Shown here piece by piece: positions 1 through 53,233 of a stretch of 53,233 nt of DNA (position 1 is its first letter; each line of letters begins with the position of its first letter). Under the pieces are notes generated by a model. That model searched no databases and had not been told where the DNA came from. It was given only the letters and a program-made list of their open reading frames with translations. Location: assembly GCA_945861025.1 (NCBI GenBank), contig CAMASN010000018.1:1-53233 (forward strand), read 5' to 3'. The translations under genes were made by a program, and so were the position numbers. This DNA comes from Ferrithrix thermotolerans DSM 19514. Lineage in GTDB: Bacteria; Actinomycetota; Acidimicrobiia; Acidimicrobiales; Ilumatobacteraceae.

Positions 1-134
1 AGAGAAATCGCCAGACCAGTGAAAGCAACAAACGCGCAGAGCAACACCGATACCACTCGCGTCACAACCGAGTTGCTCTGCGCATAGCGAAGGCGGACAC
101 GACTTAGACGTTCGAATCGCGGTGCTTGTTCCAT
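1..134 (-). CDS. N-terminus of a membrane protein, cut by window edge
   Basis: Seen: reading the minus strand from the ATG at 134, the frame stays open for 44 codons to the window edge, so the C-terminus is missing. A good ribosome binding site (AGAGGAAA) lies just upstream. The first 22 residues are polar and Arg-rich, followed by a hydrophobic run (VVSVLLCAFVAFTGLAISL), the arrangement of a cytoplasmic tail followed by a first transmembrane helix or an uncleaved signal anchor. The fragment is too short to assign to a family. It lies beyond the degraded element next to tRNA-Leu and may be either host gene or element cargo. Confidence 0.55.
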   Translation of the reverse strand, partial: MEQAPRFERLSRVRLRYAQSNSVVTRVVSVLLCAFVAFTGLAIS

Positions 135-1017
135 GGCGGTTTCCTCTTCTCGGGAGTACCGACAGCACTCACATTACGAGCATGTGCTTCGCTTCATGAG
201 TAGTCAATAGGTCATTCGGTCCTTGCCTAACGGTCCGAGTTCCGCACCCTTCTACATCCTTGATTCACACGACCTCTCCAAGAGGGGTTGATGCCATCAA
301 ACCCCGATGGCATAAGAGTGCAAAGGTTCCCCCAGTGTGAATCGGCCGGTCTTTTGCGCCATGTCCGTGAGGTTCGACACGCCCAGAACCCTGATGTGTG
401 GCCGTTCAACTTGCGACCTACTTGCGCAATTTCGACGAGGGGAACTGTGATGGCTCGCTCGGTTCGCGATGAGTTCTTCTTCGTGACGGCAACTGGGCTG
501 TAACGCGCTGACAGGTTCGGCTCGCGTCACCTAACAATAAGGAGAGGTCTCGGTCACTTTGTCGACCATCGGATGCATATTCCTCACTGGGATCGCGACG
601 CCGGCGGCCGTGTATTTGCTCACCGCAGTGAAGACCAACGGCGACTGAATTCCCTACACGTCACAGTTCGGTGATTTCGCGATCACCGTTCTCCCGACCC
701 AGAAAGTGCCTTCCTAGCTCGGAGGGTCAGCGCATTGAACGGCCGAGCTCTGATCCCTAATTCGGCATTAGACGGAACTCTCTCTGCGCCGGCCTCTCTC
801 GCTTACGTCTCTATCGCTATCTCAGCGGTACAGAGGTACAGAGAACATGGGTGATCGTGTAACTGCGATCTGTGTCGAGCTCGCTCTGTTCAGCTTGTTT
901 GAACTGCTTGATGAGATAGACGATTCGGCGGCTACCTCGACTGAAGAATTCGCCGTCAAAGAAAGTTCTGTGTCGCGTGCACGGCTCGTGCTCGCCGGTC
1001 ACTGGGGTCTGCCCAGA
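135..1017. other. 883-nt stretch with no convincing gene
   Basis: Only short overlapping frames occur here, with atypical composition and no family resemblance. A perfect 8-bp hairpin (ATGCCATC / GATGGCAT, 7-nt loop) sits at 291-313 without a T-run on either side. A purine-rich AAGGAGAGG at about 538-546 precedes a 29-codon TTG frame (559-648) with a hydrophobic middle, which looks like debris rather than a gene. The stretch lies between the membrane-protein start and the integrase stub, so it is plausibly eroded mobile-element DNA. Nothing functional can be supported from the sequence alone. Confidence 0.5.
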
Positions 1018-1161
1018 GTTGTTGACAAAGTCGTTGACGCTCACTGACGGTGTTGCCCCACCGGCGTTGCCTGACGTCATCAATGCAAGCACCTCGGCTG
1101 GGTCGACGCCGAGTGTTTGCATCAAGGTGAGCAATGCTTGGGTGTTGTCGGAAGTGCTCAT
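1018..1161 (-). pseudogene. degraded tyrosine-recombinase (integrase) N-terminus
   Basis: Starting at the ATG at 1161, which overlaps the stop of the upstream gene by 4 nt (ATGA), about 48 residues look like the helical N-terminal arm that precedes many actinobacterial tyrosine recombinases: a Leu-rich stretch ending LGVDPAEVLALM, a Gly/Ala linker, then VSVNDFVNN, where the core-binding domain would begin. After that the frame continues to 817 as unrelated Cys/Arg-rich sequence, while another frame (around 956-1020) reads QQLWADPSDRRARAV, more like the expected continuation, so a frameshift is likely. No catalytic R...R-Y region is found. The family call rests on memory of similar gene pairs and is moderately uncertain. 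Confidence 0.4.
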
Positions 1162-1730
1162 GCGCTCGCTGCTTTCGTAAGATGTGTGATGTTGGGTTTG
1201 TCGTCAGCGAACAGTTCGCCAAGGGTGTCGATTGCTGCGATTCCTTGAAGCACCAGCGATGTCGGTGCAATGGTGATGATCCCGTCGCCACGTGACACGA
1301 CTAACACGGTGGCGTTGCGGTTAATGCACAAAAAGTTGCGCAACCCGCCGGGGACCAGCATTCGCTTGTCCTCAAGCACATGCGCTGTTCGAGTGTGCGC
1401 AATCGGCTTATCTGTTTGGCCCTGTGCTGGGCGCAGATGCAACCGACCAGGGGTGGACACATCGGCTTCAAGCACGATGCCGAGATCCCAACCGGCGTGT
1501 GCGATGAGGTCTTCGCATCGCAGTCGCCCGCCATCGAGTTTGCGAGTAACGACAAGCTCACCGCTCGCTGCGCGCACTGGACGCACCAGCGAACGCAGCG
1601 GCGACGGCCGTGTTGGTGTGGTCGTGTCTGCCTCAACGGGGATTGACCCCACGGGACGAGACGGGATGGAGCCGGCAGCATGAAGGTGGCCGGCATGGGT
1701 GGTTCGTGGTGGCTGATGTTTTGGCACCAT
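1158..1730 (-). CDS. AbrB/SpoVT-like DNA-binding protein of an integrative element
   Basis: 190 residues from the ATG at 1730; a longer frame reaches 1916, but that part is basic and low-complexity and nearly reaches the tRNA. The N-terminal 50 residues are Pro/Thr/Arg-rich and probably disordered. The C-terminal 130 residues carry two strand-rich segments; the second (HVLEDKRMLVPGGLRNFL, then a hydrophobic ATVLVVSRGDGIITIAP) resembles the swapped-hairpin AbrB/SpoVT fold, with a key K/R-x-x-x-P-G-x-L pattern. Such genes often sit directly before a tyrosine recombinase in actinobacterial elements, and here the 4-nt overlap with the integrase stub matches. Likely role: DNA-binding regulator or recombination accessory. 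Function is inferred; it could be a decaying gene. Confidence 0.5.
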   Translation of the reverse strand: MVPKHQPPRTTHAGHLHAAGSIPSRPVGSIPVEADTTTPTRPSPLRSLVRPVRAASGELVVTRKLDGGRLRCEDLIAHAGWDLGIVLEADVSTPGRLHLRPAQGQTDKPIAHTRTAHVLEDKRMLVPGGLRNFLCINRNATVLVVSRGDGIITIAPTSLVLQGIAAIDTLGELFADDKPNITHLTKAASA

Positions 1731-1943
1731 CGTTACAGTTCGAAGCCGACCCTGTTGCGCACGCGCCAATACAAAACTTTTTTCAGAATTTTTTGGCGGG
1801 TTCGCGTCGACGCTTGTTCGACCTAGTGGACGAATCGAAGCGGACACGAACGGTGTGCCAAGAGCACCTCGTGGTGCATGCCCTGAACCGGGCGAAGTAC
1901 CGGTGCCGGTCCCCAAAATCTGGGAACCCGCCCGATGCTTTGT

Positions 1944-2026
1944 GTCGAAGGGGGGACTTGAACCCCCACGGGATTTCTCCCACTAGCACCTCAAGCTAGC
2001 GCGTATACCTATTCCGCCACTTCGAC
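1944..2026 (-). tRNA. tRNA-Leu (anticodon GAG)
   Basis: 83 nt without an encoded CCA. The acceptor strands GTCGAAG and CTTCGAC pair perfectly. The anticodon arm is CTAGC-TTGAGGT-GCTAG, giving anticodon GAG (codons CUC/CUU). The long variable arm (TGGGAGAAATCCCG) is typical of a class II tRNA, and the T arm has GGTTCAAGTC. It lies 29 bp downstream of secG on the same strand. Its 3' end faces the degraded integrase locus, which is the usual position of a tyrosine-recombinase attachment site, although no second copy of the tRNA 3' end was found in the window. Confidence 0.96.
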
Positions 2027-2055
2027 GTGTTGGAGCCTTTGACGATAGCGCAGCG

Positions 2056-2298
2056 TTAGCTGCGTACCAACAAGAAGCCGAGCGCCACAACTGTGAAGAC
2101 CCAGACCAGCATCAGCACGGTTGTGATGCGGGTGAGGTTGCGCTCAGCAGAGGTTGAACCCAATGCTGCGCCACCGCCGCCACCGAACATGTCGGACAGA
2201 CCACCACCGCGACCGCTGTGCATGAGGATGCCGGCAATCATGCCAAACATCGACAAAACGTTGATACCAATGGTCACATACAAGACGAAGTCGCGCAC
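2056..2298 (-). CDS. secG: SecG preprotein translocase subunit
   Basis: 80 residues from the GTG at 2298; a TTG 9 nt upstream (2307) is an alternative. SecG is the small membrane subunit of the SecYEG channel and stimulates protein export. Two transmembrane helices (about residues 3-24 and 55-77) flank a Gly-rich cytoplasmic loop (GRGGGLSDMFGGGGGAALG), the family hallmark, and the length is typical. A possible -10 box TAGCAT lies 8 nt before the GTG. In actinobacteria secG normally follows tpiA directly; here the opp operon lies between them. The gene follows oppF by 27 nt and precedes tRNA-Leu. Confidence 0.93.
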   Translation of the reverse strand: MRDFVLYVTIGINVLSMFGMIAGILMHSGRGGGLSDMFGGGGGAALGSTSAERNLTRITTVLMLVWVFTVVALGFLLVRS

Positions 2299-2325
2299 GG
2301 TTCGCAATGCTAGCGCGCCGAAGTC

Positions 2326-3354
2326 CTATCGGTTGCTTGTTGGCGCAGCGACCTGAACTACTTCGGCGAAATGACAAGCCACCTGATGGCCTTGGCCACG
2401 CTCGATGAGCGCCGGTTCTTCTAATGCGCAGATCTCTTCGGCCAGCGGGCAGCGGGTGCGAAACCGACATCCACTGGGCGGATTGATGGCCGAGGGCACA
2501 TCGCCTCGCAGCACCGTGCGCACTCGAGCCCGCTCTTGCTTGGGATCGGGGATGGGCGCCGCCGACAACAACGCTTGGGTATAGGGATGCGAAGGCGAGC
2601 CGAACAGTTCGTCGCGGGTGCCGATCTCAACGACCTTGCCGAGGTACATCACCGCCACGCGATCGGAGATGTGGCGCACCACCGACAGATCGTGAGCGAC
2701 GAACAGATACGAAATCCCGAGACGCTGCTGCAGGTCGTCGAGCAGGTTGACCACGCCGGCCTGCACCGAGACATCGAGTGCCGACACAGGCTCGTCGAGA
2801 ACAATCAACTTTGGATCGAGTGCCAGAGCGCGAGCGATGCCAATGCGCTGACGCTGACCCCCGGAGAACTCGTGCGGATAGCGGTTGCCGTGCTCGGGGT
2901 TGAGGCCAACTTCGCGCAACAGATCGGCGACGCGTTCGCGAGCCTCACCAGGAGTAGAGCCATGAATCTTGAGCGGCTCGGCAATGGTTTCGTTCACCTG
3001 CATACGCGGGTTCAGCGATGCGAACGGATCTTGGAAGACCATTCCGAGGTTGGCGCGATACGGCCGCATGGCGCGGTTCGACAGGCCGACGAGTTCTTGC
3101 CCGTCGAAGACCACAGAACCCGAAGTGGGTCGTTGCAACTGCAGCACGGCGCGGCCTGCGGTGGACTTGCCGCAGCCAGATTCGCCGACCAGGCCAAGTG
3201 TCTCGCCGAGCGCAATGTCGAAGCTGATGTTTGAAACGGCCTGCACCTGGCCAATCGTGCGCCGCACGATGCCACCGCCACGGACGGGAAAGGTCTTGAC
3301 GAGATTGCGCACCGACAGCAACGGAGCCGCTGAGGATGTGTCGACGAGGCTCAC
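2326..3354 (-). CDS. oppF: oligopeptide ABC transporter ATP-binding protein (OppF-type)
   Basis: 342 residues from the GTG at 3354, whose GTGA overlaps the oppD stop; the open frame extends to 3513 but that part lies inside oppD. It is the second ATPase of a peptide/nickel importer, working with OppD at the cytoplasmic face. Seen: Walker [12 protein letters not shown], signature [14 protein letters not shown], Walker [13 protein letters not shown], and the C-terminal oligopeptide-family region with the Cys cluster [14 protein letters not shown]. It is the last gene of the oppABCDF set, translationally coupled to oppD. Substrate (peptide, nickel or sugar) cannot be fixed from sequence. Confidence 0.93.
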
Positions 3355-4370
3355 TTGACGACCCCTTCGAACAGCCGCAACGGTTCGGGCATTTCGTTGA
3401 GTTCCTTCACGTGATGACACCGAGAAAGGTGGCCCTCGTTCACCGCAACCAGTTGTGCTTCGGTGGACTCGCACACCGAGTCGGCAATTGGGCATCGGGG
3501 CGAGAACGGGCATCCGGCCGGCAGGTTGATCAAACTTGGCGGCGCACCGGTGATGGGCTTCAATCGTTCGAGCGTGCCAGCGTGGGCGGGCAACGACCCC
3601 AACAAACCAATGCTGTATGGCATGCGCGGCGAGTAGAACACATCGTCGGCTGTTCCCGACTCGACAACTTGGCCGGCGTACATCACCTGCATGCGATCGA
3701 CCATGCCAGCGACCACGCCGAGGTCGTGAGTGATGAGCACAATCGCATGATCGAGTTGGTCTTGCAGACCCATCAACATCTCGAGGATCTGCGCCTGCAC
3801 GGTTACATCGAGCGCCGTGGTTGGCTCGTCGGCGATGAGCACATCGGGACTGTTAGCAATGGCCATTGCGATCATCGCTCGCTGACGCATGCCACCGGAG
3901 AACTCATGCGGATACGAATCGACACGGGTTGCCGCCTGAGGAATCTGCACCATCTCAAGCAACTCGATTGCGCGGGCCCGGGCTTGTTTTCGACTCACTG
4001 TCTGGTGCACGCGCACCGCCTCGGCCAACTGAGAGCCGACCTTGTATACGGGGTTGAGCGCGGTCATTGGGTCTTGGAAGACCATCGCAATCTTGTTGCC
4101 GCGGTAGGCGCGCATCTCGCGAGGCTTGAGACCCACCAACTCTTCTCCACGAAATTTGATGGAGCCAGTGACCCGCGCCGTGCTGGGCAGCAGACCCATG
4201 ATGGCCATCGCTGTCACCGATTTGCCGCACCCACTCTCGCCAACGATGCCGAGTATCTCGTGCCGCCCAACCTCGAACGACACGCCGCGAACCGCTTTCA
4301 CGACACCGTCGTCGGTAGGAAACTCGACGCTGAGATCGGTGACCTTCAGAAGTGGCTCGCTGCCGCTCAT
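3351..4370 (-). CDS. oppD: oligopeptide ABC transporter ATP-binding protein (OppD-type)
   Basis: 339 residues, starting at an ATG that overlaps the oppC stop (ATGA). First ATPase of the importer. Seen: Walker [12 protein letters not shown] near residue 40, Q-loop [11 protein letters not shown], signature [15 protein letters not shown], Walker [14 protein letters not shown]-loop LITHDL, and the C-terminal extension with [14 protein letters not shown] that defines the OppD/DppD group. The 4-nt overlaps on both sides indicate coupled translation and equal stoichiometry with OppF and OppC. Confidence 0.94.
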
Positions 4371-5323
4371 GCGCGCACTCGGTTCTGCTTCGGATCGAAC
4401 GCATCGCGCAGACCGTCACCGATGAAGTTGATCGTGAGCGAGATCAGGCACAGCATGAGCACTGGCCACCAGAACTCATTGGGATACGTGGTGGCCTTGC
4501 TCTTGCCCACTTCGATGATCTTGCCGAGCGATGTGTCGGGCGGCTTCACACCGAGACCCAAGAACGACAACGCGGCCTCGGCGAGCACTGCCCCACCAAC
4601 GGCCAACGTTGCGTTCACGATGATGGGCCCCAACGTGTTGGGCAAAATGTGTCGAAAGATAATGCGTGGGGCCGAAGCGCCAACCGAACGAGCCGCCTCA
4701 ACGAACTCCTTCTCACGCAGCGACAAGAACTCACCACGAATCACGCGGGCAATACCCATCCACCCGAAGAAGGCAAGGAACAACGCCAGCCAGAGCCACG
4801 TAGAGCCCTTCACGTTGCGCTGTAGGGCCGCAACCGCGGCGAGATACGGAATCACCAACATCAGGTCGGTAAAGCGCATCAGCACGGCGTCGGTGAAACC
4901 GCGGAAGTAGCCGGCAATCGCCCCGACAAATACGCCCAGACCAACGCTGACAACCGTGACCACCAGCGCAATGCGGATTGAGTACTGCGTGCCGCGCATC
5001 ACCTGGGCGAACACGTCGTACCCCTTGCTGATACCAAACGGATGCTCCCACGAGGGACGAATCCAATCGGCGTTGGCGCCAGCGGGCTTCTTGAGCACCT
5101 GGTCGAACCGATACTTCCAAAACGACGGCCCAACAAAAGCGAAAAGCATCAACAGCACGAACACCACCGAGCTGACCATCGCTGGACGGTGACGGGTGAA
5201 CCGGTGAACCGTGGTCTTCCATTGGCTGCGCTGCTCGACGGTGAACTCGCGCTCGGCTGGCACCAATGACGCCGCGGCGCCGGAAGGGGGCGACGATTCG
5301 TCGTCGTCGGGAGGAAGCTGCAT
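4367..5323 (-). CDS. oppC: oligopeptide ABC transporter permease (OppC-type)
   Basis: 318 residues from the ATG at 5323, one nucleotide after the oppB stop (TGA-T-ATG). An acidic N-terminal tail (DDDESS) precedes the first membrane helix (about residues 50-75), as in OppC. After a periplasmic loop there are five more hydrophobic segments and the permease-ATPase coupling (EAA) loop, VEAARSVGASAPRIIFRHIL. It forms the heterodimeric channel with OppB. Upstream in-frame codons back to 5398 lie within oppB and were excluded. Confidence 0.93.
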   Translation of the reverse strand: MQLPPDDDESSPPSGAAASLVPAEREFTVEQRSQWKTTVHRFTRHRPAMVSSVVFVLLMLFAFVGPSFWKYRFDQVLKKPAGANADWIRPSWEHPFGISKGYDVFAQVMRGTQYSIRIALVVTVVSVGLGVFVGAIAGYFRGFTDAVLMRFTDLMLVIPYLAAVAALQRNVKGSTWLWLALFLAFFGWMGIARVIRGEFLSLREKEFVEAARSVGASAPRIIFRHILPNTLGPIIVNATLAVGGAVLAEAALSFLGLGVKPPDTSLGKIIEVGKSKATTYPNEFWWPVLMLCLISLTINFIGDGLRDAFDPKQNRVRA

Positions 5324-5324
5324 A

Positions 5325-6332
5325 TCAGTCAAGACGGATCCTCGGATCAAGGAAGGCGTAGGCGAAGTCGGCCACAAGGTTGAACACAATGACGGCAACG
5401 GCCGTCACGAAAAACCAACACAGCAAAAGGTTGGGATCGATCTTGTTGATCGACTCGACTAGCACTCGGCCCATGCCATGCCACTCAAAAATGGTCTCGG
5501 TCAAGATGGCCCCGCCAATCAGCGCGCCAAAATCGAGTGACACGATTGTGGCGATCGTGGTGAGCGCGTTACGAAACGCATGCTTCACAATCACGCGCCG
5601 TTCGCTGAGGCCTTTGGCCCGAGCGGTTCTGACGTAATCGGCATTCAATGTCTCGAGCATCGCGGCGCGCGAAAAACGCGCGTACCCAGCGAAGCTAATG
5701 AGTACCAACGTGAGCATCGGCAAGAACGCATGGCTCAAGAAGTCGGTGACGCTAGGGATGAACCCACAGTTGTACGGCTTGCTCTTCGTGCAGAAGTTTG
5801 GGGTGCTTTCGCCGATTGTCTTAATCAACGGATTATCGCCTCGGCCAATCCAGCGATTGAAGCGAATTGCCAGCACATATTTCAGGAATGATCCAACGGC
5901 GAGCACCGGCAGCGAATACAGCAAGAATGCGCCCGTTGTGGCGCCGTGATCGAACCAGGAGTACTGCTTGACTGCAGAGATCACCCCGATCAAGACACCA
6001 ACAAGTATCGACACGATCGAGGCGAATAGCACAAGTCGCAAAGTGACGCCCATTGAGCGGCTGACCTCGGCCCACACTGGCTTGTTCTTGATGGTCTTAC
6101 CGAAGTCGCCGTGCACGGCTTTACCGAGCCACGTTACATAGCGCTCGACGACTGGCTTATCGAGCCCGAGTTGGTGCTCACGCAACGCAATGGTGGCCTT
6201 GGGCACGTTGGGCTTGGTGCGCAGATCTTCGATGGGGTCACCGGTGTTCACCACAAGGATGAACGCCACGATCGACGCCAGCAAGAGCAGCGGAATGGAG
6301 ACGAGAACCCGTCGGATGACGAAGAAGAGCAC
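5325..6332 (-). CDS. oppB: oligopeptide ABC transporter permease (OppB-type)
   Basis: 335 residues. A hydrophobic N-terminal helix (FVIRRVLVSIPLLLLASIVAF) is followed by the OppB-typical large first extracytoplasmic region, five further helices and the EAA coupling loop RTARAKGLSERRVIVKHAFR. It pairs with OppC to form the transport path for the ligand delivered by OppA. A 115-nt gap with a hairpin separates it from oppA, so expression may be lower than for the binding protein. A Lys/Cys-containing insertion (FCTKSKPYNCGF) lies in an external loop and is somewhat unusual. Confidence 0.93.
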   Translation of the reverse strand: MLFFVIRRVLVSIPLLLLASIVAFILVVNTGDPIEDLRTKPNVPKATIALREHQLGLDKPVVERYVTWLGKAVHGDFGKTIKNKPVWAEVSRSMGVTLRLVLFASIVSILVGVLIGVISAVKQYSWFDHGATTGAFLLYSLPVLAVGSFLKYVLAIRFNRWIGRGDNPLIKTIGESTPNFCTKSKPYNCGFIPSVTDFLSHAFLPMLTLVLISFAGYARFSRAAMLETLNADYVRTARAKGLSERRVIVKHAFRNALTTIATIVSLDFGALIGGAILTETIFEWHGMGRVLVESINKIDPNLLLCWFFVTAVAVIVFNLVADFAYAFLDPRIRLD

Positions 6333-6386
6333 CCATCTGCCTTTCAGAGAACGTGGTCGGATTTGACTGTGACGGTAACAGAGAGG

Positions 6387-6412
6387 GGGGCGCCGGATTA
6401 CTCCGACGCCCC
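6387..6412 (-). terminator. intra-operon hairpin between oppA and oppB
   Basis: A 10-bp stem (GGGGCGCCGG / CCGACGCCCC, one mismatch or G-U pair depending on strand) with a 6-nt loop lies 35 nt after the oppA stop. No T-run follows on the minus strand, so it is more likely a partial terminator or a 3'-end stabiliser that lets oppA mRNA outnumber oppBCDF mRNA, as is common in binding-protein operons. This role is inferred. Confidence 0.5.
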
Positions 6413-6447
6413 GATCTCAACATGCCTCGTTGAAGAGCTTTAGCGGC

Positions 6448-8244
6448 TTACTTCAACGTCCAAACATTGGCATTCCAGGTGAGTCCTGAAGGGCCATTAA
6501 ATGCTGGGCCGGTCAAGTTCTCTGACCATGCTGGCATCTCTGGCAACTGGAACAACGGAATCGTCCAGACATCGTCGAGAATTCCGGCGTCAACGGACTT
6601 CATCAACTCAAGGCGCTTGGCCTCATCGAGTTCGCCGTTGGCGGCGTTATACGTGTCGGTGATGGTCTGGTTCACGTATGCCTGGTAATTGGCGCCGCCG
6701 TCCACTGCGTAAACACTGGTCGCGCTTGACAGCAGAGGGTTGCCGACCCAGGCAAACAACGCGACGTCATAGTCGCCAATACCCAAACGGTCAGAGTTGA
6801 ACTTTGTGTCGCTGTCTTCGACAATGTTGAAGCCAGCCTCTTTACACGAAGCGATTGAGTTCTGAACCGTGTCAGAGCGGCGCTGAATGCCCTTGTGGCT
6901 GATCTTGAAGGTGAGCTGCTGACCATCTTTGGCATAGAATCCATCGTCACCCAGTGCCCAACCTGCACCCTCAAGCAGCTTCTTCGATGCGGCCACGTCG
7001 AACGTGGCGTATTTGCTGAAGCGATCGTCGTAGCCAACCTGCTGCGGCATGAAGATCACCGAGTTCAGCGGCTTGGCATCGGGGTTCACGGGGGCAACCA
7101 GCTTGTCGATGATGTCTTGACGATCGATGCACGCTGCGAAGGCCGAGCGAACAGCCTTGTCGGCGAAGATCGGGTTCTTGGCGCTCATGTCATAGTGCTC
7201 GAACACAAGACCCGAAGCTGGAGCAAAGTTGATGCCGGTAGCAGCTTTCAAGGTGGCAGCGATACCAGGATCAGCCTGAGGCTGCATGGCCTGAATCTCA
7301 CCGTTCTGCAATGCAGCTGCCTGCGCTGAAGCATCGGTAATGACCTGCAACGTGATGGTGTCGAGATTGGCTGGGGCTCCCCAGTACTTGTCGTTCTTTA
7401 CGAGGACAATGCTCTCGTCAACGGTGTAGGAGTCGATCTTGTACCACGAGCCAGACAGAGCAATCTCTGGGTCCCATCCGTCAAAACCAGTGTTCCAAAA
7501 CTCGCCGATCATTTCGATCTCTGGCGAGAAAACGGTGGCATCAACTGCAAGGATGTCGGCAACGCCGGTCTGCGCCTCAATGATGTGCGCTGGCACGAAG
7601 CCGCCGAAGCTGCCCTTCCAGTCGGCGAACGGTGTGTCATAGACAACCGTGACGGTCTTGTTGTCGTCAGAGCAGGTGACCGACTTCATCTGATCGAAGC
7701 CGGTAGTCGTCGCTGCATCAAAGACAGGAAGCGTCTCGGACAATTCATTGCCATCGGCATCGGTGGCGCCTGGGCCTGTGAAGTCGGGATTCGGCATGGT
7801 GACTTTGCCGTTCAGCGACATGTATTGCAGGTAGAAATCCTTGCAATCGATGGCAACGCCATCGCTCCACACGGCCTTCGGATTGATCTTGTACACAATG
7901 GTCTGCGGGCTGGTCGAGGTGAGCTCTACCGAATCCATGAGGTCTTTCGACAGCACGAGATCGAGCTTGTCGTCGATATAAAACGGGCCGGGCTGCAACA
8001 GGTTCAACACCTCAGTGTTGGCAAACGAGTTGTTCGTTGAGGTCAAGTTGTTATACGCAACTCCACCTTCTTCTTGGGCAAAGATCACTTCGCCACCGGT
8101 AACCGCAGGCGCTGACGAATCAGTCGTTGCTCCGGTGCCTGGCGTTGTTGAGTCAACGGCCTTCTTGTCGGAGCTACATGCTCCGGCAACGAGGGCCAGT
8201 CCGACCACTACAGCAGCAACCTTGCTGCGCTTCGAAACATTCAT
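6448..8244 (-). CDS. oppA: extracellular peptide-binding lipoprotein of ABC transporter (OppA-type)
   Basis: 598 residues, family 5 solute-binding protein. Signal peptide with a lipobox (LVAGAC, Cys23) predicts a lipid-anchored protein on the outer face of the membrane, followed by a Ser/Thr/Asp-rich linker to about residue 50. The body shows family features: early YNNLTSTNNSF, a central EHYDMSAKNPIFADKAVRSA with CIDRQDIID, and late GDYDVALFAWVG. Length fits the family. Shine-Dalgarno AGGAGG lies 7 nt before the ATG. It leads the opp operon and has its own promoter region and duplicated leader. The ligand may be peptides, but other family 5 substrates are possible. Confidence 0.93.
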   Translation of the reverse strand: MNVSKRSKVAAVVVGLALVAGACSSDKKAVDSTTPGTGATTDSSAPAVTGGEVIFAQEEGGVAYNNLTSTNNSFANTEVLNLLQPGPFYIDDKLDLVLSKDLMDSVELTSTSPQTIVYKINPKAVWSDGVAIDCKDFYLQYMSLNGKVTMPNPDFTGPGATDADGNELSETLPVFDAATTTGFDQMKSVTCSDDNKTVTVVYDTPFADWKGSFGGFVPAHIIEAQTGVADILAVDATVFSPEIEMIGEFWNTGFDGWDPEIALSGSWYKIDSYTVDESIVLVKNDKYWGAPANLDTITLQVITDASAQAAALQNGEIQAMQPQADPGIAATLKAATGINFAPASGLVFEHYDMSAKNPIFADKAVRSAFAACIDRQDIIDKLVAPVNPDAKPLNSVIFMPQQVGYDDRFSKYATFDVAASKKLLEGAGWALGDDGFYAKDGQQLTFKISHKGIQRRSDTVQNSIASCKEAGFNIVEDSDTKFNSDRLGIGDYDVALFAWVGNPLLSSATSVYAVDGGANYQAYVNQTITDTYNAANGELDEAKRLELMKSVDAGILDDVWTIPLFQLPEMPAWSENLTGPAFNGPSGLTWNANVWTLK

Positions 8245-8306
8245 CTGTTGTCCTCCTGGGGTAGAGGGAGAAGATCGAGTCGCATAAAATTGCTACGCAA
8301 CGGCAC
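8241..8306 (-). CDS. possible 21-residue leader peptide overlapping oppA start
   Basis: From a GTG at 8306 a frame of 21 codons (begins MPLRSNFMRLDLL) ends in TGA at 8241-8243, overlapping the oppA ATG as ATGA. A strong Shine-Dalgarno GGGAGG lies 8 nt upstream of the GTG, in the same context (GAGGACAACA) as the oppA ribosome binding site. This is the expected layout for a translated, coupled leader. The composition is Leu/Arg/Pro-rich with no obvious stalling motif. It may be by chance, because the leader contains a duplicated block that would copy the binding site anyway. Confidence 0.35.
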   Translation of the reverse strand: MPLRSNFMRLDLLPLPQEDNR

Positions 8307-8343
8307 CGTGTTGTCCTCCCCGATCAACGCGGGTACGCAACGG
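8246..8343 (-). repeat. duplicated block in the oppA leader
   Basis: Two motifs alternate twice on the minus strand: CCGTTGCGTA (plus positions 8334-8343 and 8294-8303) and GGAGGACAACA (8309-8319 and 8246-8256). The second ends at the oppA start and supplies its Shine-Dalgarno sequence. The first pair is 40 nt apart and the second 63 nt, so one copy gained or lost about 23 nt. It looks like an imperfect tandem duplication of a leader and ribosome binding site. Confidence 0.6.
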
Positions 8344-8367
8344 TAACACGTTCGAATACCTGCTCAA
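8340..8367 (-). promoter_or_regulatory. candidate oppA promoter
   Basis: On the minus strand TTGAGC (8362-8367), a 16-nt spacer and TACCGT (8340-8345) form a plausible sigma-A type promoter. Transcription would start near 8333, giving an oppA leader of about 90 nt that contains both copies of the duplicated block. It lies just beyond the tpiA stop, so opp can be expressed separately from glycolytic genes. Confidence 0.4.
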
Positions 8368-8375
8368 ATACCTTC

Positions 8376-9155
8376 TCAGAGGTTACGAAATTGCGCGATG
8401 CGCGCGAACTCGGCGGGGTCGAGGCTTGCCCCACCCACCAACGCGCCATCTACATCAGGCTGAGCCATCAGTTCGGCGATGTTGGCGGCCTTCACCGAGC
8501 CGCCGTATTGAATGCGAACTGCGGCAGCCGATTCGGCTCCGGCAATCTCGGCAACACACCAACGAATGGCGGCGCACACCACTTGGGCGTCGTCGGCGGT
8601 AGCGGTGCGGCCGGTGCCGATAGCCCAAATGGGTTCGTACGCAATGACCATCACCGCGACCTTGTCGTTGGGTCGACCCTTCAATCCGGCACGAACCTGG
8701 GCCAGCACGGTTGACTCGGTCTCGCCCGCTTCGCGCTGCGCGAGGGTTTCGCCCACACACATGATGGGGACCATGTTGTGACGCTGGATGGCCTCGACCT
8801 TCTTGGCCACCATCTCGTCGGTCTCGCCAAACAACTCACGCCGTTCGCTGTGACCGCAGATCACATAGCCAACACCAAGCTTTTCTAGAAAGGCCGGCGA
8901 CACCTCGCCCGTGAATGCTCCGTTGGCCTCCCAATGGCAGTTCTGAGCACCAAGGAAGAACGGCATGTCGTCGGCCTGGATAAGCGTTTGCACGCTGCGA
9001 ATGTCGGTAAACGGGGGGTGGATCACCACGTCGACAGCAGGGGCGCCTGCCTTTGGCAGGTTGGCCACCAAGGTCTGCATGTACTGAATCGCCTTGAAGT
9101 GATTGTTGTTCATCTTCCAGTTGGCGCTGATGATGGGACGACGCTCAGCCGACAC
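8376..9155 (-). CDS. tpiA: triosephosphate isomerase
   Basis: 259 residues from the GTG at 9155, chosen because GAGGAG lies 6 nt upstream and the product then begins SAERRPIISANWKMN as in the family; the longer frame runs back into pgk. It interconverts dihydroxyacetone phosphate and glyceraldehyde 3-phosphate. Seen: catalytic Lys in ANWKMN, His in CGHSERR, Glu in AYEPIWAIGTG, and the phosphate-binding YGGSVK and GALVGGASL. Its start overlaps the pgk end by 11 nt, so it is in the gap-pgk-tpiA operon. Confidence 0.96.
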   Translation of the reverse strand: MSAERRPIISANWKMNNNHFKAIQYMQTLVANLPKAGAPAVDVVIHPPFTDIRSVQTLIQADDMPFFLGAQNCHWEANGAFTGEVSPAFLEKLGVGYVICGHSERRELFGETDEMVAKKVEAIQRHNMVPIMCVGETLAQREAGETESTVLAQVRAGLKGRPNDKVAVMVIAYEPIWAIGTGRTATADDAQVVCAAIRWCVAEIAGAESAAAVRIQYGGSVKAANIAELMAQPDVDGALVGGASLDPAEFARIAQFRNL

Positions 9156-10247
9156 GTGGTGCTCCTCGTAATGCTGCGAGACCGGGCAGGTCGCCAAGCT
9201 CGAGAAGTTCGAGCGACGCACCACCGCCGGTGGAAACGTGATCGACTTCGTCGTCGAGTCCGAACTGCGCGAGGGCCGCAGCCGAGTCGCCGCCGCCAAC
9301 AACTGTGAAGGCTTTGGTATCGGCCATTGCCTGGGCAACCGTGCGCGTGCCGGCGGCGAAACGGTCATCTTCGAACATGCCCATCGGGCCGTTCCAGAAC
9401 ACGGTGCGCGCATCCATGATGATGTCGCTGAACGCTGCCGCCGAGCCCGGCCCAATGTCGAAGCCTTTGGCTCCTTCGGGAAGGCGCGTGCCGTAGGTAC
9501 TAAAGACGCCCTCGGCGTTGAGTCCCACGATGTCTTCGGGAAGATGAATGGTCTTGCCCGACGCGAGCAAGCGCTTGCATGTCTCGATCTGATCTGGCTC
9601 TGACAACGAAAGGCCCACTGTCTTGCCCTGGGCCAAGAAGAACGTGAAGCACATTGCGCCGCCGATCACGAGCGCATCGACGGTGTTGAGCAAGGCCTCG
9701 ACCACGCCAAGCTTGTCGGAGATCTTCGAGCCGCCGAGTACAGCCACAAACGGCCGCTTTGGCTGATTGCGAAGGCCCAGCAGAACGCCGACTTCTTTCT
9801 GCAGCAGCAGGCCCATCGCCGATGGCAATGTCTTGGGTGGCCCAACGATGGATGCATGCGCACGATGTGCTGCGCCGAACGCGTCGTTGACATAGAGGTC
9901 GATGCCGTCGATGAGGTTGGCGACAAACGCTGAATCGTTGCCCTCTTCGCCCGGATGGAACCGAAGGTTCTCCATCAGTTCGACACCCGGAGCCAACACG
10001 GCCAGACGCTCGCGCACCGGAGCCATGCTGTACTTCGGCTCGGGGCGACCCTTGGGACGGCCGAGGTGGCTTGCGCACACCACGGTTGCCCCGCGCTCGG
10101 TGAGCCAATTGATAGTGGGCAGCGCCGCACGGATTCGGAAATCGTCGCTGATTTCGCCATCGTTCATCGGCACGTTGAAGTCGGTTCGCACCAACACCCG
10201 TCTGCCTCGGACATCGCCGAGGTCGTCAAGAACCGGGATATTCGTCA

Positions 10248-10248
<1 letters not shown>
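9145..10248 (-). CDS. pgk: phosphoglycerate kinase
   Basis: 367 residues from the ATG at 10248, which shares one base with the gap stop (TGATG). Catalyses the ATP-forming step between 1,3-bisphosphoglycerate and 3-phosphoglycerate. Seen: RTDFNVPMNDGEISDDFRI near the N-terminus, SHLGRPKG, ENLRFHPGEEGND, the ATP-side VLGGSKISDK, and C-terminal FWNGPMGMFE and VGGGDSAAA. It is about 20-30 residues shorter than typical bacterial enzymes, but no motif is missing. Upstream in-frame sequence lies inside gap and was excluded. Confidence 0.96.
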
Positions 10249-11309
<1,061 letters not shown>

Positions 11310-11374
11310 TCACGAGGGGAAGAATGCTCAGCAACCTTAGTGCGACGACAATGCCCCGCGAATAACTGGCGCAG

Positions 11375-12238
11375 CTACGGAAGGTCGCGATGCGACACGC
11401 GGGGCGCATACCCGAGCCCGCGCATCCATACTGCAAGCTCTTCGGCGATGGCCACCGACCGGTGCTGACCGCCGGTGCACCCGATGGCAATTGAGAGATA
11501 GCTCTTGCCCTCGGATTCGTACGCTGGCAGCAACAACTCGAGCAACGCTTCGTAACGCTTCAAGAACTCGGCCGTATCGGGTTGCTCCATCACGTAGCGG
11601 CGCACGGGTTCATCAAGGCCGCTGAGCGGACGCAACTCTTCGACCCAATGAGGGTTCGGCAGGAACCGCACATCCATCACCAGGTCGACATCGAGCGGAA
11701 TGCCCTGCTTGAAACCGAAGCTGGTGATAGCGGTACGCATTGAAGCATTGTCAGCATGGGTGGTGAACGCGTCGGTGATGCGCGTCTTGAGTTGATGCAC
11801 GCTGATGGATGTGGTGTCGATGATGAGATCTGACTCGGCCTTCACCGGCTCGAGCAGCGATCGCTCGCGCTCGATGGCCGTTGTAAGAACCGCCGTGCCG
11901 TCGTCGAGCGGATGCTTGCGGCGCGTGCTGCTGTATCGCTTCACGAGCTCGGCCGTTGTGGCCTCAAGGAACAACACGCGAATGCGATGTCCTTTGTTGC
12001 GCAACTGACGGATCTCGGTGAGTACATCGCCTTGATCGGCTGTTGGGCCAACCACCACGCACAGCTGTTGATAGCCGGCACCCGCGCCAACGCCCGAGCT
12101 GACACCAAGCTCAATGATCTTGTCGATGAGCGCAACAGGCAGGTTGTCGACCACGAACCAACCCATGTCTTCGAGAAAGTCGGCGGCGTGAGAACGCCCC
12201 GCCCCCGACAAACCTGTAATGACGAGAATGTCAGCCAT
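11375..12238 (-). CDS. rapZ: RapZ/YvcJ family nucleotide-binding protein
   Basis: 287 residues. P-loop GLSGAGRSHAAD at residues 9-20, with Arg where most P-loops have Lys; this is known in the family. Then GWFVVDNLP, a Walker-B-like LIIDTTS, the MDVRFLPNPHW motif and the C-terminal GCTGGQHRSVAIAEELA. RapZ proteins bind nucleotides and, in enterobacteria, control glucosamine-6-phosphate synthase through small RNAs; the actinobacterial role is less clear. It follows a methyltransferase gene by 18 nt and precedes gap by 80 nt. The usual neighbours yvcK and whiA are absent. Confidence 0.94.
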   Translation of the reverse strand: MADILVITGLSGAGRSHAADFLEDMGWFVVDNLPVALIDKIIELGVSSGVGAGAGYQQLCVVVGPTADQGDVLTEIRQLRNKGHRIRVLFLEATTAELVKRYSSTRRKHPLDDGTAVLTTAIERERSLLEPVKAESDLIIDTTSISVHQLKTRITDAFTTHADNASMRTAITSFGFKQGIPLDVDLVMDVRFLPNPHWVEELRPLSGLDEPVRRYVMEQPDTAEFLKRYEALLELLLPAYESEGKSYLSIAIGCTGGQHRSVAIAEELAVWMRGLGYAPRVSHRDLP

Positions 12239-12256
12239 TGCGCCTCATCGAACCGA

Positions 12257-12985
12257 TCAGCGCTTACAGGTACGCAAGTAGAGCAAGCGTGGAATGGTAG
12301 CGGCCGCTTCGTACTCGTAGGCCTTGGCCAAGAACCCAGGAGGCGGCGCTGGTTCGACCATGCGCTCGAGCAGCAGACCGTTGTCGGCCAACGCATTGAT
12401 GTAGCGGCTCAACGGGCGGTGGATGAACGGAATGAACACGTCCTTCTCAACCTCTTCGATGGTCTCGTCCTCGATGAGGTACGGCCCGATGCGCCAATAC
12501 TGCTCGGGCGGATCGAGCACTTGATCGTCGATCCATCCGCTGTTTGGTGTCTGCAGTAACGGGTGGTTCAAGAAAAAGCAGAAGCGTCCGCCGGGCTCGA
12601 GCACTCGAGCAACCTCGGCTATCGCGTCGTCGACATCGCGGATGTGTTCGAACACGAGGCACGCCACCACTGCATCGAAGGATGCATCGGGAAACGGCAA
12701 TGCAGCGGCACCCGAACGCACATAGGCGGCTCCCCCGCCGCGCTGCTGGGCCACCTTCACTTGGTTCCACGTGGGGTCGAGACCCACCACGCGCTCGGCG
12801 CCAAGCTTCACGGCCATGCGGCTCACCTGGCCATCGCCACAACCAACATCAAGCACGCGCTTGGCGTTGGCCAGCTCGGCTGCAGCCAGCGGCATGATCT
12901 GCTCTTCGTACTCAGGGTCGGCGCCATCGGTGAACCCATCGATCCACCATTCGGCGTGCGTTTCCCAGAGATCTTCGGATGCCAT
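12257..12985 (-). CDS. class I SAM-dependent methyltransferase
   Basis: 242 residues. Motif I VLDVGCGDGQVSRMA, motif II acidic residue in VVGLDPTWNQV, and post-motif FDAVVACLVFEHIRDVDDAI with VLEPGGRFCFFLNHP identify a Rossmann-fold methyltransferase of the UbiE/Methyltransf_11 type. The substrate is unknown; the C-terminal half (EQYWRIGPYLIEDETIEEV) resembles small-molecule methyltransferases. The start is supported by TACGCT 6 nt upstream, so the mRNA is probably leaderless. It heads a possible unit with rapZ, 18 nt apart, and diverges from the terC riboswitch. Confidence 0.85.
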   Translation of the reverse strand: MASEDLWETHAEWWIDGFTDGADPEYEEQIMPLAAAELANAKRVLDVGCGDGQVSRMAVKLGAERVVGLDPTWNQVKVAQQRGGGAAYVRSGAAALPFPDASFDAVVACLVFEHIRDVDDAIAEVARVLEPGGRFCFFLNHPLLQTPNSGWIDDQVLDPPEQYWRIGPYLIEDETIEEVEKDVFIPFIHRPLSRYINALADNGLLLERMVEPAPPPGFLAKAYEYEAAATIPRLLYLRTCKR

Positions 12986-12991
12986 TGCACC

Positions 12992-12997
12992 AGCGTA
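12992..12997 (-). promoter_or_regulatory. -10 box of leaderless methyltransferase promoter
   Basis: TACGCT on the minus strand, followed by exactly 6 nt and the ATG at 12985. No Shine-Dalgarno is present, so transcription probably starts at the start codon. The same hexamer and spacing recur at the HNH gene. Confidence 0.5.
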
Positions 12998-13084
12998 TCC
13001 GTCGACCCTTATCCGTCAGCGGCACGGTGGGCCGTTGCGCTTCTCGGCATACAGTCGTTGTCGCATTAGCCCGAGCGGGGTATG

Positions 13085-13187
13085 GTGCTTGGCGAAGGGG
13101 AGTATCCCGCCATCGCGCAGTCGTCATCACGGCCAATAGGCCCGGCACGCGAGGCCCACAGTGTGGGCTGGGAGAGACCTTCGGCAC
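13085..13187 (+). ncRNA. yybP-ykoY manganese riboswitch
   Basis: The conserved 5' core GGGGAGTAT (13097-13105), the middle segment CGTCATCAC and the 3' core GGGAGAGACCTTCG (13170-13183) match the yybP-ykoY class in order and spacing. The outer stem pairs GTGC...CGAAGG at the 5' end with CCTTCG-GCAC at the 3' end. The class senses Mn2+ and very often precedes terC-type genes, as here, where the terC start is 33 nt downstream. Raised Mn2+ should increase TerC production. The short distance favours control of translation, with the GAAGGA ribosome binding site immediately after the aptamer. Confidence 0.9.
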
Positions 13188-13220
13188 GCGAACCAACTTG
13201 CGACCCGAAGGATCAACACC

Positions 13221-14216
13221 GTGACGCTCACTCTTGTTTCTGCCCCAGCAGCATTGCTGCCCAAGGGCACCGACTCCACCAACTTCGTAGACCTTGATGT
13301 ACCAACGTGGGCGTGGCTGGCCCTCGGCGGCGTCATCCTGATCATGCTCGCGATCGATCTCTTTCGTCATCGCGATGACCATCCCCCAACACCGCGCGAA
13401 GCACTCATCGAGTCATCGGTATGGGTCGCATGCGGACTAGCGTTCGGCGCCGCAATCGCTATCGGCTTCGGCAGCCAAGCCTTCGGCGAATACATCAGCG
13501 GCTACCTCATCGAAAAGTCGCTCAGCGTCGACAACGTGTTCGTGTGGTCGATGCTCTTTACCGCGATGGCCATTCCCATCAAATACCAACACCGCGTGCT
13601 GTTCTGGGGAATCTTTGGCGCACTTACGCTGCGAGCCATATTCGTGCTTGCGGGCAGTGCGCTGATCAACAAGTTCTGGTGGCTGCTGCTCGTGTTCGGG
13701 TTGTTCCTCGTGTACACCGGCATCAAGGTGATTCGCCACCGCGCCGACGAAGGAACCACGCAGGCTAAGACTGGCCTCGGGCTGCTGTCACGTTTCATAC
13801 CGGTGACGGACACGTTCGATGGCCACAAGTTCTTCACTCGCCAAAATGGGCGCCGGGCGGCCACTCCCCTGTTTGCGGCGTTGGTGGTCATTGAACTCAC
13901 CGATGTGATCTTCGCTGTCGACTCGGTGCCCGCAATTCTTGCGGTCTCGAAAGAACCCTTCATCGTGCTGTCATCGAACGCGTTTGCCATCTTGGGCTTA
14001 CGCGCCATGTACTTCCTGCTCGCAGACGCGAAGGAGAGGTTCCATTACCTCTCGCATGCGCTCGGCAGCATCTTGGTTTTCGTCGGCCTGAAGATGACCG
14101 TGTCGCATTGGTATCACGTGAACACCTACGTGTCGCTTGCCGTGATCGTGCTCGTGCTTATTGGCGCTGTCGTGTTCAGTAACCGCCACACAAAGCGGTC
14201 CGCCGCGAGCTCCTGA
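13221..14216 (+). CDS. TerC/Alx family integral membrane protein (probable Mn2+ exporter)
   Basis: 331 residues from the GTG at 13221; the open frame extends back to 13161, but that lies inside the riboswitch, and GAAGGA sits upstream of 13221. About seven to nine transmembrane helices. Hallmark TerC motifs: SVDNVFVWSMLF around residue 95 and DVIFAVDSVPAILAVS around residue 225, whose acidic residues line the transport site. Family members protect against tellurite or, more generally, export Mn2+. The Mn2+-sensing leader supports manganese homeostasis. It points against the surrounding repair and glycolysis genes and is convergent with uvrC. Confidence 0.93.
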   Translation: MTLTLVSAPAALLPKGTDSTNFVDLDVPTWAWLALGGVILIMLAIDLFRHRDDHPPTPREALIESSVWVACGLAFGAAIAIGFGSQAFGEYISGYLIEKSLSVDNVFVWSMLFTAMAIPIKYQHRVLFWGIFGALTLRAIFVLAGSALINKFWWLLLVFGLFLVYTGIKVIRHRADEGTTQAKTGLGLLSRFIPVTDTFDGHKFFTRQNGRRAATPLFAALVVIELTDVIFAVDSVPAILAVSKEPFIVLSSNAFAILGLRAMYFLLADAKERFHYLSHALGSILVFVGLKMTVSHWYHVNTYVSLAVIVLVLIGAVVFSNRHTKRSAASS

Positions 14217-14264
14217 GAGCCGGCGCTGCGGGCAGCCTCGGTTGCGGTCCGAGTTCTGATTGCG

Positions 14265-16184
14265 TCAGTCCGATGCGTCGGGCTCGTCGCTGCCAGCCTC
14301 GGCTGGGTCTTCGCTGCCCGCAGGGTGAAACTTTGCGTAGATGGTCTCGGCGACTGAGTCAGGAAGCCATGTGAGCGACTTGAGCGTGTCGAGCGACGCC
14401 TTCTTCACCGCGTTCACGCCGCCGAGTTCTTTGGCAATGCGCGCCTTGCGGTTGTCGCCCAACCCGACGATGTCGTCGAGCGAACTCTTGGTCATCCGCT
14501 TGCCACGCAGTTCGCGATGGAAGGTATTCGCGAACCGGTGGGCTTCGTCGCGAATGCGCTGAAGCATGAACAACGCGTCGCTGCCGCGCGGCACGTTGAC
14601 AGGCTCGCTACGGCCCGGCACATAGACCTCTTCGAATCGTTTGGCCAAGGACGCGATTGGAATCTCATCTTCAAGACCCAGAGCGCGCACAACACGTTCG
14701 GCAACAGCGAGCTGACCCTTGCCGCCATCAACCAAGAGCAACTGCGGCGGGTAGGCAAACTTGCCTGGCCGATCGCCACGATCGTTGGCCGGCTGATCTC
14801 GTTGGTCGAGATATGCGGTGAGGCGACGGGTGAGCACCTCTTCCATCGCCGCGTAATCGTCGTTGCCCGCAACTGTCTTCACCTTGAAGCGCCGGTACTC
14901 GCGCTTGTTCGGAAGACCATCTTCGAGTACGACCATGGAACCCACATAATCGGTGCCCTGCAAGTGCGCCATGTCGTAGCACTCGATGCGCAGGGGCGCC
15001 TCGGGCAGTCCGAGCATGTCTTGCAACTCGGTGAGCGCCCGACTGCGCGTGTTGTGATCTGCCGCGCGCCGCAGGCGGTGACGCATGAACTCTTCTTTGG
15101 CATTGCGTGTGACGGTCTCGTGCAGGTCGCGCTTGTCGCCACGCTGCGGCACACGAATCTGCACCCTCGAGCCGCGCAGATGGGTGAGCCATTCCTCGTA
15201 GGTATGGGAGTCATCGGCATCTACTGGAACGAGTACCTGCTTGGGAATACCAAGCGGCGGCTCGTCGCCATACATCTGTTCCATGATGCGATCGACAAGA
15301 CCGCCAGGGGTGAGATCTTCGACCTTGTCGAGCACGAAACCCTTGCGTCCGACAACGCGGCCCTTACGCACGAAGAACACCTGCACGGCCGCTTCAAGTT
15401 CGTCTTCGGCCAGGCCGATGACATCGATGTCTTCGCTTCGCTCGGCAACCATCTGCTGCTTCTCGATGGCGCGCTGCACTGCGGCCCAACGATCTCGCAA
15501 CCGCGCGGCGCGCTCGAACTCGAGTTCTTTGGCTGCGGCGCGCATGTCGGCTTCAAGCTTCTGCACGATCTCGTCGGTGTCGCCATCAAGAAAGCCGCAG
15601 AGTTCGGTGACCTGTTGGAAGTACTCGGGCTTGTCGATGTTGCCAACGCATGGCCCGCTGCACTTCTCAATGTGAAACAACAGGCATGGGCGCCCCAACC
15701 GTTGGTGCTCGTTGAACTTGCCGTTGCTGCACGTGCGAATGGGGAAGCTACGCAGCAACAAATCGAGCGTGTCGCGAATGGCATAGGCGTGGGCATATGG
15801 ACCGAAGTAGCGCACACCCTTGCGCTTGCGGCCGCGCATCACCAAGGCCCGAGGCCACTCTTCGTCCATCGTCACCGCAAGAAACGGATAGCTCTTGTCG
15901 TCGCGCAGCCGAATGTTGAAACGCGGGCGGTGCTCTTTGATGAGGCTGAACTCGAGCATCAATGCCTCGACTTCGTTGCGTACCTCAATCCACTCAACCG
16001 TCTCGGCGGTGGCCACCATCTGCGCCGTGCGGGTGTGCATGTTGCGCGGATCTTGGAAGTAGTTACTGAGCCGTTGGCGCAGGTTTGAGGCCTTGCCCAC
16101 GTAGATGACCCGACCCTCGCCGTCCTTGAACTGATACGACCCGGGTGTTTCGGGGATCGTTCCGGTCGGCGGGCGCTTCACCAT
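14265..16184 (-). CDS. uvrC: excinuclease ABC subunit C
   Basis: 639 residues. UvrC makes both incisions around a lesion held by UvrB. Seen: N-terminal GIY-YIG nuclease (PGSYQFKDGEGRVIYVGKAS, residues 13-32), UVR motif (ADMRAAAKELEFERAARLRD, about residues 210-230) that contacts UvrB, RNase-H-like C-terminal nuclease with ECYDMAHLQG and LLLVDGGKGQL, and paired helix-hairpin-helix (LDDIVGLGDNRKARIAKELGG). A TAAGCT -10 candidate lies 9 nt upstream of the ATG, implying a very short leader. Not adjacent to uvrA: a rhomboid-like gene lies between on the other strand. Confidence 0.96.
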   Translation of the reverse strand: MVKRPPTGTIPETPGSYQFKDGEGRVIYVGKASNLRQRLSNYFQDPRNMHTRTAQMVATAETVEWIEVRNEVEALMLEFSLIKEHRPRFNIRLRDDKSYPFLAVTMDEEWPRALVMRGRKRKGVRYFGPYAHAYAIRDTLDLLLRSFPIRTCSNGKFNEHQRLGRPCLLFHIEKCSGPCVGNIDKPEYFQQVTELCGFLDGDTDEIVQKLEADMRAAAKELEFERAARLRDRWAAVQRAIEKQQMVAERSEDIDVIGLAEDELEAAVQVFFVRKGRVVGRKGFVLDKVEDLTPGGLVDRIMEQMYGDEPPLGIPKQVLVPVDADDSHTYEEWLTHLRGSRVQIRVPQRGDKRDLHETVTRNAKEEFMRHRLRRAADHNTRSRALTELQDMLGLPEAPLRIECYDMAHLQGTDYVGSMVVLEDGLPNKREYRRFKVKTVAGNDDYAAMEEVLTRRLTAYLDQRDQPANDRGDRPGKFAYPPQLLLVDGGKGQLAVAERVVRALGLEDEIPIASLAKRFEEVYVPGRSEPVNVPRGSDALFMLQRIRDEAHRFANTFHRELRGKRMTKSSLDDIVGLGDNRKARIAKELGGVNAVKKASLDTLKSLTWLPDSVAETIYAKFHPAGSEDPAEAGSDEPDASD

Positions 16185-16244
16185 GATCTGGTGAGCTTAC
16201 GTGGCGCCTGCCGCTCAAGACGCTGCCATGCGAAGAGTGACCAC

Positions 16245-16250
16245 TAGTGT
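16245..16250 (+). promoter_or_regulatory. -10 box of leaderless rhomboid-like gene promoter
   Basis: TAGTGT followed by 7 nt (CATCACA) and an ATG at 16258. It supports that ATG over the upstream GTG (16201) and ATG (16228), neither of which has a ribosome binding site. Confidence 0.45.
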
Positions 16251-16257
16251 CATCACA

Positions 16258-17121
16258 ATGCCTGGTCGTTATCGCTTCTCGTTCCCTGCACGTCGCGGTC
16301 ACTCTGATCCATGGTTCCGCGTAGGCACCATCGATGTCACCACCACTGTGCTCGTCACCGCGCTGTGCGTCATCTCAATCTTCGTGTGGGCCATAGACAG
16401 CACGCTGTTATTACACACCTTTCTGAATCCGAGCGATGTGCGCCATGGGCAAATGTGGCGCCTGCTCACTTGGCCCATCACTAACGACCTCGCTGGCAAC
16501 AACGCGCTGTGGAACGTGGTCTCAATCGCCCTGTTTTGGTATTTCGGCAAGCACGTCGAGAATCAAATTGGTCGCGCCAAGTTCGCCTGGATGCTGGTGT
16601 TCATCGCCGTCATCTCGGGAATAGTGGCCGCCGGACTCGACGTGGGACTGTTCTCTATCCGCTCGATCGAGGTGGCCCTGTTCGTGGTGTTCGTGGTGCA
16701 AAACCCGCGAGCGCCGTTTTTCTTCGGCATCCCGGCGTGGGCATTGGCCGCAGTAATGGTTGGCATTGAGATTCTGCAGTACTTCGCCGATCGCGCCTAC
16801 GAACTGATCATCGTGCTGCTAGTCACCATTGGCACCGCCGTATGGTCGGCGCGGAGTTACGGAATGCTGCCCGATCTGCACTGGCTGCCACAGCTCAAAA
16901 TGGGCGGCGGCCACAAGAAGCCAGCCAAACGCAAGCATAAAGGGCCCGTGGTTGTTGAGGGTCGTTGGCCTACGACACCTACATATACCCCGATGCAGGA
17001 TCAGGCTGCGGTTGACCGCATCCTCGACAAGATCGCCTCGGTGGGCATGGATGGCCTCACCGCCGACGAGAAAAAGCAACTCAACGAAGCCAGCAAGCGT
17101 CTTCGCAAACAAGGCAACTAA
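16258..17121 (+). CDS. rhomboid-like membrane protein, probably inactive as protease
   Basis: 287 residues from the ATG at 16258; earlier starts at 16201 and 16228 are possible. Six hydrophobic segments, the rhomboid HGQMWRLLTWPIT motif (about residue 60), then NALWNVVSIALFWYFGKHVE, correspond to the L1 and TM2 region of the family. Where active rhomboids have GxSG, this protein reads IRSIEVALFVVF, and the catalytic His of the last helix (HxxG) is missing, so proteolysis is unlikely. The C-terminal DRILDKIASVGMDGLTADEK matches the short helical DUF6576-type tail of many actinobacterial rhomboids. Likely a pseudoprotease with a chaperone or binding role (inference). Confidence 0.75.
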   Translation: MPGRYRFSFPARRGHSDPWFRVGTIDVTTTVLVTALCVISIFVWAIDSTLLLHTFLNPSDVRHGQMWRLLTWPITNDLAGNNALWNVVSIALFWYFGKHVENQIGRAKFAWMLVFIAVISGIVAAGLDVGLFSIRSIEVALFVVFVVQNPRAPFFFGIPAWALAAVMVGIEILQYFADRAYELIIVLLVTIGTAVWSARSYGMLPDLHWLPQLKMGGGHKKPAKRKHKGPVVVEGRWPTTPTYTPMQDQAAVDRILDKIASVGMDGLTADEKKQLNEASKRLRKQGN

Positions 17122-17142
17122 GCGCTGAACCCCGCCACGCGC

Positions 17143-17204
17143 CAGCGCACGCAGACCGTGCGCTGATGCTTGCTGGCTGAAACAGCAGGCGGCGCCAGGG
17201 CGCC
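17143..17204. terminator. hairpin cluster between convergent genes
   Basis: Three inverted repeats occupy the 100-nt gap between the rhomboid-like gene and uvrA: a perfect 9-bp stem CAGCGCACG/CGTGCGCTG with 5-nt loop (17143-17165), GCTTGCTG/CAGCAGGC (17168-17190), and GGCGCC-AG-GGCGCC (17191-17204). No T-run follows, so these may act as non-canonical terminators or mRNA 3'-end protectors for both converging transcripts. Confidence 0.45.
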
Positions 17205-17221
17205 TTCGCAGAGCCAGGCGG

Positions 17222-20068
17222 CTATCTCGCCTCAAGCAGTGGCTTCAAGAATCGGCCAGTGTGGCTGGCCGGCAAGCTGGCGATGTGTTCAGGCGCTCCT
17301 TCGCCAACGACGAGACCGCCGCCGCCGCCGCCTTCAGGACCAAGGTCGATGACCCAATCAGAGGTCTTGATGACATCGAGGTTGTGCTCGATGACCAACA
17401 CCGTGTTGCCCTGATCGACCAAGCGTGACAACACCGTGAGCAGGCGACGCACGTCTTCGAAGTGCAACCCTGTGGTGGGCTCGTCGAGCAGGTAGATGGT
17501 GTGACCAGTGGATCGCTTGGCCAGTTCGGCGGCGAGTTTCACGCGCTGCGCTTCGCCACCCGACAGCGTGGGTGCTGGCTGACCCAAGCGCACGTAGCCG
17601 AGTCCAACATCGACCAACGTCTGCATATAGCGCGAGATGGCTGGCTGGTTGGTGAAGAAACCGACTGCCTCGGCCACTGGCATATCGAGCACCTCGGAGA
17701 TGTTCTTGCCCTTGAACTGAATGTCGAGCGTGTCACGGTTGTAGCGAGCGCCCTTGCAGACCTCGCACGGCACGTAGACGTCGGGAAGGAAGTGCATCTC
17801 GATCTTGATGGTGCCATCGCCGCTGCACGCTTCGCAGCGGCCACCGGCCACGTTGAAGCTAAAGCGGCCCGGCATATAGCCACGCACCTTTGACTCTTGG
17901 GTGGTGGCGAACAACTTGCGGATGTTGTCGAACACGCCCGTGTAGGTAGCTGCGTTTGAGCGCGGGGTGCGGCCAATCGGCGACTGGTCCATGTCGATGA
18001 CCTTGTCGAGCAGCTCAATGCCCAGCACCGACGTATGCCGACCAGCTGCCTGCTTCGATTTATAGATCTTTTGCATCAGCGACGGCAACAAGATGTCGCG
18101 AACCAATGAGCTCTTGCCCGACCCCGACACGCCGGTGACTGCCACGAAACATCCGAGCGGAATACGAACATCGATGTTTTGTAAGTTGTGTTCGCGGGCG
18201 CCCTTTATGGTGAGCCAGTCGTTGCCAGGTGCACGCCGTTGTTGCGGCACCGGGATGCTGCGCTTACCCGACAGGTATTGGCCGGTGATGGACTCTTTGG
18301 TCTTGAGGATGCCCTTGACCGGACCGCTATAGACCACTGCCCCACCGTGCTCACCAGCACCAGGACCAATATCGACGATCCAGTCGCTGGCACGAATGGT
18401 GTCTTCATCGTGCTCGACCACCAGCACCGTGTTACCGAGATCACGCAGGCGCACAAGGGTTTCGATGAGGCGGTGATTGTCTCGTTGGTGCAAGCCGATG
18501 GACGGCTCGTCGAGCACGTAGAGCGTGCCCACAAGACCCGAGCCGATCTGGCTAGCAAGCCGGATGCGCTGTGCTTCTCCGCCGGCAAGCGTGCCCGCAG
18601 AGCGCGACAGCGACAAGTAATCGAGGCCGACATCGAGCAAGAAGCCGAGCCGGGCGTTGACCTCTTTGACCACGCGCTCGGCAATCATTCGATCTCGCTC
18701 GCTGAGTTCGAGACCAACCAAGAACTTTGCGGACTCACCGATGCTCATGTCGCACACTTCGGAGATGTGCTTGTCGTTGACCGTGACGGCCAAACTGGCC
18801 GGCTTCAGCCGAGCGCCACCACATGTTGGACACGGCACGAGGCGCATGTAGCCCTCGTATTGCTCGCGGCTCCAGTCGCTCTCGGCTGCTTGATGGCGGC
18901 GCTTGATCCACGGGATCACGCCTTCGTACGCAGTGGAATAGGCGCGGGTGCGGCCATAGCGATTCTTGTATTTCACGGCCACATTGCCATCGACGCCGTG
19001 CAGCACGATCTTCACTTGCTTGGCGTTCATTGCGCTCCACGGAGCGTTGATGTCGATGTCATAGACGTCGGCGACAGCTTCGATCATGCGATTGAAGTAC
19101 TGCGTGTGCGCCGAGCGCCAAGGAGCGATAGCGCCGCCGGTAATAGACAGGTCTGGATCGGGCACGATGAGATCGGGGTCGATCTCAAAGGTGGTGCCAA
19201 GGCCGTCGCACGCCGCACATGCACCATAGGGAGAGTTAAACGAGAAGTTTCGCGGGGCGAGTTCTTCGAAGCTGGTGCCGCAGTTCGGGCAGGCCAAGTG
19301 CTGGCTGAACGTGAGCGTGTCTTGAGCTTCGCCGTCTTTGCCAACGATCTCGATTTCGGCCACGCCATCGGCCAATTTGAGCGCAGTTTCGAGGCTGTCG
19401 GTGAGTCGACGCTCGATGCCTTCACGGCGCACGAGACGGTCGACGACTACCTCAATTGAGTGGTTCTCATAACGCGCCAAGCTCTCATCGCGTTTGAGGA
19501 ACTCGGCGATGTCGACCAGTTCGGTATCGACACGCGCACGCACGTATCCCTGCCCGGCGAGGTCTTCGAGAAGTGTCTTATATTCACCCTTGCGGCCACG
19601 CACCACCGGAGCCAACACCTGGAAGCGAGTGCCGTCAGGCATGAGCAAAATACGGTCGACGATTTGCTGCGGGGTCTGGCGCTGCAAGCGGGTGCCGTCG
19701 GTGGGGCAATGTTGAATGCCGATACGCGCGTACAGCAGGCGCAGATAGTCGTAGACCTCGGTGATGGTGCCAACGGTTGAACGAGGGTTGCGGCTTGCCG
19801 ACTTCTGATCGATAGCGATGGCCGGCGAGAGTCCCTCGATGACATCGACATCGGGCTTGTCCATCTGACCCAAGAACTGGCGGGCGTATGCGCTGAGGGA
19901 CTCGACGTAGCGGCGCTGACCTTCGGCATAAATGGTGTCGAACGCGAGGCTTGATTTGCCCGAGCCGGACAGCCCGGTGAACACGATGAGCTTGTCGCGC
20001 GGAAGGTCGACGCTGACATTGCGCAGGTTGTGCTCGCGAGCGCCGCGAACGATGATCTTGTCGGCCAT
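17222..20068 (-). CDS. uvrA: excinuclease ABC subunit A
   Basis: 948 residues. UvrA dimers scan DNA for damage and load UvrB. Two ABC ATPase modules: Walker [14 protein letters not shown] near residue 32 and [13 protein letters not shown] near residue 645; signatures [15 protein letters not shown] and [15 protein letters not shown]; two zinc modules ([11 protein letters not shown]...CAACDG and CEACSGDG...CEVCKG). The C-terminal Gly-rich segment (GPEGGGGGG) is usual for UvrA. TAGGTT 6 nt before the ATG suggests a leaderless transcript. It lies 49 nt after uvrB; unlike uvrB no LexA box was seen here. Confidence 0.97.
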
Positions 20069-20074
20069 TGGACG

Positions 20075-20080
20075 AACCTA
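20075..20080 (-). promoter_or_regulatory. -10 box of leaderless uvrA promoter
   Basis: TAGGTT on the minus strand followed by 6 nt (CGTCCA) and the uvrA ATG. No -35 match is obvious and no LexA palindrome overlaps it. It lies in the short uvrB-uvrA gap, so uvrA may be served both by read-through and by this promoter. Confidence 0.45.
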
Positions 20081-20117
20081 TCTGGAGAAGCAGAACGGGG
20101 GGAAACGGAAAACTGGG

Positions 20118-22136
20118 TCAGCCGGCATCGCGAAGCTCGCGACGCAGGTCGTTGATTTCGTCGCGCAGGCGAGCTGCGTACTCGAAGCGAAGCTCGACCG
20201 ATGCTTCGTGCATTTCTTCTTCGAGGGTGAGAATGAGCCGGGCCAACTCTTGCTGGGGCAGCGTCTTGATCTCTCGTTGCACCTTGTCTCGCTCGCGCTG
20301 CTTGCGCCGATCTTTGCCGGGTACCGGCGCCGACGAGTCGGGACGAAGCAGCGACAAGATGTCGCCCACTGCCTTGCGGATGGTCTGCGGATTGATGCCG
20401 TGTTCAAAGTTGTAGGCAATCTGGCGCTCTCGCCGACGCTGCGTTTCTTCGATAGCCCGAGCCATTGAGTTGGTGATGCGATCGGCGTACATGATGACCT
20501 GACCGTCTACGTTTCGAGCCGCACGACCCATGGTCTGGATCAGCGATGTCTCGCTGCGCAGGAAGCCCTCTTTGTCGGCATCGAGGATGGCGACCAACGA
20601 CACCTCGGGAAGGTCGAGACCTTCGCGCAACAGGTTGATGCCCACTAGCGCGTCGAACTCGCCGAGGCGAAGGCCACGAAGCGTTTCGATGCGCTGAATG
20701 GTGTCGATGTTGCTGTGCATGTAGCGCACCCGCAGGCCTTGCTCGAGAAGGTACTCGGTGAGGTCTTCAGCCATTTTCTTGGTGAGCGTGGTGATGAGCA
20801 CGCGGTCGCCCTGAGCAACACGGGCATTGACGTTTTCGATGAGGTCGTCGATTTGACCCTTGGTGGGTTTGACGATGACCTCAGGGTCGATGAGACCAGT
20901 TGGGCGCACGATCTGCTCGACCACGCGCTGCGACACCTTGAGTTCGTATGCCGACGGGGTGGCCGACAAGAACACGCACTGCGGAATACGTTCGAGCACT
21001 TCTTCAAACCGCAGCGGCCGGTTGTCGCGCGCGCTGGGCAGACGAAACCCGTGCTCGACCAACTGATCTTTGCGGCTGAGGTCGCCCATGTATTGGCCGT
21101 GCAACTGCGGCACGGCGACATGGCTTTCGTCGATGACCAACAAGAAGTCGTCGGGGAAGTAATCGATGAGGGTGAACGGCGGCTCGCCATGGGTGCGGCC
21201 ATCGATATGCATCGAGTAGTTCTCGATGCCGTTGCAATAGCCCACTTCTTGAATCATCTCGAGGTCGTATTCGGTGCGCATGCGCAGTCGCTGCACTTCG
21301 AGCAACTTGCCCTCGGCCTGGAACCATGCGAGGCGCTCTTGGAGTTCGGCCTCGATACCGATGACCGCCTTGCGCATGCGTTCGTCGCCAGCCACATAGT
21401 GAGTGGCGGGAAACACCATCACCTCAGTCATCTCGCTGAGCTGCTCGCCGGTGAGTGGGTCGATCATCGTGATGCGGTCGACCGTGTCGCCGAACATTTC
21501 GATGCGCAACACGTTTTCGTCGTATGACGGATGAACCTCGATGGTGTCACCGCGCACTCGGAACTTGCCGCGGCCCAACGCAATGTCGTTTCGGTCGAAT
21601 TGCAGATCGACGAGGCGTCGCAAGATGCTGCGCTGGTCGTAATCGACACCCGTGTGCAGCTCGAGCAACTGGCCTTTGTATTCGGCGGGATTACCCATGC
21701 CGTAGATGCAGCTGACCGATGCCACCACGATGGTGTCGCGACGAGTGAGCAATGCCGCAGTAGCGCTGTGCCGCAACCGGTCGATCTCGTCGTTGACCGA
21801 TGAGTCTTTCTCGATGTAGGTGTCACTCGAGGCCATGTACGCCTCGGGCTGGTAGTAGTCGTAATAACTCACGAAGTACTCGACCCGGTTGTCGGGGAAG
21901 AACTCGCGCATCTCTTGCGCCAACTGCGCGGCGAGCGATTTGTTAGGAGCCAAGATCAGAGTTGGCTTTTGAACATTCTCGATGGTCCATGCAATGGTGG
22001 CCGACTTACCCGAACCGGTGATGCCCAACAGTGTCTGAAATCGAAGGCCTTGCTCGATGCCTTCAGTGAGGCTGGCTACTGCTGCTGGTTGATCACCAGC
22101 AGGGGAAAAATCGGACACCACCTTGAACGGAATCAC
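20118..22136 (-). CDS. uvrB: excinuclease ABC subunit B
   Basis: 672 residues from a GTG start. UvrB verifies damage and positions UvrC. Seen: Walker [14 protein letters not shown] near residue 40, the beta-hairpin [20 protein letters not shown] near residue 95, Walker [15 protein letters not shown], helicase motifs V-VI ([14 protein letters not shown] and QTMGRAARN), and the C-terminal UVR domain ([20 protein letters not shown]) that binds UvrC. Its promoter carries a perfect LexA box 17 nt before the start, so it is probably SOS-inducible and leaderless. Confidence 0.97.
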
Positions 22137-22142
22137 CCGGCG

Positions 22143-22166
22143 AGTGTATCAGCGAACAATCGTTCG
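22143..22166 (-). promoter_or_regulatory. LexA (SOS) box and -10 of uvrB
   Basis: CGAACAATCGTTCG (22153-22166) is a perfect palindromic match to the actinobacterial/Gram-positive LexA box core (CGAAC-N4-GTTCG). On the minus strand it is followed 4 nt later by TACACT (22143-22148), then 6 nt (CGCCGG) and the uvrB GTG. Bound LexA would cover the region between -35 and -10. The box begins only 2 nt after the coaE stop codon. Confidence 0.85.
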
Positions 22167-22168
22167 AC

Positions 22169-22837
22169 TTACGCCAAGCTCTTGCCATCGGTGGCATCGG
22201 GCGGGTCTACCGGATCGGCAAGGCGCTGGTCGTCGGCAGCAACGGGCTCCAACCCCTGCATCCATTCCCAGAGACCCGGCAGCAACAATGCAAGCGCGTC
22301 GCGGTCGCCTGAGTTGTCGATGACATAGTCGGCCTTCGCCAAGCGCTCTTCGCGTGTGGCTTGGCGGGCAATGCGCGCCCGAGCATCGGTTTCGTCCATA
22401 CCGCGAATGTTCACCAGACGATCGATAGCGAGATCGACTGGCGTGTCGACAACAGCAACGCCTGCTACTGGGTACCGACTGTTCTCGATGAGCAACGGCA
22501 CGTCGAGCACCACCACCGAATTGGAATCGAGGTGTTCGCGCATACGCGACCGGATTGCCCGACCGATTTCAGGGTGAACCAACGCATTCAATTCTTTGAG
22601 GATCTCGGGGTTTGGAAAGACGATCGCGGCCAACGCCAAGCGATCGAGCGACCCATCGGCAGCGACAATCTCTTGACCAAATCGCTCGACGATTGCGTTG
22701 AATACGGGCGCACCCGGCTGCTGCAGTTCACGCGTCATTGCATCGGCATCGATGATGACGGCACCAAGTCGAGCGAGCCCCTCAGACACTGTTGACTTGC
22801 CCGAACCGATGCCACCTGTAAGTCCAACAACAATCAT
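22169..22837 (-). CDS. coaE: dephospho-CoA kinase
   Basis: 222 residues. Phosphorylates dephospho-CoA at the 3'-hydroxyl, the last step of coenzyme A synthesis. Seen: P-loop GLTGGIGSGKSTVSE at residues 6-20, IIDADAMTREL with the family Asp residues, VLDVPLLIENSRY, and the late ARIARQATREERLAKADYVIDNSG motif. The start is supported by TACCGT 6 nt upstream, indicating a leaderless transcript. It sits between rpsA and uvrB as in many actinobacteria, but a two-component system has been placed between it and rpsA. Confidence 0.95.
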   Translation of the reverse strand: MIVVGLTGGIGSGKSTVSEGLARLGAVIIDADAMTRELQQPGAPVFNAIVERFGQEIVAADGSLDRLALAAIVFPNPEILKELNALVHPEIGRAIRSRMREHLDSNSVVVLDVPLLIENSRYPVAGVAVVDTPVDLAIDRLVNIRGMDETDARARIARQATREERLAKADYVIDNSGDRDALALLLPGLWEWMQGLEPVAADDQRLADPVDPPDATDGKSLA

Positions 22838-22843
22838 GCACCG

Positions 22844-22869
22844 ACGGTAGCAATTAGCGCAGCTACCAT
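22844..22869. promoter_or_regulatory. divergent promoters of coaE and sensor kinase
   Basis: Within the 39-nt gap lie a minus-strand -10 box TACCGT (22844-22849; 6 nt before the coaE ATG) and a plus-strand -10 box TACCAT (22864-22869; 7 nt before the kinase TTG). They fall in an inverted repeat GGTAGC/GCTACC (22846-22851 and 22862-22867), so the two -10 regions mirror each other and cannot easily be occupied at once. Both transcripts would be leaderless. Confidence 0.5.
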
Positions 22870-22876
22870 CAGAACC

Positions 22877-24718
22877 TTGATGAGTGAATCCCTTGAACCG
22901 CGCGAACCGTCACGGCCGCTCTTGATTGGCTTTGGACAAAGCGGACCCAAGCCGGGCGAAGTGGAGCCACCGTCGTGGCCACTCGTTGAGCGTCGACGAT
23001 CGCATCCCAGCACCTTTATTGGCGTCGATCGTCGCCTTGTCGATCGTGGCGGCACCAGCAATTCTGCGTCCACCGTGCAGGCAGCGCCGCTGTTGCCATT
23101 CCGCATCGCAGGCCTGATCGGTGCCGCGTTCCGCGGTCTCAGCCTCTACTCAACCACCAGCTGGGATCTCAACATCGCCAGCGCCGTCGTTGTTGCGTAC
23201 ACCATCTTCGCGCTCGTTCGCCCCGTGCCGTATCGCAACGACAACCGCACCCGCATGCGTGTGGTCATCGAGGCTGCCCTCATTACGACCACCATCTTGA
23301 TGAGCGGGGGTTGGAGTTCGCCACTCGCAGTGTGTCTTGTCCCGACCTGCATGTTGGCCGGATTCGTAGGCGGAACAGTTTTCAGCGCCCAGATTGGTGG
23401 CGCCGCAGCGACGATCATTACCACCATCTTCCTACAAGATGTTGGGCTCAGTGATGGCGTGGGCCAATCCGAGCTCTGGATAGGCCTGCTGCTGTTGGTT
23501 TCCGTCACCAGCGGCATCTCGCATCGGGCCTCCATCGAGTCGGCCCGTAATCAACAAGCCGCGCTCGATCGAGTCGGACGCCTCGCCGAAGCCAACGCGC
23601 TGCTGTTCTCTTTACAACGCATCGCTCAGACCTTGCCAGCGTCGCTCGATCTTCAAGACGTGCTCGACTCGACAGTGACACGCGTGCAATCGCTCATTGA
23701 CCACAGCATGCTCACGATTCTGTTGCACAACGATCTCACCAACAGCCTTGTCCCGGCCAGAATTCAGGGGTACACACTCGACAACTCGCGCCAGCAGTTG
23801 TCGCTGCCCCCGGCAGCCCAAGAGGCGCTGCGAGCCCCAAAAACAGTACGACGCGACAATCTCAAAGTAGCTGCGGCCGACGACCCAGAGGCGATGAACG
23901 ATGGCGTCGCTCCCGGTGCACGCTCGGGCATCTATGCAGCGCTTCGTGCCCGCGGTTCTGTCATCGGAATCATTGCGCTCGAATCGCTTGAGCCCGCCCA
24001 TTTCAGGCCCCAAGACGTAGAGGTCTTACATGGTCTCACCGAACCCTTCGGTATTGCCATCGACAACGCCCGCTTGTTCAAGCGCTTGCGCATCGCTTCG
24101 GCCGACGAGGAGCGCAACCGAATCGCCCGAGATATTCACGACGACATTGGCTCATCGTTGGCATTCCTGGGCTTCGAACTCGACCGCTCAATTGCGAACG
24201 CGGCTCGAGGCGCCTCGGTCGAGGTGGCGCTCAAAGACCTACGTGGCGAGGTGAGCAACATGATCGGCAACATCCGCGAGACGCTTTACGACCTTCGCTC
24301 CGATGTCTCCGAGAACCAAGATCTGCCAGCCACCTTGACGCAGTTCATCGAACGTGTGCGAGCGCGTAGCGGCGTAGATGTCTCGTTCGAATCAAACCAA
24401 TCGCTTCGGTTGAGTATTGCCCAAGAACGAGAACTGTGGCACATCGCTCGTGAGGCGTTGATCAACGTCGAACGGCACGCCCGGGCGACGACCGCCTCGG
24501 TGCGTTGGGTCTGCAAGCCGTCGCACGCCATTCTCACGATTCGCGATAACGGCGTTGGGCTGTCGGCCGGCGGTGGCCGTGTGGACTCATACGGAATGAT
24601 CGGCATGCGCGAGCGCGCCGCGAGCATCGGGGGCGAACTAACCGCCGAGTCCTCGCCAAGCGGTACTGTGATTCGTGTAGGACTCCGCCAACCGCAAGGA
24701 GCAAGACAATGGGATTGA
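22877..24718 (+). CDS. GAF-domain sensor histidine kinase, NarL/DegS type
   Basis: 613 residues from a TTG whose next codon is ATG (22880); TACCAT lies 7 nt before the TTG. After a cytoplasmic, Pro-rich N-terminus of about 80 residues come five or six membrane helices (about 85-225), a GAF-like sensory domain (about 240-400), the HisKA_3 dimerisation helix with phosphoacceptor His421 in ARDIHDDIGSSLAF, and an ATPase domain with NVERHARA (N box) and DNGVGL and GMIGMRERA (G boxes). It should phosphorylate the response regulator that overlaps its end by 10 nt. The signal is unknown. Confidence 0.9.
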   Translation: MMSESLEPREPSRPLLIGFGQSGPKPGEVEPPSWPLVERRRSHPSTFIGVDRRLVDRGGTSNSASTVQAAPLLPFRIAGLIGAAFRGLSLYSTTSWDLNIASAVVVAYTIFALVRPVPYRNDNRTRMRVVIEAALITTTILMSGGWSSPLAVCLVPTCMLAGFVGGTVFSAQIGGAAATIITTIFLQDVGLSDGVGQSELWIGLLLLVSVTSGISHRASIESARNQQAALDRVGRLAEANALLFSLQRIAQTLPASLDLQDVLDSTVTRVQSLIDHSMLTILLHNDLTNSLVPARIQGYTLDNSRQQLSLPPAAQEALRAPKTVRRDNLKVAAADDPEAMNDGVAPGARSGIYAALRARGSVIGIIALESLEPAHFRPQDVEVLHGLTEPFGIAIDNARLFKRLRIASADEERNRIARDIHDDIGSSLAFLGFELDRSIANAARGASVEVALKDLRGEVSNMIGNIRETLYDLRSDVSENQDLPATLTQFIERVRARSGVDVSFESNQSLRLSIAQERELWHIAREALINVERHARATTASVRWVCKPSHAILTIRDNGVGLSAGGGRVDSYGMIGMRERAASIGGELTAESSPSGTVIRVGLRQPQGARQWD

Positions 24719-25344
24719 CCGTACTGCTCGTTGACGATCACACCATGATGCGCCAGGGGCTCCGCCGCAGCCTTGAAGACGAAGGCATCACGGTCGTTGG
24801 TGAAGCCGCCGACGGCGAAATCGGATTCCGTATGGCACTCGAGTTGCGCCCCGATGTGGTGCTCATGGACGTGTCCATGCCTAACGTCGATGGCATCGAG
24901 GCCACGCGACGTTTGGTCAAAGCCGATGCCCGCCAGTGCGTGGTCATGCTCACAATGCACCTCGATCGTGCCGTCATCGACGCAGCGCTCCGTGCCGGCG
25001 CATCGGGCTATCTCATCAAGGACTGCTCAATCACCGAAGTGGTCGAGGCAATCGGCCTCGCCGCGAGCGGCGATACGGTGCTGTCCAAGAACTTGGCGGC
25101 GCTGATGCTCAACGAAGCACGCAACTTGGAGATCAGCGACGACCCGCTGATTTCGCCACGCGAAGAAGAAGTGTTGCAGTTGGTGGTCGATGGTCTCGGA
25201 ACTGGTGACATCGCTGCCCGACTGTTCATCAGTCAAAAGACGGTCAAGAACCACCTTGCCTCGATCTACGAAAAGCTCGACGCCCGTGACCGCACCCAAG
25301 CTGTGCTCACCGCCGTGCGCATGGGCATCGTTCGCCTCAAATAA
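24709..25344 (+). CDS. NarL/LuxR-family response regulator
   Basis: 211 residues; AAGGAG lies before the ATG, within the kinase gene. Receiver domain with the acidic pair in LLVDDHTMM, phosphoacceptor Asp54 in LMDVSMPNVDG, Thr in VVMLTMH and Lys in YLIKDC. The C-terminal LuxR helix-turn-helix (about 145-205) reads LISPREEEVLQLVVDGLGTG then SQKTVKNHLASIYEKL. It is the DNA-binding partner of the kinase upstream. Targets are not visible in the window. It is convergent with rpsA, sharing a terminator hairpin. Confidence 0.93.
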   Translation: MGLTVLLVDDHTMMRQGLRRSLEDEGITVVGEAADGEIGFRMALELRPDVVLMDVSMPNVDGIEATRRLVKADARQCVVMLTMHLDRAVIDAALRAGASGYLIKDCSITEVVEAIGLAASGDTVLSKNLAALMLNEARNLEISDDPLISPREEEVLQLVVDGLGTGDIAARLFISQKTVKNHLASIYEKLDARDRTQAVLTAVRMGIVRLK

Positions 25345-25346
25345 AA

Positions 25347-25370
25347 GTGGGGCCAGTTGCCCGGCCCCAC
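25347..25370 (-). terminator. rho-independent terminator of rpsA (shared with response regulator)
   Basis: Perfect 8-bp GC-rich stem GTGGGGCC/GGCCCCAC with 8-nt loop. On the minus strand it is followed by TTTTATTT, a proper terminator for rpsA. On the plus strand the tail (CTGTGAGATTTCG) is weaker, so it may only partly stop the two-component transcript. Confidence 0.85.
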
Positions 25371-25406
25371 CTGTGAGATTTCGGTCTGCCCGAAGGCAGC
25401 CGTTGA

Positions 25407-26804
25407 CTACTCGCTTGCTGATTCTTCGACAGCTTCGGCCGCAACTTCGGCCTCTGCTGGCACTTCAGTTTCGGCTTCGGCGACTGGCGCTTCGGCGACT
25501 GGCGCTTCAGCGGCTTCGGGAGCTGCACCCTCGACGGCAGTGCCACCCTCTTGGTAGTACTCGGCCCATGCGGATTCGCGCTCGACGTCGTCTGTGCCAG
25601 CGGCCCAGTTTCCGTGCTCGTCCATCTCGAAGTGCTGACGGTACTCTTCGGCCAATTCGCCACCCTCGGCTGCCTGCTTGATCGACAAGCTGATGCGACG
25701 GCGGGCGAGGTCGAGATCGATGATCTTGACCCACAACTCTTCGCCTGGCGTAACGACCTGCTCTGGCGAGTCGACATGGTGTGCGCTCATCTCGCTGATG
25801 TGCACGAGACCCTCGATGCCTTCGCCCACCTGAGCGAACGCACCGAACGGCACGAGCTTGGTGATGCGACCGTAGACCAACTGGCCAACTTCGTGGCTGT
25901 TGGCGAAGGTCTGCCAAGGATCTTGCTGAGTGGCCTTGAGCGACAAGCTGATGCGCTCGCGATCGAAGTCGACATCGAGCACCTGAACGGTGACTGGGTC
26001 GCCAACGGCAACGACAGCACCCGGATGATCAACATGCTTCCACGACAATTCGCTGACGTGGATGAGGCCATCCATGCCGCCGAGATCGACGAACGCACCG
26101 AAACTGACGACGCTGCTGACAACACCGCTGCGAATCTCGCCTGGCTTGAGGTTGGTGAGGAACTCGTCGCGAGCTTCCTTCTGAGTCTCTTCGAGATACG
26201 CACGGCGGCTGAGCACAACGTTGTTGCGGTTCTTGTCGAGCTCGATGATCTTGGCTTGCACCATCTTGCCCACGTAGGGCTGCAGGTCGCGGACGCGACG
26301 CAGTTCGACGAGCGAGGCAGGAAGGAAGCCGCGAAGGCCGATGTCGACAATCAGGCCGCCCTTGACGACTTCGATGACGAGTCCCTCGACCATGCCGTCG
26401 GCCTCTTTGAGCTTTTCGATATTGCCCCAGGCACGCTCGTACTGAGCACGCTTCTTGGAGAGCAGCAGGCGACCTTCTTTGTCTTCCTTGGTCAGAACCA
26501 GTGCTTCGATCTTTTCGCCGAGCTTCACGATGTCGTGCGGGTTGACGTCGTTACGGATGCTGAGCTCGCGGGCCAAAATGACGCCCTCGCTCTTATAACC
26601 GATGTCGAGCAGGACTTCGTCGCGGTCGATCTTTACAACGGTGCCATGCACCAGTTGGCCATCGTCGACTTCGACGAGTGTGCCGGCAATCGCGTCTGCG
26701 AATGACATACCGAGATCATCGGAGATGACCTGGCGAGGTGTGTAATTTCCCTCTTCATCGAAGGTGCCAAAGGCAGAAGAAGTGGGAGTAGAGGTGTCGG
26801 ACAA
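25407..26804 (-). CDS. rpsA: 30S ribosomal protein S1
   Basis: 465 residues from a TTG at 26804, chosen because SDTSTPTSSAFGTFDEEGNY then resembles related S1 starts; a TTG at 26855 is an alternative. Four S1 RNA-binding repeats: VHGTVVKIDRDEVLLDIGYKSEG, VEGLVIEVVKGGLIVDIGLRGF, RSGVVSSVVSFGAFVDLGGMDG and VYGRITKLVPFGAFAQVGEG. S1 binds mRNA at the ribosome. The C-terminal about 40 residues are a Glu/Ala/Val-rich low-complexity tail (repeated EAPVAEA), typical of actinobacterial S1. It follows the methyltransferase/polA unit and ends at a strong terminator. Confidence 0.95.
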   Translation of the reverse strand: MSDTSTPTSSAFGTFDEEGNYTPRQVISDDLGMSFADAIAGTLVEVDDGQLVHGTVVKIDRDEVLLDIGYKSEGVILARELSIRNDVNPHDIVKLGEKIEALVLTKEDKEGRLLLSKKRAQYERAWGNIEKLKEADGMVEGLVIEVVKGGLIVDIGLRGFLPASLVELRRVRDLQPYVGKMVQAKIIELDKNRNNVVLSRRAYLEETQKEARDEFLTNLKPGEIRSGVVSSVVSFGAFVDLGGMDGLIHVSELSWKHVDHPGAVVAVGDPVTVQVLDVDFDRERISLSLKATQQDPWQTFANSHEVGQLVYGRITKLVPFGAFAQVGEGIEGLVHISEMSAHHVDSPEQVVTPGEELWVKIIDLDLARRRISLSIKQAAEGGELAEEYRQHFEMDEHGNWAAGTDDVERESAWAEYYQEGGTAVEGAAPEAAEAPVAEAPVAEAETEVPAEAEVAAEAVEESASE

Positions 26805-26882
26805 GGAGGTATCGCTTTCAGAGGTGGATAAAGGACAATCAGATCGGTCGCACAAACACGTGACGACGTCGCCGAGAGGCTA

Positions 26883-27629
26883 TCACCACGCTGGGAATTC
26901 GTCACTAGGCCGGGTGGCAAGCACAAGGAATTCGGGCGACTCAGTAGATGGCTCGTCGGACCCATATTTTCCCGGCTCAACGCTGCTGATCGAGTCGACC
27001 CGCAAACCGCAGGCAGCAAGCAATAACCGCAGCTCACGAGGTGTGTAGCAGCCAGTCCAGAGGTCGACCGCAATGGCTTGACCAGCAGCGTTGCTGACCT
27101 CAGTGCGTTCGTGACTCACACCGGTGCCCGCATCGAACTCGGCGGCGTCGTGGTATTTCACAGCGAAATAGGCGTTGAACGCACTCAATGCCAGGCAGCC
27201 AGCGGGCTTGAGCGCCCGCGCCATTCCGCCGAGCACGGTGGTGTCGTCGCCATTGGCGGTCATCAAACCAAAGGCCCCCTGACACAGGCAAACGACCGCG
27301 TCGAACTCGGCATCGAAGGCAAGTTCGCGCGCATCAAGACGCTCGAACGTGGCGAGCTCTGGGGCTGTCGCAATCGCGATCTCGACGAACGACTGGCTGA
27401 TATCGATGCCGTGCACCGCAATGCCGCGACGTGCAAGCTCGTGTGCATGACGTCCGGGACCACATCCAACATCGAGCACACGCATGCCGGGCTGTAGTTG
27501 CAACGCATCGACGAGATAGTCGATCTCGCGCACCGTGCCCTTGGTGAACGAATAACGAAGGTACGCCGCACCCATGTGATCGGCGAGCGGTTCGAACCAG
27601 TGCTTCTGCTCGACCGGCTGCATCGTCAT
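26883..27629 (-). CDS. class I SAM-dependent methyltransferase between polA and rpsA
   Basis: 248 residues; the ATG overlaps the polA stop (ATGA). Motif I VLDVGCGPGRHAHELARRG, motif II HGIDISQSFVEIA, then FDAVVCLCQGAFGLM and ALKPAGCLALSAFNAYFAV. The Gln-Gly-Phe-Gly stretch and following elements resemble methyltransferases often annotated as type 11/25, substrate unknown. Translational coupling to polA suggests co-expression but not necessarily shared function. It shares no clear similarity with the rapZ-linked methyltransferase beyond the fold. Confidence 0.87.
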   Translation of the reverse strand: MTMQPVEQKHWFEPLADHMGAAYLRYSFTKGTVREIDYLVDALQLQPGMRVLDVGCGPGRHAHELARRGIAVHGIDISQSFVEIAIATAPELATFERLDARELAFDAEFDAVVCLCQGAFGLMTANGDDTTVLGGMARALKPAGCLALSAFNAYFAVKYHDAAEFDAGTGVSHERTEVSNAAGQAIAVDLWTGCYTPRELRLLLAACGLRVDSISSVEPGKYGSDEPSTESPEFLVLATRPSDEFPAW

Positions 27630-30292
27630 CCCTTAGCCGCAGCCCAGGTGTAGCCCCAGCTCACATTGACCTCGAGTGGCACGTTGAGCTGTGCGGCGTC
27701 GCGCAAAATGTCGATGACCAACGGGCCGACGGCCTCACGCTCGGCTTCGGGCACCTCGACCACGACCTCGTCGTGCACCTGCAAGATGAGCTGACTGGTG
27801 AAGCCGCCCTGTTCGAGCGCATCGTCGATGCGTACGAGCGCAACTTTGAAGATGTCAGCGGCTAACCCCTGAATACCCGCGTTCATTGCTTGCCGCTCGC
27901 CTGCCTGGCGAATGCGGAAATTGGGATTGCTCAACTCTGGGATGGGGCGGCGGCGGCCAAACAGGGTCTCGGTGAAACCACGCTCACGCGCCTCGCGGAC
28001 CGTTTCGTCCATGTAGGCCCGAACCCTGGGAAACGCCTCGAAATAGGCGTTGAGGATGACCGCTGCTTCGTCGGTACCAATGCCAAGGCGCTGACCGAGA
28101 CCGTAGGCCTCCATGCCGTAGGCCAAGCCGTACGACACCATCTTCGCCTTCGATCGCTGTTCAACCGTGACGGCCGCCGGATCGACGCTGAACACCCGCG
28201 CCGCTGTGGCGTTATGAATGTCTTGTCCACCGGCGAACGCTTCGATGAGACCTGGATCGGCAGCGAGATGCGCTATGCAACGCAGCTCAATCTGGTTGTA
28301 GTCGGCCACCAGCAACACACACCCCGGGCCAGGAATGAACGCCTTGCGAAACAGGCGACCCTCTTCGGAGCGCACCGGAATGTTATGCAAGTTGGGCTGA
28401 TCGCTGCTGAGTCGACCGGTGCGGGCAACGGTCTGATTGAACGTGGCGTGGATGCGACCATCGACAGCGACCTCGTTGAGCAGGCCTTCACCGTAGGTGC
28501 TGCGCAGCTTTTCGACCTCGCGATATTGCATCAACGGCTCAATGAACTCGGGCCACTGATCGCGCAACTTCTCAAGCGTGGCAGCGTCAGTAGAGAAACC
28601 GGTCTTGGTCTTCTTGCCCGGGGCGAGGCCGCGCTCGGTGTAAAGAATCTCACGAAGCTGCACTGGCGAGTTGAGGTTGAATGGCCGGCCAACCACTTCT
28701 TGCAGCACTGCGCTGAGCCGTTGTGTTTCGGCGGACAGCTTGTCGGCGAGTTGACGCAGTTCGGCGACATCGACTGCGATGCCCACGTTTTCCATCTTGG
28801 CGAGGATGCGCACCAACGGGTTCTCGATAGACGCGTACAACTCACCCATGCCCTGCAGCTCGAGTGCAGCAAACAATGCATCGCCCAAGCGTGACACTGA
28901 CAGTGCTTCGCGGGCACCGCGCTTGGCCTCGTCGACTCCGCTATCACCGAAATCGAGTTGCCCCATCGCACCGGGTTCATCGTGAGGGAACCGGAACGCC
29001 GTGTACTTCTCAAGCAGATCGGCAACGGCGTAACGCGACTCTGATGGGTCGATGAGGTACGCGGCGATTGCCGTGTCGAGCGTGAGACCACCCAGATCGT
29101 GGCCATGCGCGAAAAGCCAGCGCATCAGCGCCTTTACGTTGTGGCCGCGCACGTTGGCGTGCGCGCTCAGAGCAGCGGCCACCGTCTCGTCACGCAAGTG
29201 TTCGGCTGGCACCCACAAGCATTCGGCGCTGTCGGCATCGATCACAATGGCGAAGCCAAGTAGGTCGCCGCGGCCGGGATCGCCGAACCAGCGCACGCCG
29301 ACATCGAGGCGCTCCAACGACCGGATGGACGCTTGCGACTGGGCGGGCGACTCGCTGAGAGACACCTCGGCTTCGAGCACTTCGGCCGAACTGGCCTCGG
29401 TAACCGCAGCGCCAAGACCAAGGCCGGCCAAGGCATCGTTGAGTCGAGTGAGCAGCGTGCGCATCTCAAGGAACTCGAACAACCGAGCAACCTCGACGGC
29501 GTTGGGCGTGAACGACAATGCATCGAGATCAACCTCGATGGGCGCGTCGCAACGCACGATCATCAACTCGAGGTTCAGCCGAGCGAGCGCTTCGTTGGCG
29601 ATCAACGACTCTTTGAGCTTGGGCGTTTGGTCGTTGGCGTGGCTGAAGATGCCATCGAGATCGCCGTAGCTGGCGATGAGCTTCGCTGCGGTCTTCTCGC
29701 CTACACCGGGAACGCCTGGAAGATTGTCGCTGTTGTCGCCGCGCAACGCGGCGTACGACGGATACTGCGCCGGAGTGACGCCAGTCTTTTCGAAGATGCC
29801 CGCTTCGTCGTAGAGCGCGTAGTCGCTGACGCCACGCTTGTTATACAACACGCGCACGTGTGGGTCGCTGACGAGCTGATAGCTGTCGCGATCGCCGGTG
29901 ACGATGATGACATCGTCGCCGCGTTCTTTGGCCATCTGCGCCACCGTGCCGATGATGTCATCGGCTTCGAACCCGACGAGATCGACCGTAGTGACATCGA
30001 GCGCTGCGAGCACCTCGCGCACCAGCCCCATCTGCTGACGCAGGATGTCGGGAGCAGCTTCGCGTTGCGCTTTGTATTGCGGGTTGGCGTAGTGACGAAA
30101 GGTTGGCTCGGGGCGATCGAACGCAACCAACACACCCTCGGGCTTGTGGTCCTTGATGAGGTTGATGAACATCGACACAAAGCCGAACACAGCGTTGGTC
30201 ACTTGGCCGCTGGCGGTTGCCATGTCGGTGGGCAACGCAAAAAAAGCGCGATAGGTCAGTGAGTTACCGTCGAGTACGAGAAGCTTGGCCAC
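27626..30292 (-). CDS. polA: DNA polymerase I
   Basis: 888 residues from the GTG at 30292; the frame continues to 30655, but that part lies under the pdtaR gene. The product begins AKLLVLDGNSLTYRAFFALP, typical of PolA. Seen: N-terminal 5'-3' exonuclease with LVAFDRPEPTFRH, VTGDRDSYQLV and DNLPGVPGVGEKTA; a 3'-5' exonuclease-like domain lacking the D-x-E motif (DADSAECLW), so proofreading is probably absent as in many actinobacteria; and polymerase motifs VADYNQIELR (A), KAKMVSYGLAYGM (B) and LQVHDEVVVEVP (C). It follows pdtaR by 8 nt. Confidence 0.96.
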   Translation of the reverse strand: MAKLLVLDGNSLTYRAFFALPTDMATASGQVTNAVFGFVSMFINLIKDHKPEGVLVAFDRPEPTFRHYANPQYKAQREAAPDILRQQMGLVREVLAALDVTTVDLVGFEADDIIGTVAQMAKERGDDVIIVTGDRDSYQLVSDPHVRVLYNKRGVSDYALYDEAGIFEKTGVTPAQYPSYAALRGDNSDNLPGVPGVGEKTAAKLIASYGDLDGIFSHANDQTPKLKESLIANEALARLNLELMIVRCDAPIEVDLDALSFTPNAVEVARLFEFLEMRTLLTRLNDALAGLGLGAAVTEASSAEVLEAEVSLSESPAQSQASIRSLERLDVGVRWFGDPGRGDLLGFAIVIDADSAECLWVPAEHLRDETVAAALSAHANVRGHNVKALMRWLFAHGHDLGGLTLDTAIAAYLIDPSESRYAVADLLEKYTAFRFPHDEPGAMGQLDFGDSGVDEAKRGAREALSVSRLGDALFAALELQGMGELYASIENPLVRILAKMENVGIAVDVAELRQLADKLSAETQRLSAVLQEVVGRPFNLNSPVQLREILYTERGLAPGKKTKTGFSTDAATLEKLRDQWPEFIEPLMQYREVEKLRSTYGEGLLNEVAVDGRIHATFNQTVARTGRLSSDQPNLHNIPVRSEEGRLFRKAFIPGPGCVLLVADYNQIELRCIAHLAADPGLIEAFAGGQDIHNATAARVFSVDPAAVTVEQRSKAKMVSYGLAYGMEAYGLGQRLGIGTDEAAVILNAYFEAFPRVRAYMDETVREARERGFTETLFGRRRPIPELSNPNFRIRQAGERQAMNAGIQGLAADIFKVALVRIDDALEQGGFTSQLILQVHDEVVVEVPEAEREAVGPLVIDILRDAAQLNVPLEVNVSWGYTWAAAKG

Positions 30293-30300
30293 CGGTGGTC

Positions 30301-30876
30301 CTACGGACGCAATGTTCCGGCAATGACGCGCTCGGCGACGTCGCGCATCCGGCCACGCTCGCTCATTGCGGTGCGCTGCAGAAACGTAAACGCGTCTTGC
30401 TCCTTCATTGCGCACTCGTCGGCGAGGATGCCTTTGGCGCGATCGATGAGCTTGCGAGATTCGAGCTGCTCGCCCAACGCGTCGAGCTCGCCGGCGAGCG
30501 ACTGCAGCTCGCGAAAGCGACCAATGGCCACTTCGATAGCGGGGATCAGGTCGCTCTTTTGGTATGGCTTCACGAGATAGGCCAACGCGCCAGAGTCGCG
30601 GGCCTGCTCGATGATCTCGCGCTGACTGAACGCCGTGAGGATCAACACACCGCACAGTCGCTCTGCGTTGATGAGTGCGGCAGCCGTGAGGCCGTCCATG
30701 CCGGGCATCTTGATGTCGAGAATTGCAAGGTCTGGCTTTAGTTCGCGCACAAGCTCGACGGCTTTGTCGCCGCGACCGGTCTCGCCTACTACTTCGTAGC
30801 CCTCTTCTTCGAGGGTCTCTTTGAGATCAAGCCGGATAATGGCTTCGTCTTCGGCAATCACCACACGAATGGTCAC
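30301..30876 (-). CDS. pdtaR: ANTAR-domain response regulator (PdtaR-like)
   Basis: 191 residues from a GTG with AAAGGA upstream. Receiver domain with EDEAIIR, phosphoacceptor Asp54 in AILDIKMPGMDG, ILTAFSQ and YLVKPYQ. C-terminal ANTAR domain (about 125-185, ESRKLIDRAKGILADECAMKEQDAFTFLQRTAM), an RNA-binding antiterminator module. In Mycobacterium the orthologue pdtaR (Rv1626) pairs with the kinase PdtaS and lies close to polA, matching the position here, 8 nt upstream of polA. No kinase gene of that type is seen beside it. Confidence 0.92.
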   Translation of the reverse strand: MTIRVVIAEDEAIIRLDLKETLEEEGYEVVGETGRGDKAVELVRELKPDLAILDIKMPGMDGLTAAALINAERLCGVLILTAFSQREIIEQARDSGALAYLVKPYQKSDLIPAIEVAIGRFRELQSLAGELDALGEQLESRKLIDRAKGILADECAMKEQDAFTFLQRTAMSERGRMRDVAERVIAGTLRP

Positions 30877-30947
30877 AGGCCGTCCTTTCGATAGCAGGTA
30901 TGCCCGCTCGACTATTTAACCACGCGCGCTGCGAGCCGAAGCCAGCC

Positions 30948-31232
30948 TTAGCCAACCATCCGGTCAAGCAGCGAGTCTTGTCGCCGCTCGAGTTCGGTAA
31001 TTGACTCAGTGACATGCAGGCGGTGCTTCGCCATCGCATCGGCGTGAGCCTGAGCGCTGTGATAATCGTGCGAGGCGCCATGGGTCTCAGATACCAACGA
31101 ACGAATGCTCATGTCGTCGGCTTCATCAGAGAGTTGGGCGAGCTGTTCGTCGATGACACCGAGTTCTTCGCGCAGCTGTCGCAGCCGCGCCGATGCTTGC
31201 TTGAGACGTCGTTCGACGAGCCACTTTGCCAC
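30948..31232 (-). CDS. small coiled-coil protein of unknown function
   Basis: 94 residues from a GTG supported by TAGACT 6 nt upstream. Almost entirely helical, with heptad-like Leu spacing in QASARLRQLREELGVIDEQLAQL and in ITELERRQDSLLDRM, so it is likely to form a coiled-coil dimer. A basic N-terminus (MAKWLVERRLK) precedes it. No Cys and no membrane segment. Similar small coiled-coil proteins occur near pdtaR and polA in other actinobacteria as far as I recall, which suggests a conserved but undefined role. It lies 71 nt before pdtaR on the same strand. Confidence 0.7.
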   Translation of the reverse strand: MAKWLVERRLKQASARLRQLREELGVIDEQLAQLSDEADDMSIRSLVSETHGASHDYHSAQAHADAMAKHRLHVTESITELERRQDSLLDRMVG

Positions 31233-31238
31233 TCCGCC

Positions 31239-31244
31239 AGTCTA
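31239..31244 (-). promoter_or_regulatory. -10 box of leaderless coiled-coil gene promoter
   Basis: TAGACT on the minus strand followed by 6 nt (GGCGGA) and the GTG at 31232. No ribosome binding site is present. Confidence 0.45.
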
Positions 31245-31310
31245 CGAAGTCTGTAGCGCCCGGCTCGGCATAGGTCACGCTCAGCGCGCCATCGCAGGCA
31301 GACTGTCAGA

Positions 31311-32969
31311 GTGCATGACGAGTGGGGAATCAGCCACGGCTACTTCGATGTCGACGGAGCATGGCACGCGACGTCTGAAGTCACCCGCCAACGCTTGCGC
31401 TCCGCAATGGGAGATCCCCAGGACGCTCCCCCACTGTGGTTCGTCGCTGCAGGCGAGGCACACAGCTTGTGGAGTCCGTGCAGGCTTGTGCTTGAAGACG
31501 GAACCGACCTTGGTGCGATCGTCGCATTGCCAGCAGACCTCGCTATTGGCTACCACCTCTTGCATCCGCTCGACGGCGGACCAACAACGCACCTCATAGT
31601 TCATCCGTCGTCCTGCCCAGAGATTCCTCTGGCCTGGGGTGTGGCCGCTCAGATCTACTCGCTGTGGAGCGCACAGTCGTGGGGCATTGGCGACCTTGGC
31701 GATGTCGCCACACTTGCCCACGCGGTGAGCGATGCGGGCGGTGCAGCGATGCTGCTCAGCCCGTTGCATCAACCAGCGCCATCGCTTCCACAACAAGACA
31801 GCCCGTACTACCCCAGTAGTCGCCGAGCACTCAACCCATTGCTCATTTCGTTCGACGCTGGCCCGCCAGCTGCGTTGGTCTGCGATGCAAATGCCTTGAT
31901 CGATCGCGACCATGTGTGGGCCATCAAACGTGCCGCGCTTGAGCGGTTGTATGCCGAGTCAACAACGCCGCCGCCGCTCCCCGACTCGATCGCTATTTGG
32001 AACGCTCTCTGCGACGAGTACGGGCCCGATTGGACTGCTTGGCCCCACGAGTTGCGACGCTTCGATCCGACGGTGATTGCGGCGCGCCTTACAACGAACC
32101 CGCAGTTCGGCGCACATGCAGCGTTCCATCAGTGGTGCCAGCAGATCGCGCTCTCTCAGCTGCTGCACCTTGGCTCAACCGACGTTGCGATCATCGGCGA
32201 CCTCGCGGTCGGTTTCGATCCGCACGGAGCCGACGCGTGGGAGTACCAAGATGTGCTCGCTCTCGATGCCCGCATCGGTGCGCCGCCTGATCCGTTCAAC
32301 CGTGACGGCCAAGATTGGGGCATCCCAGGGTTTGTTCCGTGGCGGCTGCGGCAGGCCTGCTACAAACCGTTCATTGCCACCGTTCGCGCATCGCTACGTG
32401 GCGTCGGCGGGCTGCGCATCGATCACGTGATGGGTCTCTTCCGACAGTTTTGGATACCTGACGGCATGGCCGCCACCGACGGCGCCTACGTGCATTTCGC
32501 TGCCGACGAACTGTTGGCGATTATCTGCCTCGAAGCCACACGCGCCGCAGCGTTTGTGATCGGCGAAGACCTCGGCACCGTACACGACGGAGTTCGCGAG
32601 GCACTCGCTGCGAGCAATATCGCGCGCACGTTGGTGGTGTGGTTCGAACCAGAGCCACCGTCTGCGTGGCAAGCCAACGCGTTGGCGACCGTAACGACAC
32701 ACGACTTACCCACCGTCGCCGGGGTATTCAGTGAGGCACGTGGTGGCGTACCGCAACGCGCACGCCTGCTCGCGATAGCCAACGCCCATTCAGTTGATGC
32801 CGCAATCGCTCAGGCCCATGCGGCGGTGCTTCAGTCGCCAGCGAGGCTTCGACTGTTGGCTACGGACGACCTGTGTGCGGCCGAACACCAGCCCAACCTG
32901 CCGGGCACAGTCGGCGGCGCAAATTGGCGCCGGCGGTTACCGGTTGCGGTTGATCAGATCACGCTGTAG
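31311..32969 (+). CDS. malQ: 4-alpha-glucanotransferase (amylomaltase)
   Basis: 552 residues from a GTG; the product start (HDEWGISHGYFDVDGAWH) matches the N-terminal domain of actinobacterial MalQ. Family GH77 enzymes move glucan segments between maltodextrins or glycogen chains. Seen: WGVAAQIYSLWSAQSWGIGDL, SPYYPSSRRALNPLLI, nucleophile Asp in GGLRIDHVMGLFRQFW, acid/base Glu in VIGEDLGTV and the transition-state Asp in THDLPTVAG. It is shorter than the roughly 700-residue versions, mainly in loops and the C-terminus, with no active-site loss. No other glycogen genes are adjacent. Confidence 0.9.
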   Translation: MHDEWGISHGYFDVDGAWHATSEVTRQRLRSAMGDPQDAPPLWFVAAGEAHSLWSPCRLVLEDGTDLGAIVALPADLAIGYHLLHPLDGGPTTHLIVHPSSCPEIPLAWGVAAQIYSLWSAQSWGIGDLGDVATLAHAVSDAGGAAMLLSPLHQPAPSLPQQDSPYYPSSRRALNPLLISFDAGPPAALVCDANALIDRDHVWAIKRAALERLYAESTTPPPLPDSIAIWNALCDEYGPDWTAWPHELRRFDPTVIAARLTTNPQFGAHAAFHQWCQQIALSQLLHLGSTDVAIIGDLAVGFDPHGADAWEYQDVLALDARIGAPPDPFNRDGQDWGIPGFVPWRLRQACYKPFIATVRASLRGVGGLRIDHVMGLFRQFWIPDGMAATDGAYVHFAADELLAIICLEATRAAAFVIGEDLGTVHDGVREALAASNIARTLVVWFEPEPPSAWQANALATVTTHDLPTVAGVFSEARGGVPQRARLLAIANAHSVDAAIAQAHAAVLQSPARLRLLATDDLCAAEHQPNLPGTVGGANWRRRLPVAVDQITL

Positions 32970-33050
32970 CCGCTCACAATCGAGCGGTGGCACTCGTGCT
33001 CGTTTTCAACACCATTGCCGTCGTCGTGGTCGGCTTTATCGACTCTGTTC

Positions 33051-33069
33051 GAGGAGTAAATGACTCCTC
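33051..33069 (+). other. perfect hairpin around a possible upstream start codon
   Basis: GAGGAGT-AAATG-ACTCCTC, a perfect 7-bp stem with an ATG in its loop (33060-33062). The left arm would be the Shine-Dalgarno sequence for that ATG, so if this start is used its ribosome binding site is sequestered. It could instead be a weak terminator after malQ. Confidence 0.4.
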
Positions 33070-33164
33070 ACCAGCACTTTCAACAGAAGAACCCTGTCGC
33101 ACCCTTCGTTCATAATGACCCCCTGAAACGCCGCACACGGGCGCAACGAGAGGCGGCAAACACC

Positions 33165-33986
33165 ATGTCAACCACACACAGCAATCGTTCTACGGTGCCG
33201 CCAACTGCGGCAACGTTGCCAGTCGCCAAGCCCCGCCGCAAGGCAACGAACGGGTCGGTCCGCGTCAATCTCACCCACTATGCGGGCACTAGTCGCTTCA
33301 CCCACCACCCGGGCGAGGAGTTCTGGTACATCGAACTCACGCTCGATTACTCGACCGACATCCCCGGCCCCCAGCCCGCACCGGCGCTCATTGCCCGCGC
33401 GAAGTTGTTGAGGGTTCGATGTCTCCACATTGAAGAAATCCATGTCGATCTTGACCAAATCTCGGCCGACATGGGAACCACTGGCTTCGCAGTCGAGGTA
33501 TCTTCGCGCGGCAAGCTCGCCGACTATTCAATGCACGTGGGCGCCCACTCAACGTTCCTGGTCGCCATCGATGTCGTGGTCGATCCATTCTGGCGAGGGC
33601 GCCGCCTTGGGCCAGCGCTCGTCGCTGTGGCGAGCGGTCTCCTCGACGCTGACATCACCGTCTTGACGCCGTTCGGACTCAAGAGTCGGCTCGATGCCAA
33701 TGGCGAGGTCTATAACGACTACTACCTGCCCCGACCCGGCCCCGACGTGCAGGCCAAAGTGAAAAAGGCGTGGCGCACGGCTGGGTTCCGTCCTCTGTAC
33801 GACGGCGTCGTTTGGCAGGGCCACGACATTCCCGAAGGGCACTCTTTCAACAAGCGCATCAAAGCGGCCAGAGACCGACTTGCCAAACTCGACAACCAGG
33901 TCGACAACGCCGCCACTAGGGCCTGGTGGTGGCGGCGTGTCGATCGTCAGTTACGTTACGCCGCCAAACTGGCCCAAACCCAGTAG
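33165..33986 (+). CDS. GNAT-like protein of unknown function
   Basis: 273 residues from the ATG at 33165, preceded by AGAGG and a CATAAT -10-like hexamer at 33111-33116; an ATG at 33060 would add 35 residues. About 40 low-complexity residues lead into a beta-rich domain (FWYIELTLDYSTDI, LRVRCLHIEEIHVDL), then FLVAIDVVVDPFWRGRRLGPALV, which resembles the acetyl-CoA pyrophosphate loop of GNAT acetyltransferases (R-G-x-x-L-G). The C-terminus is basic, with Trp residues (RAWWWRRVDRQLRYAAKL). An acetyltransferase fold is plausible but the substrate is unknown. It is convergent with the lipoprotein gene, 11 nt apart. Confidence 0.6.
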   Translation: MSTTHSNRSTVPPTAATLPVAKPRRKATNGSVRVNLTHYAGTSRFTHHPGEEFWYIELTLDYSTDIPGPQPAPALIARAKLLRVRCLHIEEIHVDLDQISADMGTTGFAVEVSSRGKLADYSMHVGAHSTFLVAIDVVVDPFWRGRRLGPALVAVASGLLDADITVLTPFGLKSRLDANGEVYNDYYLPRPGPDVQAKVKKAWRTAGFRPLYDGVVWQGHDIPEGHSFNKRIKAARDRLAKLDNQVDNAATRAWWWRRVDRQLRYAAKLAQTQ

Positions 33987-33997
33987 GCCGGCGGCGA

Positions 33998-34678
33998 TCA
34001 AGAGCCGAGGTCGCCCAGGTCGCCCAGCGAGATATCGCACTTGCTGAACAGCGAGAAGATGTCTCCAAAGGCGCTCTCTGCATCAACCGATGTGTTGCCG
34101 GTCATTGAGTCAATCACAGCCTCCCTAAAGAGGTCGTTACCAAACATCGCATCGCCGACGCACTTCACCTGGGTATCTGTGAGCGAGCCGCCGAGGCCTT
34201 GCGCGAGTTGATCGGTCATAAGTTTGCCGAAGTCGACACACGTACCATCGAAGATCACATCGGCCATCGCTGTCGCCTGCTTTTCTGACAACGAAGTGAG
34301 CTCGCCGATGTCGTCGCCAGAGGCGATGTCGTCGGGTGACAGACCGGCCTCGGTGAGGGTGTCAACACCAATGACCTTGACCATGGCGGTCGCAAGGCAC
34401 GTGGCCTGATCCGAATCGACAGGGAACGACTCGTCGCCCTGGATCGAAGCCGCCAACGCATCGATGTAATCCTTCTCAGATCCACTCGCGCCTGAACTAC
34501 CGCTGGTGGCCTCAGTGGTGTCGGTGGTATCGGTGGTGTCGGTGGTGTCGCCGGTTGCAGTGTTTGCGCTGGCGCTACTTGCGCTACTCACATTCGTGAC
34601 GCTGCTTGCGCTACTTCCGCATGCGGCTGGCAACAACAACAACGTTGCTCCAATCAAAGTCCGTCCAAACAGATTCAT
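33998..34678 (-). CDS. Cys-repeat lipoprotein, function unknown
   Basis: 226 residues; GAGGA precedes the ATG. Signal peptide with lipobox LPAAC (Cys20) predicts a surface lipoprotein. A Ser/Thr/Asp linker follows, including four DTT units encoded by a 9-bp tandem repeat. The body contains two related units: QATCLATAM...FDGTCVDFG and QVKCVGDAM...LFSKCDISLG, each with two Cys residues that could form disulfides outside the cell. I do not recognise a named family. It is acidic throughout and has its own upstream region, divergent from nothing; the sbcC stop lies 87 nt upstream. Confidence 0.75.
   Translation of the reverse strand: MNLFGRTLIGATLLLLPAACGSSASSVTNVSSASSASANTATGDTTDTTDTTDTTEATSGSSGASGSEKDYIDALAASIQGDESFPVDSDQATCLATAMVKVIGVDTLTEAGLSPDDIASGDDIGELTSLSEKQATAMADVIFDGTCVDFGKLMTDQLAQGLGGSLTDTQVKCVGDAMFGNDLFREAVIDSMTGNTSVDAESAFGDIFSLFSKCDISLGDLGDLGS
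34515..34550. repeat. 9-bp tandem repeat, four copies
   Basis: GTGGTGTCG x4 on the plus strand, one unit differing at one base (GTGGTATCG). On the minus strand it encodes the Asp-Thr-Thr linker repeats of the lipoprotein. Its in-frame length means copy-number change would lengthen or shorten the linker without breaking the gene. Confidence 0.85.
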
Positions 34679-34765
34679 GACATCCTCAGTTCTCTTTTGA
34701 TATCGATACCCCTCACCGTAATGCGCGATTTGCGCAGCCCCAGCAACAGAGCTCTTTGGTCGTCG

Positions 34766-37726
34766 CTACGGATTGACCACCAAGGTTGAGCCACGCCCAT
34801 CGGAAAGCGGCTTGACCTCGATACCCACGTGTAGCCGCTCCTTCATCGCTTCGACATGGGTGATGGCGCCCACCATTCGGCCAGTGGCATGCAACATCGA
34901 GAGCGCCCGGATCGCATCGTCGAGCGCATTGGGATCGAGCGAGCCAAATCCTTCGTCGACAAACAACGCCTCAAACTGCTTTCCGCTACCCACGCCACCA
35001 TGGCTGACGACATCGGCCAGGCCGAGCGCCAACGACAATGAGGCCTGAAACTGCTCGCCACCTGACAGCGACGCCGTAGCCCGCGAGCGACCCGTGTGAG
35101 CATCGAACACCTCGAGGGTGAGTCCGCCCTTCACACCGGCGGCGCGACCAAGCTTGTAGCGCAGGTTGGTCATGTGGCCGAGATGCACATTGGCAGCGGC
35201 GGTGACGCGATCGAGTTCGCCGGCCAACACCCAGCGCTCGAGCTTCACCTTTATACCTGCTTCGCCATTGCAGGTTTTGAAGACAATGCGAGCCGTGTCA
35301 CGCTGAGTACGAAGGCCAGCGGAAGCGGCGGCTACCTCGATCGACAGAGCAAGGTCCTGAGCGGCGGATTTCAGTGCGTTGGCTGCCGTGGTGAACTCGG
35401 TCAGCGACTGCTGGGCACCATGGTTGGCTTCATCGGCAACCACCTTCAACTGCGCGATGTCCGGGCACGTCTCAGGAATCCCTTGCTTGACTAGTTGTTC
35501 CAAGATGGTGGTGAACTTGGAGAACTCGCGCTTCCATCCTTCGATCGCATCTTCGAGGTCGCCTTCTACGACTGGGTCGAGTAGCGCTGCCGTTGCGGCC
35601 GCGCTGTCGGCGTACCCACTGGCTCTGAGTAGGTCATCGAAATCTCCCGTCGCTGCGTCAAGCGCTGCGCCTGTTCGGGTGACCGCATCGAACAAGCCGC
35701 TGGCGTGGCCAGAGGCGGACTGCAGTTCAGCAACCGTGACCAGTTTGGCTTCGAGAGCTTCTGCGTCGATGGCGGCCGCCGCAGCGACATATCGACCGGC
35801 ATCCTTCCGCTTCGTCTCGGCGGTGGTCTGCAACCCCTTACGGCGTAACGATACGTTGCGCTCTGATTCCTGCGCAGTGTCGAGCTGAGCGATTTCACCT
35901 TCGACACGACGCTGCAGTTCGACAAGTTCACCTGCAGCTGCTAGCGCGTCTGCCAGCGACTTGCCGAGGTCGCTGAGCGCTGCCTCAAGGACGTCGGCCG
36001 GCAGGTCGGCACTCTCTGCAAGGGCTTCGCTCAGTCCTTCGATTGCGATTCTGAGCTTCTGCACCACTTTGCTCGCATCAGACCAGAACACCCGGGCACC
36101 GTCGACCGCTTCGTGATCGACAGACTCGCCATCGACCACTTGGGCAGGGTTCGGGTGCTCAGACGAGCCACACACCGCACATGGTTCGCCATCGATGAGT
36201 TCTTGGGCGAGGCGCGGAGCCGTAGTGAGAACGAATCGAGCCATGACCGATTCGTAGCTCAGCTGCGCCCTGGCTTCGGAATCCTTCGCCCCGAGCAGAT
36301 CTTCCACTGCTTGCTCAAGCTTGTTGCGCTGACCGAGACGAATGCGGGCCGTGTCAACATCTCGCTCAAGTCGCTCGACCGACGACGCCGGCAGGGCCAA
36401 CACTGCCGCTCGATCATTGCCCTCAGCGATATCGGCCTTCAATGCATTGATTGAATCGATCAGAATCTGGTACTCAGCGTTGGCGGCGACAACCGCAGCT
36501 TCGGCTTCTTCAGCGTTTGCTACTGCGTCACCTGCGTCGATGAGCGCCCTGCGATCAGCCCCGAACTGCGTAGCCGCCGCCTGTACCGCAGTGGCAACTG
36601 CCGAGGCGTTAAAGCTGGGCTCGGGTTGCCCAATAACGGTAAATCCGTCGGCGACCACGCGGCGGAGTTGATCGAGTTCAGCGCTTGCCGCCTCGAAACG
36701 AACGCGCGCCTGTGCCACCTTGGCAGCCGCCTCAGCGACAGGGCGGGCACGTTGCGATGCGGCGACCAGCGATTCGTTGGCCGTCACCGACGCGCGTTGT
36801 TCTTCGAGTTGATCGAGCCTGCTGGTGGCGGCAGCGGCCTCGTTGAATCGTTTGGCATCACCCTCGGCTGCGGTGAAATCGGCCGTGGACCGCGTCGCCG
36901 CACGCTGCAGTGATTTCACGTGCGTGTCACGCTCCTCTCGAATCGGAGCGAGCGTCGAGATGATTTCGCGAAATCGATCGTCGGATGCCGCAGTGAGTGG
37001 AGTGCCATCGATGTCACCCGAGGGGTCGTCGAGGTCAGGCATCCACGTCCGACGGACCTCCACCAACGAAGCGACTGCGTTGGTGCGATGGTGTTGAACT
37101 TGGATATCGACGTCGTCAACCTGGCCGCTGAGTTTCTCCATCTGTCGCTTCAACAGCTTGGTGGCTTCCTCGAATACCTCGCCGCCGAACAACTGGCGAA
37201 GCAGCTCTTCGCGGTTCTCATCGGTGGCAATGAGAAAATCGGTGAACTTGCCCTGCGGCAGCAACACCACGCGCTGGAACTGCGCGCCATCGAGGCCGAC
37301 GAGTTCTTCGCACTTCTTCGTTACATCTCTGGCACCTGTTGCGAGTGCCTCGGTGGCGGCACCAATGAGCTTGGCAACCAGCGCTGTTGGTCCATCGGAC
37401 GTGGTGCCAGTGCCGTTCTTCTTTGGCTTGTCCCATTTGGGGGAGCGATGAACGCTATAGCGCATTCCATCGGCCTCAAAGACCAGAGTTGCGTAGGTCT
37501 CAACATTGGCTGCTGCATGGTGCGAACGCGGGCTGTCATTGCTGGGCCGCGCCCCAGGGAGAACGCCATACAACGCATACACCATCGCGTCGAACACTGT
37601 GGTCTTGCCGGTGCCCGTGGGACCGGTAACGACGAACAGCCCGCGCTGGCCAAGCGCTTCGAAATCGACAACCTGCTTGCCTGGGAATGAACCAAAGGCT
37701 TGGAACTCAAGATGGAGCGGGCGCAT
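34766..37726 (-). CDS. sbcC: exonuclease SbcC (Rad50-like ATPase)
   Basis: 986 residues; its ATG shares a base with the sbcD stop (TGATG). SbcCD cleaves hairpins and processes DNA ends. Seen: Walker A VVTGPTGTGKTTVFDAMVYALYG at residues 33-55, a long coiled coil on each side of the zinc hook GEPCAVCGSSEHP near the middle, the ABC signature ASLSGGEQFQASLSLALGLAD, and Walker B LFVDEGFGSLD near the C-terminus. The length is typical for actinobacterial SbcC. It is coupled to sbcD and followed by the lipoprotein gene. Confidence 0.95.
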   Translation of the reverse strand: MRPLHLEFQAFGSFPGKQVVDFEALGQRGLFVVTGPTGTGKTTVFDAMVYALYGVLPGARPSNDSPRSHHAAANVETYATLVFEADGMRYSVHRSPKWDKPKKNGTGTTSDGPTALVAKLIGAATEALATGARDVTKKCEELVGLDGAQFQRVVLLPQGKFTDFLIATDENREELLRQLFGGEVFEEATKLLKRQMEKLSGQVDDVDIQVQHHRTNAVASLVEVRRTWMPDLDDPSGDIDGTPLTAASDDRFREIISTLAPIREERDTHVKSLQRAATRSTADFTAAEGDAKRFNEAAAATSRLDQLEEQRASVTANESLVAASQRARPVAEAAAKVAQARVRFEAASAELDQLRRVVADGFTVIGQPEPSFNASAVATAVQAAATQFGADRRALIDAGDAVANAEEAEAAVVAANAEYQILIDSINALKADIAEGNDRAAVLALPASSVERLERDVDTARIRLGQRNKLEQAVEDLLGAKDSEARAQLSYESVMARFVLTTAPRLAQELIDGEPCAVCGSSEHPNPAQVVDGESVDHEAVDGARVFWSDASKVVQKLRIAIEGLSEALAESADLPADVLEAALSDLGKSLADALAAAGELVELQRRVEGEIAQLDTAQESERNVSLRRKGLQTTAETKRKDAGRYVAAAAAIDAEALEAKLVTVAELQSASGHASGLFDAVTRTGAALDAATGDFDDLLRASGYADSAAATAALLDPVVEGDLEDAIEGWKREFSKFTTILEQLVKQGIPETCPDIAQLKVVADEANHGAQQSLTEFTTAANALKSAAQDLALSIEVAAASAGLRTQRDTARIVFKTCNGEAGIKVKLERWVLAGELDRVTAAANVHLGHMTNLRYKLGRAAGVKGGLTLEVFDAHTGRSRATASLSGGEQFQASLSLALGLADVVSHGGVGSGKQFEALFVDEGFGSLDPNALDDAIRALSMLHATGRMVGAITHVEAMKERLHVGIEVKPLSDGRGSTLVVNP

Positions 37727-38910
37727 CAGACGGCCTTCAATTCGATCTCGGCTGCTGCTTTGGCGATGGCAGCATGCAGCACGACACGCTGCTCAGCTGA
37801 TGGCTCGCTACCCATCGAGGCTTTCCAGAACTGTTCGGCTGCTTGGCTTGGGGTAACAACTCGGCGATCGAGTGGCGTCTCGCCATCGCCCCCACTGATT
37901 ATGGGCGGACTCAACACGATCTCAACAACGTTCGGATAGAACTCCGACAATCGCTGTTTGGCATCGAGCACAACGCCCGGGTCGGTGATGATGGCTCGCA
38001 CCAATGAACGCTGCGCCTCGGGACTCGGTTCGGCTCGCAGGAGTTCGTCGATGAGGCCAGTGACCGTGAGTACCGGCCGGCCGACCGGAATAGCCACAGA
38101 TTCAATCACGCACGCGCCATCGGCCGCCATGTCGATGATCTCAATACTCTTGGCGTGGTCTTCAGAGAATGAATAGGCCAACGGAGTGCCCGAATAGCGC
38201 ACCGTGGCTCGCCCACCAACGGTCTGTGGGCGATGCAGATGCCCGAGCGCTGTGTACGAGAACTTGTCGAACAACGAAGCATCGACCGTGCCCGCGCCGC
38301 CGATAGTGAGTTGCCGTTCTGAGTCGCTGACAGTGGCGCCGGCAACGTACGCGTGTGAGACAGCCAGCGAGCGTGGTGCGCTCAGCGACGGGAGCGCTTC
38401 GGTGATCGCTGCGGCGAGCACCGAATGGTGTGTGCGCGCTTTACGACGGTCGGATGTATCGATGGTGACTTCGCCAGTGCCTTCGGACAAATCGTCGGGC
38501 GCGGCTTGCGGATCGAGGAACGGAAGCATCACAAGATCGAGTGGGCCATCGGCAAAGTTGAGCGTGATGACCTCGCCGACCTTCGAGTAGCCGCCGCGGA
38601 TGTAGACACCGCTGAGGTCGAGCAGATCGTCGTAGGCAAAGACGCGGTCAGCGCCATCGTGGTTGCCAGTGATGACCGCGACTTTGATTCCAGCGGCCTG
38701 CAGGTTGCGTAACGCCTCGCGAAACATCACCACTGCCTCTGTGGGTGCAATCGCGCGATCGAAGATGTCGCCAGCGATCACCACGAGATCGACCTTGCGC
38801 GACACCGCTTCGGCAGTCATCCATGTGATGAACTCTCGCTGATCGTCGGCCAGTGAAACTGCGCCAAAGCTCCGGCCGAGGTGCCAATCGCTGGTGTGAA
38901 GTGTTCGCAT
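37726..38910 (-). CDS. sbcD: exonuclease SbcD (Mre11-like nuclease)
   Basis: 394 residues from the ATG at 38910, which has AGGAG 6 nt upstream; the frame to 39063 lacks a start signal. Calcineurin-like phosphoesterase motifs coordinate two metal ions: HTSDWHLGRSF (residues 5-15), VIAGDIFDRA, ITGNHDGADR, and the later AVSHAYVAGA and TALGHLHRPQ. It forms the nuclease of the SbcCD complex. Divergent from the ACT-domain gene, 190 nt away. No LexA box was seen in that gap. Confidence 0.94.
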   Translation of the reverse strand: MRTLHTSDWHLGRSFGAVSLADDQREFITWMTAEAVSRKVDLVVIAGDIFDRAIAPTEAVVMFREALRNLQAAGIKVAVITGNHDGADRVFAYDDLLDLSGVYIRGGYSKVGEVITLNFADGPLDLVMLPFLDPQAAPDDLSEGTGEVTIDTSDRRKARTHHSVLAAAITEALPSLSAPRSLAVSHAYVAGATVSDSERQLTIGGAGTVDASLFDKFSYTALGHLHRPQTVGGRATVRYSGTPLAYSFSEDHAKSIEIIDMAADGACVIESVAIPVGRPVLTVTGLIDELLRAEPSPEAQRSLVRAIITDPGVVLDAKQRLSEFYPNVVEIVLSPPIISGGDGETPLDRRVVTPSQAAEQFWKASMGSEPSAEQRVVLHAAIAKAAAEIELKAV

Positions 38911-39087
38911 CTGAACTCCTGTGTCATTGCGGCCGCGCTGCGGTCGGCGAACCATACTGCTCGCATCAAGAGAGACAACGCACGCACCCCTGCAGAGTGT
39001 GACATCGCCCTGCACACAGAGCACAGCGACGCGATGCTGTTTACATTCGAGCAACAAAATCATGCTTCAGCGGAAACGTCGAGTCGC

Positions 39088-39093
39088 TAATCT
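39088..39093 (+). promoter_or_regulatory. -10 box of leaderless ACT-protein promoter
   Basis: TAATCT followed by 7 nt (CAACCAC) and the ATG at 39101. It supports that start against the much longer frame from 38921. Confidence 0.5.
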
Positions 39094-39100
39094 CAACCAC

Positions 39101-39787
39101 ATGCCCACAGTGGTGATGCGTCTCTGGCTCCCAGACATTCCCGGAACTCTCGGTCGAGTGGCTGCCGCCATCGGCCAGGTGGGCGGCGATGTCGTCGGTA
39201 TCGAAATCCTGGAGCGCGGCTCGAATCTCGCCATCGACGAGTTGACCGTGTCGCTTCCTGAAGATGCGAGCCTCGATGCGCTGATCGCTGCCGTGACTGA
39301 ACTCGATGGCGTCACCATCGAAGACGTGTATCACGTGGAGACAGATCGTTCGGAGCAAAGCGTTCTGGCGCTCGATGTCGCCGCGCGCATCATGGAAACC
39401 GACGATGCCAACCGTCTCGACACAGCATGCGCGCTGCTGCGCAAACTGCTTCACGCCGATTGGTGCGTTATCGCCAACGCAACCGATGCTGCCAATGCCT
39501 CGCCAATCGCGCGCTCGGGCACCCTGCCCGACCTGCAATGGGTGGCAGCTTTTCTCGATGGGTCCAGCCACCTTCCGCCCGACATCGCCCAAGAGCACAC
39601 CCCGGCCGACATTGCGTGGGCGCCGATTGGCGGACTCGACGCCACCATCGTGTTGAGCCGCCAGCGCGGAGCCTTCCGACTTCGCGAGCGCCAGCACCTT
39701 GCGCTCATCGCGCGTATCGTCGCCATGGCCCTCCTCGTTGCAACCCAGTCGGAAGTGGCGGCGCACGAGCCCGTCAGGGGCGCATAG
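39101..39787 (+). CDS. ACT-domain protein with C-terminal GAF-like region
   Basis: 228 residues. The first 75 residues form an ACT domain (VVMRLWLPDIPGTLGRVAAAIG, GGDVVGIEIL, ELTVSL), a fold that usually binds amino acids. The remainder (LDTACALLRKLLHADWCVIANA through IVLSRQRGAFRLRERQHLALIARI) resembles the end of a GAF domain, so it may be a small ligand sensor without an output domain. No enzyme motif is seen. Odd: the last 12 codons and the stop lie inside one copy of a 54-bp palindromic repeat, so the original C-terminus may have been replaced. Confidence 0.75.
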   Translation: MPTVVMRLWLPDIPGTLGRVAAAIGQVGGDVVGIEILERGSNLAIDELTVSLPEDASLDALIAAVTELDGVTIEDVYHVETDRSEQSVLALDVAARIMETDDANRLDTACALLRKLLHADWCVIANATDAANASPIARSGTLPDLQWVAAFLDGSSHLPPDIAQEHTPADIAWAPIGGLDATIVLSRQRGAFRLRERQHLALIARIVAMALLVATQSEVAAHEPVRGA

Positions 39788-39804
39788 ACCGCCACTTCGC
39801 GTGC
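39751..39804. repeat. 54-bp palindromic repeat, copy 1
   Basis: Starts GGAAGTGGCGG, ends CCGCCACTTCGCGTGC. The outer arms GAAGTGGCGG/CCGCCACTTC pair perfectly, and an inner GCCC-GTCA-GGGG stem follows. About 87 percent identical to the copy at 41047-41100, with several of the differences in loops or paired changes. It overlaps the 3' end of the ACT-protein gene and supplies its stop codon. Confidence 0.8.
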
Positions 39805-39893
39805 AAGCGGCACGCCACTGGGCTCGGCGTCGGAGTGACTTACTCGCTCGTCGGTTGTGTACGGTGCCGCCACCGCGCTGAAAGGGCCACCCC

Positions 39894-41027
39894 ATGACCG
39901 ATCAACAAGACCTCAACACTCCACGGCCAATGCTGGCGGTGTTCTGTTCCCCATCTCGCTACGTGCAGGGCGCCAACGCAACAGCCGAACTTGGCTCTGT
40001 GTTGTCGGCAATGGGACTCACCGGACCAGCCCTCATCGTGGCGAGCGCACGCATTGAAGCCGAGCTCGGCGCCACATGGGCACGCACTCTTGGCAGCGCG
40101 GGCATTCCATTTGTGGTGCATCGTTTCAATGGCGAGTGCACGCAAGACGAAATCACCGCCGGAGTCGCCGCCGCACGAGCAGCGGGTTCAACAACGGTCA
40201 TCGGAGCCGGAGGCGGCAAGGCGCTCGATACATCGCGCGCCATCGCCGCAGAGTGCTCGATCAGCGCAGTGAACTGCCCAACCCTCGCATCGAGCGACGC
40301 TCCATGCAGCGCGTTGTCAGTGGTCTACAGCGCCGACGGATCCTTCGATCGCTATCTCTTTTATCGACGCAATCCTGACCTCGTGCTCGTCGACACAACC
40401 ATCATCGCCACCGCACCCGCGCGCTACTTGGTGGGCGGTATGGGCGACGCACTCGCAACATGGTTCGAGGCCCGCACCGTGATCGAGGCACATCGACCAA
40501 ACCAGCTTCAGGGTGCCACTACTCGTGCCGCCGAAGCCCTCGCCAAACTGTGTTACGAAACACTGCTCGCCGACGGACCTGCCGCGCTCGCAGCGGTGCG
40601 CGCCAACTCAGTGACGCCGGCGCTTGAGCGCATCGTCGAAGCAAACACGTTGCTCTCAGGCCTCGGCTTTGAGTCGGGCGGACTCGCCATTGCTCACTCT
40701 GTGCACAACGGACTCACTACAGCCTCAGGCACGCACTCGTTTCTGCACGGCGAGAAGGTGGCCTTCGGACTCTTGGTACAACTCGTTGTCGAGGGTCGCC
40801 CGCACAGCGAGTTTGTCGATGTCGTGCGGTTCAGCAGGGCCGTGGGACTCCCTACGTCGTTGGCCGAGGTGGGCCTGGCCGACGCAGACCTCGACCTGCT
40901 TCAAGTCATTGCAGCGCGCACCGTCTCCGCTGGTGAGACGGCTCACAACGAGCCGTTCACGGTGAGCGCCAGCATGATCCTCGATGGCATACGCGGCGCC
41001 GACTCGTTGGCCCGCTCCATCAGCTAG
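39894..41027 (+). CDS. gldA: glycerol dehydrogenase (iron-containing alcohol dehydrogenase family)
   Basis: 377 residues; AAAGGG precedes the ATG and a TACGGT -10-like box lies about 40 nt upstream. Oxidises glycerol to dihydroxyacetone with NAD+. It follows E. coli GldA closely: SPSRYVQGANA, NAD-binding GAGGGKALDT, PTLASSDAPCSALSVVYS with a metal-ligand Asp, ARYLVGGMGDALATWFEAR, and the metal-binding His residues in AIAHSVHNGL and FLHGEKVAFG. No dihydroxyacetone kinase is nearby, so the product use is unclear. It is flanked on both sides by copies of the palindromic repeat. Confidence 0.9.
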   Translation: MTDQQDLNTPRPMLAVFCSPSRYVQGANATAELGSVLSAMGLTGPALIVASARIEAELGATWARTLGSAGIPFVVHRFNGECTQDEITAGVAAARAAGSTTVIGAGGGKALDTSRAIAAECSISAVNCPTLASSDAPCSALSVVYSADGSFDRYLFYRRNPDLVLVDTTIIATAPARYLVGGMGDALATWFEARTVIEAHRPNQLQGATTRAAEALAKLCYETLLADGPAALAAVRANSVTPALERIVEANTLLSGLGFESGGLAIAHSVHNGLTTASGTHSFLHGEKVAFGLLVQLVVEGRPHSEFVDVVRFSRAVGLPTSLAEVGLADADLDLLQVIAARTVSAGETAHNEPFTVSASMILDGIRGADSLARSIS

Positions 41028-41046
41028 CGAGCCGACCGATCGCCTC

Positions 41047-41100
41047 GGAAGTGGCGGCGTACGAGCCCCTCACGGGCGTGTACGCCGCCACTTCGCGTGC
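41047..41100. repeat. 54-bp palindromic repeat, copy 2
   Basis: A longer perfect inverted repeat than copy 1: GAAGTGGCGGCGTAC ... GTACGCCGCCACTTC (15-bp arms), with an inner GCCC/GGGC stem. It fills the gap between the convergent gldA and SDR genes, where it can act as a bidirectional terminator or 3'-end protector. It ends with the same CGCGTGC flank as copy 1, so the repeated unit extends beyond the palindrome on one side. Confidence 0.85.
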
Positions 41101-41113
41101 GGGATGGGCGTCG

Positions 41114-41860
41114 TTACACCTGACGGGCGTCGAGTTGGATTTCGGAGACGTCGATTTCGGGATGGTCGAGCATCGTTGCGAACGACGATGCCAGTGACAC
41201 GCCAACGTCGCTGGGCTCCATGAATCCGCCGGGCAATGCTTGCGTGCCCCAAATCTTGAGGGCCGCACCGAGACGCTCGAGGCCCATTTGGTTGACGAAC
41301 TCGGTGGGCTGCGCGTTGCCCATCATGATGCGCAAGAAGCGACGATCAGGATGCTCAACCTTCCATGTGCGGATGCACTGATTGAGCGCTGCTTTGGTGG
41401 CCGAATACGTAGCGAAGTGAGCGTTTGAGTCGAACACTGTGCGCGATGACACGAAGGCAATGAGGCCGTTGCGACCGACGTGATCGAGTGACGCAGCGGC
41501 GGCCAGATTGGCGCCGATGACATTGAGCTTGAATACATCGACCCATGTGTCGACATCGGTGTCTTTGAGTTCCTGCAGCACGCCGTAGCCGGCCATGTAC
41601 ACCATCACGTCGATGCCGCCCATGGCTTGCGCCGCTTGGGTGGCGACACGCTGAGCGTCGTCGGCCAGGGTGGCGTCGCCGGCGAAGGCGAATCCGCTAC
41701 CCATGCGTTGCACCAAGTCGTCGAGTCGATCGGCGCGCCGAGCCGACACAGCAACCGTGGCGCCGGCCTGAGCGCATGCCAACGCCAACGCTTCGCCAAG
41801 ACCCGACGACGCACCGATGACGAGAATGCGTCGCCCAGCAAGACGCTGGTGCGTGCTCAC
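41114..41860 (-). CDS. short-chain dehydrogenase/reductase
   Basis: 248 residues from a GTG overlapping the ALDH stop (GTGA). Rossmann nucleotide site ILVIGASSGLGEALA (TGxxxGxG-like, residues 13-27), Arg-containing VSARRADRL that favours NADP, active-site Ser138/Ser139, Tyr152 and Lys156 (YSATK). It should oxidise or reduce an alcohol/ketone pair; the substrate is unknown. Last gene of the tetR-SDR-ALDH-SDR operon. The N-terminal extension to 41986 lies in the ALDH gene and was excluded. Confidence 0.9.
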   Translation of the reverse strand: MSTHQRLAGRRILVIGASSGLGEALALACAQAGATVAVSARRADRLDDLVQRMGSGFAFAGDATLADDAQRVATQAAQAMGGIDVMVYMAGYGVLQELKDTDVDTWVDVFKLNVIGANLAAAASLDHVGRNGLIAFVSSRTVFDSNAHFATYSATKAALNQCIRTWKVEHPDRRFLRIMMGNAQPTEFVNQMGLERLGAALKIWGTQALPGGFMEPSDVGVSLASSFATMLDHPEIDVSEIQLDARQV

Positions 41861-43356
41861 GACTTGCTCGTGACTGGCTTCGCGAAGGCTCGTGTTTCGA
41901 GATACTCGCTGAAGCCGGCCATACCCATCTCGCGGCCGATGCCCGAGTGCTTGTAGCCCCCAAACGGCACATCGCACCCGTACCAAACGCCACCGTTGAC
42001 CGACATCGTGCCGGTGCGCACTCGGCGCGCCACTGACAATGCGCGGCCCTCGTCGGCCGAAACCACGGCGCCCGACAATCCGAACTCTGAGTCGTTAGCG
42101 ATAGCAACGGCGTGATCGTCGTCGTCGTATGCGATGGCAACCAACACTGGGCCGAAGATCTCTTCTTGGGCCACGCGCATGTCGTTGGTGACGTCGGCGA
42201 TGAGCGTTGGCTCGTAAAAGAAGCCGTCGGGCATGTGCTCGGGGCGCTTCCCACCACAAACAATCCGGGCGCCCTGCTCGATGGCGCTGGCCACGTATCC
42301 CTCGACGCGATCGCGCTGCGCTGCACTAATCAGTGGGCCCATCACGGTGCCCGCAGCTGTTGGATCGCCGGGCACGATGCCGGTCATCAACGCGGCGATT
42401 GCGGCGACACCCTCGTCGTAGCGACTACGCGGCAACAGCACCCGAGTGGTGAGGGCGCAACCCTGGCCACACACCATCGCCAATCCAAACACTGCGCCAA
42501 ACGAGGCGCCCGCAATGTCGTCGACGTCGTCGAGCACGATGCACGCAGACTTACCACCCAGCTCGAGAAACACCTTGGTGAGGTTGACGCTGGCATCGGC
42601 CATGATGCGCCGACCGGTGTCGGTTGAGCCGGTGAAGCTGATCATGTCGATGCGTGGATCGATCACGAGTTGACGACCAATCAACTTGTCGCTCGACGCA
42701 ACGATATTGATGACGCCCGCCGGGATGTCGGTGTGGTTGGCGATGAGACGCCCCAATGCCAACGCTCCCCATGGGGTCTCGACCGCCGGCTTGAGGATCA
42801 CAGTGCAGCCAGCCGCAAGCGCCGGCACGATCTTCGCCAAGTTGATTTGGGTGGGCACGTTCCACGGCGTGATTGCGGCGACGACACCGACGGCTTCTTG
42901 CTCGGTCCAACGCTCTGCGGGGCCGCCCATGGTGTTGGCTTCGCCGAGGCTGCTGGACCACTGAAAGTTGGCAGCGATGTCGGCGTAGTAGGGCAGGAAC
43001 TTCAAGGGCTCAACGACCTGAATGGTGTCGCACGCCATGCGCGGTGCACCAACCTCGGCCATGGTGATGTCGATGAGTTGCGGCAGATGATCGGCCAACG
43101 CCTGCTGAAGCTGGCGAATGCAGTGCACGCGGAACTCAACGTTGCGCGACCAATCGGTGGTGTCGAACGCAGTGCGTGCCGCCACGATTGCGGCCTCGAT
43201 GTCGTCGGTTGTGGCGTCGGGCGACACGCCGATGACCTGACCGGTAGCCGGGTTGACGTTGTCGTAGAAAGCGCCGTTTGAGGCGCCTCGCAACTCGCCA
43301 TTGATCAACAGCAGTTCTTGTACAGCTTGGTGTGTGTGGTTCATAGGAGTGTTCAT
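41857..43356 (-). CDS. aldehyde dehydrogenase (NAD(P)+-dependent)
   Basis: 499 residues from the ATG at 43356, sharing a base with the upstream SDR stop. It converts an aldehyde to a carboxylic acid. Seen: AAITPWNVPTQINLAKIVPAL, LKPAVETPWGAL, cofactor loop FTGSTDTGRRI, catalytic base Glu265 in FLELGGKSA, nucleophile Cys300 in GQGCALTTR, and EEIFGPVL and PFGGYKHSGIGREMG near the C-terminus. Typical length. It is between two SDR genes with overlapping ends, so the three enzymes are made together and probably act in sequence. Confidence 0.94.
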   Translation of the reverse strand: MNTPMNHTHQAVQELLLINGELRGASNGAFYDNVNPATGQVIGVSPDATTDDIEAAIVAARTAFDTTDWSRNVEFRVHCIRQLQQALADHLPQLIDITMAEVGAPRMACDTIQVVEPLKFLPYYADIAANFQWSSSLGEANTMGGPAERWTEQEAVGVVAAITPWNVPTQINLAKIVPALAAGCTVILKPAVETPWGALALGRLIANHTDIPAGVINIVASSDKLIGRQLVIDPRIDMISFTGSTDTGRRIMADASVNLTKVFLELGGKSACIVLDDVDDIAGASFGAVFGLAMVCGQGCALTTRVLLPRSRYDEGVAAIAALMTGIVPGDPTAAGTVMGPLISAAQRDRVEGYVASAIEQGARIVCGGKRPEHMPDGFFYEPTLIADVTNDMRVAQEEIFGPVLVAIAYDDDDHAVAIANDSEFGLSGAVVSADEGRALSVARRVRTGTMSVNGGVWYGCDVPFGGYKHSGIGREMGMAGFSEYLETRAFAKPVTSKS

Positions 43357-44129
43357 CAGATTCTCGTGATCTGTCCGCCGTCGACGGCAAGGATGTGGCC
43401 GGTAATCCATGCTGCTTCGTCAGACAGCAAGAAGAGCACTGGGCCTACATGATCTGCAGGCGTGCCCAAACGTTTAATGGCCAAGCTGGCCACCAGTGGA
43501 TCGCGAAACTCAAGCGGAACCTGCTTGGCCATCGCCTGCGTGTCGGTTGGCCCAGGTGCGATTGCGTTCACGCGGATCTTGCGGAACGCCAACTCGTGCG
43601 CCAGCGAACTGGTGAGGAAGTTGATGCCAGCTTTGGCGAGCCCATAGAACCCAGAGATACCCATCCACGATGCAGTAGATGACTGGTTCACGATGGAGCC
43701 GCCGCCACTTTTGCCCATCGGACGCATCACCGAACGGGTGCAATGCAACGCGCCCATCAGGTTCACGTTCATGAAGTGGTTGAGGTAGGCGTAATCGACG
43801 TTGGTCAGGCCAGCCATTTGCATGTCGCCGAAGATGGCTGCGTTGTTGACCAGATAATCGATGCGGCCGAATGACTCCATCACAGCGGCAGCCATGGCAT
43901 CGGTGCTCGCTGGATCGCCCACATCGGTGCGCACGAAAATCGCTCGATCGCCCAACGACTCGGCCACAGCGCGACCGGCTTCTTCATTGATCTCGGCGAC
44001 AACCACGCAGGCGCCCTCGGCGTGCAACGCGCGCACATAGGCCTCACCGATTCCGCCGCCGGATCCGGTGACGATGGCGGTGCGGCCCTCGAATCGTCGT
44101 CGCTGTACTGATGCTTCGGGTTGGTTCAT
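43356..44129 (-). CDS. short-chain dehydrogenase/reductase
   Basis: 257 residues from the ATG at 44129, overlapping the tetR stop (ATGA). Nucleotide-binding AIVTGSGGGIGEAYV (residues 18-32), Glu47 after the second strand (VAEINEE) suggesting NAD(H) preference, VNNAAIF, active-site Ser150, Tyr162 and Lys166 (YGLAK), and RVNAIAPGPTDT. Its C-terminal AVDGGQITRI is typical of classical SDRs. Likely the oxidation step before the aldehyde dehydrogenase, or oxidation of a ring alcohol made by the P450; substrate is inferred only. Confidence 0.91.
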   Translation of the reverse strand: MNQPEASVQRRRFEGRTAIVTGSGGGIGEAYVRALHAEGACVVVAEINEEAGRAVAESLGDRAIFVRTDVGDPASTDAMAAAVMESFGRIDYLVNNAAIFGDMQMAGLTNVDYAYLNHFMNVNLMGALHCTRSVMRPMGKSGGGSIVNQSSTASWMGISGFYGLAKAGINFLTSSLAHELAFRKIRVNAIAPGPTDTQAMAKQVPLEFRDPLVASLAIKRLGTPADHVGPVLFLLSDEAAWITGHILAVDGGQITRI

Positions 44130-44686
44130 TGACGTGCTCCTGTGACGAGTGCGCTGTATCCGAGACGCAGGTGGTGAATCTGTTTGTCCGCTGGCCAATC
44201 GAGTGGATTGAGAACCGCTTGCAAGGCGATGCCATCGACCAAGGCAATGAGGTGACGGCACGCATCGTGCAGGTCGCCCTCGACACGGCCAGCAAGCTGA
44301 CCCGGCAAGTAGCTGTTCCAGTGTTCGAGGATCATGCGGTCGAATCGACGCAGATCAGGGTCGAACATTGCCGAGGTGCGCACGCTGAATGCGAAGCGCC
44401 AGTTCTCGATGGTGACTGCATCGATTGGCAGCACGGCGGCGAGCACATCGAACACATCGGTGCTGCCGGGCATCTTCATCACGCGCGTCACGATGACAGC
44501 AGCGGCGTGGTCGAGCGCTGCTTCGGTGAGCTCGGCACGATCGGCGAAGTGATGCGACACGAGACCCGTGGTGGCTCCCAAGCGGCGAGCTACCGCACGC
44601 AAGCTGACGCCTTCCATGCCGCGCTCGGCGATGAGTTCGTAACTGGTCTTGGCCAGCTCGGCGCGGCGGTTGGGGCGGATAGGCAA
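44126..44686 (-). CDS. TetR-family transcriptional repressor
   Basis: 186 residues from a TTG at 44686. N-terminal helix-turn-helix (about residues 8-52: AKTSYELIAERGMEGVSLRA then GATTGLVSHHFADRAEL) and an all-helical ligand-binding C-terminus typical of TetR proteins. First gene of the operon, divergent from the P450 gene, with a nested palindrome in between. It therefore probably represses both operons and itself, and is released by a pathway substrate or product. The start is not firm: no Shine-Dalgarno sequence is present. Confidence 0.9.
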   Translation of the reverse strand: MPIRPNRRAELAKTSYELIAERGMEGVSLRAVARRLGATTGLVSHHFADRAELTEAALDHAAAVIVTRVMKMPGSTDVFDVLAAVLPIDAVTIENWRFAFSVRTSAMFDPDLRRFDRMILEHWNSYLPGQLAGRVEGDLHDACRHLIALVDGIALQAVLNPLDWPADKQIHHLRLGYSALVTGARQ

Positions 44687-44696
44687 GGTGACGATT

Positions 44697-44749
44697 CGGC
44701 GACTGTAGCTGAGATAACAGCTGTTGTCATCCTTGAGCTACAGTCGCCG
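44697..44749. promoter_or_regulatory. nested palindromic operator and divergent promoters, tetR/P450
   Basis: A perfect 14-bp inverted repeat CGGCGACTGTAGCT (44697-44710) / AGCTACAGTCGCCG (44736-44749) encloses a 25-nt spacer. The spacer contains a second palindrome GATAACAGCTGTTGTC (44713-44728, perfect core AACAGCTGTT), the size of a TetR operator. Each outer arm holds a TACAGT -10 box: plus strand 44739-44744, 6 nt before the P450 ATG, and minus strand 44702-44707 with ATGACA 17 nt upstream. One operator can thus control both directions. Confidence 0.75.
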
Positions 44750-44750
44750 C

Positions 44751-45956
44751 ATGCCCGCCGAAGTCACCTATAACCCGTATGCCTTTTCGGTTCACGACGA
44801 TCCGTACGTGACCTATCAACAACTGCGCGACGACGCCCCCGCATGGTGGAATCCCGAGCTCAAATTCTGGGTGCTCAGTCGATACGCCGACGTGCAACAA
44901 GCGTTTCGCGATCACGGCACGTTCTCGTCGATGGGCGGCGTGGCGCTCGAGAACCGACGGGCCATCACCACCAAAGATCTGTCGTTCCAACAGATGATCG
45001 AACTCGACCCACCCGAGCACACGGTGTTTCGTCGACTGGTGTCACGGGTGTTCACGCCCCGCCAAATGATGGCGATGGAAAACGACATCCGCTCCATCGT
45101 CGACGGATACATCGATCAAGTCATCGAGCGCGGCGAGGGCGACCTCGTCACCGATATCTCTGGGCCATTTCCGATGGATGTCATCTCCGCAATCCTTGGC
45201 ATTCCAGAGCAAGACCGCACATCGTTGCGCACGCACGCCGACAAGATTTTGATTCGCGAAGACGGCTCAATGGCGATGCCCAAAGAGGCCCTCGACGGCA
45301 TGTTTGGCTTGCTCGACTACTTCATCAAAGACCTCGCCGAACGACGCGAGCAGCAGCGCCCCGGATTGATCGCAGACCTGATGGGCGTTGAGGTCGAAGG
45401 GCGCATGCTCACCGAGACTGAGTTACTCGGATTTTGCGTTCTGTTCGTGATCGCCGGCCACGAGACCACGACCAAGATGGTTGCGAACGCAATCGAGATC
45501 TTGTCGCACCACAAAGACCAACGCGACCGACTCGTTGCAGATCCGTCGATGATCCCCGACGCACTCGAAGAAGTGCTGCGCTTCCACAACTCAACGCAAT
45601 ACATGCACCGCACGCTCACCACCGATATCGAACTGCACGGTCAGCAACTCAAAGAAGGCCAATCGGTGGTGTTGCTCATCGGCGCCGCCAACCACGACAA
45701 CCGCGAGTATGGCGACACTGCGCATCAGTTTCAGATCGACCGCAAAGCCGAGAAACACTTAGCGTTTGGCTACGGCTCGCACTTTTGTCTCGGCGCTGCG
45801 CTGGCCCGCATGGAAGGCAAGGTTGCGCTCGAGCAGATCCTCAGCCGCATGCCCGACATCGATGTCGATCACGAGCGCAAGGTGCGCTTCCATAGTTCAA
45901 ATGTCACCGGATGGACCAGCCTTCCCATCACGTTCACGCCTAGGGTTACGAAGTGA
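44751..45956 (+). CDS. cytochrome P450
   Basis: 401 residues from the ATG at 44751, 6 nt after TACAGT, hence probably leaderless. Soluble bacterial type without membrane anchor. Seen: I-helix oxygen-activation motif AGHETTTK, K-helix ExxR in ALEEVLRF, and heme-ligand loop FGYGSHFCLGAALARME with Cys346. It inserts one oxygen atom into a substrate C-H bond. No ferredoxin or ferredoxin reductase gene is in the window, so the redox partners come from elsewhere. First gene of the divergent operon; ends in a GTGA overlap with the next gene. Confidence 0.95.
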   Translation: MPAEVTYNPYAFSVHDDPYVTYQQLRDDAPAWWNPELKFWVLSRYADVQQAFRDHGTFSSMGGVALENRRAITTKDLSFQQMIELDPPEHTVFRRLVSRVFTPRQMMAMENDIRSIVDGYIDQVIERGEGDLVTDISGPFPMDVISAILGIPEQDRTSLRTHADKILIREDGSMAMPKEALDGMFGLLDYFIKDLAERREQQRPGLIADLMGVEVEGRMLTETELLGFCVLFVIAGHETTTKMVANAIEILSHHKDQRDRLVADPSMIPDALEEVLRFHNSTQYMHRTLTTDIELHGQQLKEGQSVVLLIGAANHDNREYGDTAHQFQIDRKAEKHLAFGYGSHFCLGAALARMEGKVALEQILSRMPDIDVDHERKVRFHSSNVTGWTSLPITFTPRVTK

Positions 45957-46831
45957 GCGAGGCAACGCAGCCGTCTCCTGTGCGGTTCGGCTACATCGGC
46001 CTCGGGCAGATGGGCTCGGCAATGGCCAGTCGGCTGCTCTCCACCGGCGCCACAGTCACGGTGTGCGATCTCGATGCGCAAGCAATGGCTGCGCTCGTCG
46101 AGCAAGGCGCCACGGCCGCGGTATCGCCCGCCGAACTCGCGCAGGTCTGCGACATCATCAGCATTTGTGTGCCAGCCGACGCCCACATTCGCCAAGTGCT
46201 CACCGGCGCGACTGGTGTGCAGCACGGGTGCAGCACAGGGCAGACAATTCTGATTCACAGCACGGTGTCGCCACAGACCATCACGTGGGCCCGCGAAACC
46301 GCCGCTGCGTGGGGTGTCCACCTATTCGATGCATGCGTGGCCGGCGGCGGCGATGCCGCAAAGGTCGGCGAGCTCGTGATCTTGGCTGGCGGTGTCAGCG
46401 AGATGAGCCAGCCCGTGATCGATGCACTCAACACCTATGGATCATTGGTCATCGATGGCGGGCCGGTGGGTTCGGGTGCCGCGCTAAAGATCGGCGTGAA
46501 CACGATGACCTACGCGCAGTTTGCTGCGGCATCGTCGGCATTCGACATGGTGAAAACCAACGGCGGCAATCCGCAAGCACTTATGCAGGCATGGCGCCAC
46601 ACCGGCCAACTCGGCAAGCTCACCGAGTCGTTCACGGGCTTGCTCGGCATTCCTCCAGCGCATATTCGCGGCGCGTTTCGTGACTCACTGCTGAACACCG
46701 TCTCGATCGCCACCAAAGATCTTGAGCTCGCCGAAGAGCTGATGAACAACGCCGACCCTCGGCACGCGATGATCACATCGCTACGCGAATCAATGACCGC
46801 TGTCTTCGGACTCGAAGAGAACAACCAGTAA
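45953..46831 (+). CDS. beta-hydroxyacid dehydrogenase (3-hydroxyisobutyrate dehydrogenase-like)
   Basis: 292 residues from a GTG overlapping the P450 stop. Rossmann start VRFGYIGLGQMGSAMASRL, Asp in VCDLDAQ indicating NAD(H), substrate-binding DACVAGGGDAAKVGEL and catalytic Lys in ALKIGVNTMTYA place it in the 6-phosphogluconate/3-hydroxyisobutyrate dehydrogenase superfamily. The exact substrate is unknown; with P450, SDR and ALDH genes nearby a hydroxy acid intermediate is plausible. It is followed 13 nt later by a carboxymuconolactone decarboxylase-like gene. Confidence 0.88.
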   Translation: MSEATQPSPVRFGYIGLGQMGSAMASRLLSTGATVTVCDLDAQAMAALVEQGATAAVSPAELAQVCDIISICVPADAHIRQVLTGATGVQHGCSTGQTILIHSTVSPQTITWARETAAAWGVHLFDACVAGGGDAAKVGELVILAGGVSEMSQPVIDALNTYGSLVIDGGPVGSGAALKIGVNTMTYAQFAAASSAFDMVKTNGGNPQALMQAWRHTGQLGKLTESFTGLLGIPPAHIRGAFRDSLLNTVSIATKDLELAEELMNNADPRHAMITSLRESMTAVFGLEENNQ

Positions 46832-46844
46832 CGAAAGAGACCTC

Positions 46845-47252
46845 ATGTCTGAGTCCACGCCTGACCCCCAGCAACAAAGCGCCTACGAACGTGGCGCCAC
46901 AAAAATGGCCGAGGTATACGCCGGCGATGTTGTGATCCTCCCCGAGGGGGCGATGCCTTTCAACGACGTGATGATGCGTACGTTGTTCGGCGAGATGTGG
47001 GCCCGCGATGTGCTGTCGGTCAGAGATCGGCGACTGCTGCTCATGGGTGTCATCGCCGCCAGCGGCTCGGTCGATGTGTGGAAGATTCAGGCACGCGCCG
47101 CGCTGAAGAACGGCGAACTCTCCCCCGCCGAACTACGCGAGACCCTCATCACGCTTGCCCCCTACGCCGGTTACCCGCGAGTTGCCGGCTTAGTGGTCGA
47201 ATGCGAAGGCGTCATCGCCAAGTGGAACAAAGAGCAGCAAGCCCCCGGCTAG
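46845..47252 (+). CDS. carboxymuconolactone decarboxylase family protein
   Basis: 135 residues; GAAAGAG precedes the ATG. The helical CMD fold is shown by MMRTLFGEMWARDVLSVRDRRLLLMGVIAAS, AALKNGELSPAELRETLITLAPYAGYPRVAG. The CxxC of AhpD-type peroxidase members is absent, so it is on the decarboxylase or lactone-acting side of the family. Members are common in catabolic clusters for aromatic and cyclic compounds. Its place after P450 and hydroxyacid dehydrogenase suggests a late pathway step (inference). Confidence 0.87.
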   Translation: MSESTPDPQQQSAYERGATKMAEVYAGDVVILPEGAMPFNDVMMRTLFGEMWARDVLSVRDRRLLLMGVIAASGSVDVWKIQARAALKNGELSPAELRETLITLAPYAGYPRVAGLVVECEGVIAKWNKEQQAPG

Positions 47253-47332
47253 AACGCTGGCGCCTTGCATCACGTCTCGCCGTCGACGTTGTGCCCTTCC
47301 CAGCCCGGCAGAAATATGAGAAAGTTTGCGCC

Positions 47333-50209
47333 GTGAGCATCTCGGTTCTGGGCCGCGTACGACTGCGCGGACAAGATATTGCATCATCGCGACAGCGCCA
47401 GCTCGTCGCCGCGCTTGTGCTGCACCGCGGGTCCGACATTTCGAGCGGGCGGCTCGCTGAATACATCTGGGGCACGAAGCAACCAGCAGACCCAGGCGCC
47501 GCGCTACACACGCTGGTTTCGCGTGTTCGCACGATGCTGCCCGATACCGCAATCATCGAATCGTTGCGAGGTAGTTACCGACTCGTTGCCGCAACTGGCG
47601 TGATCGACATCGACCGAGTGCTTCATTGGCGAGCCGCAATCGCTAATCTCAGAACCGCAGATCAGCCAGCCGCGATCGACGGGTTCCTCGCGTTGTATAC
47701 GGGCGAACCATTCGTCGACCTTGATGACATCGACACCATCGCGGCACGAGAGCAGGCCCTCGAAATTCGAGTGGGCTTACTTGAAGCTCGAGCCGAATCA
47801 GCGATCTTGGCCGGGAATGCCGACGCCGCAATCATCACGCTGCGCGAAGTTCTCATCGAGCGACCCGACCGCGAATCGTCCGCAGCGTTGCTGATGGAAA
47901 CGCTGTACCGCAGCGGTCGGCAGCCCGAAGCACTGGCCGTATACGCCACCCTGCGCGAGCACCTGCTCAACGAATTCGGAGTGGATCCAACGCCTCGGCT
48001 GTCCGAGCTAGAAGTCGCGATTCTGCGCCACGACCTCACGCCCATGGCGCCTCCCGCTGACGCGCCGAGGAGCGGCCGCCGAGCCACGATGCCGCATCGG
48101 GCGAGCAGCTTTGTGGGCCGCGGCCACGACGTAGACGGACTGGCTGCATTGCTCACCCGGGTCAGGTTCGTCACCGTGCTTGGCCCAGGCGGCATCGGCA
48201 AAACCAGCCTCGCCTCTGAGGTCGCAACGAAAGTAGAGGGCGCCGGCACCCGTGTCGTTGTGGCTGAACTCGCCGACATCGCTGAGGGTACCGACCTTGC
48301 TGCAGCGGTTGCTGGTCGAATCGGAGCCCCAACCCAAGCCACAGAGTCGCCGCAGGATCCCCTTGCCCACTACCTCGCTAGCGCTCCCACTCTGCTGTAC
48401 CTAGACAACTGCGAGCATCTCCTTGAGAGCGTGGCCGATCTCATCGCAACCCTGCTGGGGAGGTCACCCACACTGCGCATCCTCGCAACCAGCAGAGAAC
48501 CGATCGGCGCCGAGGGCGAGCACCGCTGGGTGATTCACGGCCTGCCAATAGCCGACGCCGAGCAGTTGTTCGCAGACCGAGCAGGTGCTGCACGTGCGGA
48601 AACAGAGTCGTTGCGCGGCGACGCACGCGTTCGGTTGCTGTGCGAACGACTTGATGGCGTTCCGCTAGCACTTGAACTCGCAGCCCGGGCATTGGCCTAT
48701 ATGTCCCTCGACGAGATCATCAGTGGTCTCGACAATCGATTCGAACTACTCAACCGCAACCGACGCTCTGCTCCCGATCGCCATCAGAGTCTGGAGGCAA
48801 CTCTCGATTGGTCGTACCAACGACTGCAACCGTTCGAGCAGGAGGCCTTCGATCGGCTGGGGGTGTTTGCCGGAAGTTTCAGCGCCGCAGATGCGCGTCA
48901 ATTGGTTGGACCGCATGTTGCCGATGTCATTGCGACTCTGGTCGACCGATCGCTGGTGGTTGTCGATCCTCTCGCAAGTCCGGCCCGATACGAACTGCTC
49001 GAGACGATGCGCGCATACGCCCGACGCAATCGGGGCGATCAGCTCGACATCGATCGGTCCGCGCTCGCCCTCTTCGTACTGGACTATGCCATTACGGCCT
49101 CGGCACACACGACGGGGCCCGATGAGTCGAAGTGGTTCAACGACCTTCGAGCGAGCATGGCCAACCTCCGACAGGCGTACCAATACTTCGTCGAGACGCG
49201 CAACGACAACCACCGCGTGCGCCTCGTCGCTGCGCTCGCCATGTGGGCATGGCAGTGCGACCAAGCCGAAGTTCTGGCGTGGGCGTTGGAGACCGAACTC
49301 GAAGTATCCGTTTCCGACCCTGAACTTGCGGCGTACGCATTTGCCGCTGCAACCATCACCCGATCTCGATCGAATGAATTGCTCGAAGGTGCCGACACAG
49401 CACAGCGAGCCGCGATCGTCACGCAATCAACAGGCGGCGTGGCAGCAGCGCTGAGTTTCTACGCTGCGGCCGAAGTCGGGCTGTTTCGCGGCGAGTTCAG
49501 CTCGGCCGAACAGTCGGCGCTTCGCGCCCACAGCTTCGGCGTGGCTGCAGGCAACGCCCCGGGGGCGCGGGCCGCCACCTTCTTCGCAGCTATTGATGCG
49601 GCGTTAGCGATCATCTATTCGGGCCGCTCCGCAGAGGCCGGAATCTGGATCGACACAGCTCATCGTTTGGCAATCGAACTTCACAGCGCGGGCGCTCATG
49701 CTTGGGTCGAATTCACTCAGGCCGACGCGGCATTCAGCAGTGGAGACATCGACCGAGCGCTCGAAAATATGAACCGTTGCGTCGCTCTGATCGACGGGTC
49801 ACAACACTCGTTCCTAGCCGGCGTGGCCGACCTCTCGCTTGTGGCGCTCGCTTCGGCGCAGAACGGCCTGAAGCCCGGAACCGTCCGGCGCGACCTGCTC
49901 TTGTCGGTCTTTGAGCGCTGGCAAACCACCATGTCGTGGGCCCAGGCAACGCTCGGCCTGCGCCTGCTCGCTGCGGCGTTGGCAGCCGAGGGGCAAAGCC
50001 TCAACGCTGCAGTGATAATGGGCGCGTTTTTCGCCTCGGCCGTAGACCCCAGCGACGCGCGAATCCAAACGGCGGAGACGTTGTCACGGTTGAGCGCCGA
50101 CCTGTCCGACGTAGAACTGCAGCGCTTGCTTGCCCAAGGAGGGGCCATGTCGCTTCACGACGCTGTGCAGCATGCGATCGAGATTCTGACCGACTCGCTA
50201 CCCGGCTAA
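47333..50209 (+). CDS. AfsR/SARP-type regulator with BTAD and NB-ARC domains
   Basis: 958 residues from the GTG at 47333; the open frame runs back to 46997 but overlaps the preceding gene. N-terminal OmpR-type winged helix (about 1-85: SSRQRQLVAALVLHRG, ALHTLVSRVRTMLP), bacterial transcriptional activation domain (about 95-240: RAEDS-like helices ending EALAVYATLREHLLNEFG), NB-ARC ATPase with Walker A LGPGGIGKTSL near 283 and LLYLDNCEHLL near 353, then a long helical, TPR-like C-terminus. Such proteins activate secondary-metabolite or catabolic genes. It is in the same direction as the P450 operon, 80 nt after it. Confidence 0.9.
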   Translation: MSISVLGRVRLRGQDIASSRQRQLVAALVLHRGSDISSGRLAEYIWGTKQPADPGAALHTLVSRVRTMLPDTAIIESLRGSYRLVAATGVIDIDRVLHWRAAIANLRTADQPAAIDGFLALYTGEPFVDLDDIDTIAAREQALEIRVGLLEARAESAILAGNADAAIITLREVLIERPDRESSAALLMETLYRSGRQPEALAVYATLREHLLNEFGVDPTPRLSELEVAILRHDLTPMAPPADAPRSGRRATMPHRASSFVGRGHDVDGLAALLTRVRFVTVLGPGGIGKTSLASEVATKVEGAGTRVVVAELADIAEGTDLAAAVAGRIGAPTQATESPQDPLAHYLASAPTLLYLDNCEHLLESVADLIATLLGRSPTLRILATSREPIGAEGEHRWVIHGLPIADAEQLFADRAGAARAETESLRGDARVRLLCERLDGVPLALELAARALAYMSLDEIISGLDNRFELLNRNRRSAPDRHQSLEATLDWSYQRLQPFEQEAFDRLGVFAGSFSAADARQLVGPHVADVIATLVDRSLVVVDPLASPARYELLETMRAYARRNRGDQLDIDRSALALFVLDYAITASAHTTGPDESKWFNDLRASMANLRQAYQYFVETRNDNHRVRLVAALAMWAWQCDQAEVLAWALETELEVSVSDPELAAYAFAAATITRSRSNELLEGADTAQRAAIVTQSTGGVAAALSFYAAAEVGLFRGEFSSAEQSALRAHSFGVAAGNAPGARAATFFAAIDAALAIIYSGRSAEAGIWIDTAHRLAIELHSAGAHAWVEFTQADAAFSSGDIDRALENMNRCVALIDGSQHSFLAGVADLSLVALASAQNGLKPGTVRRDLLLSVFERWQTTMSWAQATLGLRLLAAALAAEGQSLNAAVIMGAFFASAVDPSDARIQTAETLSRLSADLSDVELQRLLAQGGAMSLHDAVQHAIEILTDSLPG

Positions 50210-50297
50210 GAGCTACGCCAGAGGCTGCTGAAAGGTTGATGAAAGGTCTGTTGATGACAATGACCACAACACCCCACCAACTATCGGAGGCGCACTC

Positions 50298-51239
50298 ATG
50301 GCTCTATACCGCAGCTCACTGCCGCAACTCGGCGGCGAAATCTTTCTCATCGACGGCGGTATTGAGACATCGCTCATCTTTGACCAAGGATTAGACCTGC
50401 CCTTGTTCGCGGCATATCCGTTACTCGACACCGTTGAGGGCCGTGCCGCCCTGCACATTTACCTCGCCCCCTACCTCGAGATCGCGAGCCAACACGGCAC
50501 GGGCTTCATCATCGAGACACCCACATGGCGGGCCAACGCCGACTGGGGCGCCCAGCTCGGCCACGACGCTGCTGAACTCGACCGCATCAACAGGCTGGCC
50601 GTTGACGTCGCCCTCGAAACGCGCCACTCGTGCGACGTCGTGGCACCGGTGTTGATCTCTGGCCTGCTCGGCCCACGTGGCGACGGCTATGTCGTTGATC
50701 AAGTCATGACCCCAGCCGACGCCGCCGCGTATCACCGCGCGCAGATCGCCACCTTCGCCGATACCGAAGCCGACCTCATCACCGCGATCACGATGACCAC
50801 AGCTGAAGAAGCCACAGGTGTCGTACTCGCTGCCAAAGCGTTGAACATGCCTGCCGTCATCGGATTCACCGTCGAGACCGACGGACGTCTGCCTTCAGGG
50901 CAGCCATTGGGCGACGCCATCACTGCAGTAGACAACGCCACTGATTCATGGGCTGCGTACTACATGATCAACTGCGCTCACCCAACACACTTTGCCGACG
51001 CTCTCGATACAAGCGAGCCATGGACCACCCGCATCCGATCCATTCGCGCCAACGCTTCGATGATGAGCCACGAGCAACTCAACGAAGCCGAAGAGCTCGA
51101 TGCTGGTGATCCCGCCGACCTCGCTGCGCGATACCTCTCGCTGCGCGAGATGCTGCCGCGAATCAATGTTGTGGGCGGCTGCTGCGGCACCGATCATCGA
51201 CACATCGCAGCGATCGCCCAGGCACTCGCGCCTATCTGA
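50298..51239 (+). CDS. homocysteine S-methyltransferase family protein
   Basis: 313 residues; GGAGG lies before the ATG. Zinc-dependent methyltransferase (Met/Hcy fold, MmuM-like) that passes a methyl group to homocysteine or a related thiol. Zinc ligands are visible: Cys226 in MINCAHP and Cys295-Cys296 in VGGCCGTDHRH. Also ILIDGGIETSL-like start (FLIDGGIETSLIFDQG), ETPTWRAN and IGFTVETDGRLPSG. The methyl donor (S-methylmethionine, betaine or other) is unknown. Its last 8 nt overlap the end of the convergent propeller gene. Confidence 0.9.
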   Translation: MALYRSSLPQLGGEIFLIDGGIETSLIFDQGLDLPLFAAYPLLDTVEGRAALHIYLAPYLEIASQHGTGFIIETPTWRANADWGAQLGHDAAELDRINRLAVDVALETRHSCDVVAPVLISGLLGPRGDGYVVDQVMTPADAAAYHRAQIATFADTEADLITAITMTTAEEATGVVLAAKALNMPAVIGFTVETDGRLPSGQPLGDAITAVDNATDSWAAYYMINCAHPTHFADALDTSEPWTTRIRSIRANASMMSHEQLNEAEELDAGDPADLAARYLSLREMLPRINVVGGCCGTDHRHIAAIAQALAPI

Positions 51240-52818
51240 GAATTCGGGTCTTGCCGAAGATGGTTCCGTACAGGATGCGGCCGTCATCGTCGATGGTGAT
51301 TCCGCCACCGAGGGTGTTGAACTTCGAGCCACCGACAACGAAATGGAACGCCGATTGTCCGGTGCTCCAATCGATGGCCTCAATGGTCCATTGACGATCT
51401 CGCGCACCGCACGTGTACACCAGGTTCGAGGCTTGCGATACGAACGGCACCGAGTTAGGTGATGACACGTTGGTGCACACCCATGCTTGCTCAAAGGTTC
51501 GCGTGGTGGGATTCCACTCGTACTTATGTAAGCCATGCGGCGTATAGGCCGGGTCGTGTCCGAGGAAGAAACACAGCAAACGAGCACGCGAACCTTCGAG
51601 GCCTTGCGGCACGGTGACGGCTTCGTTGTTCACCGTCATCGCGCCATAGCCGCTCACCGTGATCGACTGTTCGGTCTGGATAGCGGGCAGATCGGGGTTG
51701 CCCATGTTGGCTGGGCCGATTCCGGCAATGCGCCGCGACGGGGCATTCGGCAACTGCTGCCAATCGTGGGGAATCTCGTCGCGCCAGAACAACGTGATGT
51801 TGACGACATCGTCGCCGTCACCGATCACAACGAAACGATCTTCGTCGGGTCCGAACCCCATCAGCGAAGGCGTGGTACCCGAGCCCCAACCGTTGCCGTT
51901 GCGGTACGGGGCCGACCACGCACCATCGGCCTCATCGAGCGAGAGCCGCTGACCAGTCCACACCACCTTGTGGGTGTGATTAACCGAGCTCACATAGATA
52001 CCGTTGCTGTCATCGACACACAGACTGGTGCGAACCCAGCCGTAACCCTGCCGGCCGCTCGCCAACATGTGCGCCCAATGAGCGGCCGCATGTTCGGCAG
52101 CGCCGGGTAGCTGAATTGCCGAATACTCGCTGAAGTCGCGAGCCAAGCAAACGATCCAACCATGGTCAGTTGACACCACGATTCGACCGTCGAAGGTGAT
52201 GTTGACTCCGACGATGCTGCCCTCAATGTGCGCCGGTTTATCCCAGTAGCCGCGCTCGATGATTGGCGACGCCGGATCGTCGGGATCTGTGTCGCCGAAC
52301 GCCACGACTCCACCCTGACGGCCAACAAACAGCGTGTGGTCACAGTCGAGCAGCGAGTACACGCCATCGAGGCCGACCAAGAAGTTGAGTGCCAGCGTGA
52401 TGGCGTGCACGATGGCATCGTGATCGCGCAGCGAATCGAGCTTGCCGACGTGGTCTTCAAGTTCGGCGAGCGGCGTCGCCGGTAGATCACCGATGGGCAG
52501 CGTCGCCAAGATCTCGAGCGTGTCGTAATCGAATTTCACAATGTTCTGGCGACCGTTACTCCAAATCACCCGACGCCCATCGGCGTACGGCCCCGAAGTA
52601 CATCCGCCGAAATGGCCTGAGCCGACCCACGAGTACTGAATTGCATCCGGAGGCAAGGTCTCTGTGGGCCCGCTCGGTCCGGCAAGCGCAGTGTTGTCTT
52701 GTTGGTCGCAACGACCGTGAGCAATGGGGTAACCCGAGTCGGCAAGAAATGGATTCCGAGGCCCGATGTTCACAATGCCTGCCTCACGATTGTCGGTGTG
52801 CGCACAAGTGTGGCTCAC
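51232..52818 (-). CDS. beta-propeller-like protein, family not recognised
   Basis: 528 residues from a GTG without a clear ribosome binding site. No signal peptide or membrane segment. The sequence is rich in strands ending in Asp-Gly turns, such as FDGRIVVSTDHGWIVCL, SNGIYVSSVNHTHKVVW and DDDGRILYGTIFG, which suggests repeated blades of a propeller, with NGNGWGSGTTPSLMGFGPDEDRFVVIGDG in the middle. I do not recognise a catalytic motif. A Trp- and Cys-rich character (several single Cys) is notable. The 107-nt gap to the HNH gene contains the divergent start regions. Confidence 0.65.
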   Translation of the reverse strand: MSHTCAHTDNREAGIVNIGPRNPFLADSGYPIAHGRCDQQDNTALAGPSGPTETLPPDAIQYSWVGSGHFGGCTSGPYADGRRVIWSNGRQNIVKFDYDTLEILATLPIGDLPATPLAELEDHVGKLDSLRDHDAIVHAITLALNFLVGLDGVYSLLDCDHTLFVGRQGGVVAFGDTDPDDPASPIIERGYWDKPAHIEGSIVGVNITFDGRIVVSTDHGWIVCLARDFSEYSAIQLPGAAEHAAAHWAHMLASGRQGYGWVRTSLCVDDSNGIYVSSVNHTHKVVWTGQRLSLDEADGAWSAPYRNGNGWGSGTTPSLMGFGPDEDRFVVIGDGDDVVNITLFWRDEIPHDWQQLPNAPSRRIAGIGPANMGNPDLPAIQTEQSITVSGYGAMTVNNEAVTVPQGLEGSRARLLCFFLGHDPAYTPHGLHKYEWNPTTRTFEQAWVCTNVSSPNSVPFVSQASNLVYTCGARDRQWTIEAIDWSTGQSAFHFVVGGSKFNTLGGGITIDDDGRILYGTIFGKTRILR

Positions 52819-52889
52819 AGGCTCGGTTCACTGGTTCACCCTGTTGGATGACCTCTTTGCAATGCGCTGGGATATTTCTTGGTTTGGGG

Positions 52890-52919
52890 TTGACGATCGA
52901 ACACCTGTTCGATTACGCT
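52890..52919 (+). promoter_or_regulatory. LexA-controlled promoter of the HNH gene
   Basis: TTGACG (52890-52895), an 18-nt spacer and TACGCT (52914-52919) form a strong promoter. The spacer contains TCGAACACCTGTTCGA (52897-52912), a perfect actinobacterial LexA box. The ATG follows the -10 box by 6 nt, so the transcript is probably leaderless. LexA bound here would block RNA polymerase directly. Confidence 0.88.
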
Positions 52920-52925
52920 GTCTCC

Positions 52926-53233
52926 ATGGATGAGCTCACCACACTGCTTGATTCGGCAGGCCTCATGGTCGCCGAGCACGCGTGTCGCCCCATGAACTCC
53001 GATACACGCCGCCAAACAATCCTGGCGTGCCAACAACTCCTCGACCGCGTCCGCGTCGCCCAATCAACCCTCATCGCCGACGCAACCACCAACAACGACT
53101 GGGCCGGCACCGGTGCGCGCAACATCGCCGACTGGTTAGCCGGTGCCACCAAATCGTCCTACAACGACGCGAAACGCAAAGAACAACTCGGTAACGCACT
53201 CAACAAATCAAAAGACCTCGCCGACGCCGTGAA
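52926..53233 (+). CDS. N-terminus of DUF222 / HNH endonuclease (13E12-type), cut by window edge
   Basis: 102 codons are open from the ATG at 52926 to the end of the window. The helical sequence (TTLLDSAGLMVAEHACRPM, LLDRVRVAQSTLIADATTNN, GTGARNIADWLAGATKSS) is the DUF222 domain found before C-terminal HNH nuclease motifs in the multi-copy 13E12 family of actinobacteria; the HNH part is outside the window. In mycobacteria several 13E12 genes carry LexA boxes, and this one has a perfect box in its promoter. Role unknown; often linked to repetitive or mobile DNA. Confidence 0.85.
   Translation, partial: MDELTTLLDSAGLMVAEHACRPMNSDTRRQTILACQQLLDRVRVAQSTLIADATTNNDWAGTGARNIADWLAGATKSSYNDAKRKEQLGNALNKSKDLADAV

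What the first reader, a model, noticed from the sequence alone, without database searches (positions are those of the whole stretch)
44697..44749. Mirror-image divergent promoters with a TetR-type operator at the centre
A perfect 14-bp inverted repeat carries a TACAGT -10 box for each direction, and a second palindrome (GATAACAGCTGTTGTC) is centred between them. The arrangement gives one 53-bp switch controlling P450 and tetR operons, and the arms could also pair in the mRNA.
Basis: partly seen in the sequence, partly recalled or inferred. Interest (0 to 1): 0.65.

Follow-up and report, generated by a model that had tools for sequence, protein, structure and literature searches.

The report
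Leaderless P450/TetR switch, odd start codon
A short stretch of DNA probably works as a two-way switch between an enzyme gene and its own repressor gene, and the repressor appears to be translated from AUC at the very end of its message, a codon that bacteria are not thought to start from in that position.

Summary
In detail: a perfect 14-bp inverted repeat (44697-44710/44736-44749), each arm with a TACAGT -10 box, encloses a TetR-type palindrome between divergent P450 and tetR genes. What is conserved is not the perfect repeat but a 17-bp block, ATNACANCTGTTGTNAT (44714-44730), at all five tetR orthologs found (four lineages, one with a mismatch), and at an extra catabolic promoter in one genome. 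The arms are two copies of a leaderless-type promoter: TACAGT lies 6 bp before the P450 ATG. Both predicted mRNAs start outside the arms, so the proposed mRNA hairpin is unlikely.

The unexpected part is the tetR start. At the mirror-image place stands ATC. In four of five orthologs (three of four lineages) it is the only start-like codon ahead of the DNA-binding domain with a TANNNT box 5-8 bp upstream. The 96%-identical relative lacks the window's TTG, and one ortholog has no ATG/GTG/TTG before that domain. Distant TetR relatives have ATG/GTG there. Mycobacterial reporters used ATC as the non-initiating control. Best reading: one operator, two leaderless promoters, and a weak AUC start keeping repressor output low. 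Binding, transcription starts and AUC use are inferred.

The parts
44697..44710 (.). left arm of the perfect 14-bp inverted repeat: tetR -10 box plus discriminator, read on the - strand
44736..44749 (.). right arm of the inverted repeat: P450 -10 box plus discriminator, read on the + strand
44714..44730 (.). putative TetR operator ATAACAGCTGTTGTCAT, conserved block ATNACANCTGTTGTNAT
44739..44744 (+). P450 -10 box TACAGT, 6 bp before the ATG
44702..44707 (-). tetR -10 box TACAGT, 6 bp before the ATC
44725..44730 (-). tetR -35-like ATGACA (17-bp spacer), lying in the right half of the operator block
44693..44695 (-). ATC, proposed leaderless start codon of tetR
44684..44686 (-). TTG that the ORF list takes as the tetR start; TCG in the 96%-identical relative
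44126..44695 (-). tetR (PF00440 + PF13977, BetI-type C-terminal domain), from the proposed ATC to the stop
44751..45956 (+). cytochrome P450 (best solved relatives by sequence: reconstructed CYP125, CYP130), leaderless-type ATG start
45953..46831 (+). 3-hydroxyisobutyrate dehydrogenase-like gene (PF03446), overlaps the P450 stop
46845..47252 (+). carboxymuconolactone decarboxylase-family gene (PF02627)
43356..44129 (-). SDR oxidoreductase; its ATG overlaps the tetR stop (ATGA)
41857..43359 (-). aldehyde dehydrogenase of the tetR side (start approximate)

Best explanation
A TetR-family repressor (BetI-type C-terminal domain) and a P450 catabolic operon are read divergently from two leaderless promoters placed as mirror images around one TetR operator. 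The operator lies in the -35/spacer region of both promoters, so a bound dimer should shut both off (autorepression plus repression of the P450 operon), and a ligand of the pathway should release it. Each mRNA starts at its start codon: ATG (44751) for the P450, ATC (44695) for tetR. With near-identical promoters, the third base of the start codon would set the output ratio: strong AUG for the enzyme, weak AUC for the repressor. Shown by sequence: promoter geometry, conserved operator block, conserved ATC at the leaderless position. Inferred: binding, transcription starts, initiation at AUC, and its purpose.
For: Leaderless geometry is a real class in this genome: in 624 called ORFs of 808 kb, TANNNT lies 6 or 7 bp before in-frame ATG in 40 and 30 per 1000 codons (14-15 at 8-9 bp, 8 at 10 bp, 0-5 at the other distances) and before GTG in 12 and 14 per 1000; PMC3160421 (passages) gives TANNNT about 12 bp upstream as the mark of leaderless genes. 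Operator: the pattern ATNACANNTGTTGTNAT without mismatch occurs 1, 1, 1 and 3 times in the four genomes searched, five of these six places at the locus and the sixth before a MaoC-like gene with leaderless spacing. A fifth genome (G943), found by tetR homology only, has it with 1 mismatch. ATC: in window, L003, L012 and L013 the only start-like codon in the frame with TANNNT 5-8 bp upstream is ATC (d=6, 6, 6, 5); L013 has no ATG/GTG/TTG before codon 89, past the HTH; in L003 the first is codon 40. Window and L003 tetR differ by 13 synonymous and 2 nonsynonymous codons, both of the latter in the tail right after the ATC; one turns the TTG into TCG. The residues between ATC and HTH are not conserved, the ATC is. 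In 12 distant TetR relatives the start is ATG or GTG, 8-9 residues before the RR motif by eye, with TANNNT 6-9 bp upstream in 11 of 12; in window and L003 the ATC lies 9 residues before that motif.
Against: In M. smegmatis reporters only ATG and GTG started leaderless translation, and ATC was the negative control (PMC4633059, abstract and passages). ATC shows no enrichment behind TANNNT in this genome (3.3 and 1.6 per 1000 at d=6, 7: background), so it is not a general start here. The window has a TTG 9 nt downstream, and L012 has an in-frame GTG 24 nt upstream and a TTG further down. The fourth lineage (L038/G943) has in-frame ATGs and no leaderless ATC. In L012 and L013 the ATC lies 18 and 11 residues before the RR motif, not 8-9. 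Only three independent lineages carry the ATC. The operator-to--10 distance varies: 8 bp on the P450 side in the window but 1 bp in L012, L013, L038; 6, 17, 4 and 6 bp on the tetR side (window, L012, L013, L038). In L012 the CMD promoter across from tetR is not leaderless. No expression or binding data exist.
Confidence: 0.62

Rival explanations
1. Ordinary divergent TetR switch; tetR starts at the TTG (44686) with a 9-nt leader, and ATC is incidental.
For: TTG is a standard start codon and the ORF list takes it.
Against: TCG in the 96%-identical relative, whose tetR is otherwise under purifying selection (13 synonymous, 2 nonsynonymous codons); no ATG, GTG or TTG between ATC and the domain start in L013, and none there in L012 before codon 32; a 9-nt leader leaves little room for a Shine-Dalgarno site (inference).
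Confidence: 0.15
2. tetR is made from a leadered mRNA, starting at a near-cognate codon further downstream (CTG or TTG at the start of helix 1) or upstream (GTG in L012).
For: CTG at codon 27 in window and L003, TTG at codon 32 and GTG at codon 2 in L012.
Against: No such codon is shared: the matching place in L013 is CTC (sequence). None has a TANNNT box at 5-8 bp. A helix-1 start would cut off the conserved RRAE part.
Confidence: 0.12
3. The perfect 14-bp repeat is itself the regulatory element: a second operator pair, a DNA cruciform or an mRNA hairpin.
For: Folded as RNA, 44694-44752 gives -32.3 kcal/mol, z -6.1.
Against: One base differs in L003, and L012, L013 and L038 keep little beyond TANNNT and a GC-rich discriminator. 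Both predicted mRNAs start outside the arms.
Confidence: 0.07

Closest known systems
Divergent TetR-family autoregulatory switches (for example TetR/TetA, BM3R1/P450 BM-3; recalled, from no call)
   Same: TetR repressor divergent from the gene it controls, palindromic operator in the shared promoter region
   Different: both promoters predicted leaderless; an operator block of its own; conserved ATC at the start of the repressor
Actinobacterial leaderless (TA-led) genes (PMC3160421, PMC4633059, PMC9094748: passages read; PMC3898074: search listing only)
   Same: TANNNT about 12 bp upstream of the start codon; mRNA begins with the start codon
   Different: tetR has ATC where known leaderless mRNAs have ATG or GTG
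KstR/KstR2 regulators of steroid catabolism
   Same: TetR family, weak match to KstR2 (4w97, E 7.8e-5); targets here include a P450 whose best solved relatives are CYP125/130 types
   Different: 21 other chain sequences score better than KstR2; the block does not fit the KstR motif TNNAACNNGTTNNA (recalled)
Bidirectional bacterial promoters with symmetric DNA (PMC12825309, PMC10268837: search listing and start of abstract)
   Same: divergent transcription from near-symmetric sequence
   Different: here two separate -10 boxes with 31 bp between them, not one shared symmetric core

Membership tests
TetR family | PF00440 HTH domain above cut-off | tested here: met
   41.1 bits vs 24
BetI (choline-responsive repressor) | NCBIfam equivalog score for BetI | tested here: not met
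   56.8 bits vs cut-off 201.3; the BetI-type C-terminal Pfam domain does match (39.7 vs 27)
Divergent TetR autoregulatory switch | repressor gene divergent from target, palindrome between the start codons | tested here: met
   window, L003, L013, L038; in L012 tetR is divergent from the CMD gene instead and the P450 has its own copy of the block
Divergent TetR autoregulatory switch | repressor binds the operator and is released by a ligand | not testable with these tools
   sequence only
Leaderless gene (P450) | TANNNT about 6-7 bp before ATG/GTG | tested here: met
   window, L003, L012, L013, L038; genome-wide peak at this distance; the 5' end itself was not measured
Leaderless gene (tetR) | TANNNT at the leaderless distance from the proposed start | tested here: met
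   d=6, 6, 6, 5 before ATC in 4 of 5 orthologs; not in L038
[quoted passage not shown]
   ATC in 4 of 5 orthologs; in L038 a GTG at d=7 that is out of the tetR frame
KstR/KstR2 | close sequence relation to KstR2 | tested here: not met
   KstR2 only at E 7.8e-5, behind 21 other chain sequences

The most novel reading that the evidence does not exclude
Leaderless translation in Acidimicrobiia can start at AUC, and a repressor gene has kept this weak leaderless start across at least three families as a translational brake: two mirror-image promoters share one operator, and the last base of the start codon (ATG vs ATC) sets the ratio of enzyme to repressor. In the fourth lineage a different device may do the same job: a leaderless-type GTG upstream ORF overlapping the tetR start.
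Probability: 0.5. Interest if true: 0.75.

Novelty: new variant of a known kind. Interest (0 to 1): 0.5.

Why it matters
The switch itself is a familiar type. A conserved AUC at the 5' end of a leaderless message would contradict the rule drawn from mycobacterial reporters that only AUG or GUG starts leaderless translation, and would show start-codon identity used as a heritable expression dial in a regulator. It would also mean that gene callers mis-start or truncate such repressors. It is directly testable with a reporter.

Tried and rejected
Perfect repeat as a genome-wide motif: the 13-mer of the arm occurs without mismatch only twice in the genome, both here, and three times with one mismatch (those three were not examined further). 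Operator as regulon motif in the own genome: one site only, up to 1 mismatch. AUC/AUU/AUA starts as a general class: codons of these kinds with TANNNT at 5-7 bp in the called ORFs of 808 kb were listed (15 rows) and none is compelling by eye; the window's tetR itself is not in that list, probably because the greedy ORF caller dropped it. An earlier count said that L012 has no ATG/GTG/TTG before the HTH; one search shows a GTG at codon 2 and a TTG at codon 32, and the report follows. More orthologs: searches of 200, 395, 14, 12, 396, 397, 58, 1 and 221 genomes, partly overlapping, and of genome contigs (3 loci) gave five loci in all (window, G068, G373, G379, G943); viral contigs gave none; plasmids only distant relatives, all 45 records under 60% identity. 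Literature: 'leaderless' + 'AUC start codon' 0 papers; 'ATC start codon' + bacteria 3, none on leaderless mRNAs by title; some searches listed 20 of 42, 12 of 17, 10 of 13 and 12 of 36 papers, and only the listed rows were seen. No report of a natural leaderless AUC start was seen in these searches of the held open-access library.

Full report
Observation. The repeat is there as described: CGGCGACTGTAGCT at 44697-44710 and its perfect reverse complement at 44736-44749, with TACAGT on each strand. In 808 kb of the genome (window plus 40 fetched stretches) there are 15 distinct perfect repeats with arms of 14 or more and gaps of 3-60, and 0 in each of three simulated sequences. Of the other 14, 12 belong by eye to four recurring families, which this one does not. 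The 16-bp palindrome is at 44713-44728, one of 8 pairs mismatched, 2.5 bp off the common centre.

Genes. On the + strand: P450 (44751-45956), a 3-hydroxyisobutyrate dehydrogenase-like gene and a CMD-family gene. On the - strand: tetR, SDR, aldehyde dehydrogenase, SDR. P450 and dehydrogenase overlap by GTGA, tetR and SDR by ATGA, as in tight operons. The P450's best solved relatives by sequence are a reconstructed CYP125 and CYP130; its substrate cannot be named from this.

Relatives. TetR orthologs were found in four other genomes. G068 is of the same genus (contig length equal to that of JAPKZR010000277.1, a Lake Pavin MAG; 96.3% identical over 3408 bp of the locus). G943 is of another family of the same order. 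TetR identity to the window is 99, 58, 43 and 53%, P450 identity 99, 67, 66 and 64% (order L003, L012, L013, L038). The pair is divergent in L003, L013 and L038. In L012 the P450 and tetR are convergent, tetR is divergent from the CMD gene, and the P450 is divergent from a second P450.

Operator. A block ATNACANCTGTTGTNAT recurs: ATAACAGCTGTTGTCAT (window, L003), ATAACACCTGTTGTGAT and ATCACACCTGTTGTGAT (both L012), ATCACATCTGTTGTCAT (L013), ATAACACCTGTTGTCAG (L038, one mismatch, not used to make the pattern). A search of four genomes with ATNACANNTGTTGTNAT gave exact matches 1, 1, 1 and 3 (G000, G068, G379, G373); with one mismatch allowed there was one more each in G068 and G373, and the reversed-pattern control gave 0 in all four. 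The third exact site of G373 stands before a MaoC/FAS1-dehydratase-type gene followed by MaoC-like and thiolase-like genes, with TAGGTT 6 bp before its ATG. So this TetR may control a small catabolic regulon in that genome, and only its own locus in the window's genome. The pattern was built from these loci, so the counts measure specificity, not discovery.

Leaderless promoters. In 624 called ORFs, TANNNT peaks 6 and 7 bp before in-frame ATG (40 and 30 per 1000 codons; 14 and 15 at 8 and 9 bp, 8 at 10 bp, 0-5 at the other distances) and GTG (12 and 14; 8 and 6.5 at 8 and 9 bp; 0-4 elsewhere); ATC shows 3.3 and 1.6 at 6 and 7 bp, which is background. The P450 promoters fit: TACAGT-6-ATG (window, L003), TACCGT-6-ATG (L012), TAGGGT-7-GTG (L013), TAGGTT-7-ATG (L038). 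The tetR promoter of the window is the only sigma-70 consensus-type promoter found in 44600-44850, ATGACA-17-TACAGT, its -35 lying inside the operator block. The arms of the repeat are therefore best read as -10 box plus discriminator of two leaderless promoters. In L003 one base of the right arm differs, and the other relatives keep little beyond TANNNT and a GC-rich discriminator. Because both predicted mRNAs start just outside the arms, neither contains them, although the stretch would fold well if transcribed (-32.3 kcal/mol, z -6.1). The distance from block to -10 box varies: on the P450 side 8 bp in the window and 1 bp in L012, L013 and L038; on the tetR side 6, 17, 4 and 6 bp (window, L012, L013, L038).

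The start of tetR. The mirror image of the P450 ATG is ATC (44695-44693). Reading the tetR frame from its upstream stop, codons counted from 0: window, ATC at codon 14, TTG at 17, then ATG at 40; L003, ATC at 14 and nothing canonical before codon 40; L012, GTG at 2, ATC at 10, TTG at 32; L013, ATC at 20 and no ATG/GTG/TTG before codon 89, which is past the helix-turn-helix. In all four the only start-like codon with TANNNT 5-8 bp upstream is the ATC (TACAGT d6, TACAGT d6, TACGGT d6, TAGCCT d5; in L013 the same TAGCCT is also 8 bp before the next codon, GCA). Window and L003 tetR differ in 13 synonymous and 2 nonsynonymous codons; both nonsynonymous ones are in the tail just after the ATC, and one of them is the TTG itself. 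Between ATC and HTH the tails differ in length and sequence among lineages. Twelve distant TetR relatives (11 from the class, order and phylum searches, one from the own genome; three further loci are second copies of the same genes and were left out) begin with ATG or GTG 6-9 residues before the matched region; 11 of 12 have TANNNT 6-9 bp upstream, L014 has none. By eye these starts lie 8-9 residues before the RR motif; the ATC lies 9 residues before it in window and L003, 18 in L012 and 11 in L013. The ATC thus stands where relatives have their leaderless-type ATG or GTG. The exception among orthologs is L038: in-frame ATGs, and a -10-like TAGCTT 7 bp before an out-of-frame GTG that opens a 32-codon ORF ending inside the tetR start region.

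What is known. TANNNT about 12 bp upstream marks leaderless genes, more than 20% of genes in Actinobacteria (PMC3160421, passages). [quoted passage not shown] AUC, AUU and AUA are named as rare starts in bacteria generally (PMC9094748, passages). Natural leaderless AUC starts were not seen in the searches.

Verdict. An ordinary kind of switch (TetR, divergent, presumably autoregulated) with an unusual and conserved detail. Confidence in the whole reading is 0.62; the AUC start is the weaker half and carries most of the doubt. Three lineages are few, and nothing has been measured.

Noticed in passing
L046 18813-18833 (G000:C1): Two divergent ORFs whose ATG and GTG are 19 bp apart appear to share one palindromic -10 core (TACTGTA), each at the leaderless distance; L080 13583-13610 is a similar pair with overlapping -10 boxes.
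   Followed up: partly
L050, L059, L063, L070, L084; L049, L059, L065; L083 and window 41048-41094; L063 and L070: Recurring perfect palindromes (GTTTGTTGAAGACA, GCATGGGCGCGAT, GAAGTGGCGGCG, AAAGC..AGCGCACG-like) scattered in the genome, like REP elements; one copy lies between convergent genes of the window.
   Followed up: no
L038 (G943:C119), upstream of tetR: A -10-like box 7 bp before a GTG that opens a 32-codon ORF in another frame, overlapping the tetR start region and containing short repeats: possible leaderless upstream ORF, or a frameshift in the assembly.
   Followed up: partly
L088 (G373:C222) 336-352: Third exact copy of the operator block in G373, before a MaoC/FAS1-dehydratase, MaoC-like, thiolase-like cluster next to the end of an AMP-binding (acyl-CoA synthetase-like) gene: hints at a CoA-ester catabolic regulon.
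   Followed up: partly
L086 5422-6786 (G373:C84): A second P450 divergent from the first one across an operator copy.
   Followed up: no
window 47210-50209: Large regulator with BTAD and NB-ARC/AAA domains (AfsR-like, below the NCBIfam cut-off) directly downstream of the CMD gene.
   Followed up: no
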